Program-made: the position numbers and the translations under genes | Assembly (NCBI RefSeq): GCF_036013745.1 | Contig: NZ_CP107880.1 | Location: forward strand, 4,216,001 to 4,280,000 | Origin: Streptomyces sp. NBC_00483 | GTDB lineage: Bacteria > Actinomycetota > Actinomycetes > Streptomycetales > Streptomycetaceae | Direction of reading: 5' to 3' | Length of the DNA: 64,000 bases | Notes under the pieces: generated by a model | Told to the model about the DNA's origin: nothing | Database searches by the model: none | What the model saw: only the letters and a program-made list of their open reading frames with translations | Shown: piece by piece, positions 1 through 64,000 of the stretch | Layout: the number at the start of each line of letters is the position of its first letter | Numbering within the stretch: position 1 is the first letter of the stretch

Positions 1-592
1 TCTGCGGCAGCTCCCCGCCGCCGGACGGCGCCGACGCCGACGAGCCCGAATCCGCGGCCCCGCCGCCACCCGCGGCCGCCTTCACGTCCATCTCAAGCGA
101 CGGCTTCGGACTGTTGGACGGCGTACACGTGGTGTTCGTGCCGAGCGCCTTGATGGTGAGGACGCCGGCGGTGAAGTTCACCTTGCCGCTCTTCTTCGGC
201 GTGTACGTACCCGTCAAGTCACTGATCTTGATCGGGGAGTTGGCGGGGATCGCCTTGTCGTTCGGCGGCCCGGTCGCCGTGAACTGGCCGCTGTCCGCGC
301 CGCCCACCTTGATCACCGCGCTCGGGTGCATGGCGCCCTTGCCGAGCTCGACGGGGCTGGACGAGACGCCCTTCTGGAAGGACATCGTGACCTTGTAGCC
401 GCTGCCGCTCTTGGCGCTCTTGATGTCGATCGGGGAGACGGCTCCCTTGTTCCCGATCGGCGTCTTGCACTGGTAGTTCACGCTCTGCACCGTGGCCGAG
501 GCGGTGGGGGCGGCCATCAGCACCGCCGAGCCCGCCAGGGCCGCGCTGAGCGCGAACGCGGCGGTTCGCTTCTGGTACGTCCGGTACGTCAC
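1..592 (-). CDS. secreted protein of unknown function, C-terminus cut by window edge
   Basis: The minus-strand frame opens with a GTG at 592 preceded by AAGGGA. It reads MTYRTYQKR followed by a hydrophobic stretch and an A-S-A type signal peptidase site near residue 32. The mature part (TVQSVNYQCK onward) has two widely spaced cysteines and alternating short hydrophobic and polar segments. It resembles the beta-sandwich secreted proteins common in Streptomyces. Near the window edge it becomes Gly/Ser/Ala-rich, which suggests a flexible linker before a wall anchor or membrane helix outside the window. I do not recognise a named family with certainty; DUF6801-like proteins have a similar look. 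Export is well supported; the function is unknown. Confidence 0.75.
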   Translation of the reverse strand, partial: MTYRTYQKRTAAFALSAALAGSAVLMAAPTASATVQSVNYQCKTPIGNKGAVSPIDIKSAKSGSGYKVTMSFQKGVSSSPVELGKGAMHPSAVIKVGGADSGQFTATGPPNDKAIPANSPIKISDLTGTYTPKKSGKVNFTAGVLTIKALGTNTTCTPSNSPKPSLEMDVKAAAGGGGAADSGSSASAPSGGGELPQ

Positions 593-681
593 CTCGAAGT
601 CCCTTCAAACCGAAGGTTACTGACGGATCATCAGATCTGGGTGGCTCAAGGTACGCCGGGGACCTTGCCGAGGGAAGACAA

Positions 682-717
682 AGAGCACGCCGGATCGAAG
701 TCGATCCGACGTGCTCT
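682..717 (-). terminator. intrinsic terminator of the anti-sigma kinase gene
   Basis: AGAGCACG and CGTGCTCT flank an inner CGGATCGA/TCGATCCG stem with a two-base loop. Read on the minus strand the hairpin is followed by a T-rich tract (TTTGTCTTCC). It lies 20 bases beyond the stop codon of the ATP-binding protein. Confidence 0.75.
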
Positions 718-737
718 CAAGAACGCACGAAATGGGG

Positions 738-1229
738 CTACGCGGGGGCGCCGACCTCCGCCCACACGACCTTGCCCGTGACGCCCGGGGTGCGGACAAC
801 TCCCCAGTCCAGGCAGAGGCGTTGGACGATGAACATGCCGTGCCCGCCGGGCCGTCCCGCCCGGTGCGGGGTGCGCGGCGCCGGCTGGCCCGCCCCGCGG
901 TCCGTGACCTCGATGCGCAGCACCTTGTTGGCCGGGGAGTCGCCGAAGTACAGGATGATCTCGTCGGGCCCCTCGGCGTGCAGGCACGCGTTCGTGACGA
1001 GTTCCGAGACGACGAGCAGCACGTCCTCCGCCGCGGCCCGACGGTCCGCGGTCGCCGCCGGCAGCCATCCCCAGGCGTGCAGCGCTTCGCGGGTGAAGTC
1101 GCGGGCGAGCGGCACGATTCCGCTCGCGCCGCTGAGGCTCAGCCTGCGGACCCGCGCACCCGCGACGACCGGTACTTCACCGGACTCGGGGCCGTGGTCG
1201 CCCGGCGAGTAAGGCCGGGTGGTGCTCAT
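738..1229 (-). CDS. RsbW-like anti-sigma factor / ATP-binding kinase
   Basis: A 163-residue GHKL-type ATPase domain. The N box reads SELVTNACLH, the G1 box DRGAGQP and the G2 box GGHGMFIV, all in the expected order. Proteins of this class bind and inactivate a SigB-family sigma factor and phosphorylate a STAS antagonist. The next gene on the same strand is a STAS protein and the divergent gene is such a sigma factor, so a partner-switching module is likely. In S. coelicolor the equivalent genes next to sigI are called PrsI and ArsI; I cannot assign which name belongs here. ATG 1229 is preferred over the in-frame GTG at 1235 because GAGGTGA lies seven bases before the ATG. Confidence 0.85.
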   Translation of the reverse strand: MSTTRPYSPGDHGPESGEVPVVAGARVRRLSLSGASGIVPLARDFTREALHAWGWLPAATADRRAAAEDVLLVVSELVTNACLHAEGPDEIILYFGDSPANKVLRIEVTDRGAGQPAPRTPHRAGRPGGHGMFIVQRLCLDWGVVRTPGVTGKVVWAEVGAPA

Positions 1230-1512
1230 CAGCACTTCACCTCACCGATTCACCAATTCAGCTTCAGGATTCAGGGTTCAGGGTCCGAGTGCCCACTGCC
1301 CGGCCATGAAGTCCGGGTCGCGGATCGGGGTCGGAGGGTCATCGGGGTCGCAGGGTCGGAGTCGTGTTCGGGGGGTCTCCTGCCCGAGGGAACGCCGGAA
1401 ACACCCACTTGTTCAGAACAGCTCCTGTGACGCTGGTAACGCCTAGATCACACAGCGACAACTGGAGCGTAACTTCTGCAGTCGACCACAGTACGCAGTC
1501 GCCCGGTTCCGG

Positions 1513-1896
1513 TCAGTCGCCCGAGGGGTCCGGCTCGAGGGCCTCGTCGAGCGACGCGTGCACCGTGAAGACGGCCTCCGCGCCGGTGATCTCGAACACC
1601 CTGGCAACCACCGGAAGCATGCCCGCGAGGTGCACTCCACCACCGGCCGCCTCGGCCTTCAACCGGGCCCCGAGCAGCACGTTCAACCCCGTCGAATCGC
1701 AGAATTCGAGGCGCGAGCAGTCGATAACCAGCCTGGAATGTCCATTGCTGAGGCATTCATCCAGGGGTTCGCGCAGCAGATCGGCCGTATGGTGATCCAA
1801 CTCACCGGCCGGGGTCACGACGGCACTGGTGCCCTCTTGTCGCACCTCGACCAGAAGCCGGCCCCGATGCGCACTGCCGACTGTCCCGCGGTCCAT
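1513..1896 (-). CDS. STAS-domain anti-sigma factor antagonist
   Basis: A 127-residue single STAS domain of BldG/RsbV type. The hallmark loop is CDSTGLNVLL, where the Ser after Asp is the residue normally phosphorylated by the kinase partner. The N-terminal part (VEVRQEGTSAVVTPAGELD) forms the usual first strands. It lies upstream of the RsbW-like kinase on the same strand with about 280 bases between them, so the two may have separate promoters. When unphosphorylated it should bind the kinase and free the sigma factor encoded divergently at 2152. A Cys directly before the DSTGL motif is a minor feature not seen in BldG. Confidence 0.87.
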   Translation of the reverse strand: MDRGTVGSAHRGRLLVEVRQEGTSAVVTPAGELDHHTADLLREPLDECLSNGHSRLVIDCSRLEFCDSTGLNVLLGARLKAEAAGGGVHLAGMLPVVARVFEITGAEAVFTVHASLDEALEPDPSGD

Positions 1897-2151
1897 GACG
1901 TCTCTCTCTCGCTGCCTTCGACGTGCCGATTGACGCCCTCGAACACTACGCCCTCAGGCTGTGCATCGGCACCCGAACAACCTCTAGAATTCGGACATTT
2001 CGGCTCAGAACGCACTTGCGGCCCGGTGTGGAAAACGGGTAGGCCTAGTAAGGACAACATTCGACCACGGCCGGCTTTGGAGGCGCCGCACTTAAAAGCA
2101 GTGCACGCATCGGCATCGGCAGCCATATGCCGAGAACGCATGGAGGACATC

Positions 2152-3048
2152 ATGTCAGCCCGGCTCGACGAATCGCGTACTGACCAAGCGACGTCGACAC
2201 TCCCCCCGGAAACTGTCGACGTCGAGGCGGAAAGCCTTGAGGGCCTCGAAGGCCTTCCGGAGATCCCCCCCTACGACGAGGTGGGGCCGCTCGACGCCCG
2301 AGCCCTCTCCAAGACCCTCTTCGAGCGGCTCGAGTCCCTCGAAGAAGGCACGCACGAATTTTCGTATGTCCGCAACACGCTGGTCGAGCTGAACCTGGCT
2401 CTGGTCAAGTTCGCGGCCTCTCGGTTCCGCTCCCGCAGCGAACCGATGGAGGACATCATCCAGGTCGGCACCATCGGCCTGATCAAGGCGATCGACCGGT
2501 TCGAACTGAGCCGCGGGGTCGAGTTCCCGACCTTCGCGATGCCAACCATCGTCGGTGAGATCAAGCGCTTCTTCCGCGACACCTCCTGGTCCGTGCGCGT
2601 ACCGCGCCGCCTCCAGGAACTCCGTCTCGACCTCGCCAAGGCGGGCGACGAACTCGCCCAGCAGCTCGATCGCGCCCCCACGGTGGGCGAGCTCGCCGAA
2701 CGCCTGGGCCTGTCGAAGGAAGAGGTCGTCGAGGGCATGGCGGCGTCCAACGCCTACACCGCCAGCTCGCTCGACGCCCAGCCCGAGGAGGACGACTCCG
2801 AGGGTGCGCTCGCGGATCGCATCGGCTACGAGGACCACGGCCTCGAAGGCATCGAGTACGTCGAGTCCCTGAAGCCGCTGATCGCCGACCTCCCCCCGCG
2901 CGACCGCAAGATCCTCTCGCTGCGGTTCGTCGCCAACATGACCCAGTCCGAGATCGGTGAGGAACTGGGCATCTCGCAGATGCACGTGTCGCGACTGCTG
3001 TCGCGGACGCTGGTGCGCCTGCGCAAGGGCCTGACGCTCGAGGAGTAA
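2152..3048 (+). CDS. sigI: SigB/SigF-family RNA polymerase sigma factor
   Basis: A 298-residue sigma-70 of the stress/sporulation group. Region 2 contains NLALVKFAASRFRSR, EDIIQVGTIGLIKAIDRFE and EFPTFAMPTIVGEIKRFFRD. Region 3 contains VPRRLQELRLDL. Region 4 has LPPRDRKILSLRF and the helix-turn-helix TQSEIGEELGISQMHVSRLL. ATG 2152 is chosen over ATG 2140 because GGAGGA (2142-2147) sits just before it. The start is divergent from a STAS antagonist and a kinase, the usual partner-switch control. The symbol rests on remembered synteny: S. coelicolor sigI (SCO3068) lies beside the hut genes in the same way. The acidic N-terminal extension of about 45 residues is ordinary for this group. Confidence 0.88.
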   Translation: MSARLDESRTDQATSTLPPETVDVEAESLEGLEGLPEIPPYDEVGPLDARALSKTLFERLESLEEGTHEFSYVRNTLVELNLALVKFAASRFRSRSEPMEDIIQVGTIGLIKAIDRFELSRGVEFPTFAMPTIVGEIKRFFRDTSWSVRVPRRLQELRLDLAKAGDELAQQLDRAPTVGELAERLGLSKEEVVEGMAASNAYTASSLDAQPEEDDSEGALADRIGYEDHGLEGIEYVESLKPLIADLPPRDRKILSLRFVANMTQSEIGEELGISQMHVSRLLSRTLVRLRKGLTLEE

Positions 3049-3098
3049 TCGCGCGGACCCGTAACACCGGCACCACCCGTAACACCCTGTCACGTCGT

Positions 3099-3137
3099 GG
3101 GGGCCGACCGTAAGACGGTCGGCCCCCTCGATGTTTT
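3099..3137 (+). terminator. intrinsic terminator after the sigma factor gene
   Basis: A 13-bp perfect stem (GGGGGCCGACCGT / ACGGTCGGCCCCC) with an AAG loop is followed by TCGATGTTTTTT. It lies 50 bases after the sigma gene stop. Confidence 0.92.
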
Positions 3138-3249
3138 TTATGCCAACTCCCGCCGCCCGGCGTCCTGTTACCGCGAGAAACGCCTACCCGTAGCACCTCT
3201 CCTGCACCACTATGAGCACCCATCTGGCACCCGGTGACAGGAGGACACG

Positions 3250-4932
3250 GTGTTTGCGAACGGTGGCGCCCATGCCACGGCGCCCGACCACCGGCTCGTC
3301 GCCCTGCTGCGGGCCGACACCCCGACCGCGTATCCGGCGCTCGGCGAGCTGCGCGACAGGCACCGGCACGCGCTCCTGGCGTACGCCCAGGTGTGCGCCA
3401 ACGACACCGACGCCGCGCGGCAGTTGGGCGCGCAGGCCTTCGCACGCGCCGCACGGGAGGTCGCGCGCGGCCTCGAACCGCGCGGCTCCTGGCGCCATCA
3501 CGCGCTGCTGCTCGTCCACCGCACCGCGGCCGAGTGGGCCACCGACGAGCGCCGCGGGCGCCTCTCCCCCGGCCTGCTGGGCACCCTCGGCACGCCGGAC
3601 GCCCCCCGGGCGCCCGCGTTGCTCTCCGCCTTCCATACGCTGCCGGCGCGCACCCAGACGCTGCTCTGGCACTCCGTGGTGGACGGGGATTCCGACGCCG
3701 CCACCGGCATCGCCACCGGAACGTCCGCGCGGGACGTGGCACAGGCGCGGGGCGCGGCGCTCGACGCGCTGCGCGGCGCCTGCCTCGCGGCGCGGGCGGC
3801 CCGCGCGCAGGACACGCACTGCCGGGGCTATCAGCGCCTGATCGAGGAAGCGACCAGACCCGGTCGGCCACGCAACACCGCCGACCTGGACGCGCACTTC
3901 GCCCGCTGCCCGAGCTGCACCGCCGCGTACCTGGAGCTGACGGCCCTGCGGGACGATCCGCGCCGCGCGCTCGCGGAGGGCCTGTTGCCGTGGGGCGGCA
4001 CGGACTACCTGCTGACCGAGGCGCCTCCGACGGCTCCGCCTCCTGCTCCGGCCCCTGCTGCGGTGCCCCAACAGACCGCCCCGCGCAGCCACCGCGCGAC
4101 ATCCACGACGAGGGCCGACCGTCGCCGCCCGGCCGGCCGCGCCCGCCGGAAGGCCTCCCGGCGCCCCGCGGTCGTCCGCGCGACACCGATGGGGTTCGCG
4201 CTCGCCTCGGCCGCGGTCGGCGTGGCGCTCGTACCGCTGCTGATCCTGACGCTGACGGAGGGTCGCCCCGACCTGTCGGCGGTGGGCCAGGGCATGGGCG
4301 CTACACCCTCGACACCGCCCCCGGTCCGGGTGACGGTCACGGCGACGACGACGGCCACCACGACGACCACGACGACCGCCACCGCGACGACGACCGCGCG
4401 GAGCACGGAGACGATCACGGTGCCCCCGTCACCGAAGCCCACCACCAACCCCCCACAGGGGAAGCCGAGTTCGACCCTGCCCCCGTCCGGCAAGCCGAAG
4501 CCGCCGCGCTTCCGCCCGCCCGGCGAGGAGTACGCGGAGGTGATCGACGTCGCCTCCGGGCTGTGCCTCGACGTCTCCCGCACGCCCATGGCGGACGGCG
4601 ACGACGTCGTGGCCGTGAAGTGCGACCGCACGGGCAGCCAGCAGTGGCGCGTGGACCCGGCCCGCGGCGTCATCCAGTCCGCCGCCAACCCCGACTTCTG
4701 CCTGGACAACCGCGGCGACACCGACCGCCCGATCGGCCTCGGTCACTGCACGGCCGCCGACGACGACCACGGAGCCGACCTCACCTTCTCCGTGCACGGC
4801 GACGGCTCGATCCGCCCCGCCGCCGACTGGAAAACCGCCGTCACCCCACTCGACGACGGCTCGTTCCGGCTGGGCCAGCGCAAGTTCCAGGGTGGGGACG
4901 AGCAGCGGTGGCGGGCGGGAAAGAGTCTGTAG
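3250..4932 (+). CDS. membrane protein with sigma-like N-terminus, zinc-finger motif and ricin-type lectin domain
   Basis: 560 residues from GTG 3250, preceded by AGGAGGACACG. Residues 1-200 are helical and resemble a degenerate ECF sigma factor (LPARTQTLLWHSVVDGDSDAATGIATG resembles region 4). Residues around 215-225 carry HFARCPSC, the H-x3-C-x2-C signature of zinc-containing anti-sigma domains. A Pro/Ala/Arg-rich linker leads to one membrane helix (ALASAAVGVALVPLLIL, near 320). A Thr-rich stalk (370-400) encoded by ACG/ACC repeats follows, then Pro/Lys linkers. The last 130 residues form a ricin-B fold (SGLCLDVS, QQWRVD, DFCLDNRG, QRWRAG). The topology implies an inner regulatory half and an outer carbohydrate-binding half. 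It follows the sigma factor by 200 bases beyond a terminator, so it is probably transcribed separately. Function unknown. Confidence 0.82.
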   Translation: MFANGGAHATAPDHRLVALLRADTPTAYPALGELRDRHRHALLAYAQVCANDTDAARQLGAQAFARAAREVARGLEPRGSWRHHALLLVHRTAAEWATDERRGRLSPGLLGTLGTPDAPRAPALLSAFHTLPARTQTLLWHSVVDGDSDAATGIATGTSARDVAQARGAALDALRGACLAARAARAQDTHCRGYQRLIEEATRPGRPRNTADLDAHFARCPSCTAAYLELTALRDDPRRALAEGLLPWGGTDYLLTEAPPTAPPPAPAPAAVPQQTAPRSHRATSTTRADRRRPAGRARRKASRRPAVVRATPMGFALASAAVGVALVPLLILTLTEGRPDLSAVGQGMGATPSTPPPVRVTVTATTTATTTTTTTATATTTARSTETITVPPSPKPTTNPPQGKPSSTLPPSGKPKPPRFRPPGEEYAEVIDVASGLCLDVSRTPMADGDDVVAVKCDRTGSQQWRVDPARGVIQSAANPDFCLDNRGDTDRPIGLGHCTAADDDHGADLTFSVHGDGSIRPAADWKTAVTPLDDGSFRLGQRKFQGGDEQRWRAGKSL

Positions 4933-4935
4933 CCG

Positions 4936-5787
4936 CTAGTCGACGGGGCGGAGGGCGGCCCTCGCGAGGGCGATCACGTCACGCAGGCCCTGGCCAGGGG
5001 TAGGTGCCGGTGCCGACGCCGGCTTCGCCGCGATCCCGGCACAGGCACGGCAGATCCCCTTCCCGACTCCTCGCGGCAGCGGGTCGCGGCACTCCGCGTA
5101 TTCGCCGAGGGGAGCTACGCGCTTGCCCACGACGGGAGTTGGCGGGGCAGCGGCAGGCGGCCGGTTCTCCAGTCGATACCTGACGAGGGCGGCAGCGGAA
5201 CGGAGTGCGCGTGGCAGGTCCGTGGTCAGGCAGCGACGGAGGTCGGTTTCGGTGGCGCCGGCCGCCAGTGCGCCGTCGATGAGCGGCGCGAGGCTTTCGA
5301 CGTCGCGGGCGCCCAGGCGCAGCGCCGGTTCGCGGTCGGCGAGGCGTTCCAGGAACGCGGTCCCACGGTTGGGGGTGTTGTCCTTCGGGGTTTCGCCCAA
5401 GGGGTATGCGCCGACGGCCTGCTCTGTCGCGCCACCGACGGGCGGGTCCTGGTCAGTCGGACCGAAGGCGGCGTTGACCTCTTCGGGTGACGTCAACGGC
5501 ACGTTGGAGACGAGGACTTGAGTCGTCCAGCGCCCCGTCTCCGGATCCTGTGAACGTCGCGTGTGGAGGTACCCCTCCTCGTCCAGCTGCCGCCTGGCCT
5601 TTCGTACGGCCAGACGGCCTTCCGGCATCTTCTCGCCGAGGGACTGGACGGTTTCCCGGGAGCCCTCGGGAAGGGACAGCGCCCAGACGAGGAGCCGTAC
5701 GGCTGTGCCGTTCAGGCGGGGATTCCGGATGATCTCGTTCGGAACCTGAGAGAAGAAACGGGCAGGCGGGATAGCATGCTTGAGCAT
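4936..5787 (-). CDS. helix-turn-helix domain protein of unknown function
   Basis: 283 residues from ATG 5787 (MLKHAIPPARFFSQVPNEI). An in-frame GTG at 5844 would add 19 residues but lies inside a hairpin region, so I prefer the ATG. Residues 10-85 look like a winged-helix domain (RLNGTAVRLLVWALSLPEGS, VRKARRQLDEEGYLHTRR). The middle is variable. The C-terminal part has an Arg-rich helix and a CRDPLPRGVGKGICRAC stretch that could bind metal. Similar small HTH proteins occur in Streptomyces accessory regions near XRE/DUF397 pairs. It ends convergently three bases after the ricin-domain gene, so the two stop codons nearly touch. Its lower GC and its neighbours suggest an inserted patch. Confidence 0.72.
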   Translation of the reverse strand: MLKHAIPPARFFSQVPNEIIRNPRLNGTAVRLLVWALSLPEGSRETVQSLGEKMPEGRLAVRKARRQLDEEGYLHTRRSQDPETGRWTTQVLVSNVPLTSPEEVNAAFGPTDQDPPVGGATEQAVGAYPLGETPKDNTPNRGTAFLERLADREPALRLGARDVESLAPLIDGALAAGATETDLRRCLTTDLPRALRSAAALVRYRLENRPPAAAPPTPVVGKRVAPLGEYAECRDPLPRGVGKGICRACAGIAAKPASAPAPTPGQGLRDVIALARAALRPVD

Positions 5788-5820
5788 CGCGGTGGAGTCC
5801 TTGTCCACTCGTCGGTGAAG

Positions 5821-5877
5821 GCCCTCAGATTGGTGTTTGCGCACCGCTGAGGGCCGCTCCGTGTTTGCGCACGGAGC
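5821..5877. promoter_or_regulatory. two adjacent hairpins each carrying GTGTTTGCGCAC
   Basis: The 12-base word GTGTTTGCGCAC occurs at 5833-5844 and 5861-5872. The first copy is enclosed by GCCCTCAG (5821-5828) and CTGAGGGC (5847-5854). The second overlaps the stem GCTCCGT (5856-5862) / ACGGAGC (5871-5877). The pair lies just upstream of the HTH gene. It could be an operator for that protein or an attenuator between it and the preceding gene. Confidence 0.55.
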
Positions 5878-5889
5878 GTGATAACGCGA

Positions 5890-6192
5890 TTACTGTAGCG
5901 CGGACTTCGCGGCGAAGTTTACGAAAGCGGTCCAGCTGTCGGCCGAAATGGCCAGTGTGGGACTGGAGTTGGACTCGGACACCTCTACGGCACCGCCGAG
6001 CATCCAGTTGTACTGGCCCGGGAAGCGTGAATCGTCGTCGGGGCGGCGGTGGACGAGGGTGCGGCCCTCGGGGTCGCGGCAGACGATCGTGGCGATGCGG
6101 TGCAGCCAGTTGTGGCTGATCGCGTCAGCCCTGCTGACGACCGCCACGACCTCGTCGTTGTCGTCGACCCGTTCGACGCGTTCGGTACTCAC
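5890..6192 (-). pseudogene. chimeric remnant: Nudix N-terminus joined to DUF397 C-terminus
   Basis: 100 residues from GTG 6192. Residues 1-70 match the start of a Nudix hydrolase (VVAVVSRADA, HRIATIVCRDPEGRTLVHRR, RFPGQYNWMLGG). The Nudix box itself breaks off after GGAVEVSES, so the catalytic REUxEE half is missing. The last 26 residues (SPTLAISADSWTAFVNFA) look like the end of a DUF397 protein, whose usual tail is a GPxLxxxPxxWxAFV pattern. Both families can contain a VEVSES-like word, so a deletion joining two genes at that point is likely. The frame is open but a working Nudix enzyme is not expected. Its GTG overlaps the stop of the Lsr2-like gene (GTGA), so it should still be translated. 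Confidence 0.65.
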
Positions 6193-6347
6193 TGCGACTC
6201 GTCGTAGGCCTCGCGGATGTTCCGGGGGACGCGGCCTCGGTCGTGGAGGACGATGCCGTTTTCACGGGCCCAGCGGTGCAGGGCGTCCTCCACCGGAGGC
6301 TCGGCCGGTTCTTCCACGCCGTCACCGGCTTCGATTTCGGGATCCAT
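6189..6347 (-). CDS. 52-residue protein consisting of an Lsr2-type DNA-binding domain
   Basis: Starts at ATG 6347 behind GGGGGAA and ends with TGA at 6189. The C-terminal 30 residues (HRWARENG, then DRGRVPRNIREAYD) match the Lsr2 C-terminal domain pattern W-A-x-E-N-G ... R-G-R-x-P ... I-x-E-A-Y. That domain inserts its RGR hook into the minor groove of AT-rich DNA. The N-terminal oligomerisation domain of full Lsr2 (about 105-112 residues) is absent; instead there is a short acidic Glu/Pro segment. The downstream gene starts within its stop codon. It could act as an xenogeneic silencer modifier or a dominant-negative competitor of Lsr2; that is inference. Confidence 0.75.
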   Translation of the reverse strand: MDPEIEAGDGVEEPAEPPVEDALHRWARENGIVLHDRGRVPRNIREAYDESQ

Positions 6348-6380
6348 CGGTTCCCCCAGTCCGCAGTTGGTCGGGAAACC

Positions 6381-7553
6381 CTAGACGCGATTCCCCGCCC
6401 GCCACACCTCCGAGACCAGCGGCACACCCGGCCGGTAGGCGAAGTGGACGTGGCTCGGGGCGTTCAGGAATGTGAGGTCGGCGCGGGCGCCCGGGGAGAG
6501 GTGGCCTACGTCCGTGCGGCGGAGGGCCTTGGCGCCGCCTGCCGTGGCCGACCAGAGGGCCTCGTCGGGGGTCATGCCCATGTCGCGTACGGCGAGGGCG
6601 ATGCAGAACGGGACCGAGGACGTGAAGGACGAGCCCGGGTTGCAGTCCGTGGAGAGCGCGACCGTTGCGCCCGCGTCCAGGAGGCGGCGGGCGTTCGGCC
6701 ACTCGGCGCGGGTCGAGAACTCGGCGCCCGGGAGGAGTGTCGCCACTGTGTTGCCCTGCGCCAGGGCGTCCACGTCGGCGTCCGTGAGGTGTGTGCAGTG
6801 GTCGGCCGATGCCGCGTCCAGTTCCACCGCGAGTTGGACGCCGGGGCCGTAGCTGAGCTGGTTCGCGTGGATGCGGGGGAGCAGGCCCTTGGCCTTGCCC
6901 GCCGTCAGGATTGCCCTTGCCTGGTCGCCGTCGAAGGCGCCCTTTTCGCAGAAGACGTCCACCCAGCGGGCGTGGGGGGCGCAGGCGTTGAGCATTTCGC
7001 CCGTCACCAATTCCACGTATGCGGCGGGGTCGTCCGCGTAGTCCGGGGAGACGATGTGGGCGCCCAGGTAGGTGACTTCGTCCGTGTGGGCTGCTGCGAT
7101 GCGGAGGGCGCGTTCCTCGTCGGCTGTCGTCAGGCCGTAACCGGACTTTGTTTCGAATGTTGTTGTGCCCTGGCGGAGGGCTTCCGTGAGGTGGTGCTTG
7201 AGGTTTGCTTCCAGGGCTTCGTCCGTTGCGGCGCGCGTTGCCGCGACTGTCGTGCGGATGCCGCCTGCGGAGTAGCTCTGGCCCGACATGCGGGCGTTGA
7301 ACTCGGCGGTGCGGTCGCCTGCGAAGACGAGGTGGGAGTGGGAGTCGACGAAGCCGGGGATGACGGCGCGGCCGGCGGCGTCGTGGGCCTCGTCCGTGGC
7401 CGGGGCCTTGGCCGTTGGGCCCGCCCAGGCGATCTTGTCGTTCTCGATGACGAGGGCGGCGTTGTGGATTTGGCCCAGGGGGCCTTCGCCCAGGTCGGGG
7501 TTGTTCGTGACCAGGGTGCCGATGTTGGTGATGGCCGTGGTGCGGTTCGTCAT
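6381..7553 (-). CDS. hutI: imidazolonepropionase
   Basis: 390 residues from ATG 7553 behind AGAGGACC. Amidohydrolase fold with the metal pair in [13 protein letters not shown], later [17 protein letters not shown] and [11 protein letters not shown]. Converts 4-imidazolone-5-propionate to N-formimino-L-glutamate, step 3 of histidine degradation. It is the last gene of the minus-strand run hutU, M20 hydrolase, hutF, hutI. A 138-base gap with a strong palindromic repeat separates it from hutF, so its expression may be partly uncoupled. Confidence 0.95.
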
Positions 7554-7585
7554 GGGTCCTCTCCGTGGGTGGGCGGGGTGTTTCT

Positions 7586-7690
7586 TCCCCACCCCGCCCC
7601 TTCCCGAAAGTCCTGCCGGACGGGCCGCCTCAATCGCCGGCGGGGCTTGATAGATCAAGCCCCGCCGGCGATTGGGCGGAGCCCCGGGGC
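7586..7690. repeat. GC-rich intergenic palindromic repeat, copy 1
   Basis: Contains the module CCCCACCCCGCCCC TTCCCGAAAGTCC TGCCGGACGG, then two facing copies of CAATCGCCGGCGGGGC at 7631-7651 and 7654-7674. These form a perfect 21-bp stem with a two-base loop. The same words recur at six other sites in this window. It sits between hutF and hutI and may act as a terminator or mRNA stabiliser. Confidence 0.85.
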
Positions 7691-7691
7691 G

Positions 7692-9035
7692 TTAGTTGTG
7701 TAGGGCCGCGATGGATGTCGTCAGGGCTTCTGCCACGTTGCCGACCAGAACGTGTTCGCCGTCGCGGACCACCACGCGGCCGGACGACACCACGTCCGTC
7801 ACGTCGGAGGCGGTCGCTGCGAAGACTGCCGTTTCCGCGCCGAAGCGGGGTTCGGGGCCCGCCGTGCGGACGGAGTTCAGTGTCACCGTGACCAGGTCGG
7901 CCCGCGCGCCCGGTTCGATGGCGCCCGCGTCGTCCCAGCCGAGGGACGCGTGGCCGTCGGCGGAGGCCGCGCGGAGCAGCGCCGCCGCCGTCCAGTGGCC
8001 GCGGGTCCGGGACCGTAGGCGCTCGTTCAGCTCCATCGCGCGCGCCTCCTCGAAGAGGTCGATCACCGCGTGGCTGTCGGAGCCCAGCGACAAGGGTGAA
8101 CCCGCCTGCTGGAGCTGTACCGCCGGGCCGATGCCGTCCGCCAGGTCGCGTTCCGTCGTCGGGCACATGCACGTGCCCGTGGACGAGCCGCCGAGCAGGG
8201 CGATGTCCGTGTCCGTGAGGTGGGTGTTGTGGACGCCGACGGTCCGTGCGCCCAATACCCCGTGATCCGACAGGAGTTGGGTGGGTGTGCAGCCGTGGGC
8301 TGCCTGGCATGCGTCGTTCTCCGCTGTCTGTTCGGAGAGGTGGACATGGAGTGGGGCGCTGCGGGCCGACGCCCAGTTCGCGACCGTTGGCAGTTGGGCT
8401 GCCGGGACCGCCCGTACCGAGTGGATCGCCGCGCCGATCCGCACCCCCGGCCGCTCCTTCAGCAGTGACGCCCGTTCCGCCCACGCCTCCGCCGTGCCGT
8501 CACTGAAGCGCTGCTGGTGGTGGTCCGGGGCCTTGCCGAAGCCTGAGGAGACGTACGCCGTGTCGAGGAGGGTGATGCGGATGCCCGCCTCGTCCGCCGC
8601 CGCGATCAGCGCCTCGCCCATCGCGTTCGGGTCGGCGTACGGGGTGCCGCCGGGGGCGTGGTGGAGGTAGTGGAATTCACCGACCGCCGTGATCCCGGCC
8701 AGTGCCATCTCCGCGTAGACCGCCCGCGCGAGTGCGTGGTACGTGTCCGGCGTCAGGCGGTCCGCCACCGAGTACATGACCTCGCGCCACGTCCAGAACG
8801 TCCCGGACCCGACCTGGACCGTCGAGCGGAGCGCCCGGTGGAAGGCGTGGCTGTGGGCGTTCGCGAGGCCGGGGAGGGTCAGGCCGCGCAGGGCCGTCGC
8901 GCCGGGCGGGGGCGCGCCGACCCCCGTGCGGACCGCCGTGAAGCGGCCCTCGTCCGACACGTCCACCGCCACGCCCGGCTCGACGTGCGTGCCGAGCCAG
9001 GCGTGTTCCAACCAGTACGTCGTCGTCTGCGTCAC
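7692..9035 (-). CDS. hutF: formimidoylglutamate deiminase
   Basis: 447 residues from GTG 9035, which overlaps the stop codon of the M20 gene (GTGA), so the two are translationally coupled. Amidohydrolase signatures: NAHSHAFHRAL (metal pair), HVHLSEQTAEN, and SDSHAVIDLFEE near the C-terminus. Hydrolyses N-formimino-L-glutamate to N-formyl-L-glutamate and ammonia, the five-step variant of the hut pathway. Its product must then be deformylated, and no classical HutG is visible in this window. Confidence 0.92.
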   Translation of the reverse strand: MTQTTTYWLEHAWLGTHVEPGVAVDVSDEGRFTAVRTGVGAPPPGATALRGLTLPGLANAHSHAFHRALRSTVQVGSGTFWTWREVMYSVADRLTPDTYHALARAVYAEMALAGITAVGEFHYLHHAPGGTPYADPNAMGEALIAAADEAGIRITLLDTAYVSSGFGKAPDHHQQRFSDGTAEAWAERASLLKERPGVRIGAAIHSVRAVPAAQLPTVANWASARSAPLHVHLSEQTAENDACQAAHGCTPTQLLSDHGVLGARTVGVHNTHLTDTDIALLGGSSTGTCMCPTTERDLADGIGPAVQLQQAGSPLSLGSDSHAVIDLFEEARAMELNERLRSRTRGHWTAAALLRAASADGHASLGWDDAGAIEPGARADLVTVTLNSVRTAGPEPRFGAETAVFAATASDVTDVVSSGRVVVRDGEHVLVGNVAEALTTSIAALHN

Positions 9036-10270
9036 GTGCAGGCCAGTCCTTCCAGTACGTCGGCCAGTGCGCGTACCCCTTCCAGGCAGTCGTCCTCGGC
9101 CGCGGACTCGGCCGGGGAGTGCGAGACGCCCGTCGGGTTGCGCACGAACAGCATGGCGGTGGGGATCGACTGGGCGAGGATTCCCGCGTCGTGTCCCGCC
9201 CCCGTTCCGAGGACGGGGATTTTCAGATCCGCTGCCGAGTCCTTCGTGCCCAGGATGCGGGCCAGCTCGTCGCGGAGCGCGTCGTCGAACTCGACGACCG
9301 GCGTGAACGACTCGCGGGTCAGCGATACGTCGATGCCGTGCGCCTCCGCGTACTCGCGGGCCGCCTTCTCGACCCCGGTGACCGTCGCGTCCAGGGACTC
9401 CTGGTCGGCGGCGCGGGAGTCGAGCCAGCCGCGTACGAGGGAGGGGATGGCGTTGACGCCGTTCGGCTCGACCGAGATCTTGCCGAAGGTCGCTACTGAG
9501 CCTGCCAGTTGGGCCTCGCGGCGGGCCGCCAGGACCGTCTCCGCGTAGGACAGCATCGGGTCCCGGCGGTCGACCAGGCGGGTCGTGCCCGCGTGGTTGG
9601 CCTCGCCGCGGAAGTCGAAGCGCCAGCGGCCGTGCGGCCAGATGGAGCTTGCGATGCCGATGGCGTCGCCGGACAGGTCCAGGGCGCGGCCCTGTTCCAC
9701 GTGGAGTTCGATGAACGCGCCGATACGGTCCAGGCGTTCGCGGTCCGCGCCGATCGCGTCCGGGTCGTGGCCCGCCCGCTCCATGGCCTGCGGGAGGGTG
9801 ATTCCGTCGGCGTCCGTGAGCTTGTGGGCCTGGTCGCGGGTGAGGACGCCTGCGGTGAGGCGGGAGCCGACGCAGGCGAGGCCGAAGCGGGCGCCTTCCT
9901 CGTCGCCGAAGTTGGTGATGGCGAGGGGTCTGGTGAACTCCGCTCCCCTGCGGCGGAGTTCGTCCAGGGCGGCGAAGGAGGAGACGACGCCGAGGGGGCC
10001 GTCGAAGGCGCCGCCGTCCGGGACGGAGTCCAGGTGTGAGCCTGTGACGACGGCGTCGCCGGCCTCCGGGTCGCCGAGCCAGGCCCACTGGTTGCCGTTG
10101 CGGTCCAGTTCGTAGGTCAGGCCGCGGGATTCGGCCTGGGCCTTGAACCATGCGCGGCAGTCGGTGTCGGCGGCCGTCCAGGCGAATCGGCGGTAGCCGC
10201 CGGAGTCGGCGTTGCGACCGATCGGCTGCAAGTCGCGCCACATCTCCAGGAAGGAAGGAGAATTCCCCAC
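9032..10270 (-). CDS. M20-family amidohydrolase (allantoate amidohydrolase-like)
   Basis: 412 residues if GTG 10270 is used; an internal ATG at 10243 would give 403. Metal-site motifs: GSHLDSVPDGGAFDGPLG, NFGDEEGARF, FRGEANHAGTTR and GTGAGHDAG near the C-terminus. The family removes carbamoyl or ureido groups from N-substituted amino acids. Its place between hutU and hutF suggests it performs the missing N-formylglutamate hydrolysis here; that is inference. The family-conserved N-terminal words FLEMWRDLQPIGR lie upstream of or at the ATG, so the true start is probably further up. The only candidate, GTG 10270 with GAAGGGG before it, lies inside a dispersed repeat. Confidence 0.85.
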   Translation of the reverse strand: MGNSPSFLEMWRDLQPIGRNADSGGYRRFAWTAADTDCRAWFKAQAESRGLTYELDRNGNQWAWLGDPEAGDAVVTGSHLDSVPDGGAFDGPLGVVSSFAALDELRRRGAEFTRPLAITNFGDEEGARFGLACVGSRLTAGVLTRDQAHKLTDADGITLPQAMERAGHDPDAIGADRERLDRIGAFIELHVEQGRALDLSGDAIGIASSIWPHGRWRFDFRGEANHAGTTRLVDRRDPMLSYAETVLAARREAQLAGSVATFGKISVEPNGVNAIPSLVRGWLDSRAADQESLDATVTGVEKAAREYAEAHGIDVSLTRESFTPVVEFDDALRDELARILGTKDSAADLKIPVLGTGAGHDAGILAQSIPTAMLFVRNPTGVSHSPAESAAEDDCLEGVRALADVLEGLACT

Positions 10271-10385
10271 CCCGCCCCTTCCCGAAAGTCCTGCCGGACG
10301 GGCCTGCCTCTCGTTCCAGGGCGGGGCTGAAATACCAGCCCGTCCGGCGTTTGAGGACGAACTGGGGGCGGAGCCCCCAGGTGCG
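10262..10385. repeat. GC-rich intergenic palindromic repeat, copy 2
   Basis: Carries the same CCCCACCCCGCCCCTTCCCG / AAAGTCCTGCCGGACGGG module as copy 1, followed by a diverged palindrome (GGCGGGGCTGAAATACCAGC ... GTCCGGCGTTTGAGG) and GGGGGCGGAGCCCCCA. Fills the space between hutU and the M20 gene and overlaps the putative start of the latter. Confidence 0.8.
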
Positions 10386-10389
10386 GAAG

Positions 10390-12054
10390 TCACTCGCCCT
10401 CGCCCTCCCGCATCGGTACCCGAACGCCGCGCTCCGCCGCGACCTCCGCCGCGTGCTCGTAACCCGCGTCGACGTGGCGGATGACGCCCATCGCCGGGTC
10501 GTTCGTGAGGACGCGTTCGATCTTCTGGGCAGCGAGGTCCGTGCCGTCCGCGACGCAGACCTGGCCCGCGTGGATGGAGCGGCCCATGCCGACGCCGCCG
10601 CCGTGGTGGAGGGAGACCCAGGTGGCGCCGGAGGAGGTGTTGACCAGGGCGTTCAGGAGCGGCCAGTCGGCGATCGCGTCGGAGCCGTCCTTCATGGCCT
10701 CCGTCTCGCGGTAGGGAGAGGCGACCGAGCCCGAGTCGAGGTGGTCGCGGCCGATGGCGACCGGGGCCGAGAGTTCGCCGGACGCGACCATCTCGTTGAA
10801 CTTGAGGCCCGCCAGGTGGCGTTCGCCGTAGCCGAGCCAGCAGATGCGCGCCGGGAGGCCCTCGAAGGCGATGCGCTCGGCGGCCATGTCGAGCCAGCGG
10901 TGCAGGTGCTTGTTCTCGGGGAACAGCTCCTTGATGGCCTTGTCGGTGGCCTCGATGTCCTTCGGGTCGCCGGACAGCGCGGCCCAGCGGAACGGGCCGA
11001 GGCCCTCCTCGAAGAGCGGACGGATGTGCGCCGGGACGAAGCCGGGGAAGGCGAAGGCGCGGTCGTAGCCGGCCTTGCGGGCCTCGTCGCGGATCGAGTT
11101 GCCGTAGTCGAAGACCTCGGCACCCGCGTCCAGGAAGCCGACCATGGCCTCGACGTGCAGGCGCATCGACTGGCGGGCCTTGTCGGTGAAGCCGGCCGGG
11201 TCCGCCTCGCGCTCCTTGTCCCAGTCCTCGACGGAGATGCCGACGGGCAGGTAGGCGAGCGGGTCGTGGGCCGAGGTCTGGTCCGTCACGATGTCGATCG
11301 GGGCGCCGCGGCGCAGCAGCTCCGGGAAGACCTCGGCGGCGTTGCCGACGACGCCGATGGACACGCCGCGGCGCTCGTCGCGGGCCTGCACGGCCAGTTC
11401 GAGGGCGTGGTCGAGGTTGTCGGCCTTCACGTCGAGGTAGCGGGTGCCGATGCGGCGGTCGATGCGGGTCTCGTCGACGTCGACGCAGATCGCGACGCCC
11501 TCGTTCATCGTGATGGCGAGGGGCTGGGCGCCGCCCATGCCGCCGACACCGGCGGTGAGCGTGATGGTCCCGGCGAGCGTGCCGTCGAACTTCTTGCGGG
11601 CGACCGCGCCGAAGGTCTCGTAGGTGCCCTGGACGATGCCCTGCGAGCCGATGTAGATCCATGAGCCGGCCGTCATCTGGCCGTACATCATGAGGCCTTC
11701 GGCCTCCAGCTTGCGGAACTCCTCCCAATTGGCCCAGTCGCCCACGAGGTTGGAGTTCGCGAGCAGCACCCGCGGCGCCCACTCGCTGGTGCGCAGCACG
11801 CCGACCGGCTTGCCGGACTGGACGAGGAGGGTCTCGTCCGACTTCAGCGTCTTCAGCGTGCGCACGATCGCGTCGTACGCCTCCCAGGACCGGGCCGCCT
11901 TTCCGGTGCCGCCGTAGACGACGAGCTTGTCGGGGTGCTCGGCAACCTCGCCGTCGAGGTTGTTCATGAGCATCCGCAGCGCGCCCTCCTGCTGCCACCC
12001 CAGGGTGTTGAGCTCGGTGCCGCGCGGGGCTCGTACGGGGCGGGGTCCTGACAT
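10390..12054 (-). CDS. hutU: urocanate hydratase
   Basis: 554 residues from ATG 12054 behind AGGAGGCCGCC. The tightly bound NAD+ site is visible as [18 protein letters not shown]. Other family blocks include [45 protein letters not shown] and [11 protein letters not shown]. Converts urocanate to 4-imidazolone-5-propionate. It is the first gene of the minus-strand hut run and is divergent from an APC permease, sharing a 144-base promoter region that contains a palindrome. Confidence 0.97.
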
Positions 12055-12096
12055 CGGCGGCCTCCTGGAGTGCGTGTCAATCAGCTGTTCAGCCTT

Positions 12097-12123
12097 CTAT
12101 TCACATCCTGGCGACATGAATAG
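12097..12123. promoter_or_regulatory. palindrome in the hutU / permease promoter region
   Basis: CTATTCA (12097-12103) and TGAATAG (12117-12123) are separated by 13 bases. The site lies between the divergent hutU and permease starts and is a natural operator candidate. The half-site TGAATAR also appears in front of the lyase at 21378 and the RpiR regulator at 23008. Confidence 0.55.
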
Positions 12124-12198
12124 GTCTAGTCAAGAGGTGCTCGGGGGAATCCCTACCTCCTACGCGGACAACCACCTACGCACCTCGCGGGAGGTCCA

Positions 12199-13536
12199 GT
12201 GACATCTGCGACAGCCGACACCCCACTGCACCGGGCGATCGGGCCAAAACTGCTGATCCTGTTCGTGGTCGGGGACATCCTCGGCACCGGGATCTACGCG
12301 ACCACCGGCAAGGTGGCGGGGAAGGTCGGCGGCGCGCTGTGGCTGCCGTTCGTCATCGGGTTCGTCGTGGCGCTGCTCACCGCCGCCTCGTACGCCGAAC
12401 TCGTCGGCAAGTACCCGAAGGCGGCGGGCGCGGCGCTCTACGCGCAGAAGGCGTTCAAGGTCCCGTTCCTGACCTTCATCATCGCGTTCATGGTGATGTG
12501 CTCGGGGCTCTCGTCCGCGAGCGCCGCCGCCCGCGCGTTCAGCGGTGACTACCTCGGCGAGCTGACGAGCAACGCGCTGCCGCCCACCCTGGTCGCCATC
12601 CTGTTCGTGCTCGCGCTCGCCGCGCTGAACCTGCGGGGCGTAGCTGAGTCGGTGAAGGCGAACGTCGTGCTGACCCTGGTCGAGGTGACCGGGCTCGCCA
12701 TCATCCTCGCCATCGGCGCGTCCGCCGTCCTGACCGGTGAGGGGGAGCCCTCCCGGCTGGCCGACATCGATACGGGCGGCACCGGATTCGCCCTGATGAC
12801 AGGGGTGTTGGGGGCGACCGCGCTGGGCTTCTTCGCGTTCGTCGGGTTCGAGGACTCGGTGAACATGGCCGAGGAGACCAAGGACCCGGCCCGCACCTTC
12901 CCGCGCGCCCTCTTCATCGGCGTCACCGTGACCGGCACCATCTATGTGCTCGTCGCGCTCGTGTCCTCGCTGCTCGTCGACCACAAGGTGCTGGAAGCGT
13001 CGAGCGGGCCGCTGCTCGAAGTGGTGAAGGCCGGCGGCGTCGACTTCCCGCACAAGCTCTTCGCGCTGATCGCCCTGTTCGCCGTCACCAACTCGGCGCT
13101 CATCAACATCATGATGGCCTCGCGGCTCTGCTACGGGATGGCCAACGAGCGCATCCTGCCGAGCGCGATGGGCCGCGTGCTGCCCAAACGACGCACGCCC
13201 GTCGTGGGCATCGTCTTCGTGTCGCTGCTCGCGGTCGGGCTCGTGTCGACCGGGGAGATCGAGGGGCTCGGCGACACCACGTCGTTCCTGCTGCTCTGCG
13301 TGTTCGCCGTGGTCAACGTCGCCGTGCTCGTGCTGCGCAAGGACCCGGTCGACCACCGGCACTTCCGTACGCCGACGGTCCTTCCGGTGCTCGGCGCGGT
13401 CACCTCGCTGATCCTCGCCAGTCCGCTCGCCGACCGGCCCGCCGAGGTCTACATCCGGGCGGGCGTGCTCATCGCCATCGGGATCGCACTGTGGGCCGTC
13501 AACAGGGTGGTGATGAAGACGCACGGGGAGGAGTAG
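12199..13536 (+). CDS. APC-superfamily amino acid permease
   Basis: 445 residues from GTG 12199 behind GGGAGGTCCA. About 12 membrane helices. The first carries the APC motif VGDILGTGIYATTGKVAG. Later landmarks are FFAFVGFEDSVNMAEETKDP (helix 6 and loop) and SRLCYGMANERILP. Divergence from hutU suggests histidine or urocanate as the substrate, but the sequence alone does not fix it. A hairpin terminator follows at 13564. Confidence 0.88.
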   Translation: MTSATADTPLHRAIGPKLLILFVVGDILGTGIYATTGKVAGKVGGALWLPFVIGFVVALLTAASYAELVGKYPKAAGAALYAQKAFKVPFLTFIIAFMVMCSGLSSASAAARAFSGDYLGELTSNALPPTLVAILFVLALAALNLRGVAESVKANVVLTLVEVTGLAIILAIGASAVLTGEGEPSRLADIDTGGTGFALMTGVLGATALGFFAFVGFEDSVNMAEETKDPARTFPRALFIGVTVTGTIYVLVALVSSLLVDHKVLEASSGPLLEVVKAGGVDFPHKLFALIALFAVTNSALINIMMASRLCYGMANERILPSAMGRVLPKRRTPVVGIVFVSLLAVGLVSTGEIEGLGDTTSFLLLCVFAVVNVAVLVLRKDPVDHRHFRTPTVLPVLGAVTSLILASPLADRPAEVYIRAGVLIAIGIALWAVNRVVMKTHGEE

Positions 13537-13563
13537 GGGCTCAGAAGCGCACCCGAGGCGCCT

Positions 13564-13598
13564 GAATCCGCCAACCCCCAGGGTCAGTTGGCGGATTC
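13564..13598. terminator. hairpin terminator after the permease
   Basis: GAATCCGCCAAC and GTTGGCGGATTC form a perfect 12-bp stem around an 11-base loop. There is no long U-run, as is common in Streptomyces. Confidence 0.75.
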
Positions 13599-13726
13599 TA
13601 GCCGCCCCACGCATGTTCCACCGGGAAATGCCAGAAGCCTCACCTGGTCTCCGTACCGTGCGTAGCTTCGTCGTCACACGTGTACGAGTGGTGCACAAAG
13701 TGGCGATCCGGTGGGGAGGTTCAGGG

Positions 13727-14140
13727 GTGCCCGGAATCGACGAATGCCTCCTGGAGGTCATGCGGCTTCCAGGAGCACGTGGCGCCTCCGTCGTCGACTG
13801 GACCAGCGGACTCGCCCTCGGCACGGTCGGCGACACACGCAACGGGGACCACGAGGCGGACGCCGCCGAGTCCGCCGAACTGGCCCGGATCGCCGCCGAG
13901 CACCGCGCCTTCGCCCCCGCCGACGGCAGCGACTGGACGCAGGGCTCCGCAAGTGACAAGGCGCCCCCCGTCGAGGACGTCATCGTCACCAACCGAGACA
14001 GCTATCACGTGCTGCGCTTCGTGCGCACCACCTTCGACAGCAGCGTCTTCATCCACCTGTGGCTGAACCGGGACGAGGGCAACCTCGCGCTCGCCCGGCT
14101 CCGGCTCACCGACATAGCCGACCGGATGGTCCTGGGATGA
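13727..14140 (+). CDS. roadblock/LC7-like protein
   Basis: 137 residues from GTG 13727; GGGGAGG lies eight bases before it. The core SVVDWTSGLALGTVGD matches the [14 protein letters not shown] of the gene at 15490, so the two are paralogues. The later YHVLRFVRTTFDSSVFIHLWLNRDEGNLALARLRL matches the YHLIRLIK...[19 protein letters not shown] of that gene. The fold is the small alpha/beta regulator of GTPases. Here the family has an extra loop with PADGSDWTQGSASD. Its stop overlaps the next start (ATGA). Confidence 0.78.
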   Translation: MPGIDECLLEVMRLPGARGASVVDWTSGLALGTVGDTRNGDHEADAAESAELARIAAEHRAFAPADGSDWTQGSASDKAPPVEDVIVTNRDSYHVLRFVRTTFDSSVFIHLWLNRDEGNLALARLRLTDIADRMVLG

Positions 14141-14895
14141 GCGTCGACGTCCGTACGGGCGTCTCGCCGATGCTCAGCCGGCTCGCCGACGAGCAGGCCA
14201 CCGGCGCCCTGATCCGCGAGCACGGCACGCTCTACCTGGAGGACGGCCGGGTCGTGCACGCCGAATCGCCCTCGACCCCCGGCATGGACGTGCTGCTCAC
14301 CAGGGGCGGCGCGGTGCAGGCCGAGGGCTGGTCGGAGGCCGTGGACCGGGCGGGCGCGCGGCAGCGGGTCGGCCGCTACCTCGTCGAGCAGGGCCGGCTC
14401 TCCGACGGGGCGCTCGAACTGTGCCATCTGGGCGCCCTGTTCGACGCCGCGTACTTCACACTCGCCCCGAGCAGCGGGCCGACCAGGTTCCGGTACGGCG
14501 TCTCGCACTGGTTCGGGACCGTGCGCCCGGTGCTGGTGGCGGCGGTCCAGCGCGAGACGCTGCGCCGCCGCGACCTGCTCCAGCGGATCTGGCCCGAGCC
14601 GGACACGGACACGGCGCCGCTCAACCGGATCATCCGGCACGGCGAGGTGTGCGTACCGCCGCGCAGACGCAACGTCCTCGACCTCGTCGACGGCGCGCGC
14701 ACGGCCTCCCAGATCGCGCTCACCCTGGGCAGGCCCGCCTTCCACACCCTTGTCGACCTGCGGCGCCTCGCCGCGTGCGGACTGGTGACCCCGGTCTTCG
14801 CGCCGGCTCCGCCCACGTTGCCCGAGCAGGCCGTCGTCGAGGACCCCGACGTTGCCCTGTTGCGGCGGCTGCGCGCCGGTCTGGAGGCCCTGTGA
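14137..14895 (+). CDS. PATAN/DUF4388-like regulatory protein
   Basis: 252 residues from ATG 14137, which overlaps the previous stop. Residues 10-60 read SPMLSRLADEQATGALIREHGTLYLEDGRVVHAESP, the typical PATAN pattern of a short alpha/beta domain with 'G-x-L-x-x-x-G-x-L-Y-L-x-x-G'. A second half (NVLDLVDGARTASQIALTLGRPAFHTLVDLRRLAACGLV) looks like a winged-helix module. PATAN proteins partner with response regulators or roadblock proteins. It sits between two roadblock genes, so a multi-protein regulatory complex is plausible. Function not established. Confidence 0.7.
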   Translation: MSVDVRTGVSPMLSRLADEQATGALIREHGTLYLEDGRVVHAESPSTPGMDVLLTRGGAVQAEGWSEAVDRAGARQRVGRYLVEQGRLSDGALELCHLGALFDAAYFTLAPSSGPTRFRYGVSHWFGTVRPVLVAAVQRETLRRRDLLQRIWPEPDTDTAPLNRIIRHGEVCVPPRRRNVLDLVDGARTASQIALTLGRPAFHTLVDLRRLAACGLVTPVFAPAPPTLPEQAVVEDPDVALLRRLRAGLEAL

Positions 14896-14939
14896 AACGC
14901 CTGCTGCGTTCCTCCCGAACCCCAGAAAGGAGACTTCCG

Positions 14940-15446
14940 ATGGCCGACCAGGGCGAGCTCCTCGCCGAACTGCAGCGGTTGAGAGTCCGCGTACCCCAGG
15001 TCACGGGGGCCCTCGTCGCCAGCGTCGACGGCCTGGTGCTCGCCCATGACGCCCCGGGCGTCGAACCGGAGGGCGTCGCCGCGCTCACCGCCACCGCGCT
15101 CGGTGTCACCCAGCGTCTCTCCGACGCCACCGAGCAGGGCGCCTTCCGCGAACTCCTGGTGCGCGGCGCCGCCGGCTACGTCGCCACGTACGCGGCCGGG
15201 GACACCGCCGTCCTCACGCTCCTCGCGGAGGACCGGGTCAACGTCGGCCGGCTGCATCTCGAGGGACGTCGCTCCAGCACCCGCATCGGTGAACTCACCG
15301 CTCCCCCGGAGGAGGAAGCGCCGCCCGAGCCGACCCCCCGCGTCCGCGGCAGGGCCCGTGCCCGCACGGCATCCACCACCACGACGACCGAGACCGGACT
15401 CCCTGTCCGGCCGCCCACCAACGTGCCGACCCAGCCCATGCGTTGA
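14940..15446 (+). CDS. roadblock/LC7 domain protein
   Basis: 168 residues from ATG 14940 with AGAAAGGAG before it. An in-frame GTG at 14892 overlaps the previous stop but has no good ribosome site. Residues 8-110 contain [39 protein letters not shown], the standard roadblock pattern, and [19 protein letters not shown]. The tail is Pro/Arg/Thr-rich and probably disordered. In Streptomyces conservons such proteins regulate small GTPases, but no GTPase is seen nearby. Confidence 0.8.
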
Positions 15447-15489
15447 CCACCGGCACGCCCTCAAAGAACGCACGAAAGGACCCAGCATC

Positions 15490-15864
15490 ATGGCCAACAC
15501 CGAGACCGCCCTCAAGGACGCCCTCGCCTCCATCGAAGGCGCCACCGCCGCGGCCCTCGTCGACTACACCAGCGGCATGGCCCTCGGCACCATCGGCGGC
15601 TCCAAGAGCTTCGACCTGGAGGTCGCGGCCGCCGGCAACACCGACGTGGTCCGCTCCAAGCTGCGCACCATGGAGCAGTTGGGACTCAAGGAGGGCATCG
15701 AGGACATCCTCATCACCCTCGGCAGCCAGTACCACCTGATCCGCCTGATCAAGGGGCGTGGTGGCAACGGTCTGTTCCTGTACCTGGTGCTCGACAAGTC
15801 CCGCGCGAACCTCGCGATGGCCCGCCATCAGCTGAAGAAGATCGAGGGCGAGCTGGAGGTCTGA
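15490..15864 (+). CDS. small roadblock/LC7-like protein
   Basis: 124 residues from ATG 15490 behind GAAAGGAC. Core words are [18 protein letters not shown] and [40 protein letters not shown]. It is a shorter paralogue of the first gene of this cluster. The four genes run in the same direction with two overlaps and gaps of about 45 bases, ending at a strong terminator. This indicates one transcription unit. Confidence 0.8.
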
Positions 15865-15871
15865 GCGCAGC

Positions 15872-15918
15872 ACGTGAGGGGCGCCGCGCCGGATCCACCG
15901 GCGCGGCGCCCCTCACGT
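15872..15918. terminator. strong hairpin terminator between convergent units
   Basis: A 19-bp perfect stem (ACGTGAGGGGCGCCGCGCC / its complement) with the loop GGATCCACC. It separates the roadblock cluster from the convergent transporter operon. Confidence 0.88.
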
Positions 15919-15949
15919 CACCTCAAGTCCGCGCAGGCCGCCCCGGGCC

Positions 15950-16381
15950 CTACCCCTCCCAGTCGGACTCCTCGCGATCCCGGCGCTCGCGGCGCCGGAC
16001 GGGCCCCCACCGCACCGCGTGCAGCGCGTTCACGCCGACGATCCCGCCCCAGGCCACGAAGAGCCCGGCCAGTCCGGCGTTGACCACGGCGATCGCGGAC
16101 AGCGGGATGGCGAGGACGAGCGAGACCACGGCGAAGCCGAAGCGCTCGCCCCAGTTCTCCGCGCCGGTGTCGCGGGCCCCGCGGGCCACGCTGACCCGGT
16201 GCTCGGCCAGCTGTCGTCGCACCCTGCGGTCGACGACGGAGTCGAGCCGCTGCTCGACTTTTTCGAGGAAGGAGTCGACGAGCGCCGGCTCGTAGTCGTC
16301 GCCCAGCTCCCTGCGTGCGTGCAGGGTGGCGTCGAGTTCCTTCTTGAGTTCGGCGTCGCTTGCGCGTTCGCGGGCTTCCAT
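15950..16381 (-). CDS. small membrane protein, last gene of the transporter operon
   Basis: 143 residues. The N-terminal 70 residues are charged and helical (LKKELDATLHARRELGDDYEPALVDSFLEKVEQRLDSVVD), a common actinobacterial 'integral membrane protein' start. Two hydrophobic helices follow (FAVVSLVLAIPLSAIAVVNAGLAGLFVAWGGIVGVNAL). The C-terminus is basic and acidic (RRRERRDREESDWEG). It begins 11 bases after the NCS1 permease stop. No known function. Confidence 0.75.
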   Translation of the reverse strand: MEARERASDAELKKELDATLHARRELGDDYEPALVDSFLEKVEQRLDSVVDRRVRRQLAEHRVSVARGARDTGAENWGERFGFAVVSLVLAIPLSAIAVVNAGLAGLFVAWGGIVGVNALHAVRWGPVRRRERRDREESDWEG

Positions 16382-16392
16382 ACCGCTCGACG

Positions 16393-17805
16393 TTACGGAG
16401 CGGTGGCCCCCACCGCAGTAGGGCTATCCCCCGTCTTCTCAGTGGGCCACTCCCCCGCATTGCGCCGGGCGAGCAGCCAGTACAGGACGGCCGGGACGAC
16501 GAGCCCCACGATCCACGACACGTCCGCCCCGCCCAGCGGCCCGACGAGCGGGCCCGTGTAGAAGGCGGTGGCGAGGAACGGCAGCTGGGCGAGCAGCCCG
16601 ATCCCGTAGACGACGAGTGCGTCCCAACGCCAGGCGCCGTAGCGGCCGTTGGGGTCGGAGAGGGCCGGGAGGTCGTAGCGCTCGCGCGAGATCAGGTAGT
16701 AGTCGACCAGGTTGATCGCGGACCACGGCGTGAAGAACGTCAGCAGGAACAGCAGGAAGTCCTTGAACGAGGTCAGGAAGCTGTCCTTGCCGGCCAGGGC
16801 GACCACCGTGCCCGCGACCATGATGATCCCGATGTAGACCGCCCGGCCGCGCTGCGAAAGCACCCGCTGGCCGCGGAATCCGCTGATGCCGGTGACCATC
16901 GACATGAAGCCGCCGTACGTGTTGAGCACGTTGACGGTGAGCTTGCCGAGCGCGATCACGAAGTAGAAGAACGAGGCGGCGAGCCCCGCCCCGCCGAGCG
17001 ACACGACGTATCCGACCTGGTTGTCGATGAACTTCTCGCCCGCGCTCGCCGCGACCAGCACACCGAACGCCATGGACCACTGCGAGCCGAGCGCGGAGCC
17101 CGCGAGCGTCCACCAGAACGTGGCCTTGCCGCTGGTCGTGCGCGGCAGATAGCGCGAGTAGTCGGCGACGTAGGGGCCGAAGGCGAGCTGCCACGAGGCC
17201 GACAGGGAGACGGCGAGCAGGAACATCGGCATCGAGAAGTGCGCGTCGGACAGGAGCGCGCCGACGTCGGCCCGGTCGAAGAGCCGCACGCCCAGGTAGA
17301 CGAAGGCGAGCGCGCACACGACGCTCGCCACCCGCCCGAGGACGTGGATGACGCGGTAGCCGACCGTCGCCACGATCCCCGTGACGAGCGCGAAGACGAT
17401 GATGCCCGTCGTGTCGTTGGTGTGCGTCAGCTGCGCGGTGGCCTGCCCGGCGAGCACGGTGCCGCTCGCGAAGAACCCGACGTACATCAGGACGACGAGG
17501 AGCAGCGGGACGACGGCGCCCTTCACCCCGAACTGGGCCCTGGACTGGATCATCTGGGGCAGCCCGAGCTTCGGCCCCTGCGCCGAGTGCAGTGCCATGA
17601 CGGCGCCGCCGAGCAGATTGCCGAGCACGAGCCCGATCAGCGACCAGACCACGTCGCCGCCGAAGACGACGGCGAGCCCGCCGGTGACGACGGCCGTGAT
17701 GTGGAGGTTGGCGCCGAGCCAGAGGGTGAACTGGTTGAACGCGCTGCCGTGCCGTTCGCTGTCCGGCACGACGTCGATGGAGTGCTTCTCCACTACCGCT
17801 GCCAT
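16393..17805 (-). CDS. NCS1-family permease (cytosine/purine/hydantoin type)
   Basis: 470 residues from ATG 17805 with GGGAGGCCATCGG before it. Twelve helices are expected. The N-terminal ERHGSAFNQFTLWLGANLHITAV and the later FGPYVADYSRYLPR, FFTPWSAINLVDYYLI are family landmarks. NCS1 carriers move cytosine, uracil, allantoin, hydantoins and similar ring compounds with Na+ or H+. It sits in an operon with a betaine-type ABC transporter, 12 bases after the binding protein. A heterocyclic substrate or breakdown product of the same pathway is therefore possible; this is inference. Confidence 0.88.
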   Translation of the reverse strand: MAAVVEKHSIDVVPDSERHGSAFNQFTLWLGANLHITAVVTGGLAVVFGGDVVWSLIGLVLGNLLGGAVMALHSAQGPKLGLPQMIQSRAQFGVKGAVVPLLLVVLMYVGFFASGTVLAGQATAQLTHTNDTTGIIVFALVTGIVATVGYRVIHVLGRVASVVCALAFVYLGVRLFDRADVGALLSDAHFSMPMFLLAVSLSASWQLAFGPYVADYSRYLPRTTSGKATFWWTLAGSALGSQWSMAFGVLVAASAGEKFIDNQVGYVVSLGGAGLAASFFYFVIALGKLTVNVLNTYGGFMSMVTGISGFRGQRVLSQRGRAVYIGIIMVAGTVVALAGKDSFLTSFKDFLLFLLTFFTPWSAINLVDYYLISRERYDLPALSDPNGRYGAWRWDALVVYGIGLLAQLPFLATAFYTGPLVGPLGGADVSWIVGLVVPAVLYWLLARRNAGEWPTEKTGDSPTAVGATAP

Positions 17806-17817
17806 CCGATGGCCTCC

Positions 17818-18762
17818 CTACTTCTTGCTGAGCCCGTGCCGGCGCGCGTAGTCGTTCGCGACGTCCTCGGGGTCCTTCTTGTCCTTGTCCACGAGCCGGT
17901 TGAGCTCGGTGAGGTCCTCGGTCGTCAGCACGTTGCCCAGGCGGGCCAGGGCCTTGCGGACGGTCGAGTCGGCCTTGCGGTCGGCGATCAGCGGGACGAC
18001 GTGCTGACCGGGGACCAGGTTCTTGGGGTCGGTGAGGACGACCCAGTCGTTGGCGGCGATGTCGGTGTCGGTGGTGAAGAGGTTGGCGACATCGACATCG
18101 CCGCTCTTCAGCGCGCCCTTCACCAACGGGCCCGAGGAATCAAGGGACTTGAACTCCTTGAACTCGACGCCGTAGACGTCCTTGAGCCCGACGGACCCCA
18201 CCTGCCGCTTCTTGACCTCCGGGGCGGCGCCGATGACGAGCTTCCCGTTGTGGTTCGCGAGGTCGGCGAGCGACTTGAGCTTGTACTTCTTCGCGGTCTC
18301 GCGGGTCACCACGAACGCGTCCGAGTCCTCGGCCAGCCCGTACGGCAGGATCTGCAGGCCGGTCGGGAGCACCATGGCGAGCGCGTTCTGCATCTCGCCC
18401 TCCTCGGTGGCCTTCGCCTTCTTGTCGAGGTAGTGCAGGAGGGCGCCCTGGTACTCGGGCAGCAGGTCGATGTCGCCGCCCTTGAGGGCGGGGATGAGGA
18501 TCTCGCGGGTACCGAGGTTCGGCCGCACGCTCGTCTTCACACCGGCGGCGTCGAGCGCGGCCGCGTACAGGTAGCCGAGCACCTGGTTCTCGGTGAAGTT
18601 GGCGGTGCCGATGGTGACACCCTTCTTGCTGGAGCCGCCACCCGAGAGCGAACCCCCTTGCTGGTCGAGCGAGGTGATGCCGCTGGAGCAGGCGGACAGG
18701 GCCGGGACGGAGGCCGCGGCTGCCAGGCCGCCCAGGAGGGCACGTCGGTTGAGATTGCGCAT
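17818..18762 (-). CDS. betaine-type ABC transporter substrate-binding lipoprotein
   Basis: 314 residues from ATG 18762. Signal MRNLNRRALLGGLAAAASVPALSAC ends in the lipobox LSAC. The mature domain starts GVTIGTANFTENQVLGYLYAAALDAAG, followed by LGTREILIPALKGGDIDLLPEYQGALL, the pattern of OpuBC/OpuCC/OsmF-type proteins. That group binds quaternary amines (glycine betaine, choline, carnitine). From memory, the binding domain of the ergothioneine importer EgtU belongs to the same group. The ligand cannot be read from the sequence. It is the fourth gene of the transporter operon. Confidence 0.9.
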   Translation of the reverse strand: MRNLNRRALLGGLAAAASVPALSACSSGITSLDQQGGSLSGGGSSKKGVTIGTANFTENQVLGYLYAAALDAAGVKTSVRPNLGTREILIPALKGGDIDLLPEYQGALLHYLDKKAKATEEGEMQNALAMVLPTGLQILPYGLAEDSDAFVVTRETAKKYKLKSLADLANHNGKLVIGAAPEVKKRQVGSVGLKDVYGVEFKEFKSLDSSGPLVKGALKSGDVDVANLFTTDTDIAANDWVVLTDPKNLVPGQHVVPLIADRKADSTVRKALARLGNVLTTEDLTELNRLVDKDKKDPEDVANDYARRHGLSKK

Positions 18763-18773
18763 CTTGCTTGCTC

Positions 18774-19451
18774 CTAGGCGGACTTGAGAGTGGCGGGGCG
18801 GTTGCGGAAGAGGAGACGCTGGAGCCCGGAGAGGGCCAGGTCGAGCACGACGGCCACGACCGCGACGAGCACGGCCCCACCGAGCACCTGCACCAGGTCG
18901 CGCTGGGCGAGCCCGTCGAAGACGTAGCGGCCGAGCCCACCGAAGGACACGTACGCGGCGATGGTGGCGGTGGCGACGACCTGGATGAGCGCGAGCCTCA
19001 GCCCCGTCATGATCAGCGGCAGCGCGAGCGGCAACTCGACCTGGAACAGCACCTGGTGGGCCTTCATGCCCTGCCCGCGCGCGGCATCCCGCACCTCGGG
19101 ATCGACGGCGGTCATCCCGGCGTACGTATTGGTGACGATGGACGGCACCGCGAGCGCGACGAGCGCGATGTAGACGGGCCACATCGAGAGCCCGCTCGCG
19201 AGGAACACGAGCACGACCAGGCCCACGGTCGGCAGGGCCCGCCCGAAGGACGACAGGTTGATGGCGACGAAGGCGCCCCGCCCGGTGTGCCCGATGAGCA
19301 GCCCGACCGGCAGAGCGATCACGGCGGCGACGAGGGTGGCGAGCAGCGAGTACTGGAGGTGCTCGGCGACGCGCGTCGCGATGCCGTCGCTCCCCGCCCA
19401 CTGCTCCCCGCCGACCAGCCAGGCCCCGAGGTTCTTGAAGAGTTCGAACAT
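18774..19451 (-). CDS. betaine-type ABC transporter permease
   Basis: 225 residues from ATG 19451. Six helices with the permease signature AARGQGMKAHQVLFQVELPLALPLIMTGLRLA (EAA loop). Ends with VLDLALSGLQRLLF. It is paired with a second permease gene seven bases upstream, the OpuBB/OpuBD arrangement. Separate start and the short length show that it is not fused to a binding domain. Confidence 0.9.
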   Translation of the reverse strand: MFELFKNLGAWLVGGEQWAGSDGIATRVAEHLQYSLLATLVAAVIALPVGLLIGHTGRGAFVAINLSSFGRALPTVGLVVLVFLASGLSMWPVYIALVALAVPSIVTNTYAGMTAVDPEVRDAARGQGMKAHQVLFQVELPLALPLIMTGLRLALIQVVATATIAAYVSFGGLGRYVFDGLAQRDLVQVLGGAVLVAVVAVVLDLALSGLQRLLFRNRPATLKSA

Positions 19452-19458
19452 GGCGGGT

Positions 19459-20115
19459 TCAGGCCTTCCGGGTCCGAGTACGGGTACGGGCCCACGGAGT
19501 GAGCAGCCGCTGGGCGCCGACGAGCAGCGCGTCCGCGACGAGCGCGAGCAGCAGGGTGAGGACGACGCCGACGATCACCGGGGTCGGGAAGTTCCGCTGG
19601 AACCCGTCGGTGAACAGCTGACCGAGCCCGCCGTCCCCGATGTACGTCGCCACGGACACGAGCGAGATGGCCATCACGGTGGCGATCCGCACGCCCGCCA
19701 TGATCACGGGCAGCGCGAGCGGCAGCTCGACGGTGAGCAGCGTCCGCATCGGCCGCGTCCCCATCGCCTTCGCCGCCTCCTTCGTCTTCGCGGGCACGGA
19801 GTCGAGCCCCTCGACGGTGTTCCGCAAGAGGACGACGAGCGTGTAGATCGTCAGGCCGATGACGGTGGTGGTGCGGGTGAGCCCGGAGATGGGCAGCAGC
19901 AGCACGAAGACCGCGATGGACGGGATGGTGAACAGCACGTTCGACATCCCGAGCAGAAACCCGCGCAGCGGCCGCACCCGGTGCGCGACGACGGCCAGCG
20001 GCAGGGATATGACCAGCCCGAACAGCACGGCGCTGAGGGCGGCTTGGAGGTGGGAGAGGGTGAGGGTGGCGAGATCGGACTGATGCGACCCGATCCAGGA
20101 CCAGTCGATGGTCAC
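19459..20115 (-). CDS. betaine-type ABC transporter permease
   Basis: 218 residues from GTG 20115, which overlaps the ATPase stop by four bases. The EAA-type loop reads EAAKAMGTRPMRTLLTVELPLALPVIMAGVRIA. The first helices read LSHLQAALSAVLFGLVISLPLAVVAHR, typical of OpuB/OpuC permeases. It should form the heterodimeric channel with the next gene. Confidence 0.9.
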   Translation of the reverse strand: MTIDWSWIGSHQSDLATLTLSHLQAALSAVLFGLVISLPLAVVAHRVRPLRGFLLGMSNVLFTIPSIAVFVLLLPISGLTRTTTVIGLTIYTLVVLLRNTVEGLDSVPAKTKEAAKAMGTRPMRTLLTVELPLALPVIMAGVRIATVMAISLVSVATYIGDGGLGQLFTDGFQRNFPTPVIVGVVLTLLLALVADALLVGAQRLLTPWARTRTRTRKA

Positions 20116-21317
20116 GCGGCACCGCCCGCGGACTCAGCCTTCTCGCCGGTGTCGGACACCTCGGCGCCGTCGGGCTCCTCGGTCTCACCGCGCGATTCCG
20201 CACCATCAAGCGCCGAGTTGCCCAAATTCAGCCCCTGCGGCGATTGAGCAGCGGGGTCCGGGGCAGAGCCCCGAGACGTCCCGCCGGACTGGGCGGCACT
20301 GTGCGCCTGCCCGGACCGCTCATGGACGTCGTCCCGCGAGCTGACACCCGTAAACACACCGTCCGCGTCCACCCGGACAACCAGCCCGACGGGCGACGCC
20401 ACCGACTCGTTCAACGCCGACAGCAACGAGTCCCCGTCGCGCAGCGCCCGCACCGGGAACTCGGCCCCACCGTCCCGCTCGCGCCAAGCGACCGGCTTAC
20501 GCGCCCCGTCAAGGACGAGCTCCCACGCCCCGCCCTCCGGCGCGGCCCCCTGCGACACATCGCCCAGCGTCGTGAGCGACAACAACTTCAACCCACGCTC
20601 GGCCCCGAGGAAGTCCGCCACGAACTCGTCCGCGGGCCGCGCGAGCAGCTCCTCCGGCGGCGCACACTGCACGAGGTGCCCGCCCTCACGGAACACGGCT
20701 ATTCGGTCCCCGAGCCGCACCGCCTCGTCGATGTCATGCGTGACGAAGACGATCGTCTTGCTCAACTCGGTCTGCAGCCGCAGCAGTTCATCCTGAAGCT
20801 GGGTACGCACGACGGGGTCGACGGCCCCGAACGGCTCGTCCATGAGCAGCACCGGCGGATCCGCGGCCAGCGCCCTCGCGACACCCACCCGCTGCTGCTG
20901 ACCACCGGACAGCTGATGCGGATACCGCTTCCCCATCTCGGCGGAGAGCCCCACCCGCTCAAGAAGCTCACCGGCCGCGGCCCGCGCCTTCTTCCGCCCC
21001 CAGCCGAGCAGCAGCGGCACCGTGGCGACGTTGTCGAGCACGGTGCGGTGCGGGAAGAGCCCCGCCTGCTGAATGACGTAACCAATGGATCGCCGCAGCT
21101 CAGCGGCGTCCTGCTCCAGGACGTCGCGCCCGCCGACCCGAATGGTGCCGGACGAGGGCTCGACCATACGATTGATCATCCGGAGGCTGGTCGTCTTGCC
21201 GCAGCCCGACGAGCCGACGAAGACGGTCACACCCCCTTCCGGCATGTCGAGCGAGAGATCATGCACCGCTGTCGTGCCGTTCGGGAACCGCTTGTGGACC
21301 GCGTCGAACTGGATCAT
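20112..21317 (-). CDS. betaine-type ABC transporter ATPase with a repeat-derived C-terminal tail
   Basis: 401 residues from ATG 21317. Walker A GSSGCGKTT, signature LSGGQQQR, Walker B VLLMDEPFGAVDP and the switch FVTHDIDEA are intact. Residues 240-335 resemble the CBS-type regulatory region of OpuA/ProV ATPases (PVRALRDGDSLLSALNESVASPVGLVVRVDADGVFTGVSSRDDV). Residues about 342-371 (GTSRGSAPDPAAQSPQGLNL and following) are the translation of a dispersed intergenic repeat inserted in frame at 20205-20290. They are followed by an acidic Ser/Glu/Gly tail. It is the first gene of a six-gene operon, divergent from the ammonia-lyase homologue. Confidence 0.92.
   Translation of the reverse strand: MIQFDAVHKRFPNGTTAVHDLSLDMPEGGVTVFVGSSGCGKTTSLRMINRMVEPSSGTIRVGGRDVLEQDAAELRRSIGYVIQQAGLFPHRTVLDNVATVPLLLGWGRKKARAAAGELLERVGLSAEMGKRYPHQLSGGQQQRVGVARALAADPPVLLMDEPFGAVDPVVRTQLQDELLRLQTELSKTIVFVTHDIDEAVRLGDRIAVFREGGHLVQCAPPEELLARPADEFVADFLGAERGLKLLSLTTLGDVSQGAAPEGGAWELVLDGARKPVAWRERDGGAEFPVRALRDGDSLLSALNESVASPVGLVVRVDADGVFTGVSSRDDVHERSGQAHSAAQSGGTSRGSAPDPAAQSPQGLNLGNSALDGAESRGETEEPDGAEVSDTGEKAESAGGAA
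20205..20290. repeat. GC-rich palindromic repeat inside the ABC ATPase coding sequence, copy 3
   Basis: Contains AAATTCAGCCCCTGCGGCGA, TTGAGCAGCGGGGTCCGGGG and CAGAGCCCCGAG, the same words as the intergenic copies at 26890, 29368 and 53507. It stays open on the minus strand and encodes about 30 residues of the ATPase tail. Confidence 0.75.
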
Positions 21318-21496
21318 GGAGCGCCTCTGGAGTCCTCTTGCCCGTCCTGCATATCGTCATGCAGAGTTCTCGGTACGTGAATAACTTGTCAATGCCCCCG
21401 CGTAAATCGCAGGTAAATCCCCGTACCGGGGACCGAACTATGAGACGCGGACGCCCGTTTCGGGGCATTTGAACACTGATCAAGGGGGAACAGCGC
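21318..21496. promoter_or_regulatory. divergent promoter region of transporter operon and lyase
   Basis: The only non-coding space between the two divergent units. It holds TGCAT-N6-ATGCA at 21354-21369, a TGAATAA half-site at 21378-21384 and the ribosome site GGGGGAA before the lyase ATG. A shared operator here would control both uptake and cleavage. Confidence 0.5.
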
Positions 21497-22960
21497 ATGG
21501 TGTCACAGCCGGTCGTCGTGCTCGACGGCCACGGCCTCCCGGTCGCCGACGTGGTCCGCCTCGCCCATGCGAGCGCCCGTCCGGTCCCCGGCACGGACGC
21601 CATGAAGCGCGTGGACCGGTCCTGGAACGCGGCGCGGGAGATCGCCGCCTGGGGCAGGGTCTACGGCCGCTCCACCGGCGTCGGCGCCAACCGCAGCGAG
21701 GACGTGCCCACCGAGGCCGCCGCCGACCACGGCCTGCGCCTGCTGCGCAGCCACGCGGGCGCGATCGGCGACGAGCTGCCCGAGCGCGAGGTGCGCGCGA
21801 TGCTCGCGGTCCGCGCGAACCAGCTCCTGGCCGGTGGCGCGGGCCTGCGCCCCACGGTCGTCACGGCGCTCTGCGAGGCCCTGGAGGCGGGCGCGTACCC
21901 GGCGGTCAACGAGCACGGCTCGGTCGGCACCGGCGACATCGCGCCCCTGTCCCAGATGGGCCTGGCCCTCGCCGGCGAGCACCCGTGGCGCGGCAAGGGC
22001 ACCCCGCCCAAGCCGCAGCCCCTCGACAACAACGACGCCCTGGCCCTGATCTCCTCCAACGCACTCACCCTCGGCCAGGCGGCCCTCGCCCTGCACGAGA
22101 TGCGCGACCTGCTGGCGGCGACGAACCTGGTGGCGGCCCTGAGCCTGCTCGCGGTCGACGGTTCCTACGAGGCGTACGCCCTGCCCGTGCACGAGTCGCG
22201 CCGCCACAGGGGCAGCTTCGACGTGGCGGCCCGGATGCGCGAGATCCTCGGCGCCGACGACCACCCGACGCCCCCGCTCGGCCGGATCCAGGACCCGTAC
22301 GGCTTCCGCTGCGTGCCGCAGATCCACGGCCCTGCGCAGGACGCGGCGGACGCCTTGGAGGACGTCCTCACGGTCGAGATCAACGCGGCGGCGGAGAACC
22401 CCCTGATCTCGTACACGGAGATGGCGGCCTACCACCACGGCGGCTTCTACATGGCCCAACTCGCCCTGGCCCTGGACCACTTCCGGCTCGCGGTCAGCCA
22501 GGTGGCCCGCCTCTCCACGTCCCGCCTCTCCACCCTCAACGAACCGAACTTCACCCGCCTTCGCCCGTTCCTCGCGGACGGCGAACCGGCGTCGTCCGGC
22601 GTGATGATCCTGGAGTACGCGGCCGGTGGCGCCCTCGCCGACCTGCGCGCCTTCTCCGCTCCCGCCTCGCTCGGCCACGCCGTGCTCTCCCGCGGCGTCG
22701 AGGAGCAGGCCAGCTTCGCCTCCCTGGCGGCCCGCCAGACCCTGCGCGCGTGCGCGGCGTTCCGGCAGGTCGTGGGCTGCGAACTGGTCGCGGCGGTGCG
22801 GGCGTTGAGGCTGCGCGACCTGCACCCGGACGTGGAGCTTCCGGTGGGGCGGGCGTTCGAGCTGGCGTTGCAGGACCTGCCGGCGGAGATCGCGGACCGG
22901 CCGCTGACGGAGGACGTGGCGCGCGCGGCACAGCTCCTGGGCCGCTTCGTGACCCCCTAG
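21497..22960 (+). CDS. histidine/aromatic ammonia-lyase homologue lacking the MIO-forming Ser
   Basis: 487 residues from ATG 21497. The HAL/PAL fold is clear: YGRSTGVGANR (Tyr56 in the Y-G-x-x-T-G-x-G motif), IQDPYGFRCVPQIHGPAQD (Gln265, Tyr268, Arg271), NAAAENPLIS, HHGGFYMAQLALALD and VEEQASFASLAARQ (Glu402). In HAL the loop GSVGASGD cyclises to the MIO electrophile. Here it reads GSVGTGDIAPLSQ (141-153): one residue is missing and no Ser is left. The usual LLNGT block is ISSNALTLG, and the His of EDHVS is Gln. Classical MIO chemistry is therefore unlikely. A MIO-independent elimination, as described for ergothionase, fits better. Divergent from a betaine-type transporter and followed by an RpiR regulator. 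Annotating it as hutH would be unsafe. Confidence 0.85.
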   Translation: MVSQPVVVLDGHGLPVADVVRLAHASARPVPGTDAMKRVDRSWNAAREIAAWGRVYGRSTGVGANRSEDVPTEAAADHGLRLLRSHAGAIGDELPEREVRAMLAVRANQLLAGGAGLRPTVVTALCEALEAGAYPAVNEHGSVGTGDIAPLSQMGLALAGEHPWRGKGTPPKPQPLDNNDALALISSNALTLGQAALALHEMRDLLAATNLVAALSLLAVDGSYEAYALPVHESRRHRGSFDVAARMREILGADDHPTPPLGRIQDPYGFRCVPQIHGPAQDAADALEDVLTVEINAAAENPLISYTEMAAYHHGGFYMAQLALALDHFRLAVSQVARLSTSRLSTLNEPNFTRLRPFLADGEPASSGVMILEYAAGGALADLRAFSAPASLGHAVLSRGVEEQASFASLAARQTLRACAAFRQVVGCELVAAVRALRLRDLHPDVELPVGRAFELALQDLPAEIADRPLTEDVARAAQLLGRFVTP

Positions 22961-23007
22961 CCACCTCCCTTCATCAGCCCACACCCCTAGCCCCCACCCC
23001 TTCATTT

Positions 23008-23030
23008 TGAATAGAATCATGCACAATTCG
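23008..23030. promoter_or_regulatory. candidate operator upstream of the RpiR regulator
   Basis: TGAATAG at 23008-23014 is followed, 11 bases on, by ATTCG (23026-23030), an imperfect inverted pair. It lies 30-50 bases before the regulator start and shares its half-site with the hutU/permease palindrome. Confidence 0.4.
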
Positions 23031-23057
23031 GCACCCTTGAATGGACCGGCGGGAGAC

Positions 23058-23939
23058 ATGAGCGAGCGCACGGACAGCACACGGAGCGGGTCGGACAACG
23101 ACGCGGGGGCGCAGGGCCCCTCCGCCCGCCTCCAGAGCCTCTTCGAGGGGCACCGCCTCACCCCCACCCAGCGCCGCATCGCGCACTGCATGGTGCGGCG
23201 CGCGGCCGAGGTGCCGTTCCTGTCGTCCGTGGAGCTGGCCGAGCTCGCGGGCGTGAGCCAGCCCTCCGTGACCCGGTTCGCGGTGGCGCTCGGCTTCGAC
23301 GGCTACCCGGCGCTGCGCAAGCACCTGCGCGAGACGGCGCCCTCCGGACCGGCCACCGCCACCAAGGCCAACGAGTACCAGCAGGCCGTGGAAGCCGAGA
23401 TCGCCAACCTCCGGCACCTCGCCGAGCTGCTCGCCGACCCGGAGCCGGTGGAGCGGGCGGGCAGGATCCTCGCCGCCTCACCGACGCTGCTCGTCCTGGG
23501 ACTGCGCGCGGCCGCGTCCCAGGCGTTCGGCTTCGCGTACTTCGCCGCGAAGGTCCACCCCGACGTACGCCTCCTCGACGAGGGCGGCACCATGCTCGCC
23601 GACCGCATCGACGCGGCCGTCCGCGCGGGCGCCAAGACCCTGCTCTGCTTCGCGCTCCCCCGCCACCCGCGCGAGGTCGTCGACGCCCTCGCGTACGCGA
23701 AGGAGGCGGGCCTGACCGTCGTCACGGTCGCCGACTCCGCCTTCGCCCCCGTCGCCCGCCACTCCGACCTGCTGCTGCCCGCGGCGGTCGGCACGGGCCT
23801 CGCCTTCGACACGGCGTGCTCGCCGATGCTGCTCGGCCGGGTACTGCTTGAGGCGATGTGCGACGAGCTGCCGCAGGCACAGGCGCGACTCGAGGAGTTC
23901 GACGTACGGGCGGCGGAGCGCGGCCTCTTCGTCGAGTGA
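23058..23939 (+). CDS. RpiR/MurR-family transcriptional regulator
   Basis: 293 residues from ATG 23058 behind GGCGGGAG; an upstream in-frame ATG at 23019 lacks a good site. The HTH_6 domain contains LTPTQRRIAHCMVRRAAEVPFLSSVELAELAGVSQPSVTRFAVALGFDGYPALRKHL. The C-terminal SIS domain contains LLVLGLRAAASQAFGFAYFAAKVHPDVRLLDEGG and TLLCFALPRHPREVVDALAYAKEAGLTVVTVAD. SIS domains bind phosphosugars in the classic members, but several RpiR proteins respond to other ligands. It follows the lyase on the same strand by about 100 bases. It probably controls the lyase/transporter locus. Confidence 0.88.
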   Translation: MSERTDSTRSGSDNDAGAQGPSARLQSLFEGHRLTPTQRRIAHCMVRRAAEVPFLSSVELAELAGVSQPSVTRFAVALGFDGYPALRKHLRETAPSGPATATKANEYQQAVEAEIANLRHLAELLADPEPVERAGRILAASPTLLVLGLRAAASQAFGFAYFAAKVHPDVRLLDEGGTMLADRIDAAVRAGAKTLLCFALPRHPREVVDALAYAKEAGLTVVTVADSAFAPVARHSDLLLPAAVGTGLAFDTACSPMLLGRVLLEAMCDELPQAQARLEEFDVRAAERGLFVE

Positions 23940-23988
23940 CGGTCGATTCCCGTGGACGGTCAACACCCGTACGGGAGAAGTGAGTTGC

Positions 23989-24042
23989 GCGGGGACCGCC
24001 GCACCCCCGTGTGACGGGGGGCGGGACGACGGCGGTCCCCGC
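23989..24042. terminator. compound hairpin terminator
   Basis: GCGGGGACCGCCG (23989-24001) pairs with CGGCGGTCCCCGC (24030-24042). An inner stem CCCCGT/ACGGGG lies within the loop. It is placed just after the RpiR stop. Confidence 0.75.
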
Positions 24043-24133
24043 GAAGGGCGTGCACCAGGTCAGGCCGGGTGCGCGCCCAGGGCGTCCGTGGAGGTCCGGG
24101 AGCCGCTCCGGAGGTTCCTTTGACGCCGCTCGG

Positions 24134-24173
24134 TGTCGGGTGGGGCGGGGAGCCGCTCCCGCCCCTTCCGACA
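24134..24173. terminator. hairpin, probable terminator of the convergent cbs gene
   Basis: TGTCGG ... GGGGCGGG-AG / CTCCCGCCCC ... CCGACA form a nested inverted repeat about 130 bases beyond the cbs stop. No U-run is seen. Confidence 0.5.
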
Positions 24174-24304
24174 TCCACCAATCTGCCGGACCCGTGTTAA
24201 GCCGGTGCTGCGCGCACGTGTCGCGCTCGTACCGTTTTCGCGAACCCGGGAAAGCGACGTACGAAACGGCCCCCGAAACGGCCCCCGAAGCAGCCCGAAT
24301 CGGC

Positions 24305-25696
24305 CTACTTCGCCGCGTCCTTGGCCAGGAACGACAGCAGGTCCTGACGGCTCACCACACCCGTCGGCCTGCCCTCGACCAGCACGATCGCCGCGTCGGC
24401 CACACCGAGCACACTCATCAGGTCCGCCACCGGCTCCCCCGAGCCGACCTGCGGCAGCGGCGCCGACATGTGCTTCTCCAACGGGTCGTGCAGGGACGCC
24501 CGCTGGGCGAACAGCGCGTCGAGCAGCTCCCGCTCCACGACGGACCCGATGACCTCGGCGGCCATCACGTCCGGGTGCCCCGCGCCCGGCTTCACGATCG
24601 GCATCTGCGAGACCCCGTACTCGCGCAGCACCTCGATGGCCTGACCGACCGTCTCCTCCGGGTGCATATGGACGAGCGAGGGCAGCGCGCCGCCCTCCTT
24701 GTCCTTCAGCACGTCGCCGACGCGCGCGCTGGGCCCGGAGTCCTCCAAGAAGCCGTAGTCCGCCATCCAGTCGTCGTTGAAGATCTTCGAGAGGTATCCG
24801 CGCCCGCTGTCCGGCAGCAGCACGACCACGATGTCGTCGGGACCGAGCCCCTCCGCGACCCGCAGCGCCGCCATCACGGCCATCCCGCAGGAGCCGCCCA
24901 CGAGGAGCCCCTCCTCCTTGGCGAGGCGCCGCGTCATCTGGAACGAGTCCTTGTCGGACACCGCGACGATCTCGTCGGCGACCTCACGGTCGTAGGCGGT
25001 CGGCCAGAAGTCCTCGCCCACGCCCTCGACGAGGTACGGACGCCCGGAGCCACCGGAGTAGACGGACCCCTCGGGGTCGGCCCCGATGACCTTGACCCGC
25101 CCCTCGCTCGCGTCCTTCAGATAGCGCCCGGTCCCGGAAATGGTGCCGCCGGTGCCGACGCCCGTGACGAAATGGGTGATCCGCCCGTCCGTCTGCTCCC
25201 ACAGCTCGGGCCCGGTGGAGTGGTAGTGCGACTCGGGGTTGTGCGGGTTGCTGTACTGGTCCGGCTTCCAGGCGCCGGGCGTCTCGCGTACGAGCCTGTC
25301 CGAGACGTTGTAGTACGAATCCGGGTGCTCGGGGTCCACCGCCGTGGGGCAGACCACGACCTCGGCGCCGTACGCGCGCAGCACATTGATCTTGTCCGTG
25401 GAGACCTTGTCAGGGCAGACGAAAATGCACTTGTAGCCCTTCTGCTGGGCCACCATGGCGAGGCCGACGCCGGTGTTTCCGCTGGTCGGCTCGACGATGG
25501 TGCCCCCTGGCTCCAGCTCCCCACTCCGCTCCGCCGCCTCGATCATGCGCAGCGCGATGCGGTCCTTCACGCTGCCGCCGGGGTTGAAGTACTCGACCTT
25601 GGCCAGGACGGTCGCCCGCAGCCCTTCGGTCACCTTGTTGAGCCTCACCAGCGGGGTGTTGCCGACGAGGTCGATCATCGATTCGTGGATGCGCAC
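24305..25696 (-). CDS. cbs: cystathionine beta-synthase
   Basis: 463 residues from GTG 25696 (GGAGACC before it; homologues begin at the same place). Residues 1-320 are a fold-type II PLP domain: LVGNTPLVRLN, the PLP lysine in FNPGGSVKDR (Lys44), PTSGNTGVGLAM and GVGTGGTISGTGRYL. Residues 340-455 carry two CBS motifs (VGQAIEVLREYGVSQMPIV and VADLMSVLGVADAAIVLVEGRPTGVVSRQDL). The C-terminal CBS pair distinguishes it from CysK. Condenses homocysteine with serine in transsulfuration. Confidence 0.93.
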   Translation of the reverse strand: MRIHESMIDLVGNTPLVRLNKVTEGLRATVLAKVEYFNPGGSVKDRIALRMIEAAERSGELEPGGTIVEPTSGNTGVGLAMVAQQKGYKCIFVCPDKVSTDKINVLRAYGAEVVVCPTAVDPEHPDSYYNVSDRLVRETPGAWKPDQYSNPHNPESHYHSTGPELWEQTDGRITHFVTGVGTGGTISGTGRYLKDASEGRVKVIGADPEGSVYSGGSGRPYLVEGVGEDFWPTAYDREVADEIVAVSDKDSFQMTRRLAKEEGLLVGGSCGMAVMAALRVAEGLGPDDIVVVLLPDSGRGYLSKIFNDDWMADYGFLEDSGPSARVGDVLKDKEGGALPSLVHMHPEETVGQAIEVLREYGVSQMPIVKPGAGHPDVMAAEVIGSVVERELLDALFAQRASLHDPLEKHMSAPLPQVGSGEPVADLMSVLGVADAAIVLVEGRPTGVVSRQDLLSFLAKDAAK

Positions 25697-25854
25697 CGTG
25701 GTCTCCGGGTTCTCCTCCGTAATGGTGCCGCCAGGGTAAGGCGCACACCATGGACCATGGGGCTTCATCCGGCGTTGCGATTGGCCGACAGGGATAACGG
25801 GGCAAGGAGTCCTTGTAGCCGTAAAAGAGTCGCAGAGGCAGGTGGCCGCGGAAC

Positions 25855-26877
25855 ATGTCGAGCAGGGCGAGGGTGGCACGGCGGATCGCAGCGGGCGCAG
25901 CGTACGGCGGCGGCGGGATCGGGCTGCTGGGTGCGGCCACGGTCGGAGTCGTGCTCGCCGAGGTACATATCGCGCGCCGTCAGGTCGGCAACCACGGTCC
26001 CGAGCCGGTGCACGTGCCGGCCGCGGACGGTGTGTACGGGCGGCGGATGTACGGCCCTCGCGACGGCGAACCGTTGCGCTTCCTCATGCTGGGGGACTCG
26101 ACGGCCGCGGGGCAGGGTGTGCACCGGGCGGGGCAGACGCCGGGCGCGCTGCTCGCGTCCGGGCTCGCGGCGGTGGCGGAGCGGACGGTGGAGCTGCGCA
26201 ATGTGGCGCTGCCGGGCGCGCGCTCCGACGACCTGGACCGCCAGGTGCCGCTCGGGCTCGCCGACCCCGGCTGGCAGCCCGACGTCTGCGTGATCATGAT
26301 CGGCGCGAACGACGTCACGCACCGCATCCCGGCGACGAAGTCCGTACGGCACCTGTCCGCGGCCGTACGTCGGCTGCGCACGGCCGGCGCCGAAGTGGTG
26401 GTCGGAACGTGCCCCGACCTCGGGTCGGTGGAACCGGTCCAGCAGCCGCTGCGCTGGCTGGCCCGCCGCGCCTCGCGCCAGCTCGCGGCGGCGCAGACCA
26501 TCGGCGCGGTGGAGCAGGGGGGCCGCACGGTGTCGCTGGGCGACCTGCTGGGGCCCGAGTTCTCGGCGAACCCCCGCGAAATGTTCGGCCCGGACAACTA
26601 CCACCCCTCCATGGAGGGCTACGCGACCGCGGCGATGGCGGTGCTCCCCACACTCTGCGCCGCGCTGGGCCTCTGGCCGGAGGAGGAGCGCCCGGACGCC
26701 TCCCGCTCCGAGGGCTTCCTCCCGGTCGCCCGCGCGGCGGCGCAGGCCGCCCAGGAGGGCGGTACGGAGGTCGCCGCGGCCATGCCGACCGGTCCCCGGG
26801 GACCGTGGGCGTTGCTGAAGCGGCGCCGCAGGAGGCGGGTCCCGGCGGAGGAGCCGGTATCGCAGTCGAGCGCTTGA
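25855..26877 (+). CDS. SGNH/GDSL-family hydrolase with N-terminal membrane anchor
   Basis: 340 residues from ATG 25855. A Gly-rich hydrophobic segment near 12-35 (AAGAAYGGGGIGLLGAATVGVVLA) is a signal anchor. Block I is FLMLGDSTAAGQG with the nucleophilic Ser. Block III is IMIGANDVT with Asn. Block V is DNYHPSMEGY with the Asp/His pair. The catalytic set is complete, so an esterase or lipase acting outside the membrane is likely. The C-terminus is Arg-rich. It is divergent from cbs. Confidence 0.88.
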   Translation: MSSRARVARRIAAGAAYGGGGIGLLGAATVGVVLAEVHIARRQVGNHGPEPVHVPAADGVYGRRMYGPRDGEPLRFLMLGDSTAAGQGVHRAGQTPGALLASGLAAVAERTVELRNVALPGARSDDLDRQVPLGLADPGWQPDVCVIMIGANDVTHRIPATKSVRHLSAAVRRLRTAGAEVVVGTCPDLGSVEPVQQPLRWLARRASRQLAAAQTIGAVEQGGRTVSLGDLLGPEFSANPREMFGPDNYHPSMEGYATAAMAVLPTLCAALGLWPEEERPDASRSEGFLPVARAAAQAAQEGGTEVAAAMPTGPRGPWALLKRRRRRRVPAEEPVSQSSA

Positions 26878-26889
26878 CCGTCCCCCGCT

Positions 26890-26965
26890 CCCGGCTCCGC
26901 CCCGGACCCCGCGCCTCAAGCGCCGGCGGGGCTGAATTTGCCCAGCCCCGCCGCAGGGGCTTGAA
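26890..26965. repeat. GC-rich palindromic repeat, copy 4
   Basis: GGCTCCGCCCCGGACCCCGC, GCCTCAAGCGCCGGCGGGGC and CAGCCCCGCCGCAGGGGCTT follow the stop of the SGNH hydrolase. The facing GCCCC/GGGGC arms can fold into a hairpin. Confidence 0.8.
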
Positions 26966-27084
26966 GGGCTGAGCAAGCGCTTAGTAAAGTGCGGCAGGGG
27001 TCACACCCCAGTACCGGTGACCCGAGCGGTACGTACGGGTAACTTCCCTCACGGTCAGCCGTATCGAACTCTTGGAGCCGCGTG

Positions 27085-28305
27085 ATGCCCGAAGCAGTGA
27101 TCGTCTCAGCCGCCCGTTCCCCCATCGGCCGCGCCTTCAAGGGGTCGCTCAAGGACCTCCGCCCGGACGACCTGACCGCCACGATCATCCAGGCCGCCCT
27201 CGCCAAGGTCCCCGAGCTCGACCCCCGCGAGATCGACGACCTGATGCTCGGCTGCGGCCTCCCCGGCGGCGAGCAGGGCAACAACCTCGGCCGCATCGTC
27301 TCCGTACAGATGGGCATGGACCACCTCCCGGGCTGCACCGTCACCCGGTACTGCTCCAGCTCGCTCCAGACGACCCGCATGGCGCTGCACGCCATCAAGG
27401 CCGGCGAGGGCGACGTCTTCATCTCGGCCGGCGTCGAGATGGTGTCCCGCTTCGCGAAGGGGAACTCGGACTCGCTCCCCGACACCCGCAACCCGCTCTT
27501 CGCCGACGCCGAGGCCCGCACCGCCGAGGTCGCCACGCAGGAGAACACCAGCTGGCACGACCCGCGCGAGGACGGCCTGGTCCCGGACGCGTACATCGCG
27601 ATGGGCCAGACCGCCGAGAACCTGGCCCGCGTGAAGGGCATCACCCGCGCCGAGATGGACGCCTTCGGCGTGCGCTCGCAGAACCGCGCCGAGGAAGCCA
27701 TCAAGAACGGCTTCTGGGAGCGCGAGATCACCCCGGTGACGACCCCGGACGGGACCGTGGTGAGCAAGGACGACGGGCCGCGCGCCGGCGTCACGCTCGA
27801 AGGCGTCTCGGGCCTCAAGCCCGTCTTCCGCCCCGACGGCCTGGTCACGGCCGCCAACTGCTGCCCGCTGAACGACGGCGCCGCCGCCCTCGTGATCATG
27901 TCGGACACCAAGGCGCGCGAGCTGGGCCTGACCCCGCTCGCCCGCGTCGTCTCCACCGGCGTCTCGGGCCTGTCCCCCGAGATCATGGGCCTCGGCCCGG
28001 TCGAGGCCAGCAAGCAGGCCCTGAAGCGGGCCAACCTGACCATCGACGACATCGACCTGGCCGAGATCAACGAGGCGTTCGCCGCGCAGGTCATCCCGTC
28101 CGCCCGCGAGCTCGGCATCGACGAGGACAAGCTGAACGTGAACGGTGGCGCCATCGCCGTCGGCCACCCCTTCGGCATGACCGGCGCCCGGATCACCGGC
28201 ACGCTGATCAACTCGCTCCAGTTCCACGACAAGCAGTTCGGCCTGGAGACCATGTGCGTCGGCGGCGGCCAGGGCATGGCGATGGTCATCGAGCGCCTGA
28301 GCTGA
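27085..28305 (+). CDS. acetyl-CoA acetyltransferase (thiolase)
   Basis: 406 residues from ATG 27085; TTGGAG lies upstream, and a GTG at 27082 is adjacent. Thiolase catalytic residues are all present: nucleophilic Cys in TVTRYCSSSLQT, His in GGAIAVGHPFGMTGAR and the second Cys in ETMCVGGGQGMAM. The NEAFAAQ block is also intact. It either condenses two acetyl-CoA or cleaves 3-ketoacyl-CoA in beta-oxidation. It stands alone, with no fadB-like gene nearby, and ends at a strong terminator. Confidence 0.93.
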   Translation: MPEAVIVSAARSPIGRAFKGSLKDLRPDDLTATIIQAALAKVPELDPREIDDLMLGCGLPGGEQGNNLGRIVSVQMGMDHLPGCTVTRYCSSSLQTTRMALHAIKAGEGDVFISAGVEMVSRFAKGNSDSLPDTRNPLFADAEARTAEVATQENTSWHDPREDGLVPDAYIAMGQTAENLARVKGITRAEMDAFGVRSQNRAEEAIKNGFWEREITPVTTPDGTVVSKDDGPRAGVTLEGVSGLKPVFRPDGLVTAANCCPLNDGAAALVIMSDTKARELGLTPLARVVSTGVSGLSPEIMGLGPVEASKQALKRANLTIDDIDLAEINEAFAAQVIPSARELGIDEDKLNVNGGAIAVGHPFGMTGARITGTLINSLQFHDKQFGLETMCVGGGQGMAMVIERLS

Positions 28306-28343
28306 CCCGGGCCGGACCGAGGCGGTCTACCCGTTCGTGATCC

Positions 28344-28384
28344 AATCTCCCCCAGGATGTGACGTGCATCTCGGGGGAGATTGA
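28344..28384 (+). terminator. intrinsic terminator after the thiolase gene
   Basis: CAATCTCCCCC and GGGGGAGATTG form an 11-bp stem followed by ATTTTC. Confidence 0.85.
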
Positions 28385-28539
28385 TTTTCGCAGGTCAACC
28401 CCGTTCCCACCCCATACCGGTGCTAAACACCCGCCAAAAGACCTGTCCGTTTCGTGACGTAATGCACTGACAGCTGGTTCGTCCAGGCTTCAAGCTGATG
28501 TAGGAAGTCGGGGGTCGACTTGAAACCGGGAGTACGTCA

Positions 28540-29367
28540 GTGAGCGCCATGCCTGCCGCCATAAGTGTCCTCGTGCTCGCCACGGCCGCTGCCACGGCCG
28601 TCGGCGTCGCCACCCTGCAGCACGTCAGGGGTCTGCGCCGACAGGTCTCTGAGCTGCGCGACGAGCTGAGCAGGGATCGCGCCGTCCAGGCGCTTCCCGG
28701 CATCCCCGCCGCCCGCACCACGCCGGACGCCGAGGCGATACGCAACGCCGTCGCCGACGCCCTCGCCGAGGAGCGGGAGCGGGAGCTGGCGGAGGCCCGG
28801 GCGTTCTGGGCCGCCCAGGAGGCGCGGGACAGCTCGGAGCTGCCGCCGTTCCTGGCCGGCGGCGCGCTCGGCGACGACATGTTCCTGCCGCGTCAGGCGG
28901 ACCTCGTGGGCCTTGAGCCCTTCGGGGAGCCGTCGCTCGAGCCGGAGGACGAGTTCGCCGGCACGGCCGCGCTCGACGAGATCGTCGAGGAGTCGCCCGA
29001 GCTGGCCGCCGCGCGCCGTCGGCACCCCTCGCACCCGGACTTCGTGCCGGTCCAGTCGCCGGTCGTGGGCGACCACGAGCGCACGGTGCAGTGCCTCGAG
29101 GAGCTGGCGCAGACGCGTACCGCCCTCGCCGACGTCCGTCCGGGTCCGCTCGGCACGCTCGACGTGTACGTGTTCACCGACGGCACGACGCTCTGCATGA
29201 CGCCCGGACACCGGGAGACGGCGGAGCAGTTGGCGTCCGCCCTGCGCGAGGGCGAGACCCCGGTCCTCCTCGGCGGCTCGGGCGTCTCCGGCGCGTACGC
29301 CCTGACCTTCGAGTGCGCCCGCTCCAACGTCTACATACTGGCCGACCGCGTCATAGCTTCGGCCTAA
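28540..29367 (+). CDS. secreted or membrane-anchored protein of unknown function
   Basis: 275 residues from GTG 28540 with GGGAG seven bases before. Residues 5-27 form one hydrophobic anchor (ISVLVLATAAATAVGVA). A coiled-coil segment follows (VSELRDELSRDRAV, EERERELAEARAFWAAQEA). The middle is Asp/Glu-rich. The last 100 residues are a folded domain (LDVYVFTDGTTLCMTPGHRETAEQLASALREGETPVLLGGSG). I do not recognise the family. The gene stands alone. Confidence 0.75.
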   Translation: MSAMPAAISVLVLATAAATAVGVATLQHVRGLRRQVSELRDELSRDRAVQALPGIPAARTTPDAEAIRNAVADALAEERERELAEARAFWAAQEARDSSELPPFLAGGALGDDMFLPRQADLVGLEPFGEPSLEPEDEFAGTAALDEIVEESPELAAARRRHPSHPDFVPVQSPVVGDHERTVQCLEELAQTRTALADVRPGPLGTLDVYVFTDGTTLCMTPGHRETAEQLASALREGETPVLLGGSGVSGAYALTFECARSNVYILADRVIASA

Positions 29368-29467
29368 TTCAGCCCCGCCGGCGATTGAGGCGCGGGGTCC
29401 GGGGCAGAGCCCCGATCTTTTCAGCCCCGCCGGCGATTGAGGCGCGGGGTCCGGGGCGGAGCCCCGA
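29368..29467. repeat. two tandem copies of the palindromic repeat, copy 5
   Basis: TTCAGCCCCGCCGGCGATTG AGGCGCGGGGTCCGGGGC is present at 29368 and again at 29420, with a 52-base period and only a one-base difference in the following AGAGCCCC/GGAGCCCC. It lies immediately after the stop of the previous gene. Confidence 0.9.
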
Positions 29468-29479
29468 GGCCGTAACGGG

Positions 29480-29791
29480 TCAGACACCGGCCCGCTTCAT
29501 CGCCGCCTCGACCAATTCCACCGCCTCCGCGACCTCCCCCGCCCCCCGGAGGGAAACCGCCAAGTCCCGCCCCGCGACCGTCACTTGGTCGGCCGCGGCG
29601 AACATCCCCGCATCGGGCATCTCCCGCACGGGCACGTCGGGCGCATCCAACTTCTGGGCCCGCTCCGAAAGCTCCCTGGCCAGCGCCAGCGCCTCCGCGG
29701 CAGCGTTCCGCTGCAGTCTGCTCTGCGGCGCGGCCCGGAGCCGATCGGCGAACTGATCCACTGCTGCGGTCAAAGGCGTCGTATCAAGCAC
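29480..29791 (-). CDS. small helical protein of unknown function
   Basis: 103 residues from GTG 29791 (MLDTTPLTAAVDQFADRLRAAP). The whole protein is predicted helical with charged repeats (ALALARELSERAQKL, GAGEVAEAVELVEAAMKRAG). No ribosome site is visible and TACAGT lies a few bases before the GTG, so the message may be leaderless. No family recognised. Confidence 0.65.
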   Translation of the reverse strand: MLDTTPLTAAVDQFADRLRAAPQSRLQRNAAAEALALARELSERAQKLDAPDVPVREMPDAGMFAAADQVTVAGRDLAVSLRGAGEVAEAVELVEAAMKRAGV

Positions 29792-29878
29792 GCGGCGACT
29801 GTAGCTGTTTACAAGGCCCCGGCGCTCAGGCACGGTGGCGTGAAGGACCGGCCACATCGAAGCGTTCCGGAGGCGCCG

Positions 29879-30109
29879 ATGTCCCAAGTCTTCTCCGAGG
29901 AGACCCACCGCAATCTGCTGGCTCGCATCCCCCACTGCACCGGTCGCGAACTCCGCGACTGGATGCGCACCGTCGAAGAAGGTCCCTGCTTTCTTCGCTT
30001 CGAAGAGAAGGTCAGTTGGCTGCGCGGCGAGCACGATCTCGCGTACGGCCACGCGAAAGCGATCATCCACGAGTACGACCTGAGGCGCGCCGCTCGGCGA
30101 TTCCGGTAG
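29879..30109 (+). CDS. DUF4287-like small protein
   Basis: 76 residues from ATG 29879 with CCGGAGG eight bases upstream. The pattern TGRELRDWMRTVEEGP ... EKVSWLRGEHDLAYGHAKAIIHEYDLRR matches the DUF4287 pattern (T-G-x-x-x-x-x-W ... E-H-x-L-x-x-G-x-A-x-A-I-V-H-E). The domain is found in small soluble proteins of unknown role. It is divergent from the helical protein and ends at a bidirectional terminator. Confidence 0.75.
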   Translation: MSQVFSEETHRNLLARIPHCTGRELRDWMRTVEEGPCFLRFEEKVSWLRGEHDLAYGHAKAIIHEYDLRRAARRFR

Positions 30110-30146
30110 CGCCCGCTCCCCTTCACAACCCTCACCTCACAGCAAA

Positions 30147-30177
30147 GGGGCCCGCACACCCAAGGTGTGCGGGCCCC
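30147..30177. terminator. bidirectional terminator
   Basis: GGGGCCCGCACACC / GGTGTGCGGGCCCC, 14-bp perfect stem with loop CAA, lies between convergent genes. An AAA run on the left gives a U-run for the minus strand. Confidence 0.85.
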
Positions 30178-30203
30178 TGACACTCGACCGTCAGGCGTTA
30201 CGC

Positions 30204-31109
30204 CTAGTCGCTGCCCTGCAGGATCGCGATGAGTCGCAGGAACTCCATGTAGATCCAGACCAGCGTCATGGTGAGGCCGAACGCGGCCAGCCACGCCTCT
30301 TCCTTCGGGGCGCCGTACGCGATGCCGTCCTCGACCTGCTTGAAGTCCAGGGCCAGGAAGCAGGCACCGAGAAGAATGCCGACGATGCCGAACACGACGC
30401 CGAGCCAGCCGCTGCGGAAGCCGAGGCCGTCACCGCCGCCGAAGACGGCGAACAGCAGGTTGATGCCCATCAGCAGCACGAAGCCGAGGGCCGCCGCCAT
30501 CACGAAGCCGTAGAAGCGACGGTTGACGCGGATCCAGCCCGCCTTGTACGCGACGAGGACCGCCGTGAAGACGGCCATCGTGCCGAGCACGGCCTGCATG
30601 GCCGCACCGCTCGCGATGTAGTTGTCGACGATGCTGGAGAGCACGCCGAGGAAGACACCCTCAAGGGCCGCGTACGCCAGGATCAGCGGCGGGGACGCCT
30701 TGCGCTTGAAGGCCTGGACGAAGCCCAGGACCATCGCGACGAGGCCCGCGCCGATCGCGATGCCGTACGACTTGCCGAGGTTGGCCTCGTCGATCGGCAG
30801 CAGCACCCAGGAGAGCGCCGCCGTGACGATCAGCAGGCCGAGCGTCGTGGCCGTCCGCGTGATGACGTCGTCGATCGTCATGCGGCCGGTGGTGGCGGGC
30901 GCCTGCGGAGCCCCGTACTGGACGTCCTGCTGTGCGTAGGGGTTCTGCGCGTACGGGTTGCCGGCGGGGGCCTGGGCGTAGGGGTTCCCCTGCGCCGTGC
31001 CGACAGCGGGGCCCCCGGCCTGCGGCTGCTGCGCGTTCGCATTGAACTGCGCGTAGCCGTTGTCGCGGCTGAACCCCCGTCGCGAGAAGACCGGGTTGCT
31101 GCTCCTCAT
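30204..31109 (-). CDS. Bax inhibitor-1/YccA-family membrane protein
   Basis: 301 residues from ATG 31109. Residues 1-80 are Gln/Pro/Ala-rich with repeats of NPYAQ. Seven helices follow: MTIDDVITRTATTLGLLIVTAALSWVLL, IAIGAGLVAMVLGFV, LILAYAALEGVFLGVLSSI and so on, ending in LTMTLVWIYMEFLRLIAILQG. The family includes pH-sensitive calcium-leak channels. Streptomyces members have the Gln/Pro-rich extension. Confidence 0.88.
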   Translation of the reverse strand: MRSSNPVFSRRGFSRDNGYAQFNANAQQPQAGGPAVGTAQGNPYAQAPAGNPYAQNPYAQQDVQYGAPQAPATTGRMTIDDVITRTATTLGLLIVTAALSWVLLPIDEANLGKSYGIAIGAGLVAMVLGFVQAFKRKASPPLILAYAALEGVFLGVLSSIVDNYIASGAAMQAVLGTMAVFTAVLVAYKAGWIRVNRRFYGFVMAAALGFVLLMGINLLFAVFGGGDGLGFRSGWLGVVFGIVGILLGACFLALDFKQVEDGIAYGAPKEEAWLAAFGLTMTLVWIYMEFLRLIAILQGSD

Positions 31110-31256
31110 CTCACTCCTCCATGGCCACCCTGTATGGCCTTGCCATCAAGAGTAATGGTCTGGCAAAGATCCGACCCTAGTGCTCAGGGAGGATCTTTCC
31201 CATCCTGTTACGAGGAACGTCCCGCGCACCCTCTGTGTTCCGCCTTCCGGCCCTCG

Positions 31257-32432
31257 TCAGACGGGGAAACCGGTGTACGCCTCGGCAAGATCCGTCTCGG
31301 CCGCCCTCGACGTGGTCACCCGGTCCAGCTGGGCCAGCTGGATCTTGTCGTCGAAGGCGGTGGCGTCGGGGGCGCGGTGCAGCATGGTCGTCATCGCGTA
31401 CGAGAACCGCTCCGCCTGCCAGACACGGCGCAGGCAGGTCTCGGAGTACGTGTCGAGCGCTTCCGCGTCGCCCTTCTCCACGTACGTGGTGAGGGCGCGG
31501 GCGAAGGTGATGACGTCGCCGACGGCGAGGTTGAGGCCCTTGGCGCCGGTCGGCGGGACGATGTGGGCCGCGTCCCCGGCGAGGAAGAGGCGGCCGTGCC
31601 GCATCGGCTCGTGGACGTACGACCGCATGGGGGTGACGGACTTCGACATGATGGGGCCGCGGGCGAGGCGCCAGGTCGGGTCGTCGACCTCCAGGCGGCG
31701 GTCGAGTTCGGCCCAGATCTCGTCGTCGGACCAGGACTCGGCGTCGGTGTCCGCCGGAACCTGGAGGTACGCGCGCGTGACGTGCGGTGAGCGCATGGAC
31801 ATGAGGGCGAAGCCGCGGTCGGAGCGGTTGTAGATCAGCTCGTCGTGGGAGGGCGCCACATCGGCGAGGATGCCGAGCCAGGCGTACGGGTAGGTGCGCT
31901 CGTACGTCCGCGAGAGCTCCTCGGGGACCGCCTTGCGGGCCACGCCCCAGAAGCCGTCGCAGCCGACCACGTAGTCGCAGTCGAGGGTCTGCTCGCGGCC
32001 CTCGTGGCGGAAGCGGACGCGAGGGCTGTCGGTGTCGGCACCCTCCACCGCCAGCGCCTCCGCCTCGAACAACAGGGGGCCACCGTCGGCCAGTTGGGCC
32101 GCGATGAGGTCCTTGCAGACCTCGGTCTGCGCGTACACCATGACCTGCTTGCCGCCGGTCAGGGCGGGGAAGTCGACGCGGTGGCGGCGCCGGTCGAAGC
32201 GCAGCTCGATGCCGTCGTGCGGCAGGCCCTCGCGGTCCATGCGCGCGCCGACACCGGCCTCGCGCAGCACGTCGACGGTGCCCTGCTCCAGGATCCCGGC
32301 GCGCTGACGCTGCTCCACGTAGGCGCGATCGCGGCTCTCCAGGACGACCGATTCGATGCCGGCGTTGTGCAGGAGCCTGGCCAGGAGCAGCCCGGCCGGG
32401 CCCGCTCCGATGATGCCGACGGTGGTGCGCAT
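31257..32432 (-). CDS. pobA: 4-hydroxybenzoate 3-monooxygenase
   Basis: 391 residues from ATG 32432 with GAGGGATCC before it; an ATG seven codons upstream is less likely. FAD motif VGIIGAGPAGLLLARLL at the N-terminus, middle motif DYVVGCDGFWGVAR, and the FAD ribityl motif RLFLAGDAAHIVPPTGAKGLNLA. Converts 4-hydroxybenzoate to protocatechuate using NADPH and O2. The length is exactly the family size. No pca genes are adjacent. Confidence 0.92.
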   Translation of the reverse strand: MRTTVGIIGAGPAGLLLARLLHNAGIESVVLESRDRAYVEQRQRAGILEQGTVDVLREAGVGARMDREGLPHDGIELRFDRRRHRVDFPALTGGKQVMVYAQTEVCKDLIAAQLADGGPLLFEAEALAVEGADTDSPRVRFRHEGREQTLDCDYVVGCDGFWGVARKAVPEELSRTYERTYPYAWLGILADVAPSHDELIYNRSDRGFALMSMRSPHVTRAYLQVPADTDAESWSDDEIWAELDRRLEVDDPTWRLARGPIMSKSVTPMRSYVHEPMRHGRLFLAGDAAHIVPPTGAKGLNLAVGDVITFARALTTYVEKGDAEALDTYSETCLRRVWQAERFSYAMTTMLHRAPDATAFDDKIQLAQLDRVTTSRAAETDLAEAYTGFPV

Positions 32433-32676
32433 ACGGGATCCCTCTCGCGTCATTGCGGTTGTTCGCCTGTGGTGCCTTTGTAGCGTCGTGTTCGCCTGGT
32501 GAACTTTCGTTCATCAAGTTCTGAGCGGATCCTCGCCCCGCGCGGGGCGGGTGTCAATGGTTTCGAGGGTCCCTGGGTCGACCGGACCACGCGGGAGCTG
32601 GGAGAGGGCACACCAACACCCCTGAGAGCAACGGAGGTTGGGGGCCGCGACGCGCAGCGGAGAGGAAGTTCGGAGG

Positions 32677-32759
32677 TGCCCGGAACCGGACTTGAACCGG
32701 TACGCCCGCTAAGGGCAGCGAGGTTTAAGCTCGCCGTGTCTGCATTCCACCATCCGGGC
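32677..32759 (-). tRNA. bldA: tRNA-Leu (UAA anticodon), bldA type
   Basis: Read on the minus strand, the acceptor stem GCCCGGA (32759-32753) pairs with TCCGGGC (32684-32678), discriminator A at 32677. The anticodon stem GCGAG/CTCGC encloses the loop CTTAAAC, giving anticodon TAA. A long variable arm (TGCCC TTA GCGGGCG) and a T arm ACCGG-TTCAAGT-CCGGT follow, as in class II tRNA-Leu. CCA is not encoded. In Streptomyces the only tRNA reading the rare UUA codon is bldA, a regulator of development and antibiotic production. Confidence 0.95.
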
Positions 32760-33142
32760 AGACTGTGGGGCTCCGCATCGACGTTCCGAGCCTATCCGGC
32801 GGCGTCCCCCGATCAGCGGAAGTGCATCCCCACGTTGTCTTATTTTATTGACGTCTGAGGGTGCATCAGCACACGCCGGGGCCTTCAACACCTGCCGGGA
32901 GCCCTGCGGCCTTCGGGGACGGCTTCCCGGGGATTGACGGAATTTCACCGCCTCGGTTCCGCGCACCCGGGTCCGGCACCTCTCAGGGGCCGGGGTCATC
33001 CCCAGGTATGACTCGGGCTCCCCCGATCCCTCCGAAGTCGCCCTCCGGAACGAGAGCTGCGACTGACCTCCCCCGCCCGATCCGCCGGGAGGATGGAAAG
33101 CGTCCCCGTAAGCAGCACGCCGACCGACAGGAGCACCCTCCC
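32760..33142. other. non-coding gap upstream of the MacB-like genes
   Basis: 383 bases between the tRNA start and the ABC ATPase start. It must hold the tRNA promoter on the minus strand and the ABC promoter on the plus strand. TTTTATT near 32841-32847 is the most AT-rich word and could be a -10-like element. I see no further gene. Confidence 0.5.
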
Positions 33143-33916
33143 GTGACCACCACCCCGCTCGCGGGCCGCCCCACCACCACGGCCGCCGCCCGCGCCACGG
33201 ATCTGTCGAAGATCTACGGACAGGGCGAGACCAAGGTGGTCGCGCTCGACCAGGTCTCCGTCGAGTTCCGGCAGGCCGAGTTCACCGCGATCATGGGCCC
33301 GTCCGGTTCCGGCAAGTCGACGCTGATGCACTGCGTCGCCGGCCTCGACTCGTTCTCCTCCGGGTCCGTCCGGATCGGCGAGACCGAGCTGGGGTCCCTG
33401 AAGGACAAGCAGCTCACCAAGCTCCGCCGCGACAAGATCGGCTTCATCTTCCAGGCGTTCAACCTGCTGCCGACGCTGACCGCCCTGGAGAACATCACGC
33501 TTCCCATGGACATAGCGGGCCGCAAGGCCGACAAGCAGTGGCTGGAGAACGTGATCCAGATGGTGGGGCTCTCCGGGCGCCTCGGGCACCGGCCCGCGCA
33601 GCTCTCCGGCGGGCAGCAGCAGCGGGTGGCGGTGGCCCGCGCGCTCGCCTCCAAGCCCGAGATCATCTTCGGTGACGAGCCCACGGGAAACCTGGACTCG
33701 CGGTCCGGGGCCGAGGTCCTGGGCTTCCTGCGCAACTCCGTGCGGGAGCTGGGGCAGACCGTGGTCATGGTCACGCACGACCCCGTCGCGGCGGCGTACG
33801 CGGACCGGGTGATCTTCCTGGCCGACGGCCGCATCGTCGACGAGCTCCGGGACCCCTCGGCGGACTCGGTCCTTGACCGGATGAAGCGGTTCGACGCCAA
33901 GGGCCGGACGAGCTGA
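33143..33916 (+). CDS. MacB/LolD-type ABC transporter ATPase
   Basis: 257 residues from GTG 33143 with AGGAG upstream. Walker A GPSGSGKST, signature LSGGQQQRVAVARALA, Walker B IIFGDEPTGNLDS and switch VMVTHDP are intact. FTAIMGPSGSGKSTLMHCVAGLD and KIGFIFQAFNLLPTLTALENITLP are typical of the lipoprotein-export/MacB class. It is followed 58 bases on by an FtsX-type permease. The pair probably transports or exports a peptide, lipid or antibiotic. Confidence 0.93.
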   Translation: MTTTPLAGRPTTTAAARATDLSKIYGQGETKVVALDQVSVEFRQAEFTAIMGPSGSGKSTLMHCVAGLDSFSSGSVRIGETELGSLKDKQLTKLRRDKIGFIFQAFNLLPTLTALENITLPMDIAGRKADKQWLENVIQMVGLSGRLGHRPAQLSGGQQQRVAVARALASKPEIIFGDEPTGNLDSRSGAEVLGFLRNSVRELGQTVVMVTHDPVAAAYADRVIFLADGRIVDELRDPSADSVLDRMKRFDAKGRTS

Positions 33917-33974
33917 CCGGCCGTACGACCCAAGCGCCCCGCTGGAAGCCACCGACCCAGGACTGAGTAGACCC

Positions 33975-36506
33975 ATGTTCCGAACCGCCCTGCGCAACGT
34001 CTTCGCGCACAAGGCCCGGCTGCTGATGACCGTGCTCGCCGTCATGCTCGGCGTCGCCTTCGTCAGCGGCACCCTCGTCTTCACCAACACCATCTCCGGC
34101 GCCATGGAGAAGTCCTCGGCCAAGGGCTACAGCCACGTCGACGTGGCCGTCACCGCCCAGTACGGCGAGGACAAGGGCAACACCGTCGGCAAGGAGGCCA
34201 AGCTCACCGACGCCACCCTGAAGGCGGCGCGGGACACCCAGGGCGCAGGCTCCGCGTACGGCGTCCTCAGCGGTTACGCCGCCGTCGCCGACCAGGACGG
34301 CAAGCTCGTCGGCAACGGCTTCTCCACCAAGGGCGGCAACTACTGGGGCAAGGACGACTCCCGGTACCCGCTGAAGAAGGGCACCGCCCCGCACGGCGCC
34401 GACCAGGTCGTCCTCGACGCGAAGACCGCGCAGCGCGCCGGCTACAAGGTCGGTGACCAGGTGCGGATGTCCGTCGACGGCCCCGTCCTGACCCCGACCC
34501 TCACCGGCATCTTCAGCACCGACGACGGCAACGTCTCGGCGGGCGGCTCGCTCGCCCTCTTCGACACCCCGACCGCGCAGCAGCTCTTCCACAAGCCGGG
34601 CGGGTACGACGAGATCGACGTGACGGCCGCGGCCGGGACGAGCCAGCAGCAGCTGAAGTCCGCGCTGGACAAGGCGCTGCCCACCGGTCAGACCGAGACC
34701 ACCACCGCGCAGCAGCTCGCCGACGACCAGGCGAAGTCCATCTCCAACCAGATGAGCTCCATGAAGACGATGCTGCTCGTCTTCGCGGGCATCTCGCTCT
34801 TCGTCGGCATCTTCATCATCGCCAACACCTTCACGATGCTGGTCGCCCAGCGCACCAAGGAGCTCGCGCTGATGCGGGCCGTCGGCGCCTCCCGGCGTCA
34901 GGTCACCCGCTCCGTGCTCCTGGAGGCGTTCGTGGTGGGCGCGGTCGCCGCCGTGACCGGTCTCGGCGTCGGCATCGGCATCGCCGCGGGCATGCGGGAG
35001 CTCATGGGCACGACGGGCGCGATCATCCCGGACGGGCCGCTCGTCGTCTCCGTCGGCACCGTCGTCGCCGCGCTGGTCGTCGGCATCCTGATCACGATGC
35101 TGGCCGCCTGGCTGCCGGGCCGCCGCGCCGCGAAGATCCCGCCGGTCGCCGCGATGAACGCGGTGCACGCCGCGCCCACCGCCAAGTCCCTGGTGCTGCG
35201 CAACACGCTGGGCGCCCTGGTCTCCGCGGCCGGTGTCGCCGCCGTGCTCTACGCGACGACCCTCAGCGGCGACAGCGGCCAGGCCCCGATGGGGCTCGGC
35301 GCCGGGCTCCTGGTCATCGGCGTCTTCATCCTCACGCCGCTGCTCTCCCGCCCGCTGATCGCGCTCGCGGCCCCGGTCCTGCGCGCCTTCGGCATCTCCG
35401 GCAAGCTGGCCCGCCTCAACTCGGTGCGCAACCCGCGCCGCACCGCCGCCACCGCGTCGGCGCTGATGATCGGCCTGACCCTGATCACGGGTCTCACGGT
35501 GATCGCGGGCAGCGTGCAGTCGGCGATCAACAAGATGGCGGCGGACTCCCTGAAGGCGGACTACACCGTCTCCATGGCGAACGGGAACCAGCTCTCCCCC
35601 GACGTCGTAGGGACCCTCGACAAGACGCCCGGTGTCACGGCCGTCAGCGGCCTGACCAACTCGCCCGCCCGCATCGGCGGCGACACCGAGTTCCTGACCG
35701 GCGTCAACGGAAAGACGATCACACAGCTCGCCGAACTCCCGCTGGACAGCGGAAAGTTCACGGTCGGCGGCAGCCAGGTCGTCGTCGACAACAAGACCGC
35801 GAAGGACCACGACTGGACCACCGGATCGACCTTCACCACGCACTACGAGGACGGCAAGCGGCAGAAGCTGACCGTCGCGGGCGTCTACGAGGCCAACGAG
35901 ATGATGCGCGGCATCATGGTCGACACTCCGACCCTCGCCCCGCACCTCGCCAAGGACGCCGGTGACATGCAGGTCATGGTGAAGACGTCCGGCGGCGCCT
36001 CCGACGCCACGCAGGACAAGCTCACGAAGGCGCTCGGCGAGAACCCGGCGATCAAGATCCAGGACAAGCAGGACGTCTCCAACGAGATCGCCCAGGTCTT
36101 CACGCTGATGCTGAACATGCTCTACGGCCTGCTCGCCATGGCGGTCATCGTCGCCGTGCTCGGCGTCATCAACACCCTGGCGATGTCGGTCTTCGAGCGC
36201 CAGCAGGAGATCGGGATGCTCCGCGCGATCGGCATCGACCGCAAGGGCATCAAGCGGATGGTCCGCCTGGAGTCCCTGGTGATCTCCCTGTTCGGCGGCG
36301 TGCTCGGCATCGGGCTCGGTGTGTTCTTCGGCTGGGCGGCCGGGCAGCTCATCGGCAACTCCATGTCGACGTACGAACTGATCCTGCCCTGGGGCCGGAT
36401 GGGGATCTTCCTCGCGCTCGCCGCGGTCGTCGGCATCCTGGCGGCCCTGTGGCCGGCCCGCCGCGCGGCCCGTCTGAACATGCTCGACGCCATCAAGTCC
36501 GAGTAG
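33975..36506 (+). CDS. FtsX/MacB-type ABC transporter permease
   Basis: 843 residues from ATG 33975. Duplicated FtsX architecture: an N-terminal helix (ARLLMTVLAVMLGVAFVSGTLVF) with a large extracellular domain to about 250, a three-helix bundle (LLVFAGISLFVGIFIIANTFTMLVAQR to 390), then a second unit ending in MLYGLLAMAVIVAVLGVINTLAMSVFER and a final pair of helices. RTKELALMRAVGASRRQV and RQQEIGMLRAIGIDRKGI are the two cytoplasmic coupling loops. Partner of the ATPase upstream. Confidence 0.92.
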   Translation: MFRTALRNVFAHKARLLMTVLAVMLGVAFVSGTLVFTNTISGAMEKSSAKGYSHVDVAVTAQYGEDKGNTVGKEAKLTDATLKAARDTQGAGSAYGVLSGYAAVADQDGKLVGNGFSTKGGNYWGKDDSRYPLKKGTAPHGADQVVLDAKTAQRAGYKVGDQVRMSVDGPVLTPTLTGIFSTDDGNVSAGGSLALFDTPTAQQLFHKPGGYDEIDVTAAAGTSQQQLKSALDKALPTGQTETTTAQQLADDQAKSISNQMSSMKTMLLVFAGISLFVGIFIIANTFTMLVAQRTKELALMRAVGASRRQVTRSVLLEAFVVGAVAAVTGLGVGIGIAAGMRELMGTTGAIIPDGPLVVSVGTVVAALVVGILITMLAAWLPGRRAAKIPPVAAMNAVHAAPTAKSLVLRNTLGALVSAAGVAAVLYATTLSGDSGQAPMGLGAGLLVIGVFILTPLLSRPLIALAAPVLRAFGISGKLARLNSVRNPRRTAATASALMIGLTLITGLTVIAGSVQSAINKMAADSLKADYTVSMANGNQLSPDVVGTLDKTPGVTAVSGLTNSPARIGGDTEFLTGVNGKTITQLAELPLDSGKFTVGGSQVVVDNKTAKDHDWTTGSTFTTHYEDGKRQKLTVAGVYEANEMMRGIMVDTPTLAPHLAKDAGDMQVMVKTSGGASDATQDKLTKALGENPAIKIQDKQDVSNEIAQVFTLMLNMLYGLLAMAVIVAVLGVINTLAMSVFERQQEIGMLRAIGIDRKGIKRMVRLESLVISLFGGVLGIGLGVFFGWAAGQLIGNSMSTYELILPWGRMGIFLALAAVVGILAALWPARRAARLNMLDAIKSE

Positions 36507-36526
36507 CTGTACAGGAGTGACGAAAC

Positions 36527-36558
36527 TGGGGCGCATCCGCGACTGCGGATGCGCCCCA
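36527..36558. terminator. bidirectional terminator
   Basis: TGGGGCGCATCCGC / GCGGATGCGCCCCA with a GACT loop lies between convergent genes. AATTCGCTT on the right and AAAC on the left give weak U-runs. Confidence 0.85.
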
Positions 36559-36576
36559 ATTCGCTTACGGGACCGG

Positions 36577-37896
36577 CTAGCTGACGATGTTCCAGGTGCG
36601 GGCCCGCAGCGGCGTCCCCGACGCCCCGCTCTCCGGCGTCTTCACCGCGAGGATCTGGTTGACCCCGATGTGGTTGCGCTCGAAACTGAGCGCGGACGCG
36701 GCCATGTAGAGCCGCCAGACCCGGGCCCTGCCGGGGCTGACCAGCTTCAGGGCCTCGGACCAGCGCGCCTCCAGGTTCCTGACCCACTGGCGCAGCGTGA
36801 GCGCGTAGTGCTCGCGGATCGCCTCGACGTCCCGCACCTCGAATCCGGCCCGCTCGAGCTGCCCGGTGGTGGAGCCCACCGGCGCGAGCTCGCCGTCCGG
36901 GAAGACGTACGCGTCGATGAACTCGTCGACCTCGTACTCCGACTCGTCCCGCTGCGGCCGCCGCGCGATCTGGTGGTTGAGCAGCCGCCCGCCGGACTTG
37001 AGGAGGGCGTACAGATCGGACGCGTACTCCAGGTACCGCTCGGAGCCCACGTGCTCGGCCATACCGATGGACGAGATCGCGTCGTACGGGCCGTCACGCA
37101 CGTCGCGGTAGTCCTGGACGCGGATCTCGACGCGGTCGGTCAGACCCTCGTCGGCGACCCGCTTCCTGGCGTACGCGGCCTGCTCCTGGGAGAGCGTCAC
37201 ACCGACGACGCTCACACCGTGCTCACGCGCGGCGTGGATCGCCATGGAACCCCAGCCGCAGCCCACGTCGAGCAGCCGCATGCCGGGCTTCAGCGCGAGC
37301 TTGCGGGAGATCAGCTCCAGCTTGTCGCGCTGGGCCGATTCGAGACCGGCCTCGGGCGACTCCCAGTAGGCGCACGAGTAGACCATCGACGGGCCGAGGA
37401 CCAGCTCGTAGAAGTCGTTGCCCACGTCGTAGTGGTGGCTGATGGCCTGCTTGTCGCTGCCCTTGGTGTGCAGGTGGAGACGGCCACCCCTGCGCATCTC
37501 CTCGGGCGGCGGGGCGGGCGGCAGCGGGGCGCCCGCGAGCTTCACCAGCTCCTTGGCCGCGGCGCGCACCTTGGGGTCCTTGAGGGCCTGTGCGAGGCTC
37601 TTGGACTCCCCGTCGCCCTCGTCGGGGTCCCGCTCCCAGATGAGGCCTGACATCCGGTCGAGGACCGCGTAGAGGTCGCCCTCCACGTCCAGTTCACCGG
37701 CCACCCAGGCCCTGGCAAGACCCAGCTCTCCCGGTTTCCAGAGCAGTCGGCGCAGCGCGCGACGGTTCCGGACGATGAGCACGGGGGCGTCCGGAGGACC
37801 TGCCTCCGAGCCGTCCCAGGCGCGCAGGCGCACCGGGAGTTCGACGCCGAACAACTGCTCGGCGACATTCTTCAGCCGCTGTGCGGCGTTCTGCAT
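36577..37896 (-). CDS. cyclopropane-fatty-acyl-phospholipid synthase family methyltransferase
   Basis: 439 residues from ATG 37896 with GGAGG eight bases upstream; a GTG at 37905 overlaps that site. The SAM site is RLLDVGCGWGSMAIHAAREHGVSVVGVTLS. HHYDVGNDFYELVLGPSMVYSCAYW and SIGMAEHVG are CFA-synthase hallmarks. The N-terminal 130 residues (NRRALRRLLWKPGELGLARAWVAGELDVEGDLYAVLD) are the usual helper domain. Transfers methylene from SAM to an unsaturated lipid chain. Confidence 0.92.
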   Translation of the reverse strand: MQNAAQRLKNVAEQLFGVELPVRLRAWDGSEAGPPDAPVLIVRNRRALRRLLWKPGELGLARAWVAGELDVEGDLYAVLDRMSGLIWERDPDEGDGESKSLAQALKDPKVRAAAKELVKLAGAPLPPAPPPEEMRRGGRLHLHTKGSDKQAISHHYDVGNDFYELVLGPSMVYSCAYWESPEAGLESAQRDKLELISRKLALKPGMRLLDVGCGWGSMAIHAAREHGVSVVGVTLSQEQAAYARKRVADEGLTDRVEIRVQDYRDVRDGPYDAISSIGMAEHVGSERYLEYASDLYALLKSGGRLLNHQIARRPQRDESEYEVDEFIDAYVFPDGELAPVGSTTGQLERAGFEVRDVEAIREHYALTLRQWVRNLEARWSEALKLVSPGRARVWRLYMAASALSFERNHIGVNQILAVKTPESGASGTPLRARTWNIVS

Positions 37897-38106
37897 GGCG
37901 GACACCTCCGTGACGAGACGAATTCTCGGAAATCCCGGAACGGTTCAACACCACGTAAACACCGACGGGCCACCTGCGCAGTCCCGATATCGAGTCACGG
38001 AACGGCAAAATACCTGTACCCACCACGTACATCGGGAGGGGAACGCCGAAGGGGCCGCCCGCACCACGGATGGCGAGCGACCCCTTCGGGATGAACTATC
38101 TGCAGG

Positions 38107-39519
38107 TCAGGAGGCCTTGGCCTTCTCTTCGACCTTGTCGTCCTTCTTCTCCTCGGCCTTCGGCGCCTCGGCCGCGGGCTTCGGAGCCGGCTTGGCGGCC
38201 TCGTAGAACTCCTCGCGCGGAGTCTCCAGGGCGCCGAGCGCGGTGATGTCGCGCTTCTGGAACATGTTGATCGTCCACTCGGCGATCACACGGATCTTGC
38301 GGTTGTACGTCGGCATGGCGAGCCCGTGGTAGCCACGGTGCATGTACCAGGCGAGACGACCCTTGAGCTTGATCTTCATCTTGCCCATGACGATCATCGC
38401 GACGCCCTTGTGGAGGCCGAGACCGGCCACCGCACCCTTGTTGGCGTGCTTGTAGTCGCCCTGCGGGAAGCCCCGCATGCCCGACACCACGTTGTCGCCG
38501 AGGACCTTGGCCTGGCGCATCGCGTGCTGGGCGTTCGGCGGGCACCAGGCGTTCGGGTTGCCGTTCGCGCGACCGACCAGGTCCGGAACCTGGGCGTTGT
38601 CGCCCGCGGCCCAGATGTAGTCGCTGCCGGCGACCTGGAGGGTGGCCTGCGTGTCCACGTGACCACGCGGGCCGAGCGGGAGACCGAAGCGGGAGAGGGC
38701 CGGGTTCGGCTTGACGCCGGCGGTCCACACGATCGTGTTGGAGTCGACCTCGAGGCCGTTGCTGAGGACGACGTGGCCGTCGACGCAGGAAGGCATCGTG
38801 GTGGAGAGGTAGACCTCGATCCCGCGGGACTCCAGGTGCTTGCGGCCGTAGACGCCGAGCTCCGGGCCCACCTCGGGCAGCACCTTGTCGGCGGCGTCGA
38901 CGAGCACGAAGCGCATGTCCTCGCGCTTCACGTTCTTGTAGAACTTGGCCGCGTCGCGCGCCAGGTCCTCGACCTCACCGATGGTCTCGGCGCCCGCGAA
39001 GCCACCGCCGACGAAGACGAAGGTGAGCGCCTTGCGGCGGATCTCCTCGTCCGTCGTCGACTCGGCCTTGTCGAGCTGCTCGAGTACGTGGTTGCGCAGG
39101 CCGACGGCCTCCTCGACACCCTTCATACCGATACCGGCCTCGGCGAGGCCCGGCGTCGGGAAGGTGCGGGAGACCGCGCCGAGCGCGATCACCAGGTAGT
39201 CGAAGGGAACCTCGTACGCCTCGCCGACGATCGGCGCGACGGAGGCGACCTTGCGGTCCTGGTCGATGGAGGTGACGCGGCCGGTGAGAATCTCGGCGCC
39301 CGGCACAGCGCGTCGCATGGGGACGACGACGTTGCGCGGCGAGATGCTGCCGGCGGCGGTCTCGGGGAGGAAGGGCTGGTACGTCATGTACGAGCGCGGG
39401 TCCACGACCGTGACGGTCGCTTCGCCGTAGCGCATCTTCTTGAGAATGCGCCGCGCCGCGTACAGGCCTACGTACCCACCCCCGACAATGAGGATCCTGG
39501 GACGCTCCGTGGTGCTCAT
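38107..39519 (-). CDS. ndh: type II NADH dehydrogenase
   Basis: 470 residues from ATG 39519. FAD motif ILIVGGGYVGLYAARRI at the start, NAD motif FVFVGGGFAGAETIGEVEDLA near 170 and the second FAD block YIWAAGDNAQVPD near 300. The C-terminal part (WYMHRGYHGLAMPTYNRKIRVIAEWTINM) gives membrane attachment. Oxidises NADH with menaquinone without pumping protons. A candidate Rex operator lies 35 bases upstream, which fits redox control. A Lys/Glu/Ala-rich tail of 30 residues is common in Streptomyces. Confidence 0.92.
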   Translation of the reverse strand: MSTTERPRILIVGGGYVGLYAARRILKKMRYGEATVTVVDPRSYMTYQPFLPETAAGSISPRNVVVPMRRAVPGAEILTGRVTSIDQDRKVASVAPIVGEAYEVPFDYLVIALGAVSRTFPTPGLAEAGIGMKGVEEAVGLRNHVLEQLDKAESTTDEEIRRKALTFVFVGGGFAGAETIGEVEDLARDAAKFYKNVKREDMRFVLVDAADKVLPEVGPELGVYGRKHLESRGIEVYLSTTMPSCVDGHVVLSNGLEVDSNTIVWTAGVKPNPALSRFGLPLGPRGHVDTQATLQVAGSDYIWAAGDNAQVPDLVGRANGNPNAWCPPNAQHAMRQAKVLGDNVVSGMRGFPQGDYKHANKGAVAGLGLHKGVAMIVMGKMKIKLKGRLAWYMHRGYHGLAMPTYNRKIRVIAEWTINMFQKRDITALGALETPREEFYEAAKPAPKPAAEAPKAEEKKDDKVEEKAKAS

Positions 39520-39553
39520 GCCATCGAGTATCCACCCGACTGGCGGGGGTCGC

Positions 39554-39571
39554 TCGTGCGCCCCTTCACAA
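39554..39571. promoter_or_regulatory. candidate Rex operator upstream of ndh
   Basis: TCGTGCGCCCCTTCACAA matches the Rex site TTGTGAA-N4-TTCACAA fully in the right half and in 4 of 7 positions of the left. It lies 35-52 bases before the ndh start. Rex represses respiratory genes when NADH is low and, as I recall, controls ndh in S. coelicolor. Confidence 0.6.
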
Positions 39572-39989
39572 GCTTGTAGGGGGGCTCTGCTACACTGCGC
39601 CGCCCACGTGACCCATGTCATGACATCCAGGGGGAACCACCGCACCGCCCCAGACGTTGCTCACCCCTCTTGAGCAGCCATAGTGAGCATTTGGCGGTAC
39701 TGGACCACTTCGGTCCGCAATCGACTCGCAACACTGCGGCAACCTCACGCGCGACCCTCGACGAGGTCGCCTCACGCCCTCGAACGGGCCCTCGGCCGCG
39801 TAACAGCCACCAAGTGGGCCGATTTCCTTGTGAAGAAGTTCACGAACTTTCCCGACAGCGTGTCGCGGCGGGGTGTCGGAAGCGCCCCGCAGGGCGCTCA
39901 GACGCTGTGCGGGGCGCTCAGGAGAGACGATTTCGGGGCGGTTCGGGGGCCGGCCCGGGGCTGTCCCAGGCCTGATTCCGGAGCCCGTG
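39572..39989. other. non-coding gap between ndh start and ppx end
   Basis: Contains ACAAGCTTGT (39568-39577), a TACACT -10-like word at 39591-39596 and a GGGGGAACC ribosome-site-like word near 39631. Short frames on the plus strand lack coding character. A small transcript starting near 39603 is possible but not shown. Confidence 0.45.
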
Positions 39990-40934
39990 TCAGGCGATGG
40001 ACCAGGCGATCCCGTCGAGGATGTCGTGCTCGCTGACGACCACCTCGCGTGCCCCGATCCACTCCATGATCAGGCGCAGTACGAGCGCGCCCGAGGCGAT
40101 GACGTCGACCCGGCCGGGGTGGATGACCGGCTTCAGCGCGCGCTGGTCGTGCGAGGACGTCAGCAGCCAGTCGGTGAGCTCGGCGACCTTGTCGAAGGAG
40201 ATCCGGGAGTGGTGGATCGCCGTCGAGTCGTACTCGGCCAGGCCGAGGGCCAGGGCGGCCACCGTGGTGACCGAGCCGGCCAGGCCGACCAGAGTGCGGG
40301 CCGCGGTCAGCGGCACCGTCTGGTTGACCAGGTCCAGGGCCTCGCCGATGTCCTGGCGGATCGCCTCGATCTGCGCCGGGGTCGGCGGGTCGGAGACCGT
40401 GCCGTCCTCGGCCACGAGGTGGCGCTCCGTCATCCGTACGCAGCCGATGTCCACGGAACGGGCGGCGCGCACGGTGTCGTCGCCGACGACGAACTCGGTG
40501 GAGCCGCCGCCGATGTCCACGACCAGGTAGGGCTTGTCCAGGTCCGCCCGGCCCGTGAGTTCCTTCGTCGCACCCGTGAAGGAGAACGTCGCCTCCTGGT
40601 CACCGGTGATGACCTCGGGCTCGACGCCCAGGATGTCGAGGACACCGCTCACGAAGTCCGCGCGGTTCTCGGCGTCGCGGGAGGCGGAGGTGGCCACGAA
40701 GCGGAGCTTCTCGGCGCCGTGTTCCTTGATGACCTCGGCGTACTCGCGGCATGCGGCGAAGGTGCGCTCCAGGGCCTCCGGGGCGAGGCGGCCCGTCTTG
40801 TCGACGCCCTGGCCGAGCCGGACGATCGTCATCCGACGGTCCAGGTCGACGAGTTCACCGGTTTCCGGGTTGGCGTCCGCGACGAGGAGTCGGATCGAGT
40901 TCGTGCCGCAGTCGATGGCGGCGACCCTGGTCAT
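39990..40934 (-). CDS. Ppx/GppA-family exopolyphosphatase
   Basis: 314 residues from ATG 40934. Actin-fold phosphate loops: RVAAIDCGTNSIRLLVAD, LVVDIGGGSTEFVVGD and LVGLAGSVTTVAALALGL. It is the short single-domain form usual in actinobacteria (about 310-340 residues). It hydrolyses polyphosphate or the 5' phosphate of pppGpp. It lies downstream of DUF501, divIC and eno, the conserved actinobacterial order, with a repeat element in the gap. Confidence 0.9.
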   Translation of the reverse strand: MTRVAAIDCGTNSIRLLVADANPETGELVDLDRRMTIVRLGQGVDKTGRLAPEALERTFAACREYAEVIKEHGAEKLRFVATSASRDAENRADFVSGVLDILGVEPEVITGDQEATFSFTGATKELTGRADLDKPYLVVDIGGGSTEFVVGDDTVRAARSVDIGCVRMTERHLVAEDGTVSDPPTPAQIEAIRQDIGEALDLVNQTVPLTAARTLVGLAGSVTTVAALALGLAEYDSTAIHHSRISFDKVAELTDWLLTSSHDQRALKPVIHPGRVDVIASGALVLRLIMEWIGAREVVVSEHDILDGIAWSIA

Positions 40935-40975
40935 GGCGGGTGGGCTCCTTAGGTCGTCGTGTGGTTGCGGTGAGC

Positions 40976-41095
40976 CGCTGGGGGCTCCGCCCCCAGACCC
41001 CCGCGCCTCAAACGCCGGCGGGGCTGGATTTTCCAGCCCCTCCGGCGATTGAGGAGGCCCGTCCGGCAAGACTTTCGGGAAGGGGTGGGGTGGGG
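40976..41095. repeat. GC-rich palindromic repeat, copy 6
   Basis: CTGGGGGCTCCGCCCCCAGA, CCTCAAACGCCGGCGGGGCT, CCCTCCGGCGATTGAGGAGG and CCCGTCCGGCAAGACTTTCG followed by GGGAAGGGGTGGGGTGGGG. It is the reverse orientation of the module in copies 1 and 2. It lies between DUF501 and ppx. Confidence 0.85.
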
Positions 41096-41104
41096 AAAAG
41101 GGGG

Positions 41105-41629
41105 TCAGTCCGTGGACTCGGACGTGACGCAGGCGCCCTTGCGCCACCACTCCGGGAGCATGGCGATCGCCTCGTCGCCGAGCGGGTTCACACCGGGCCC
41201 CGCGGCCAGCGAGTGACCGACCAGGACGTGCAGACACTTCACACGATCCGGCATCCCACCGGCACTCGGGAAGTTCTCCAGGACCTCGATGGCGTCACGA
41301 CGAGCGATGTAGTCCTCGTGCGCCGCACGGTACTGACGAGCCAGCTCAGGGTCCGTCTTGAGCCGCTCCGTCATCTCCTTCATCACACCGTTGGCCTCGA
41401 GCGTCCCGATCGCCGACGCTGCACGCGGACACGTGAGGTAGTACGTCGTCGGGAACGGCGTACCGTCCTCCAGACGCGGGGCCGTCTCGACCACATCCGG
41501 GTTGCCACAGGGACAGCGGTGCGCGATGGCGCGCAGGCCGCGCGGCGGGCGCCCCAGCTGCTCCTTGAACGCCTGGATGTCGGCGTCCGTGGGCGCGGTG
41601 GGCTCGGTCTGCGGCGGGGGCGTTTCCAT
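41105..41629 (-). CDS. DUF501 domain protein
   Basis: 174 residues from ATG 41629. Family landmarks: QLGRPPRGLRAIAHRCPCGNPDVVETAPRLEDGTPFPTTYYLTCPRA, and GGMPDRVKCLHVLVGHSLAAGPGVNPLGDEAI. Several conserved Cys and His residues suggest a metal site. Role unknown; the gene almost always sits between divIC and ppx in actinobacteria. Confidence 0.93.
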   Translation of the reverse strand: METPPPQTEPTAPTDADIQAFKEQLGRPPRGLRAIAHRCPCGNPDVVETAPRLEDGTPFPTTYYLTCPRAASAIGTLEANGVMKEMTERLKTDPELARQYRAAHEDYIARRDAIEVLENFPSAGGMPDRVKCLHVLVGHSLAAGPGVNPLGDEAIAMLPEWWRKGACVTSESTD

Positions 41630-41674
41630 CGCTCGGGTGTTCCTTCAGTGATTGTCAGTTGTCGGCGGTGAACG

Positions 41675-42166
41675 TCAATTGTCCGCCTGGTCGGCCTTGT
41701 CGACGCCGTCCCAGACGTTGGAGTACCAGGGGCGGTCCTCCGCGCCCTGCTCGGCGCGCTCGGCGGCGGCGGTGCGCTCGTTCGGCACCACGTAGCCGGT
41801 CTCGCCCGGCATCACCATGTGCAGGCGCTCGCGGATGCGCTGCTCGGCGAACGCGTCGTCCTGCCAGCGGGCCTTCTGGTCGCGCAGCTTGTCGACCCGC
41901 TCCTTGGCCTCCTGCTGCTGGCGCTGCAGGTCCTCGATCTCGCCGCGCTGCGACACGTACTGCCTTATCGGGTACGCGAGCGCGACCACGAGGGTGCACA
42001 GGACGAGGGCGAGCAGGGCCGCGCGGCCGGTGAGCCGGGAGCGGCGGGCCTGCCGCTTGCTCTGCGAGCGGTAGACGCGCTCGGCGGTCTGCTCACCCAG
42101 GACGCGCAGGCGGGTGGCCGTCGAGAAGCGATCTCTGGAGTCCCTGTCCCGTACCTTTCCGGGCAT
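41675..42166 (-). CDS. divIC: FtsB/DivIC-type septum formation protein
   Basis: 163 residues from ATG 42166. A basic N-terminal 45 residues, one membrane helix (AALLALVLCTLVVALAYPIRQYV), a coiled coil (EIEDLQRQQQEAKERVDKLRDQKARWQDD) and the RERLHMVMPGETGYVV end of the family. It bridges FtsL and FtsQ/FtsW in the divisome. It lies downstream of eno beyond a strong hairpin. Confidence 0.9.
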   Translation of the reverse strand: MPGKVRDRDSRDRFSTATRLRVLGEQTAERVYRSQSKRQARRSRLTGRAALLALVLCTLVVALAYPIRQYVSQRGEIEDLQRQQQEAKERVDKLRDQKARWQDDAFAEQRIRERLHMVMPGETGYVVPNERTAAAERAEQGAEDRPWYSNVWDGVDKADQADN

Positions 42167-42192
42167 CGCCTGCTCCCGCCTCCCCGCTCACG

Positions 42193-42241
42193 TACGTACG
42201 TCCCCGCACACGGTACGGGACCGAGTGCGGGGACGTACGTA
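42193..42241. terminator. strong hairpin between eno and divIC
   Basis: TACGTACGTCCCCGCAC (42193-42209) pairs exactly with GTGCGGGGACGTACGTA (42225-42241), 17 bp with a 15-base loop. There is no U-run, but the strength and place fit a terminator or an mRNA stabiliser. Confidence 0.75.
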
Positions 42242-42260
42242 ACTGCTACCTCAGTGAGGC

Positions 42261-43682
<1,422 letters not shown>

Positions 43683-43695
43683 TTAACTGAACAAA

Positions 43696-43738
43696 AACAG
43701 CGACCTCCGCCCCGGCTGTGCCGGGACGGAGGTCGCCG
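43696..43738 (-). terminator. intrinsic terminator of rpfA
   Basis: GCGACCTCCG (43702-43711) pairs with CGGAGGTCGC (43729-43738) around an inner CCCGGC/GCCGGG stem. On the minus strand it is followed by TGTTTTTGTT, a true U-run. It lies 130 bases beyond the rpfA stop. Confidence 0.88.
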
Positions 43739-43867
43739 AAGTGAGCGACCCGTGGGGACGGGGTGCGGCGGGGCTCGGCGTCCGCCGATGCCGAGCCCGT
43801 ACCTGACGGCCTGGGAGGGCCTGGGGTGGTCCTGTGCGGACCGGTGGTCCTCTGCGGACCGGACGTC

Positions 43868-44611
43868 TTAGCTGAGGTGCAGCTGCTGACCCGGGTAGAT
43901 CAGGTTGGCGTCCTTGACGATGTCCTTGTTCTTCTGGAACAGCTGCTGCCAGGTCGTGTCGTGCGCCTCGGCGATCTTGCTGAGGGTGTCACCGGACTTG
44001 ACCTTGTACTCGCCGTCACCCTTCTCGACCTTGTTGCCGGTCGGGGTGGTGACGGTGTCCTGCTTCGGAGCCGCCTCCTGCTTCGGGGCCTCCTGCTTCG
44101 GGGCCTCCTGCTTCGGCTGCTCGCGCTGCTCGGAGCGGTCGGCACGCTGCTGCGTGTCCTGCTGCTGCGTGCTCTGGGTGTCCTGCTTCTGGGTGTCCTG
44201 CTGCTGCGAGGACGAGTCGTCGGCGCCACCCTCGTTCGGGGTGGAGGACAGGCCCGAGCCGCAGTTCGGCCAGGCACCGTTGCCCTGGGAGGCGAGGACC
44301 TTCTCGCCGACGGCTATCTGCTGGGCCTTGGAGGCCTGGTCGGCGGAGGAGGCGTACTGGTCGCCGCCGTAGGCGGACCAGGTGGAGGACGAGAACTGGA
44401 GGCCGCCGTAGAAACCGTTGCCGGTGTTCGTGGACCAGTTGCCACCGGACTCGCACTGCGCGACCTGGTCCCACTCGGACGTGGTCGCGGCGGAGGCGGA
44501 CGTCGCACCCATCAGCGGCACGGCGACGGCGGCAGCGGCGACACCGCCGAGCGTGGCGACGCGGACGGCCTTGGACGGGCGGCGGTGCTTGTTCTTGCCG
44601 GAAAACAGCAT
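43868..44611 (-). CDS. rpfA: resuscitation-promoting factor with LysM domain
   Basis: 247 residues from ATG 44611. Signal peptide ends [12 protein letters not shown]. The transglycosylase (Rpf) domain contains [37 protein letters not shown], with the catalytic Glu in CESGG. A Gln/Lys/Ala-rich linker with repeats of PKQEA follows. The C-terminal LysM is [45 protein letters not shown]. It cleaves peptidoglycan to help spores germinate. A cyclic di-AMP riboswitch lies upstream. Confidence 0.93.
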
Positions 44612-44780
44612 GGAGATATCTCCTCACCGACGCCTGCGAGGTGAGCTGTCGGGTTCGGGCCAGTGAGTGCCCGGCAGACGCATCCTTGTGCGCTGCTTAA
44701 CCCCAAGCCCGTCCGGTCTCCCGGAAGGGCACTTACCTGGGTCCCCCGCTCCTGCCTACGGCGCATACGCGTCGACTGTT
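44612..44780 (-). promoter_or_regulatory. cyclic di-AMP (ydaO-type) riboswitch upstream of rpfA
   Basis: On the minus strand the leader holds the ydaO landmarks in order: GCGGGGGACCCAGGTAAG, CGGGCTTGGGGTTAAGCAGC and CCGAACCCGACAGCTCACCT followed by CGCAGGCG. CTCACC (44645-44640) can pair with GGTGAG (44628-44623), next to the ribosome site. A 12-base palindrome GGAGATATCTCC (44612-44623) directly precedes the ATG. In S. coelicolor rpfA is controlled by such a switch; cyclic di-AMP lowers its expression. The boundaries are approximate. Confidence 0.82.
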
Positions 44781-44953
44781 CCCGTACGGACGTTGGCAGG
44801 ATTCGGCGTGACGTCCATCGGGGCCCGCTGAAGCGAGCGGTCACGAACGTAAGCGGTCGATCCGTCCGATTTCAAAGTCGATCAGGGGCTTTGAGACCCA
44901 TGTCTCACTTGATCAATATCGGACAAAGCCCCTTCAACCGCCCCGAACTCCCG

Positions 44954-46009
44954 CTACTTTTTGTCCGATCCGTCCCCAAGATCCAGGCTCTGACCAGGAA
45001 GGATGAGGTCTGGGTCGGTACCGACCGTCTCCTTGTTCCGCTCGTAGAGCGCATCCCATCCGCCGTGCACGTCCTGGGCCTTCGCGATGTCCCAGAGGTT
45101 GTCGCCGGCGTGCACCTTGTACGTGTCGCCGTCGCGCTTGTCGTCGCGCGAGGCGTGACGCCCCTCTCCCGTACGGGAGTCGGAGCCGCCCTCGTCGGCG
45201 CGGTCGCCGCGGTGGCGGCCCGACGTGGCGCTGTCCTGCGTCTCGCCGGAGGGCGAGGCGGACGGCGGGGCCGTCTCGGAGGCGGCGTCGTCAGAAGGCG
45301 CGTGGGACTTGTCACTTGAAGAGGTCGAGGACTCCTCGGCCTTGTTACCGGAGGTATCGCCCGACTCGTCCGCCGAGGCCTTGTCCGACGCGTCGGAGCC
45401 CTCCGCCTCGTCGTGACCCTTGTCTCCCGAATCCGCCGATTCGGTCGAGTCGCCCGGATCGCTCGATTCGCTCGAATCCGTCGCGTCCGTGGAGCCCGCC
45501 TTGTCGGCGTCCTCGTCGGCGCTCTTGTCGCCACCCTCGTCCGACTTGCTGTCGGCATCGGTGTCGGACGAAGCGGAGGACTCGGACGGCTGCGGCGACG
45601 CGGACACGCCCGGGTCGACGTCCGCCGAGTCGTCGTCCTTGGTGAGGTCGGCGGTGAGCGAGCACATCGGCCAGGCGCTCACGCCCTTGTCGTCAAGAAC
45701 CTTCTCGGCAACGGATATCTGCTGCGAGCGGCTGGCCTGGTCGGCACGCGGGGCGTAGTCGAGCCCCCCGTACTCCTCCCATCTCTCCTGCGTGAACTGG
45801 AGTCCGCCGTAGTAGCCGTTACCGGCGTCCAGGCTCCACTGCCCACCGCTCTCGCACTCGGCGAGCTTGTCCCACGCCTGCGTGGTCGCGGCGCTCGCGC
45901 CGCTCGCGGCGAACAGCGGGATCGCGATGGCGCTGCCGGCGACCCCGGCGGCGACGACGAGAGCAGGGGCCTGACGGGGGCGACGGTGACGACCGTTCCC
46001 GGAGAGCAT
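44954..46009 (-). CDS. second Rpf-type transglycosylase with LysM domain
   Basis: 351 residues from ATG 46009. Signal peptide ends AASGASA-ATTQAW. The Rpf domain reads WDKLAECESGGQWSLDAGNGYYGGLQFTQERWEEYGG with the catalytic Glu. A long linker of about 200 residues is Ser/Asp/Glu-rich (SSDTDADSKSDEGGDKSADE). The C-terminal LysM is YKVHAGDNLWDIAKAQDVHGGWDALYERNKETVG. It is a paralogue of the downstream rpfA, with a different linker. No ydaO-like leader is seen upstream. Probably the RpfC-type partner. Confidence 0.9.
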   Translation of the reverse strand: MLSGNGRHRRPRQAPALVVAAGVAGSAIAIPLFAASGASAATTQAWDKLAECESGGQWSLDAGNGYYGGLQFTQERWEEYGGLDYAPRADQASRSQQISVAEKVLDDKGVSAWPMCSLTADLTKDDDSADVDPGVSASPQPSESSASSDTDADSKSDEGGDKSADEDADKAGSTDATDSSESSDPGDSTESADSGDKGHDEAEGSDASDKASADESGDTSGNKAEESSTSSSDKSHAPSDDAASETAPPSASPSGETQDSATSGRHRGDRADEGGSDSRTGEGRHASRDDKRDGDTYKVHAGDNLWDIAKAQDVHGGWDALYERNKETVGTDPDLILPGQSLDLGDGSDKK

Positions 46010-46152
46010 GCGTTTGCCTTTCGCGAGACTGATGCTGCTACGCGCGACGGGTAGTGCAAGTGGTGCGAGTTGTGCATGTGTCGCGATGATCCGTGAACGT
46101 AGCGGCACTCGAACGCCTGTCACAAGTCGATGCAGCGTAGATCACGTGAAAG

Positions 46153-47448
46153 TCACAGTGTTGACGGTCCGTCAGCTGACCCGTCGGTTCCGGTGGGGAT
46201 CTGACGCGGGGTGAACTCCACCGGGAGCGTGCGCAGTCCGCGCATGATGAGGCCGCCGCGCCACCGCAAATCGGTAGGTTCCACCGCAAGTCGCAGGTCC
46301 GGGAGGCGGGTCAGGAGGGTGGCGAGGGCGGTCTGTCCCTCCAGGCGGGCGAGCGGGGCGCCGAGGCAGTAGTGGATGCCGTGTCCGTAGCCGAGGTGCT
46401 GGTTGTCGCGGCGGGAGAGGTCGAGGGTGTCGGGTTCTGTGAAGCGCGCCGGGTCGCGGTCGGCGGCGGCGAGCACGACGAGGACCGGGTCGCCCACGCC
46501 GATCTCCTGGCCGCCGATGGTCAGCGGCTCCCTGGCGAAGCGCCACGTGGCCATCTCCACCGGGCCGTCGAAGCGCAGCAGTTCCTCGATCCCGGTCGCC
46601 AACAGCCCCGTCTCCCCCGCCGCGATCGACCTCTGCAGGCGCTCACGCTGGTCGGGGTGTGTGAGCAGGGCGTACGTGCCATTGCCGATCAGGTTGACCG
46701 TAGTTTCAAAACCGGCGAAGAGCAGCACGAAACACATGGCCGCCACCTCGTTCTCCGTGAGGTGTTCGCCGTGGTCGGAGGCGCGGATCAGCTCGGAGAT
46801 CAGGTCGTCGGTGAGGTCGCCGCGCTTGCGGTGGATCAGCTCCACCAGGTACGCGCGGATCCGCTTCACCGCGCGTCCCACCCCGCCGCGCGGTCCACCG
46901 CCGTGGCGGATCATCATGCCTGCCCACTCGCGGAAGTCGTCCTGGTCCTCGCGGGGGACGCCGAGCAGGTCGCAGATGGCGTAGATGGGGAGGGGGAAGG
47001 CGAAGTCGTGGATGAGGTCGGCTTCGCCCTTGGCCGCGAAGGCGTCGATGAGGTCGTCCGTCAACTGCTGGACGCGCGGCGCGAATTCGGCGACCCGGCG
47101 TGGGGTGAACGCCTTCGAGACGAGGCGGCGCAGGCGGGTGTGGTCCGGCGGGTCGATGTTGAGGAGATGGGTCGTCAGCTCGGCCTGGCGTTCGCCGGGG
47201 ATGCCCGTCTTGCCCTTGGCGGGGCTCCGCTCGTCGTGGTGGTCCGCGTTCTTGCTGAGCCGTTGGTCGGCGAGCGCCTGGCGGGCGTCCGCGTACCGGG
47301 TGACCAGCCAGGCCTCGACGCCGCTCGGCAGCGTGGTGCGGTGCACGGGGGCGTGCTCGCGCAGCCAGGCGTAGGCGGGGTACGGGTTGCTTGCGAACTC
47401 CCAGCTGAAGAGTTCGGGGGCGCTGGAGGGGGTGGGGCTCTCGGTCAC
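46153..47448 (-). CDS. cytochrome P450
   Basis: 431 residues from GTG 47448. I-helix LLFAGFETTVN, K-helix ExxR in EELLRFDGP, PERF-region ATWRFAREPL and heme loop YGHGIHYCLGAPLAR with the thiolate Cys. The heme loop starts with Tyr where Phe is usual. By synteny it may correspond to SCO3099 (CYP107U1), reported to affect sporulation; that is memory, not proof. It starts 19 bases after the mazG stop on the same strand. Confidence 0.9.
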   Translation of the reverse strand: MTESPTPSSAPELFSWEFASNPYPAYAWLREHAPVHRTTLPSGVEAWLVTRYADARQALADQRLSKNADHHDERSPAKGKTGIPGERQAELTTHLLNIDPPDHTRLRRLVSKAFTPRRVAEFAPRVQQLTDDLIDAFAAKGEADLIHDFAFPLPIYAICDLLGVPREDQDDFREWAGMMIRHGGGPRGGVGRAVKRIRAYLVELIHRKRGDLTDDLISELIRASDHGEHLTENEVAAMCFVLLFAGFETTVNLIGNGTYALLTHPDQRERLQRSIAAGETGLLATGIEELLRFDGPVEMATWRFAREPLTIGGQEIGVGDPVLVVLAAADRDPARFTEPDTLDLSRRDNQHLGYGHGIHYCLGAPLARLEGQTALATLLTRLPDLRLAVEPTDLRWRGGLIMRGLRTLPVEFTPRQIPTGTDGSADGPSTL

Positions 47449-47467
47449 CACCCGACCGTAGCCGCCC

Positions 47468-48478
47468 CTACTGGTCGGTGAGCCCCTCGGTGGTCCGCAC
47501 CGCATCACGGTAGGCGCGGGCGGCGGCTCTGAGCGCCGCCTCCGGGTCCACGCCCTCCGCCTCGGCGTGCAGGGCGAGGGCCAGGAGTTCGTAGCCGACG
47601 CCCTCGCCCGTGGGGACCGGGACGTCCAGGCCCGCCGTGCGCACCCGCGAGCCGAGCTTGGCGGCGAGGGCGAGGCCCGGCTGGCCCACCGGGACGCCGT
47701 CCGTGACCGAGGCGCGGCGCTTCTCCTCCGCCTTGGTGCGCAGCCAGTGCTCCTTGACCTCTTCGGGGGTCGTGGCGGTGTCGTCGCCGAAGACGTGCGG
47801 GTGGCGGTGGATGAGCTTGTCGACGATGCCGCCCGCCACGTCGTCCACCGAGAACGGCTCGTCGGCGTCCTCCTCGGCGATGCGCGCGTGGAAGACGACC
47901 TGGAGGAGTACGTCGCCGAGCTCCTCGCGCAGTTCCTCCCGGTCGTCCGTCTCGATGGCCTCGACCAGCTCGTACGCCTCCTCGATCGCGTACTTGGCGA
48001 GGTCCTCGTGGGTGCGCTGCTTCGACCAGGGGCATTCGCGGCGGATGCGGTCCATGACCTGGACGAGGTCGAGGAGGCGGGCGCCCGGCAGGTCGTAGGA
48101 GCCGGGGAGCAGTTCGAGGTTCGGCATCTGTTCGCGGCCCGAGCCCGCGAGGCGCGCCAGGCCGTCCGTGAGCTGCCGGTCGCCCTCGGCGGTGGCGAGG
48201 ACGACGAGCGCCCGCCCGCCGTCGGCGCAGCGGTCGACGAGCTCGCGGGCGGTGGGCGAGGCGATCGTCACCTGGACGCCCGCGTCCTTCACGTACGGCA
48301 GCTGCGGGTGCGCGGAGTCGGCGCACAGCACCTCGTCGGCCGTGCGCAGCGCCTGCCACGCCTGCCAGGAGAGGAGCCCGGGGGCGACCCGGTGGCTGGT
48401 GGTGAGCAGGACGACGCGGCCGGCGATGTCGCCTGCGTCGGCGGGGGTGTCGTGGTCGTGCGCCTCGGGTTCGTTCAC
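47468..48478 (-). CDS. mazG: nucleoside triphosphate pyrophosphohydrolase
   Basis: 336 residues from GTG 48478. The C-terminal MazG domain (140-300) holds LLDLVQVMDRIRRECPWSKQRTHEDLAKYAIEEAYELVEAIE and LREELGDVLLQVVFHARIAEE, with the EExxE...ExxD metal pattern. A 120-residue N-terminal part looks like a tetrapyrrole methylase remnant (VVLLTTSHRVAPGLLSWQAWQALRTADEVLC), as in full-length actinobacterial MazG. Hydrolyses (d)NTPs to NMPs and removes ppGpp-like nucleotides in some organisms. Confidence 0.92.
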   Translation of the reverse strand: MNEPEAHDHDTPADAGDIAGRVVLLTTSHRVAPGLLSWQAWQALRTADEVLCADSAHPQLPYVKDAGVQVTIASPTARELVDRCADGGRALVVLATAEGDRQLTDGLARLAGSGREQMPNLELLPGSYDLPGARLLDLVQVMDRIRRECPWSKQRTHEDLAKYAIEEAYELVEAIETDDREELREELGDVLLQVVFHARIAEEDADEPFSVDDVAGGIVDKLIHRHPHVFGDDTATTPEEVKEHWLRTKAEEKRRASVTDGVPVGQPGLALAAKLGSRVRTAGLDVPVPTGEGVGYELLALALHAEAEGVDPEAALRAAARAYRDAVRTTEGLTDQ

Positions 48479-48524
48479 CCCTCGAACGTAACGCAGGCCA
48501 CTGACAACCCCGCCTCCCCCGGCC

Positions 48525-49196
48525 CTACGTCGTCTGCTGCTGGGCCGGGGCTTCCTTGGTGATCTGCTTCAGCCACGGCGTCTTCGCGTCGACCCGGCTG
48601 TTCTTGGTGACGTCCCAGGTCCCGTAGCGGGGGTTGAGGTCGACGTTCAGCTCCTTGGAGGCGCTGGAGAGCGCCTTCCAGAAGACGGCCTTGCCCTGGG
48701 GGGTCTGCATGTCCGCGCCGAGCGCGGTCGACAGCTTCTGCGCCTCGATCTCGGTGCGCAGGCTCTCGGTGAGCCGGTTCGGCGGGATGTTGTACTGCTG
48801 GAGCCAGGCGACCTCCAACGCCTTCGCGCCGCCCGCCTGTTGCTCCAGGCCCGACCGCATGCTCTGCATCTCCTTGCGGGTGACGGAGATGCCCGCGTCG
48901 GTGGCGGCGCGGTGCAGAACGCGGTCGAGGACCATCGTGTGCAGCGTGTTGCGGGTGAGGCCGCCGGTCTTGGCGATGGCCTGTTCGTACTGCGCGGAGT
49001 CCTTGGTGGCGGTCTGCTGCGCGTCCCGCACCTCGTTCACCCGGCTCTCCAGTTGCGAGACGGTGATCCGCTGGCCGCCGACGACGGCCGCGGCACCGGG
49101 GTGCGCTTCGCTGCCACAGGCGGTCAGGGCGGGTACTGCGGCGATGGCGGCGGCGGACAGGACGAGCGCGGTCCGGCGGCTGTTGCGGCGGTGCAA
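48525..49196 (-). CDS. SurA-like lipoprotein chaperone
   Basis: 223 residues from TTG 49196; GGGAGG lies seven bases before it, and no other start fits. Signal and lipobox: ALVLSAAAIAAVPALTAC. The SurA_N-type helical domain follows (VGGQRITVSQLESRVNEVRDAQ, GGLTRNTLHTMVLDRVLHRAATDAGISVTRKEMQ). No parvulin domain is present. It should be attached outside the membrane and help folding or secretion. Confidence 0.85.
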   Translation of the reverse strand: MHRRNSRRTALVLSAAAIAAVPALTACGSEAHPGAAAVVGGQRITVSQLESRVNEVRDAQQTATKDSAQYEQAIAKTGGLTRNTLHTMVLDRVLHRAATDAGISVTRKEMQSMRSGLEQQAGGAKALEVAWLQQYNIPPNRLTESLRTEIEAQKLSTALGADMQTPQGKAVFWKALSSASKELNVDLNPRYGTWDVTKNSRVDAKTPWLKQITKEAPAQQQTT

Positions 49197-49376
49197 GGTG
49201 GGCCTCCCTGCGAAGAGTTTGTGGGCATCCCGCCGCGCGAAGCGCGTCCACCAGGGGTGGTGGTCGGGTGACGGGCGGGCGCACAAAGTCCGGCGTTGAT
49301 CGATGTTAGGCAGTGGCCGCTTGCTAGGCCACCTATTCGACAACGATTCGCCGCGGGTCGAGGTATCGACCGGCGC

Positions 49377-50213
49377 TCAGCCGACCACGGCCACCGGCGC
49401 GTCCCACGCGTCGCGGTCGACGGTGATCGCGTAACCGCCGCGCGACTCCTTGCTGTTGACCAGGTACTGGTGGCCCCGGTGGCGGCCGGTCCACAGGGTG
49501 GAGGCGAACGGCCAGTCCGTGGTGGCCGTGTTCACCTTGTCCCACTTTGCGTACCAGAGGTTGCCCGGCAGGTTCGTGCGGTCGGTCGTCGTGGCGACGG
49601 CCTTGGCGCTGGAGCTGGAGAACCCGTACATGCCGGTCCGGTAGTACTTCCCGTGGACCGCCTTCTGCCAGTTGCGGATGTACGTGAGAACGGCCGTGTT
49701 GCAGGAGGAGTTCGTGGTGTCGTACGCCTCCATGTCGAGGTAGAGCGCACTGCCCGCCTTCATGCCGAGCGCGGACGCCTTGGCGACGGCGTCGGCGCCG
49801 TCGGTGGCACCGAGGGAGGCGGCGGTCGTGGAGGTCATCCTCTCCGGGTTGGTGCCGCTCGCGCAGGACGGTTGCGCGCCCACATAGAGCGGAATCAGCT
49901 TCCAGCCCTGGGAGTTGACGGTCTTGACCCAGGAAGCGGTGAGGTTGGCCTGGGTGCAGCCGCGGTTCTTGCCGCCCACGTAGACGGCCGCCGCGCCGTA
50001 GAAGCCGGTGTGCCAGGCCTTCATGGCTGAGGTGGAGGGCGCCGTGCAGGCGTCGAAGGCGCGGCCGGTGTAGTACTTCGCCGCGGGCCAGGAGGTCGTG
50101 GAGGCGAGGGACTGCTGGACCGTGATCCCGCCCGCGAGGACGGCGGCGCCGACCGCGCCGATGGCGAGGCGGCGGCGGGTGCGGGAGCGCCGGTGCCGGA
50201 CCGATGTGGGCAT
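49377..50213 (-). CDS. DUF1906 secreted glycoside-hydrolase-like protein
   Basis: 278 residues from ATG 50213 with GAAGGA upstream. Tat/Sec signal (RRSRTRRRLAIGAVGAAVLAGG). The DUF1906 barrel begins at TGRAFDACTAPSTSAMKAW and contains GFYGAAAVYVGG, LIPLYVGAQPSC, SALYLDMEAYD and MYGFSSSSAK. The acidic DMEAYD is in the position of the catalytic residue of GH25-like enzymes. The substrate is probably cell-wall glycan but is not shown. Confidence 0.85.
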   Translation of the reverse strand: MPTSVRHRRSRTRRRLAIGAVGAAVLAGGITVQQSLASTTSWPAAKYYTGRAFDACTAPSTSAMKAWHTGFYGAAAVYVGGKNRGCTQANLTASWVKTVNSQGWKLIPLYVGAQPSCASGTNPERMTSTTAASLGATDGADAVAKASALGMKAGSALYLDMEAYDTTNSSCNTAVLTYIRNWQKAVHGKYYRTGMYGFSSSSAKAVATTTDRTNLPGNLWYAKWDKVNTATTDWPFASTLWTGRHRGHQYLVNSKESRGGYAITVDRDAWDAPVAVVG

Positions 50214-50257
50214 GCGTCTTCCTTCGTCGTACGCGGGCGGGTGGGTGGGGGACGGCG

Positions 50258-50977
50258 TCAGTTGAGGGCGGCGACGGCGGTGGTGTCCTTCGCGGCCAGC
50301 TTCTTCGCCGTGGCCGCGCCGTTGTCGTGGCCGTCCGTCGACATGACAGTCACGACGGCGCTTCCAGTGCGTACGGCGATCAGGGTCGTACCGTTCTCCC
50401 ACGCCGGGTCGGTGAGGGTGATGGTGTACGCCTCGTCGCCGAGCCCGGACGTCGCTGTGCCCGCCACCTTTACGTCGCTCTTGGTGTCGGCGTCCTTGTA
50501 GGTGGGGCAGGAGGCGACGGCCTTCTGGAGGTGCCGCATGACGGTGGCCGCGGTCTTGCCGCGGAAGACGTCTGCCTGCTGTGCGATGTCGGCGGTGGTC
50601 TTCTCGTTCGCGTAGTCGTTCTGTGCGAAGGAGACGCCCTCGTCGCCGGTGAGGGCGAGCCAGCTGGTGCCGCCGAGCTTGGTGCAGTCCGGCTTGCTCA
50701 GGGCGGCCGGGTCGCTGCTCGGCTCCTGGTAGGTGTCGCCGGTGTCGCGGGCGGCGTCCTGGTCGATCCGGTAGCCGGCGCCGAAGAACGACGCGGGCGC
50801 GAGCGCCGACTTCAGTCGGGCCCCCTTCGCGAGTCCGGCGTCGGGGTCCCGGGAGGTCTTGGAGGCGGTCTTGCCGGCGTCGTCGGAGTCGTGGGAGCCG
50901 CCGGACGAGCAGGCGGTCAGGGTGAGCGGGAGGGCGGCCAGGGCGAGCACGGCGGCAGCGCGGACAGCGGTACGCAT
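50258..50977 (-). CDS. PknH-sensor-like lipoprotein
   Basis: 239 residues. Lipobox LTLTAC after a 21-residue signal. The mature domain (GLAKGARLKSALAPASFFGAGYRIDQDAARDTG) and two Cys (PDCTKLGG, ASCPTYKD) match the pattern of the extracellular PknH_C-type sensor domain. In this family the Cys residues form disulfides. A Ser/Thr kinase is encoded just upstream on the same strand without its own extracellular domain. The two may act together; that is inference. Confidence 0.75.
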   Translation of the reverse strand: MRTAVRAAAVLALAALPLTLTACSSGGSHDSDDAGKTASKTSRDPDAGLAKGARLKSALAPASFFGAGYRIDQDAARDTGDTYQEPSSDPAALSKPDCTKLGGTSWLALTGDEGVSFAQNDYANEKTTADIAQQADVFRGKTAATVMRHLQKAVASCPTYKDADTKSDVKVAGTATSGLGDEAYTITLTDPAWENGTTLIAVRTGSAVVTVMSTDGHDNGAATAKKLAAKDTTAVAALN

Positions 50978-51197
50978 GAGGTTCCTTGGTGACTACGAAA
51001 TGGGGACATGCGTGGGGGGAACGCCGTGTGGGCGCCGCCGAGGGCGGGATGCGCGGGGTCCGGTGGGGCGGGACCCGGGCGCGCCGGGGGATGCACACAG
51101 GGAGCTGACTGATTGTGCACGATCAATTCGCCGTCACCGCCCCTGGAACGGCGCTTTGGGGGGATCTTGGCCGGGGCTTGACCGTAAAGGCCGCTGC

Positions 51198-52733
51198 TCA
51201 GCCGCGCACTTGTCCCAGCCATTGCAGCGTGCGCCGCACCTCCGCGGGGAACGGGTGGCCGGGGCCGTGCAGCCGTTCGGCGTCGTGCAGCAGCCGGGTC
51301 AGCGTCTCGTGGGCCGCACGCCGGTCGCCCACGGAGAGCAGCAACTGGCCGATGCGGCGCCGTACTTCGAGGGCGAGCCTGAGGTCCGTGGTCGCGTACT
51401 GGTTCTCGTAGTACGGGAGCAGGGAGCGGTACTCGGCGAGCGCCGCGGCGGGTTCACCGAGGGCTTCCAGGCACTGGGCCGCCTCGTAGCGGAACTGGAG
51501 GGACTGCGGGTCGGCGTGGCCCGCCTCCGCGGCGCGTTCGTCGGCGAGTCGGCGCAGTTCGGGCAGGGCGCGCCGGTACTGGCCGTCGTCCATGAGGGTG
51601 GCCGCGTACTGCTTGCGCAGGGTGCGGACGACGGGTGAGTGCTCGCCGTGCTGGACGGCCGCGGCGGGCAGGATCGCGCCGAGGATGTCGACGGCCTGCG
51701 TGATGCGGCCCTCGCCGAGCAGCACCTTCACTTCGTCGACGGCGCGTGCCACGTCGGGGCGGTCGCCCTGGAGGTCGGTTCCCGGGGGCTGTGGGGCCGG
51801 GGTGACGGCGCGGTCGGGCCAGGGGGCGTGCGGGCGCAGGAAGGGGCGGGTGGGGTCGAGCGGGCGGCCGGTGGGCACGCCGCGCGCGGGCAGCAGCGGG
51901 AGCAGTTCCTCGTACGTCTGCTGGGCGGAGGCCGGGCGGTCCTGGGGGTCCTTGGCGAGCAGGCGCAGCACCAGGTGTTCGAGTGGCTGCGGTACTTCGG
52001 GGCGCAGTTGGCGGACCGGGACGGGGGCCTCGTAGAGGTGGCGGTGGAGGATGCCGAGGGCGGTGGTGCCCGCGAACGGGACGTCGCCGCTGAGGAGTTC
52101 GTACAGCAGCACGCCGAGCGCGTACAGGTCGGTGTGCGGGCCGACGGCGCCGCCCATCGCCTGTTCGGGCGCCATGTAGGCGGGCGTGCCGATGGGCGAT
52201 CCGGTGTGGGTGAGGCGGGTGGTGTCGGTGTCGAGGACGGAGGCGACGCCGAGGTCGAGGACGGTGAGTGTGCCGTCCTGCTTGACCATGACGTTCCGTG
52301 GCTTGAGGTCGCGGTGCACGATCGGCACCGCGTGCACGGCGGAGAGCACGGCGCACAGTTGCGCGGCGACCGCGACCGCCCAGGGCCAGGGGAAGGGGCT
52401 GTGCTCGGCGAGGTGGTCGGCGAGGTCGGCGCCGTCGATGTACTGCATGACGAGGTACAGCTCGTCGCCGTCGCTGCCCGCGTCGTGCACGGTGACGAGG
52501 CCGGGGTGGTCGACCTGTGCCGTGACCCGGCATTCGCGCAGGAAGCGGCGGCGCAGCTCGTCGGCCTCGGCGCCCGCGACCCGGTCGGGGCGTACGAGCT
52601 TCACGGCGACGCGGCGGTCGAGGCGCTGGTCGTACGCCGTCCAGACCTGGCCCATGCCGCCCTGGCCGATGAGCGTGGACAGTTCGTAGCGGCCGGCGAC
52701 GACGCGGCCGCCGGCCTGGGGGTGCCCGGTCAC
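51198..52733 (-). CDS. Ser/Thr protein kinase with C-terminal TPR-like helices
   Basis: 511 residues from GTG 52733, which overlaps the previous stop (GTGA). Kinase domain 14-280: GQGGMGQVW (P-loop), VAVKLVRP, HRDLKPRNVMV (catalytic Asp), LDLGVASV (DLG instead of DFG) and YMAPEQ. A Pro-rich linker follows. Residues 340-511 are helical repeats (ALPELRRLADERAAEAGHADPQSLQFRYEAAQCLEALGEPAAALAEY). There is no membrane helix. A coupled membrane protein upstream may hold it at the membrane. Confidence 0.9.
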   Translation of the reverse strand: MTGHPQAGGRVVAGRYELSTLIGQGGMGQVWTAYDQRLDRRVAVKLVRPDRVAGAEADELRRRFLRECRVTAQVDHPGLVTVHDAGSDGDELYLVMQYIDGADLADHLAEHSPFPWPWAVAVAAQLCAVLSAVHAVPIVHRDLKPRNVMVKQDGTLTVLDLGVASVLDTDTTRLTHTGSPIGTPAYMAPEQAMGGAVGPHTDLYALGVLLYELLSGDVPFAGTTALGILHRHLYEAPVPVRQLRPEVPQPLEHLVLRLLAKDPQDRPASAQQTYEELLPLLPARGVPTGRPLDPTRPFLRPHAPWPDRAVTPAPQPPGTDLQGDRPDVARAVDEVKVLLGEGRITQAVDILGAILPAAAVQHGEHSPVVRTLRKQYAATLMDDGQYRRALPELRRLADERAAEAGHADPQSLQFRYEAAQCLEALGEPAAALAEYRSLLPYYENQYATTDLRLALEVRRRIGQLLLSVGDRRAAHETLTRLLHDAERLHGPGHPFPAEVRRTLQWLGQVRG

Positions 52734-53329
52734 CGGCCGCCGTCCTGCTTGCGCAGGTAGTCGCTCAGCTCGTCCAGCTCGGCGCGAACCTGGTCGATGC
52801 GGTGCGGCGGCGGGGCCTGGTTCTGCGGCGGCGCGGGCGGCGGGGCGGGTGTGGGCGTCGGCGCGGGTGCAGGCGTGGGCATGGGTGTGGGCGTGCCCAT
52901 CGTCGTGTGCGTCTGCGGCGGTGCGGTGGGCCAGGGCTGCTGCGGCCTCGGGTGTCCGTAGGCGGACGGCGGGGGCGTCGGGGCGTACGGGCTCGGCGGG
53001 AGCGCGGCGCGCGGCCTGCGTATGTCGTAGACGAGGAAGTACACGGCGCTGCCGATCGCGAGGAGCAGCAGCAGGGCGAGGGCGACGTCGGTGCGCGGGT
53101 CCGCCTCCGGCAGCGAGCCGATGATGCCGAACAGCGTGATGCTGACCGGCAACGAGGCGATGGCCAGGGCCCAGTCGAGCGGCCTGCGTCGCAGCGCCGC
53201 GATGCGGAACAGCGGGGCGCAGGAGAGCAGGCCGCAAGTCAGCACGGACAGCGCAGGGAACAGCACCCTCAGGGTGATGACCGCGCCGTCGCTCTCGCGG
53301 CGGGGCGGCGCCGCGCCGGGCCCGTACAT
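52730..53329 (-). CDS. membrane protein coupled to the Ser/Thr kinase
   Basis: 199 residues from ATG 53329. Three to four hydrophobic segments (VLFPALSVLTCGLLSCAPLFRIAAL, LDWALAIASLPVSITLFGIIG, VALALLLLLAIGSAVYFLVYDI) are followed by a Pro-rich cytoplasmic tail with TPTP repeats and a short coiled coil (RIDQVRAELDELSDYLRKQ). Its stop overlaps the kinase GTG. No known family; a kinase anchor or substrate is plausible. Confidence 0.75.
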   Translation of the reverse strand: MYGPGAAPPRRESDGAVITLRVLFPALSVLTCGLLSCAPLFRIAALRRRPLDWALAIASLPVSITLFGIIGSLPEADPRTDVALALLLLLAIGSAVYFLVYDIRRPRAALPPSPYAPTPPPSAYGHPRPQQPWPTAPPQTHTTMGTPTPMPTPAPAPTPTPAPPPAPPQNQAPPPHRIDQVRAELDELSDYLRKQDGGR

Positions 53330-53630
53330 GGCAGCTCCTGGTCACTTGTGCGGGGTGGAACACGCGGCAATGCGATGCCGGTTCCTTCGAGCGTATAGGC
53401 GGACTCGGACAACGGGACCGGGGTTGTACGGAACGGATGTCGCTCCGCTCACACCGGGCTCTTGTGGAACGGGTGCCTCCGGTCGTGGCGGGCCCGCCGG
53501 TCCTACGTCGCGGGGCTCTGCCCCGGACCCCGCGCCTCAATCGCCGGCGGGGCTTAATTTGCCCAACCGGCGCCGAGGCTGAATGTGCCCGACCGGAGCC
53601 GGGGCCGAAATTGCCCAACCGGCGCCGGGC
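53330..53630. other. non-coding gap with repeat elements before the methylase stop
   Basis: The left half holds the promoter of the kinase operon. The right half (53507-53628) is filled by the dispersed palindromic repeat and a three-unit tandem array. No gene is seen. Confidence 0.6.
53507..53628. repeat. palindromic repeat copy 7 plus three 26-bp tandem units
   Basis: 53507-53556: CGCGGGGCTCTGCCCCGGAC, CCCGCGCCTCAATCGCCGGC, GGGGCTTAAT, as in copy 4. 53551-53628: three units of 26 bases each, consensus GGCYGAATTTGCCC AACCGGCGCCGG, at 53551, 53577 and 53603, with few differences. The array ends two bases before the methylase stop codon. Confidence 0.85.
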
Positions 53631-55712
53631 CTAACTGTTCGGTGGCAGGGTGCCCGCCGTCAGGCCGTCGTGGAGGCCCTGGACGAGTTGTTCGCCGAGG
53701 CGGGACGCGTGGCGGAGGGTGTTTTCGAATGTGGCCAGGGATTTGAAGCGCTCGCCGTACTCGGACTGTTCGGCGCGGGGCAGGCGGGGCAGCTGGAGGC
53801 GCCGGACGTCGAGGCGCGTGGCGGTGGACGCGTGGCTGGAGGCCTGCCGGTTGTTGGCCGTGGAGCGCAGGAAGCCGGCGAGGAACCACGGGTCCAGCGC
53901 GGCCGGTTCGGGCCGCAGCAGGGCCAGGCCCCTGCCGAGCGCGGCGCCTGCGTCCGCCTCGTCGACGACGCGCACGGCGGCGGTGCCACCGACCACCGGC
54001 ACGACGACGTCCCCGACTTCCAGGATCACGGGGTCGTCGTCCGCGGAGTGGGCTCCAGAGGGTGCCGTGCTCGTCAGGACGTCGTGGTCGGTGAGTACGG
54101 GTACGCGCGCGTGGCCTCCCGGGCCGCCACCCGTCGCCGCGGTGCGCAGCGACAGGGCGCCCGCGCGCGCGAGTTCGCCGACCGTCGTCAGTGGCCAGCG
54201 GGCCGGGGCCGTGGCGTCGGGGACGGACCGCGGGGCGAGTTTCGTGGTCAGCCGCAGCGTGTCGGCGAGCTCCTCGCGTACGGCGGTCAGCTCTGCCGCG
54301 CCGCCGCCCGTGGCCGGCGGGGGCAGGCGGCGGGCGGGCGCGAGGTCGACCTCGTCGTCGAGCAGGTCGATGACGGGCACGGAGCGGGCGAGGCCCGGCC
54401 GCTCCTCCAGGGAGCCGTCCCGGTCGTGGGCGCGCCAGGCGTCGAGCACGGTGCGGCGCACCTCGTCCCACACCTGCTGCTCCCGTACGTCACCGGACTC
54501 GGCGAGCGAGGCCGTGTCGACGAGCAGCAGCTCGGGGGCGGCGGGCGCGCCCGGGCCGGGGCGGCGCAGCACCCACAGGTGCAGCGGGATGTTGTTGGGC
54601 GGGACGGCGCCCGCGGGCAGCGCGATCACCGCGCGCAGGGCGCCGCGGCGCAGCAGGTCGGCGCGGATCCGGCGGCCCGAGCGGCGCGAGGCGACGGTGG
54701 GCGGCATCAGGAGCACGGCGCTGCCGCCGTCCTTCAGGCGCGCCAACGCGTGCTGCACCCAGGCCAGTTCGGACTCGGTGCGGGCGGGGAGGCCGTACTC
54801 CCAGCGCGGGTCGTAGGCCAGCTCGTCGTGGCCCCAGCCGCGCTCGTTGAACGGCGGGTGGGCGAGCACCGCGTCGGCCCGTACGTCGCTCAGGGCGTCG
54901 GCGCGCAGGGTGTCGGCGGCGGCGGTGCGCACGGCAGGGGCGTCCGTCCCGCCGTTGCCGTCGAGGGCGAGGCGGAGCGCGGTGAGCGCGGCGAGTTCGA
55001 CGGAGGCGTCCTGGCCGTACAGGGTGCGGCCGGGCCGCGAGTCGTGGGCCCGCACGGCGTCGAGGAGGGCGCCGGTGCCGCAGGCCGGGTCGAGGGTGGT
55101 GGTGGCAGGGCCGACGAGCGCGGCCATCAGTTCGGCGGGCCCCTGCGGGGTGAGCGTGTACTGGCGCGGGTTGGCGTCGAGATGCCGGCCGAGCAGGAAC
55201 GCGAAGGTGCCGCGGGCGCCCAGTTCCGCGGCGAGTTCGGCGGCGCCGCGCAGCAGCGGCACCGAAGGCAGCAGGTCGGCGGGCGACGGTGTGCCGACCG
55301 CCCGTTCCGTGGCGTGGCCGAAGCGTGGGGTGAGGACGCCTTCGAGGGCGGCCGACAGGCGCTGGGCCAGGTCGCGGTCCTTGTCGGTCGCGGCGAGCGT
55401 GAGCCATTCCGTGGGCCGGTCGTGCACGAGCAGCAGGGCGCAGCCCGTGTGCAGGAGGGCGGCGACCGGGCCCGCCGGGTGCCCCGCGAGCTGCTGCCAC
55501 ACGCGCTCGCGCAGCGGGACCTCGGCGAGCTTGCCCTGGTCGCGCAGCCACTCCTCGACCTCGGTGAGCGCGAAGGAGGGGCTGGTCTCGGTACCGCCGA
55601 CCGGCCTGGGGAAGTCCGCATGCCTGCGGCGCCAGTTGCTGACGGCGGCGCGCCCCACCCCGGCGAGCCGGGCGATTCCCGCGGCCGTCACCTCTGTCGC
55701 GTTGTCCTGCAC
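53631..55712 (-). CDS. orphan N6-adenine methylase homologue with altered catalytic motif
   Basis: 693 residues from GTG 55712 with GGAGGGGAG eight bases before. N-terminal helix-turn-helix (TAAGIARLAGVGRAAVSNWRRRH). SAM motif TLDPACGTGALLDAV near 225. Motif IV, normally (N/D)PP(F/Y), reads HPPF (His285 in AVLAHPPFNERGWGH), so the residue that orients the adenine N6 group is changed. The C-terminal region (WPLTTVGELARAGALSL, VLEVGDVVVPVV) resembles a TRD with helical connectors (FENTLRHASRLGEQLVQGL). No restriction subunit lies nearby. Widely kept in Streptomyces; the role is unclear. Confidence 0.85.
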   Translation of the reverse strand: MQDNATEVTAAGIARLAGVGRAAVSNWRRRHADFPRPVGGTETSPSFALTEVEEWLRDQGKLAEVPLRERVWQQLAGHPAGPVAALLHTGCALLLVHDRPTEWLTLAATDKDRDLAQRLSAALEGVLTPRFGHATERAVGTPSPADLLPSVPLLRGAAELAAELGARGTFAFLLGRHLDANPRQYTLTPQGPAELMAALVGPATTTLDPACGTGALLDAVRAHDSRPGRTLYGQDASVELAALTALRLALDGNGGTDAPAVRTAAADTLRADALSDVRADAVLAHPPFNERGWGHDELAYDPRWEYGLPARTESELAWVQHALARLKDGGSAVLLMPPTVASRRSGRRIRADLLRRGALRAVIALPAGAVPPNNIPLHLWVLRRPGPGAPAAPELLLVDTASLAESGDVREQQVWDEVRRTVLDAWRAHDRDGSLEERPGLARSVPVIDLLDDEVDLAPARRLPPPATGGGAAELTAVREELADTLRLTTKLAPRSVPDATAPARWPLTTVGELARAGALSLRTAATGGGPGGHARVPVLTDHDVLTSTAPSGAHSADDDPVILEVGDVVVPVVGGTAAVRVVDEADAGAALGRGLALLRPEPAALDPWFLAGFLRSTANNRQASSHASTATRLDVRRLQLPRLPRAEQSEYGERFKSLATFENTLRHASRLGEQLVQGLHDGLTAGTLPPNS

Positions 55713-55937
55713 CGAGCCGACTCCCCTCCGGACGCCTGTCCCGCAGATACGTCCTGACGTGCCTGTGCGACCGACCATACAGACTCCCGCGTAAGACCCG
55801 CATTCACAGCCGTGAGCGCATCAAGTTCTGTGTACGCGGTTGACTCGGTTCACAGACGGTGCTGTTATTGCCTCAGCCAACCGCCGGATACACGGAAAGC
55901 CGGGGGGAGGTTGGCTTCTCTCATCGGAGGAACAGCT

Positions 55938-56792
55938 ATGTCCCAGACCCAGCCGCCCCAGTCACCCCATTCGCCCCAACAGCACCCCCAGTACCCGCCG
56001 TTCCAGCAGCAGCCGCCGCAGCAGGTCGCGCGCAACGGGCTGGGGACGGCCGCGTTGATCCTCGGCGTCATCGGCGCCCTGTCGGGGCTGATCCCACTGC
56101 TGTTCTGGCTGGCCGGGATCCTCGGTGTGATCGCCCTGATCCTGGGCCTGACGGGGCGCGGCAGGGCCAAGCGCGGCGAGGCCACGAACAAGGGCGTCGC
56201 CCTGACCGGCACGATCCTCGGCCTCGCGGCCATGGGCCTCGCGGTCTTCGGTGCGTACACGACGTTCAAGGCGGTGGACGACGCGGTCGACGAGATCAAC
56301 AAGTCGGTGTCCGACACGAAGGCCAAGGACGCGAAGTCGTCCGGCGACGCGAAGGACAAGGACGGCGAGAGCGGCAAGGGCGACGAGAAGCCGGCCGCCG
56401 GCAAGACGCTCGCCGCGGGCGACTCCGTGGTCTACGACGACGACCTGACCGTCTCCGTCTCCAACGCGGTCACGTTCAGCCCGAGCGAGTACGCGGCGGG
56501 CCACAAGAACGGCAACCACGCCTACAAGGTCACGGTCACCGTCACCAACGACTCCAAGGAGAAGTTCGACGCGACCCTGCTGACCGCGAACGCCCGCGCG
56601 GGCGAGGACGGCACCAAGGCGGAGCAGATCGTCGACGACAAGGTCGCCATGGGCTTCGAGGGCACGGTCCTGCCCGGCAAGAAGGCCACGGTCGTCTACG
56701 GATTCGACGCCCCGGCGGACGCGAAGAACCTGACCGTCGAGGTCACGCCGAGCTTCGACTACGACGGCACGCAATGGGACCTGAAGCTGTAG
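55938..56792 (+). CDS. DUF4190/DUF4352 membrane-anchored protein
   Basis: 284 residues from ATG 55938 behind CGGAGGAAC. Gln/Pro-rich head (QQHPQYPPFQQQPPQQ), two helices of DUF4190 type (LGTAALILGVIGALSGLIPLLFWLAGILGVIALILGLTGRGRAKRGEATNKGVALTG in pieces), Lys/Asp/Gly linker, then an extracellular DUF4352-like Ig domain (TVSVSNAVTFSPSEYAAGHKNGNHAYKVTVTVTND). Divergent from the methylase. Function unknown. Confidence 0.82.
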   Translation: MSQTQPPQSPHSPQQHPQYPPFQQQPPQQVARNGLGTAALILGVIGALSGLIPLLFWLAGILGVIALILGLTGRGRAKRGEATNKGVALTGTILGLAAMGLAVFGAYTTFKAVDDAVDEINKSVSDTKAKDAKSSGDAKDKDGESGKGDEKPAAGKTLAAGDSVVYDDDLTVSVSNAVTFSPSEYAAGHKNGNHAYKVTVTVTNDSKEKFDATLLTANARAGEDGTKAEQIVDDKVAMGFEGTVLPGKKATVVYGFDAPADAKNLTVEVTPSFDYDGTQWDLKL

Positions 56793-56834
56793 CAGCCGAG
56801 CGAGGAGCTCACAGGGGGGTGGTGCGGCAGGCGC

Positions 56835-57605
56835 TCACAGCGCGTGCCGCATCCACACGTTCGGCTCGACGTACACGGCGTAGCCGCCCTCCGGTTCGCA
56901 GTGCACCGGCACCAGCGCGCCGGGCACCTCGACCGGACCGGCGGTGTCGAAGGCGAGGCCCGTCCACGTCCGCCACTGCTCCAGCGATCCGGACACGGTC
57001 ATCGAGGCGGGCGCCACCTTGTCGATGACGGCGCCCGCGCGGGCGTGCACGCGCAGCCATGGGTCGGCGGGCAGCCCGTCCGACTCCCTTACGCGGTACG
57101 CGTATGCGCTCATCGGGGTCGCGGGCTCCAGGTGCTTGGCGCTCGGCCGGACCGGCGCGACGACCTCGTGAAAACCCCGGGCGCGCGCGTTGTCCCGCAT
57201 CGCCGCGAGCATCCGCCCGGACAGTCCCTTGCCCTGCATCCCGGGCACGATGGTGATCTCGATCGCGCTGACGGTGTCCGGGGCGAGTCCGGCCGCGCGG
57301 TCGGCGAAGGCCCACGTCAGCACCTGGTCCCAGCCCCGGTCGGGCAGTTGCCCGCGCCCCTCGGCGCGCAGCGCGAACGGCACGCTGAAGCCCCGGGCCA
57401 CGACGGCCCCTTCGGCGTCGGTGGCGACGAGTACGTACTCGGGCAGCTCGTCGCGCACCCGGTGCATCAGCAGGGCGCCGACCGGGTCGTGCGGCACGAA
57501 GACGGGCCAGTTGTCGGGCATGGCCCACAGCGGCCCGACCAGTTCGGGCCGCTCGGCGAGGGTGGTGACGGTCAGGCCGTCGGGGGTGGCGGGATGCGTG
57601 CTCAT
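56835..57605 (-). CDS. GNAT-family acetyltransferase
   Basis: 256 residues from ATG 57605; an ATG at 57620 would overlap the upstream gene. The acetyl-CoA motif is ITIVPGMQGKGLSGRMLAAMRDNARARG (R/Q-x-x-G-x-G/A). The N-terminal half (YVLVATDAEGAVVARGFSVPF) and C-terminal part (WTGLAFDTAGPVEVPGALVPVH) complete an extended GNAT. Substrate unknown. It starts four bases after the HNH protein stop. Confidence 0.8.
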   Translation of the reverse strand: MSTHPATPDGLTVTTLAERPELVGPLWAMPDNWPVFVPHDPVGALLMHRVRDELPEYVLVATDAEGAVVARGFSVPFALRAEGRGQLPDRGWDQVLTWAFADRAAGLAPDTVSAIEITIVPGMQGKGLSGRMLAAMRDNARARGFHEVVAPVRPSAKHLEPATPMSAYAYRVRESDGLPADPWLRVHARAGAVIDKVAPASMTVSGSLEQWRTWTGLAFDTAGPVEVPGALVPVHCEPEGGYAVYVEPNVWMRHAL

Positions 57606-57609
57606 GCGG

Positions 57610-58332
57610 TCATCGTGCATGGAAGCGCGGAGGCGCCGCAGTCGGATTTCCGCCCGTCGGCAGCTTCTGGTCCGGGCAGGCGTTCAGCACCTTCTTCATG
57701 GCGTCGCGCTCGGCGGCGGTCACCCACACCCCGTACTTCTTCTTCACGGCGACCTGCCCGGCGACGTACGTGCACCGGTACCCCTTGTTGGGCGGCAGCC
57801 AGGTGGCGGTGTCGCCATCTCCCTTGCTGCGGTTGGGAGTCGCGTCGACGGCGAGCAGGTTCAGCGGGTCGTTGGCGAACGCGATGCGCTTGCTCGGCTC
57901 CCACTGGAAGGCGCCCTTCTGCCAGGCGTCGGACAGCGCGACGAGGTGGTCGATGTCGACCTTGCTGCGGCCGCGCGTGAAGGAGATGTCCTTGCCGCCG
58001 TACGGGTCCGGGGAGAGCGTGCCGGAGACGACCTTGCAGTCGCCGTCCGAGTAACGCACGCCTTCCAGGTCCCGCTTGAGGATGTCGTCACGGGTGTCGC
58101 AGCTGTTGGAGTCGGTGTCGGCCCAGGCGCTGCCGAACCGTTCCCGCGCGTAACCGGTCTTCGGGGCACGCCCCTTGACGGTCAGCGAGCCGACGGCGGA
58201 GAGCGCGCTGCCCGCCTTGCCCTGGGGCTCCGGACCGGCCTCGCCGCCCCCGCCCGTCGCCGCCTCGCACCCGGTGACGGCGACCACGGCCACCAGCACG
58301 GCGGCCCCGGCCCGTACAGCGCCTCGCAGCAC
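57610..58332 (-). CDS. HNH-endonuclease-like lipoprotein
   Basis: 240 residues from GTG 58332 with GGGGAGG seven bases before; the GTG at 58371 has no good site. Lipobox AVVAVTGC. The nuclease core is VDIDHLVALSDAWQKGA ... IAFANDPLNLLAVDATPNRSKGDGD, the HNH/DUF1524 pattern with D-H, N and N-R-x-K. Two Cys pairs (SNSCDT, GDCKVV; YRCTYV, NACPDQ) suggest disulfides outside the cell. It could degrade external nucleic acids. Confidence 0.88.
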   Translation of the reverse strand: MLRGAVRAGAAVLVAVVAVTGCEAATGGGGEAGPEPQGKAGSALSAVGSLTVKGRAPKTGYARERFGSAWADTDSNSCDTRDDILKRDLEGVRYSDGDCKVVSGTLSPDPYGGKDISFTRGRSKVDIDHLVALSDAWQKGAFQWEPSKRIAFANDPLNLLAVDATPNRSKGDGDTATWLPPNKGYRCTYVAGQVAVKKKYGVWVTAAERDAMKKVLNACPDQKLPTGGNPTAAPPRFHAR

Positions 58333-58526
58333 GGCGCTACCTCCCCTTTTGTTCGCGTTCGGTCCACTCACCGTATCCGAGGCATGATCACACCGTGCCG
58401 ATGCCCAGCGTCGTCACGGAAGGCAGCAGACCCGACCCGATGACGGCTACCCACAACGGGCCCAGCAGATCCGTGAGTTCGGCGCTCGCCGGTGTCGTAA
58501 GCGCCACAGGGCCGGGGCCGGCCGGC

Positions 58527-60539
<2,013 letters not shown>

Positions 60540-60639
60540 TCAGGCCGCCATTGGTCGAAATACCGGACGACGGCCGGGCCTTCGGACGTAGGAATGATGG
60601 AGGGCTTGACGGTGAGCGGTCAACGTTTCTCGCGCAATT

Positions 60640-60678
60640 GTTTCGGCAGCTGGACCGAAACTCTTGCGGGAAAGTTTC
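60640..60678. promoter_or_regulatory. nested palindromes upstream of the xylan operon
   Basis: GTTTCGG (60640-60646) and CCGAAAC (60655-60661) are separated by eight bases. The right arm overlaps GAAACT (60657-60662), which faces AGTTTC (60673-60678). They lie 145-180 bases before the hydrolase start and are candidate LacI operators. Confidence 0.55.
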
Positions 60679-60740
60679 AACACCACTGGTGAGCGGGCGA
60701 CTTGGAGGACGGAGAAAAAATCCGGTCGGCGCGGCAGCGC

Positions 60741-61784
60741 TCAACTCCGCGGCGCCGCCGTGCTCTCGCGGACCACGAGTTCCGTGGCGATCTCCACACC
60801 GAGCTGCCGCACCCGCTCCCCACGGCCCAGCGCGAGGGCCAACTCCGTTGCGGAGGCGGCCATTTCGTCGAGCGGCTGGCGCACCGTCGTCAGCGGCGGA
60901 TCGGCCCAGACGGCGACCGGCATGTCGTCGAAGCCGACCACGCTCAGGTCCTGCGGGACGCGCAGCCCGGCCTCGCGCGCCGCCTGGTAGACGCCGAGTG
61001 CCTGCATGTCGTTGGCGGTGACGATCGCGGTGGGCCGGTCGGGGCGGCCCAGCAGCGCCCGGGCCGCGGCCTGGCCGCCCTCGCGCGTGAGCGGCCCACG
61101 GACCGTCGCGTCCGGGTCCACGGGCAGCCCGGCCGCCTCCAGCGCGGATCGGTAACCGGCCGCCCTGGCAAGGCAGAACGCGTGGTCGGGGCCGCCGATC
61201 AGGGCGATGTGCCGGTGGCCGAGGGCGATCAGGTGGCGCGTCGCCGACCGGCCGCCCTTGAAGTTGGTGGCGCCGACGTAGGGGACGCCGTCGGGCACGT
61301 CGTCCATCGGGTCGAAGACGACGTACGGGATGCCCTTCGCCCTGAGCCGCTCGCGCTCCGCCTCGGGGAGCTGGAACACCGACAGTACGCACAGCGGGCG
61401 CCGCCCCACGGTGTCGTCGACCGAGGCGTCCGCGTCGTGCAGGCCGAACTTGGAGACGATGACACCGGCCCGGTTCCTGCGGGCCACCTCCTCGACGCCG
61501 CGGATGATCTCCCCCACCCACATGCTCTTCAGCTCGCGGAAGATCAGCTCCACGAACTTCTGCCTGTTGTCGGAGGTCTTGCGGTATCCGTGCTCGCTGA
61601 TCAGTTCCTCGATCCGGGCCCGGGTCCCGTCGGACACCCCCGGCCTGCCGTTGAGCACCCGCGACACCGTCGGCACCGACACTCCCGCCAACGCGGCGAT
61701 GTGCGCGATCCGCACCGACGCCGGACCCTCATCGCGCGCGGCCTTCCCGCTGCCCGCCGACGTACCCTCACGGCTGTCCGCCAC
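60741..61784 (-). CDS. LacI-family transcriptional regulator
   Basis: 347 residues from GTG 61784; a GTG at 61790 lies within the ribosome site GGGAAGAG. HTH: VRIAHIAALAGVSVPTVSRVLNGRPGVSDGTRARIEELI. The ligand domain contains IPYVVFDPMDD, GATNFKGGRSATRHLIALGHRHIALIGG and PTAIVTANDMQALGVYQAARE. It lies upstream of, and on the same strand as, the hydrolase and xylanase. It is probably the local repressor, responding to xylan-derived sugars; inference. Confidence 0.9.
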   Translation of the reverse strand: MADSREGTSAGSGKAARDEGPASVRIAHIAALAGVSVPTVSRVLNGRPGVSDGTRARIEELISEHGYRKTSDNRQKFVELIFRELKSMWVGEIIRGVEEVARRNRAGVIVSKFGLHDADASVDDTVGRRPLCVLSVFQLPEAERERLRAKGIPYVVFDPMDDVPDGVPYVGATNFKGGRSATRHLIALGHRHIALIGGPDHAFCLARAAGYRSALEAAGLPVDPDATVRGPLTREGGQAAARALLGRPDRPTAIVTANDMQALGVYQAAREAGLRVPQDLSVVGFDDMPVAVWADPPLTTVRQPLDEMAASATELALALGRGERVRQLGVEIATELVVRESTAAPRS

Positions 61785-61986
61785 GACCACTCTTCCCGAT
61801 CAACCGACATCGCCTGCGGGCCGATTCGACTCGACGTTGTCACTGGCGTCAAGGTCGGACGATCCCCGCATGAACACCACGAACACCGGCGCGGGCACCG
61901 GCATCGGCCGGCGGATCACGGCGCAGGTGGCGGTGCGGGAGCGGCTGGCGGCCGGCGGCCGGCGGCGGCTCTGTCGCAGGTGTCCG

Positions 61987-62805
61987 TCAGGTGTTGACCC
62001 AGCGGTTGCGGCTGCCGTCCGGGGCGCACTTGATGATCCGGCCGTTCTCGGCGTGCGTGGTGCTCCCGACGTCGGCGTTGCGGCAGAACTGGCCCGCGCT
62101 GTAGCAGTTGCCCGCGCTGGAGACGATCTCGCAGGCCGGGGCGGCCGGGGCCTGCGTCCTGGAGTGCGTGGGGGCGGGCGGCGGGGCCTTGGTCCTGGTG
62201 TGCGTCGGGGCCGGGGCCTGCGTCTTGGTGCGGGGCGGGGTGGGCGTCGGGGTCGGGGTCGCCGAGTGTGTCGGCTTCGGTGTCGCACTCGGCGTCGCGC
62301 TGTGCGTGGCGGACGGCCGCGGCGAGGACGTGACCGGGGCAGGCGTCGTCGTGGACGCGGCGGGACGCACCGACCGCGAGTCGGCGACGTCATCGGTCTT
62401 CGGGGACGTACCGGCGCCGAAGGCACCCACGGCGACCATCAGGGCGACCGCGGCTCCGGCGACGGCCGCCAACGACCCGCCCAGCGACGGCTGTTGGACC
62501 ATCCGCGTGCGCGGCGTGCGCAGTCCGGCGAGGACGGCCCCGCCGAGGGCGAGGACGACGGCCACGACCGCTCCGGCGCCACCGGTGCCGATCACCACGG
62601 CCACCACCGCGCCGACGAACGCGACGGCGGCGAGCCCCGCGTCCCCCGCCGAGCGCCGGCGCAGCGCGGTCCACGCGAAGGGCAGCCAGGCGAGCAGGCC
62701 GAAGCTGAGCACGGCTATGAGGGCTCGCCCGGCGCATCGGGCGCCGAAGTTCGCAAGGGGCTCGCCGCCCCGGGGAGCAGCCGGCGGGGCTGGTGTGTAC
62801 GACAT
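61987..62805 (-). CDS. membrane protein with Pro/Thr stalk and Cys-containing C-terminal domain
   Basis: 272 residues from ATG 62805; an ATG two codons earlier is possible. Three or four helices (ALIAVLSFGLLAWLPFAW, AVAFVGAVVAVVIGTGGAGAVVAVVLALGGAVLAGL, AAVAGAAVALMVAVGAFGAG), then a repetitive Pro/Thr/Lys/Ala stalk of about 90 residues, then a 50-residue end with three Cys (ACEIVSSAGNCYSAGQFCRNADVG). The end resembles small extracellular domains found on other Streptomyces membrane proteins. Function unknown. Confidence 0.75.
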   Translation of the reverse strand: MSYTPAPPAAPRGGEPLANFGARCAGRALIAVLSFGLLAWLPFAWTALRRRSAGDAGLAAVAFVGAVVAVVIGTGGAGAVVAVVLALGGAVLAGLRTPRTRMVQQPSLGGSLAAVAGAAVALMVAVGAFGAGTSPKTDDVADSRSVRPAASTTTPAPVTSSPRPSATHSATPSATPKPTHSATPTPTPTPPRTKTQAPAPTHTRTKAPPPAPTHSRTQAPAAPACEIVSSAGNCYSAGQFCRNADVGSTTHAENGRIIKCAPDGSRNRWVNT

Positions 62806-62890
62806 GCGCATCCCGTATGTGATGGAAATGTGAAGGATCGGGGGAGAAAGATAGCGCATGCACGGACCGCGGCGGCCCGGAACGCGGAAG

Positions 62891-62936
62891 ACGGTGGTGG
62901 GCCCGGACCCCCGCAAGGGTCCGGGCCCACCACCGT
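62891..62936. terminator. strong terminator hairpin after mfd
   Basis: A 20-bp perfect stem (starting ACGGTGGTGGGCCCGG) with loop CCGCAA. It lies 20 bases beyond the mfd stop on the minus strand. Confidence 0.9.
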
Positions 62937-62956
62937 CGCCGCTGAGACTCCAGGTG

Positions 62957-64000
62957 CTACGAACCCAGGATCGTCGTCAGGAACTCCCCGACCCACGCCA
63001 GCAGTTCCCGGCCGACCACCGGCTTGCCGCCCATCTTCTTCGGCTTCGGGCGCGGCACGAGGAGCTGGTGGGTGGCCGACTTGATGACCGTGCCGGGGTA
63101 GAGGCGCTTGAGGCGGAGTTCCTGGGACTCCCGCAGCTCCACCGGCGCGAAGCGGATGTTGTTGCCCTGGAGCACGATCTCGCCGACCCCGCAGGCCCGC
63201 GCCAGCATCCGCAGGCCCGCCACGAGCAGCAGGTTCTCCACCGGTTCCGGCAGCTTGCCGTAGCGGTCGACGAGTTCCTCGCGGACCTGCTTGACGTCGT
63301 CCTCCGTGTTCGCGGAGGCGATGGCGCGGTAGGCCTGGAGGCGCAGGCGCTCGCCGGGCGCGTAGTCGTGCGGTACGTGCGCGTCGACCGGGAGCTCGAT
63401 CTTGACCTCCAGCGGCGGCTCCTCCTCGACGCCGCCTTCGAGCGAGGCGCGGTAGTCCGCGACCGCCTCGCCCACCATGCGTACGTACAGGTCGAAGCCG
63501 ACGCCCGCGATGTGCCCGGACTGCTCGCCGCCGAGCAGGTTGCCCGCTCCGCGGATCTCCAGGTCCTTCATCGCGACGTACATGCCCGCGCCCATCTCCG
63601 TGTGCTGGGCGATGGTGGCGAGGCGTTCGTGCGCGGTCTCCGTCAGGGGCTTCTCGGGCGGGTAGAGGAAGTAGGAGTAGCCGCGCTCGCGACCTCGGCC
63701 CACGCGGCCGCGCAGCTGGTGGAGCTGGCTCAGGCCGAAGTTGTCGCCGCGCTCCACGATCAGCGTGTTCGCGTTGGAGATGTCGATGCCGGACTCGACG
63801 ATCGTCGTCGAGACGAGGACGTCGAACTTCTTCTCCCAGAAGTCCACGACGACCTGTTCCAGGGCCTGTTCGGACATCTGGCCGTGCGCCGTCGCGATCC
63901 GCGCCTCCGGCACGATCGCCCGGAGCCTGGCCGCCGCCCTGTCGATGGACTCGACCCGGTTGTGGATGTAGAAGACCTGGCCCTCGCGGAGCAGCTCGCG
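62957..64000 (-). CDS. mfd: transcription-repair coupling factor, C-terminal part
   Basis: 348 codons of the 3' end are in the window; the start lies outside. Helicase motifs V and VI: VLVSTTIVESGIDISNANTLIVERGDNFGLSQLHQLRGRVGRGRERGYSYF in pieces. ERLATIAQHTEMGAGMYVAMKDLEIRGAGNLLGGEQSGHIAGVG and the TRCF C-terminal domain (VKIELPVDAHVPHDYAPGERLRLQAYRAIA) identify Mfd rather than RecG. It removes stalled RNA polymerase and recruits UvrA. Confidence 0.96.
   Translation of the reverse strand, partial: RELLREGQVFYIHNRVESIDRAAARLRAIVPEARIATAHGQMSEQALEQVVVDFWEKKFDVLVSTTIVESGIDISNANTLIVERGDNFGLSQLHQLRGRVGRGRERGYSYFLYPPEKPLTETAHERLATIAQHTEMGAGMYVAMKDLEIRGAGNLLGGEQSGHIAGVGFDLYVRMVGEAVADYRASLEGGVEEEPPLEVKIELPVDAHVPHDYAPGERLRLQAYRAIASANTEDDVKQVREELVDRYGKLPEPVENLLLVAGLRMLARACGVGEIVLQGNNIRFAPVELRESQELRLKRLYPGTVIKSATHQLLVPRPKPKKMGGKPVVGRELLAWVGEFLTTILGS

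Follow-up and report, generated by a model that had tools for sequence, protein, structure and literature searches.

The window, i.e., the whole stretch of 64,000 nucleotides of the Streptomyces sp. NBC_00483 genome that was analysed, carries on its forward strand an ATG-initiated open reading frame (21497..22960) for a protein of 487 amino acids, whose one Pfam domain is PF00221 (383.9 bits). By this match and by its place in a tree, the protein is a lyase homologue of the histidine ammonia-lyase (HAL) family that lacks the MIO triad, and it belongs to a group referred to below as clade IV. Divergently from it, on the reverse strand, lie the genes of an OpuC-type ABC importer: an ATPase (20112..21317), for which TIGR01186 proV is the best NCBIfam match at 307 bits (cut-off 326.6), two permeases recognised by the Pfam domain BPD_transp_1 (19459..20115 and 18774..19451) and a substrate-binding lipoprotein (PF04069, OpuAC; 17818..18762) with a remodelled pocket. 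An NCS1-type permease (16393..17805, same strand) follows behind the importer and is a loose partner, found in 29 of 80 Streptomyces loci. Downstream of the lyase, an RpiR/MurR-type regulator is encoded at 23058..23939 on the forward strand. The window also holds, all on the reverse strand, hutU (10390..12054), the only urocanase gene of the genome (TIGR01228, 911 bits, cut-off 375), an M20-family amidohydrolase (9032..10243; 655 bits against NF006770, the allantoate amidohydrolase model, with a cut-off of 372) and hutF for formimidoylglutamate deiminase (7692..9035) and hutI for imidazolonepropionase (6381..7553). The lyase gene is 9.4 kb away from hutU, with other genes intervening.

The codons at 21917..21937 (forward strand) spell a remodelled MIO loop, GSVGTGD, at residues 141-147 (context NEHGSVGTGDIAPL). 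T-G takes the place of A-S-G with one residue fewer, just as the initial annotation had read it, and Ser142 is the Ser that precedes the triad and that MIO enzymes have too. ASG or CSG is present in 21 of the 21 MIO rows compared, and neither occurs even once in the 487 residues, so no intact triad lies elsewhere in the protein; an alignment slip masking one is ruled out by the same count and by the HutH (GSLGCSGD, L081; 645 bits) and the PAL-like lyase (GSLGASGD, L082) of the same genome, which have CSG and ASG, respectively, at the corresponding position. Among the matches listed, GSVGTGD is kept in all 120 homologues, which share 81-96% identity and, where named in the source, come nearly all from Streptomyces. 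The lyase resembles HutH in family, substrate-side residues and hut neighbourhood, but differs from it in the missing triad, in a score of 297.8 bits against TIGR01225 (NCBIfam hutH), below the cut-off of 539, and in that the genome has a separate HutH. Comparison with four orthologues gave dN/dS values of 0.15-0.24; together with the conservation of residues among homologues, these values rule out a decayed HAL and uphold the view that the protein is not a decayed lyase. From the loss of the triad it follows that a different elimination chemistry would be at work. Of 150 genomes sampled from the genus, 69 contain a relative (E <= 1e-75), a count in which loops were not inspected individually and which includes some paralogues at 45-60% identity; the named members of the clade are annotated as aromatic amino acid or histidine ammonia-lyases. 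A scan of viral contigs with six peptide patterns returned no relatives of the lyase.

A phmmer search against PDB sequences gave a probable HAL as the best match (7TQR, 181.3 bits) and the ergothionase of T. denticola as the second (6S7J/6S7Q, 169.6 bits). Relatives were gathered from 396 phylum genomes and 394 class genomes (overlapping sets), plasmid records and a protein database, and 64 rows selected from the fetched set, without L086-L088, L096, L128 and some others, were used for a tree with the loop columns removed. The window lyase falls within the actinobacterial clade IV (27 rows, support 100/100). The ergothionase-type clade I (7 rows) and the proteobacterial clade II (4 rows) are united at 100/100, and clade III (4 rows, QAD loop) joins them at 93/74. 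The 21 MIO rows stand on one side of a branch with support 86/92, the MIO-less side as a whole reaching only 80/55; with the odd, long-branched row L123_2 set aside, the tree needs a single change to account for MIO loss. The compared MIO-less rows have in common that GVG replaces GFG, Ser replaces the Asn of NGT and x-[GA]-D replaces ASGD. More divergent forms were also seen. Near hutU, L123 (about 12194-13543) and L174 (13509-14765), both on the reverse strand, carry a very divergent PF00221-like lineage in which AVGAAGEI or GSGAAGEI stands in place of GSVGASGDL, AG replaces the NG of NGT and the triad has no Ser. Another locus of the same genus as the window, L208, encodes at about 7625-9100 (forward strand) a lyase with the loop GSIGASDL, in which the triad Gly is lost; this gene is divergent from an OpuC-type importer, the PF04909-like amidohydrolase described below comes next, and its nearest tree rows by path are those of clade III.

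To our knowledge, ergothionase is the sole characterised MIO-less exception in a family marked by MIO, and Maurer et al. are said to have described four essential residues in it in 2019. The window lyase shares with the T. denticola enzyme the HAL family, a loop with the same one-residue deletion (SSIGEGD in ergothionase), Ser for Asn195, GVG for GFG and a common set of Tyr, His, Gln, Arg and Glu residues. On the other hand, it is 25-30% identical to 17 ergothionase-type proteins, sits in a separate clade, has Tyr374 in place of Lys and is encoded near an ordinary urocanase. The link to ergothionase drawn by the initial annotation therefore stands for the loss of MIO, the deletion and the second PDB match, but does not extend to membership of the ergothionase clade or to the Lys. 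Even from outside that clade, the window lyase may use a MIO-free mechanism as in ergothionase, which is an active enzyme in spite of lacking MIO (PMC13405746).

In the alignment, Tyr56, His86, Ser186, Gln265, Arg271, Tyr374 and Glu402 are each present in 27 of the 27 rows of clade IV, Thr145 in 26, Arg or Lys at position 66 in 24, Arg58 in 21 and Asn188 in 20. Four of the five residues first described as kept, namely Tyr56, Gln265, Arg271 and Glu402, which we take to be the equivalents of HAL Tyr53, Gln277, Arg283 and Glu414, hold throughout; the fifth, Tyr268, does not, being Tyr in 11 rows and Phe in 13, and so is no fixed feature of the family. The equivalent of HAL Tyr280 is variable within the family. 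The change at the Asn of LLNGT, presumably HAL Asn195, was read correctly and is general (Ser186 in 27/27), whereas that at the His of EDHVS is true of this protein (Gln404) but not of the clade, where His is found in 13/27 rows. We assume that Arg271, His86 and Glu402 correspond to the carboxylate and imidazole contacts of HAL. Position 374 is Lys in 10 of the 11 ergothionase-side rows (clades I and II), and position 66 is Lys in all 11 of these; the 21 MIO rows have Ala, Ser or Val there. Arg58 was considered as a fixed mark of the change in the binding protein and dropped, as it is not strictly kept across rows.

The gene neighbourhood was compared at two distances. Among 80 Streptomyces loci with at least 50% identity, the flanks contain the ATPase in 68, the permeases in 62 and 60, the binding protein in 64, the regulator in 70, HutU in 60 and the M20 protein in 54, short contigs explaining part of the misses. 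The lyase lies between HutU and a CBS gene in 56/56 loci where both were seen, and HutU is downstream of the lyase in 55/60 and upstream in 5/60, the window being of the upstream type. Since these loci are close kin, their arrangement is synteny and not independent evidence. Across clade IV, the binding protein and permease of the importer are found near the lyase in 21/31 loci, against 0/20 canonical HAL loci (Fisher 7e-7) taken from genomes in which no close clade IV match was seen, among which L176 has permease matches and no binding protein and L195 spans just 12.8 kb; with the five Streptomyces orthologues excluded, the comparison is 16/26 against 0/20 (Fisher 6e-6). The positive loci span at least eight families (f1, f5, f7, f18, f89, f90, f101 and f105) and an Arthrobacter plasmid (L119), on which ATPase, permease, permease, binding protein, hutU and lyase follow one another on one strand. 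The pair is absent from the stretch in 10/31 loci (L118, L121, L122, L123, L128, L164, L165, L170, L172 and L173); L122, which does have the ATPase and permeases, and L128 are on short contigs, a binding protein is present in L170, and hut genes are present in L123. A clade IV locus fetched later (L227) likewise gave no binding-protein or permease match. HutU is present in the stretch in 13/31 clade IV loci, some misses being due to contig ends, and, as expected, in 15/20 HAL controls. Canonical MIO HAL, hutU and the MIO-less lyase occur together in five loci (L124, L161, L162, L163 and L169); because of these, and of the HutH of the window genome, the MIO-less lyase is no stand-in for HutH. 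On the ergothionase side, a plasmid of Paracoccus saliphilus (L120, 312-10605) has a MIO-less lyase directly after a hut operon that includes a HutH gene of its own. Close to that lyase is a gene for a putative sulfate exporter, and a YeiH gene is found close to the Polaromonas lyase (L115).

The divergent promoter contains a palindrome, CTGCATATCGTCATGCAGAGTTC (21347..21369), as a putative operator and a candidate site of the RpiR regulator. In 79 of the 80 Streptomyces loci, the 260 bases upstream of the lyase gene contain the half-site CATGCAnAnTTC, compared with 37 of 2400 random pieces, some of which may contain true sites, and the pattern TGCA...TGCA is found in the same interval in 34/80 loci against 12/1600 random pieces. 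The half-site is absent from 14 loci of other genera or clades. Within the 64 kb window the half-site recurs just once, as TCATGCACAATTC before the RpiR gene (23017..23029, forward strand); as a conserved operator this second site is unsupported, with exact matches in 1/70 loci before RpiR and 1/80 after the lyase, and a loose pattern is found in 7/70 loci against 3/2100 random pieces. The promoter region of hutU (window 12055-12198) contains CTATTCA and TGAATAG 13 bases apart, and TGAATAG also stands before the RpiR gene, a possible shared operator. Two canonical hut loci without a MIO-less lyase in the stretch (L183 and L190) carry a homologue of the same regulator, which may therefore be a general hut regulator. 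Neither a sigma-70-like promoter nor a terminator was found around the lyase start.

The type of urocanase bears on the product. HutU of the window stays under the NCBIfam cut-offs for thiourocanate hydratase (668 of 930 bits) and S-methyl thiourocanate hydratase (701 of 880), the M20 protein stays under that of the ErtE model (285 of 520), and seven urocanases from MIO-less loci are likewise hutU-type and under both thiourocanate cut-offs; these two models are used without a positive control, the urocanase of the ergothionase-side Paracoccus locus being under the cut-offs as well. The neighbourhood thus resembles bacterial ergothioneine breakdown (thiourocanate hydratase, ErtE) in having urocanase and M20 homologues, but differs from it in that both are below the NCBIfam cut-offs. 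If the lyase feeds HutU, which is of the hutU type, urocanate is its most plausible product. The genome has egtD, so the host should make hercynine itself. HutXWV are, as we assume, OpuC-family importers of histidine, and for that reason the presence of hut genes beside an importer does not necessarily point to a betaine.

The binding protein has its closest solved relatives in Lmo1422 (106 bits) and EgtUC (92), with ProX scoring 89, and shows, in EgtUC numbering, F244, R275, Y293, D339, D341, E375, R379, F419 and Q443. In an alignment-based table of 20 window-type rows, four covering the second half only, Phe244, Arg275, Tyr293 and Asp341 are kept in 16/16 each and Asp339 in 14/16, Glu375, Arg379 and Phe419 are kept in 20/20 each, and position 443 is Gln, Glu or Ala. 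The classical betaine cage is lost in this type, with only Tyr293 and Phe419 aromatic, unlike in the binding proteins of L124 and three clade III loci, which keep Asn339, Tyr341, Tyr443 and Asp381. Other PF04069 proteins of the genome have the full cage (L235) or lack it (L237, L239 and L240). The likeness to EgtU/OpuC-type importers of quaternary amines consists in subunit make-up, nearest binding proteins and the kept Glu375 and Arg379; the difference, in the missing Gly244, Tyr341 and Tyr443. At the EgtU marks Gly244 and the F293/Y337 pair, the window protein has Phe, Tyr and Ala instead. The G244F change is reported to lower the affinity of EgtUC for ergothioneine about 100-fold and to reduce its stability as well, and a glycine-betaine binder has an analogous Glu (PMC9732360). 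Phe244 accordingly speaks against ergothioneine, and Glu375 with Arg379 is not specific to EgtU.

Taken together, the anatomy of the locus supports a MIO-independent amine lyase that would convert an imported histidine derivative into a substrate for the hut route. The explanation we place first, and to which we give an even chance, is that of a HAL-family lyase eliminating an amine from an imported N-alpha-substituted histidine to yield urocanate. The OpuC-type importer, provided that it carries the substrate of the lyase, would take up such a compound; the lyase would remove the beta-proton and expel the amine without the MIO cofactor; and the resulting urocanate would pass through HutU, HutI, HutF and the M20 hydrolase, whose role in the route is presumed, to glutamate. 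Hercynine (histidine betaine) itself is the favoured substrate, a choice that we hold tentatively and well short of even, and trimethylamine would then be the amine expelled. Since a quaternary amine is unable to form an adduct with MIO, loss of MIO is what would be expected of a hercynine lyase; by chemistry, urocanase type and importer family, hercynine would be the simplest choice. Its main weakness is the lost cage of the binding protein, which would better suit a protonated than a quaternary amine and so speaks against it. Since that protein has no aromatic betaine cage (Asp stands at Tyr341 of EgtU), the leaving amine may be another than trimethylamine, and the pocket, as far as it can be read from the sequence, may be compatible with other N-substituted histidines. 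A literature search, with most subscription journals outside its reach, found nothing on the conversion of hercynine to urocanate and trimethylamine or on hercynine degradation in Streptomyces, and no histidine betaine lyase appeared in the titles and abstract openings covered.

An ergothionase proper, which would remove trimethylamine from ergothioneine (or its sulfonate) and pass thiourocanate onward via HutU or other enzymes, we consider unlikely at this locus. The second PDB match, with its common deletion, SSNA/SCNA and GVG, the basic residue at position 66 (Arg or Lys in 24/27, Lys in 11/11 on the ergothionase side) and a binding protein akin to EgtUC are what such an enzyme would lead one to expect, but the separate clade (100/100), Tyr374 in 27/27 rows where the ergothionase side has Lys, Phe at Gly244 with neither Tyr341 nor Tyr443, and a urocanase under the thiourocanate-hydratase cut-off argue otherwise. 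Ergothioneine is thus the less likely substrate for the window, the lyase clade, Tyr374 and the urocanase being the reasons why it is not favoured. A CDO-type dioxygenase and a PF04909-like amidohydrolase, present together in 8/31 clade IV loci (L118, L161, L162, L164, L166, L172, L173 and L174), often with a LacI regulator, also fit ergothionase and hint at a sulfur-bearing substrate for some clade members; PF05995 was confirmed on two of the CDO-type proteins. The window genome, by contrast, has no match to this amidohydrolase and only remote CDO relatives, and the pair occurs in 1/80 Streptomyces loci (L040) and also alone. The amidohydrolase is found in 15/31 lyase-bearing genomes against 12/363 others of the class (Fisher 6e-12, kinship uncorrected), with genomes matched by hand, both sets assumed to be one and the same sample of 394, and the 31 being 34 minus G411, G615 and G621 (34-37% identity, canonical-HAL-like, loops unchecked). 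As proof of a sulfur substrate the pair was rejected: of 20 further amidohydrolase loci, L227 alone has a clade IV lyase nearby. This locus also carries the CDO-type dioxygenase.

A protonated N-substituted histidine as substrate, e.g., an opine-like N-(carboxyalkyl)histidine from which an amino acid would leave as in argininosuccinate lyase, also seems rather improbable. Asp339 and Asp341, together with Arg275 and Arg379, would then bind the secondary ammonium and two carboxylates. Their conservation in window-type proteins (16/16 for Arg275 and Asp341, 14/16 for Asp339, 20/20 for Arg379 and likewise for Glu375), the betaine cage kept by L124 and the three clade III loci and the hut linkage are consistent with it; against it, no opine gene was noticed nearby (no dedicated search), the pocket is read from an alignment, and some rows with such a binding protein lack Arg58, which might provide an additional contact to a carboxylate. 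A catalytically dead or regulatory homologue, no longer a lyase, would accord with the lost MIO, Ser for Asn195 and the variable Tyr280 equivalent, but is very improbable given Tyr56, His86, Gln265, Arg271 and Glu402 in 27/27, the dN/dS of 0.15-0.24 and the activity of the MIO-less ergothionase (PMC13405746).

Returning to elimination from an imported N-alpha-substituted histidine, a broader reading, which we judge a little short of even, is that a large, misnamed actinobacterial clade consists of MIO-free lyases cleaving the C-N bond of N-substituted histidines other than ergothioneine, that they provide a second, MIO-independent entry into the hut route with its own importer and regulator, and that several MIO-free loops (TGD, QAD, ASD and AAGE) serve different amines. 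If this is true, a clade with relatives in 69 of the 150 genus genomes would be wrongly named ammonia-lyase, and one could ask whether retention or loss of MIO follows the leaving group. A widespread misnamed family may thus have a reaction so far unrecognised and, if urocanate is formed from hercynine or a like compound, the locus would represent a salvage route in soil actinomycetes such as this one.
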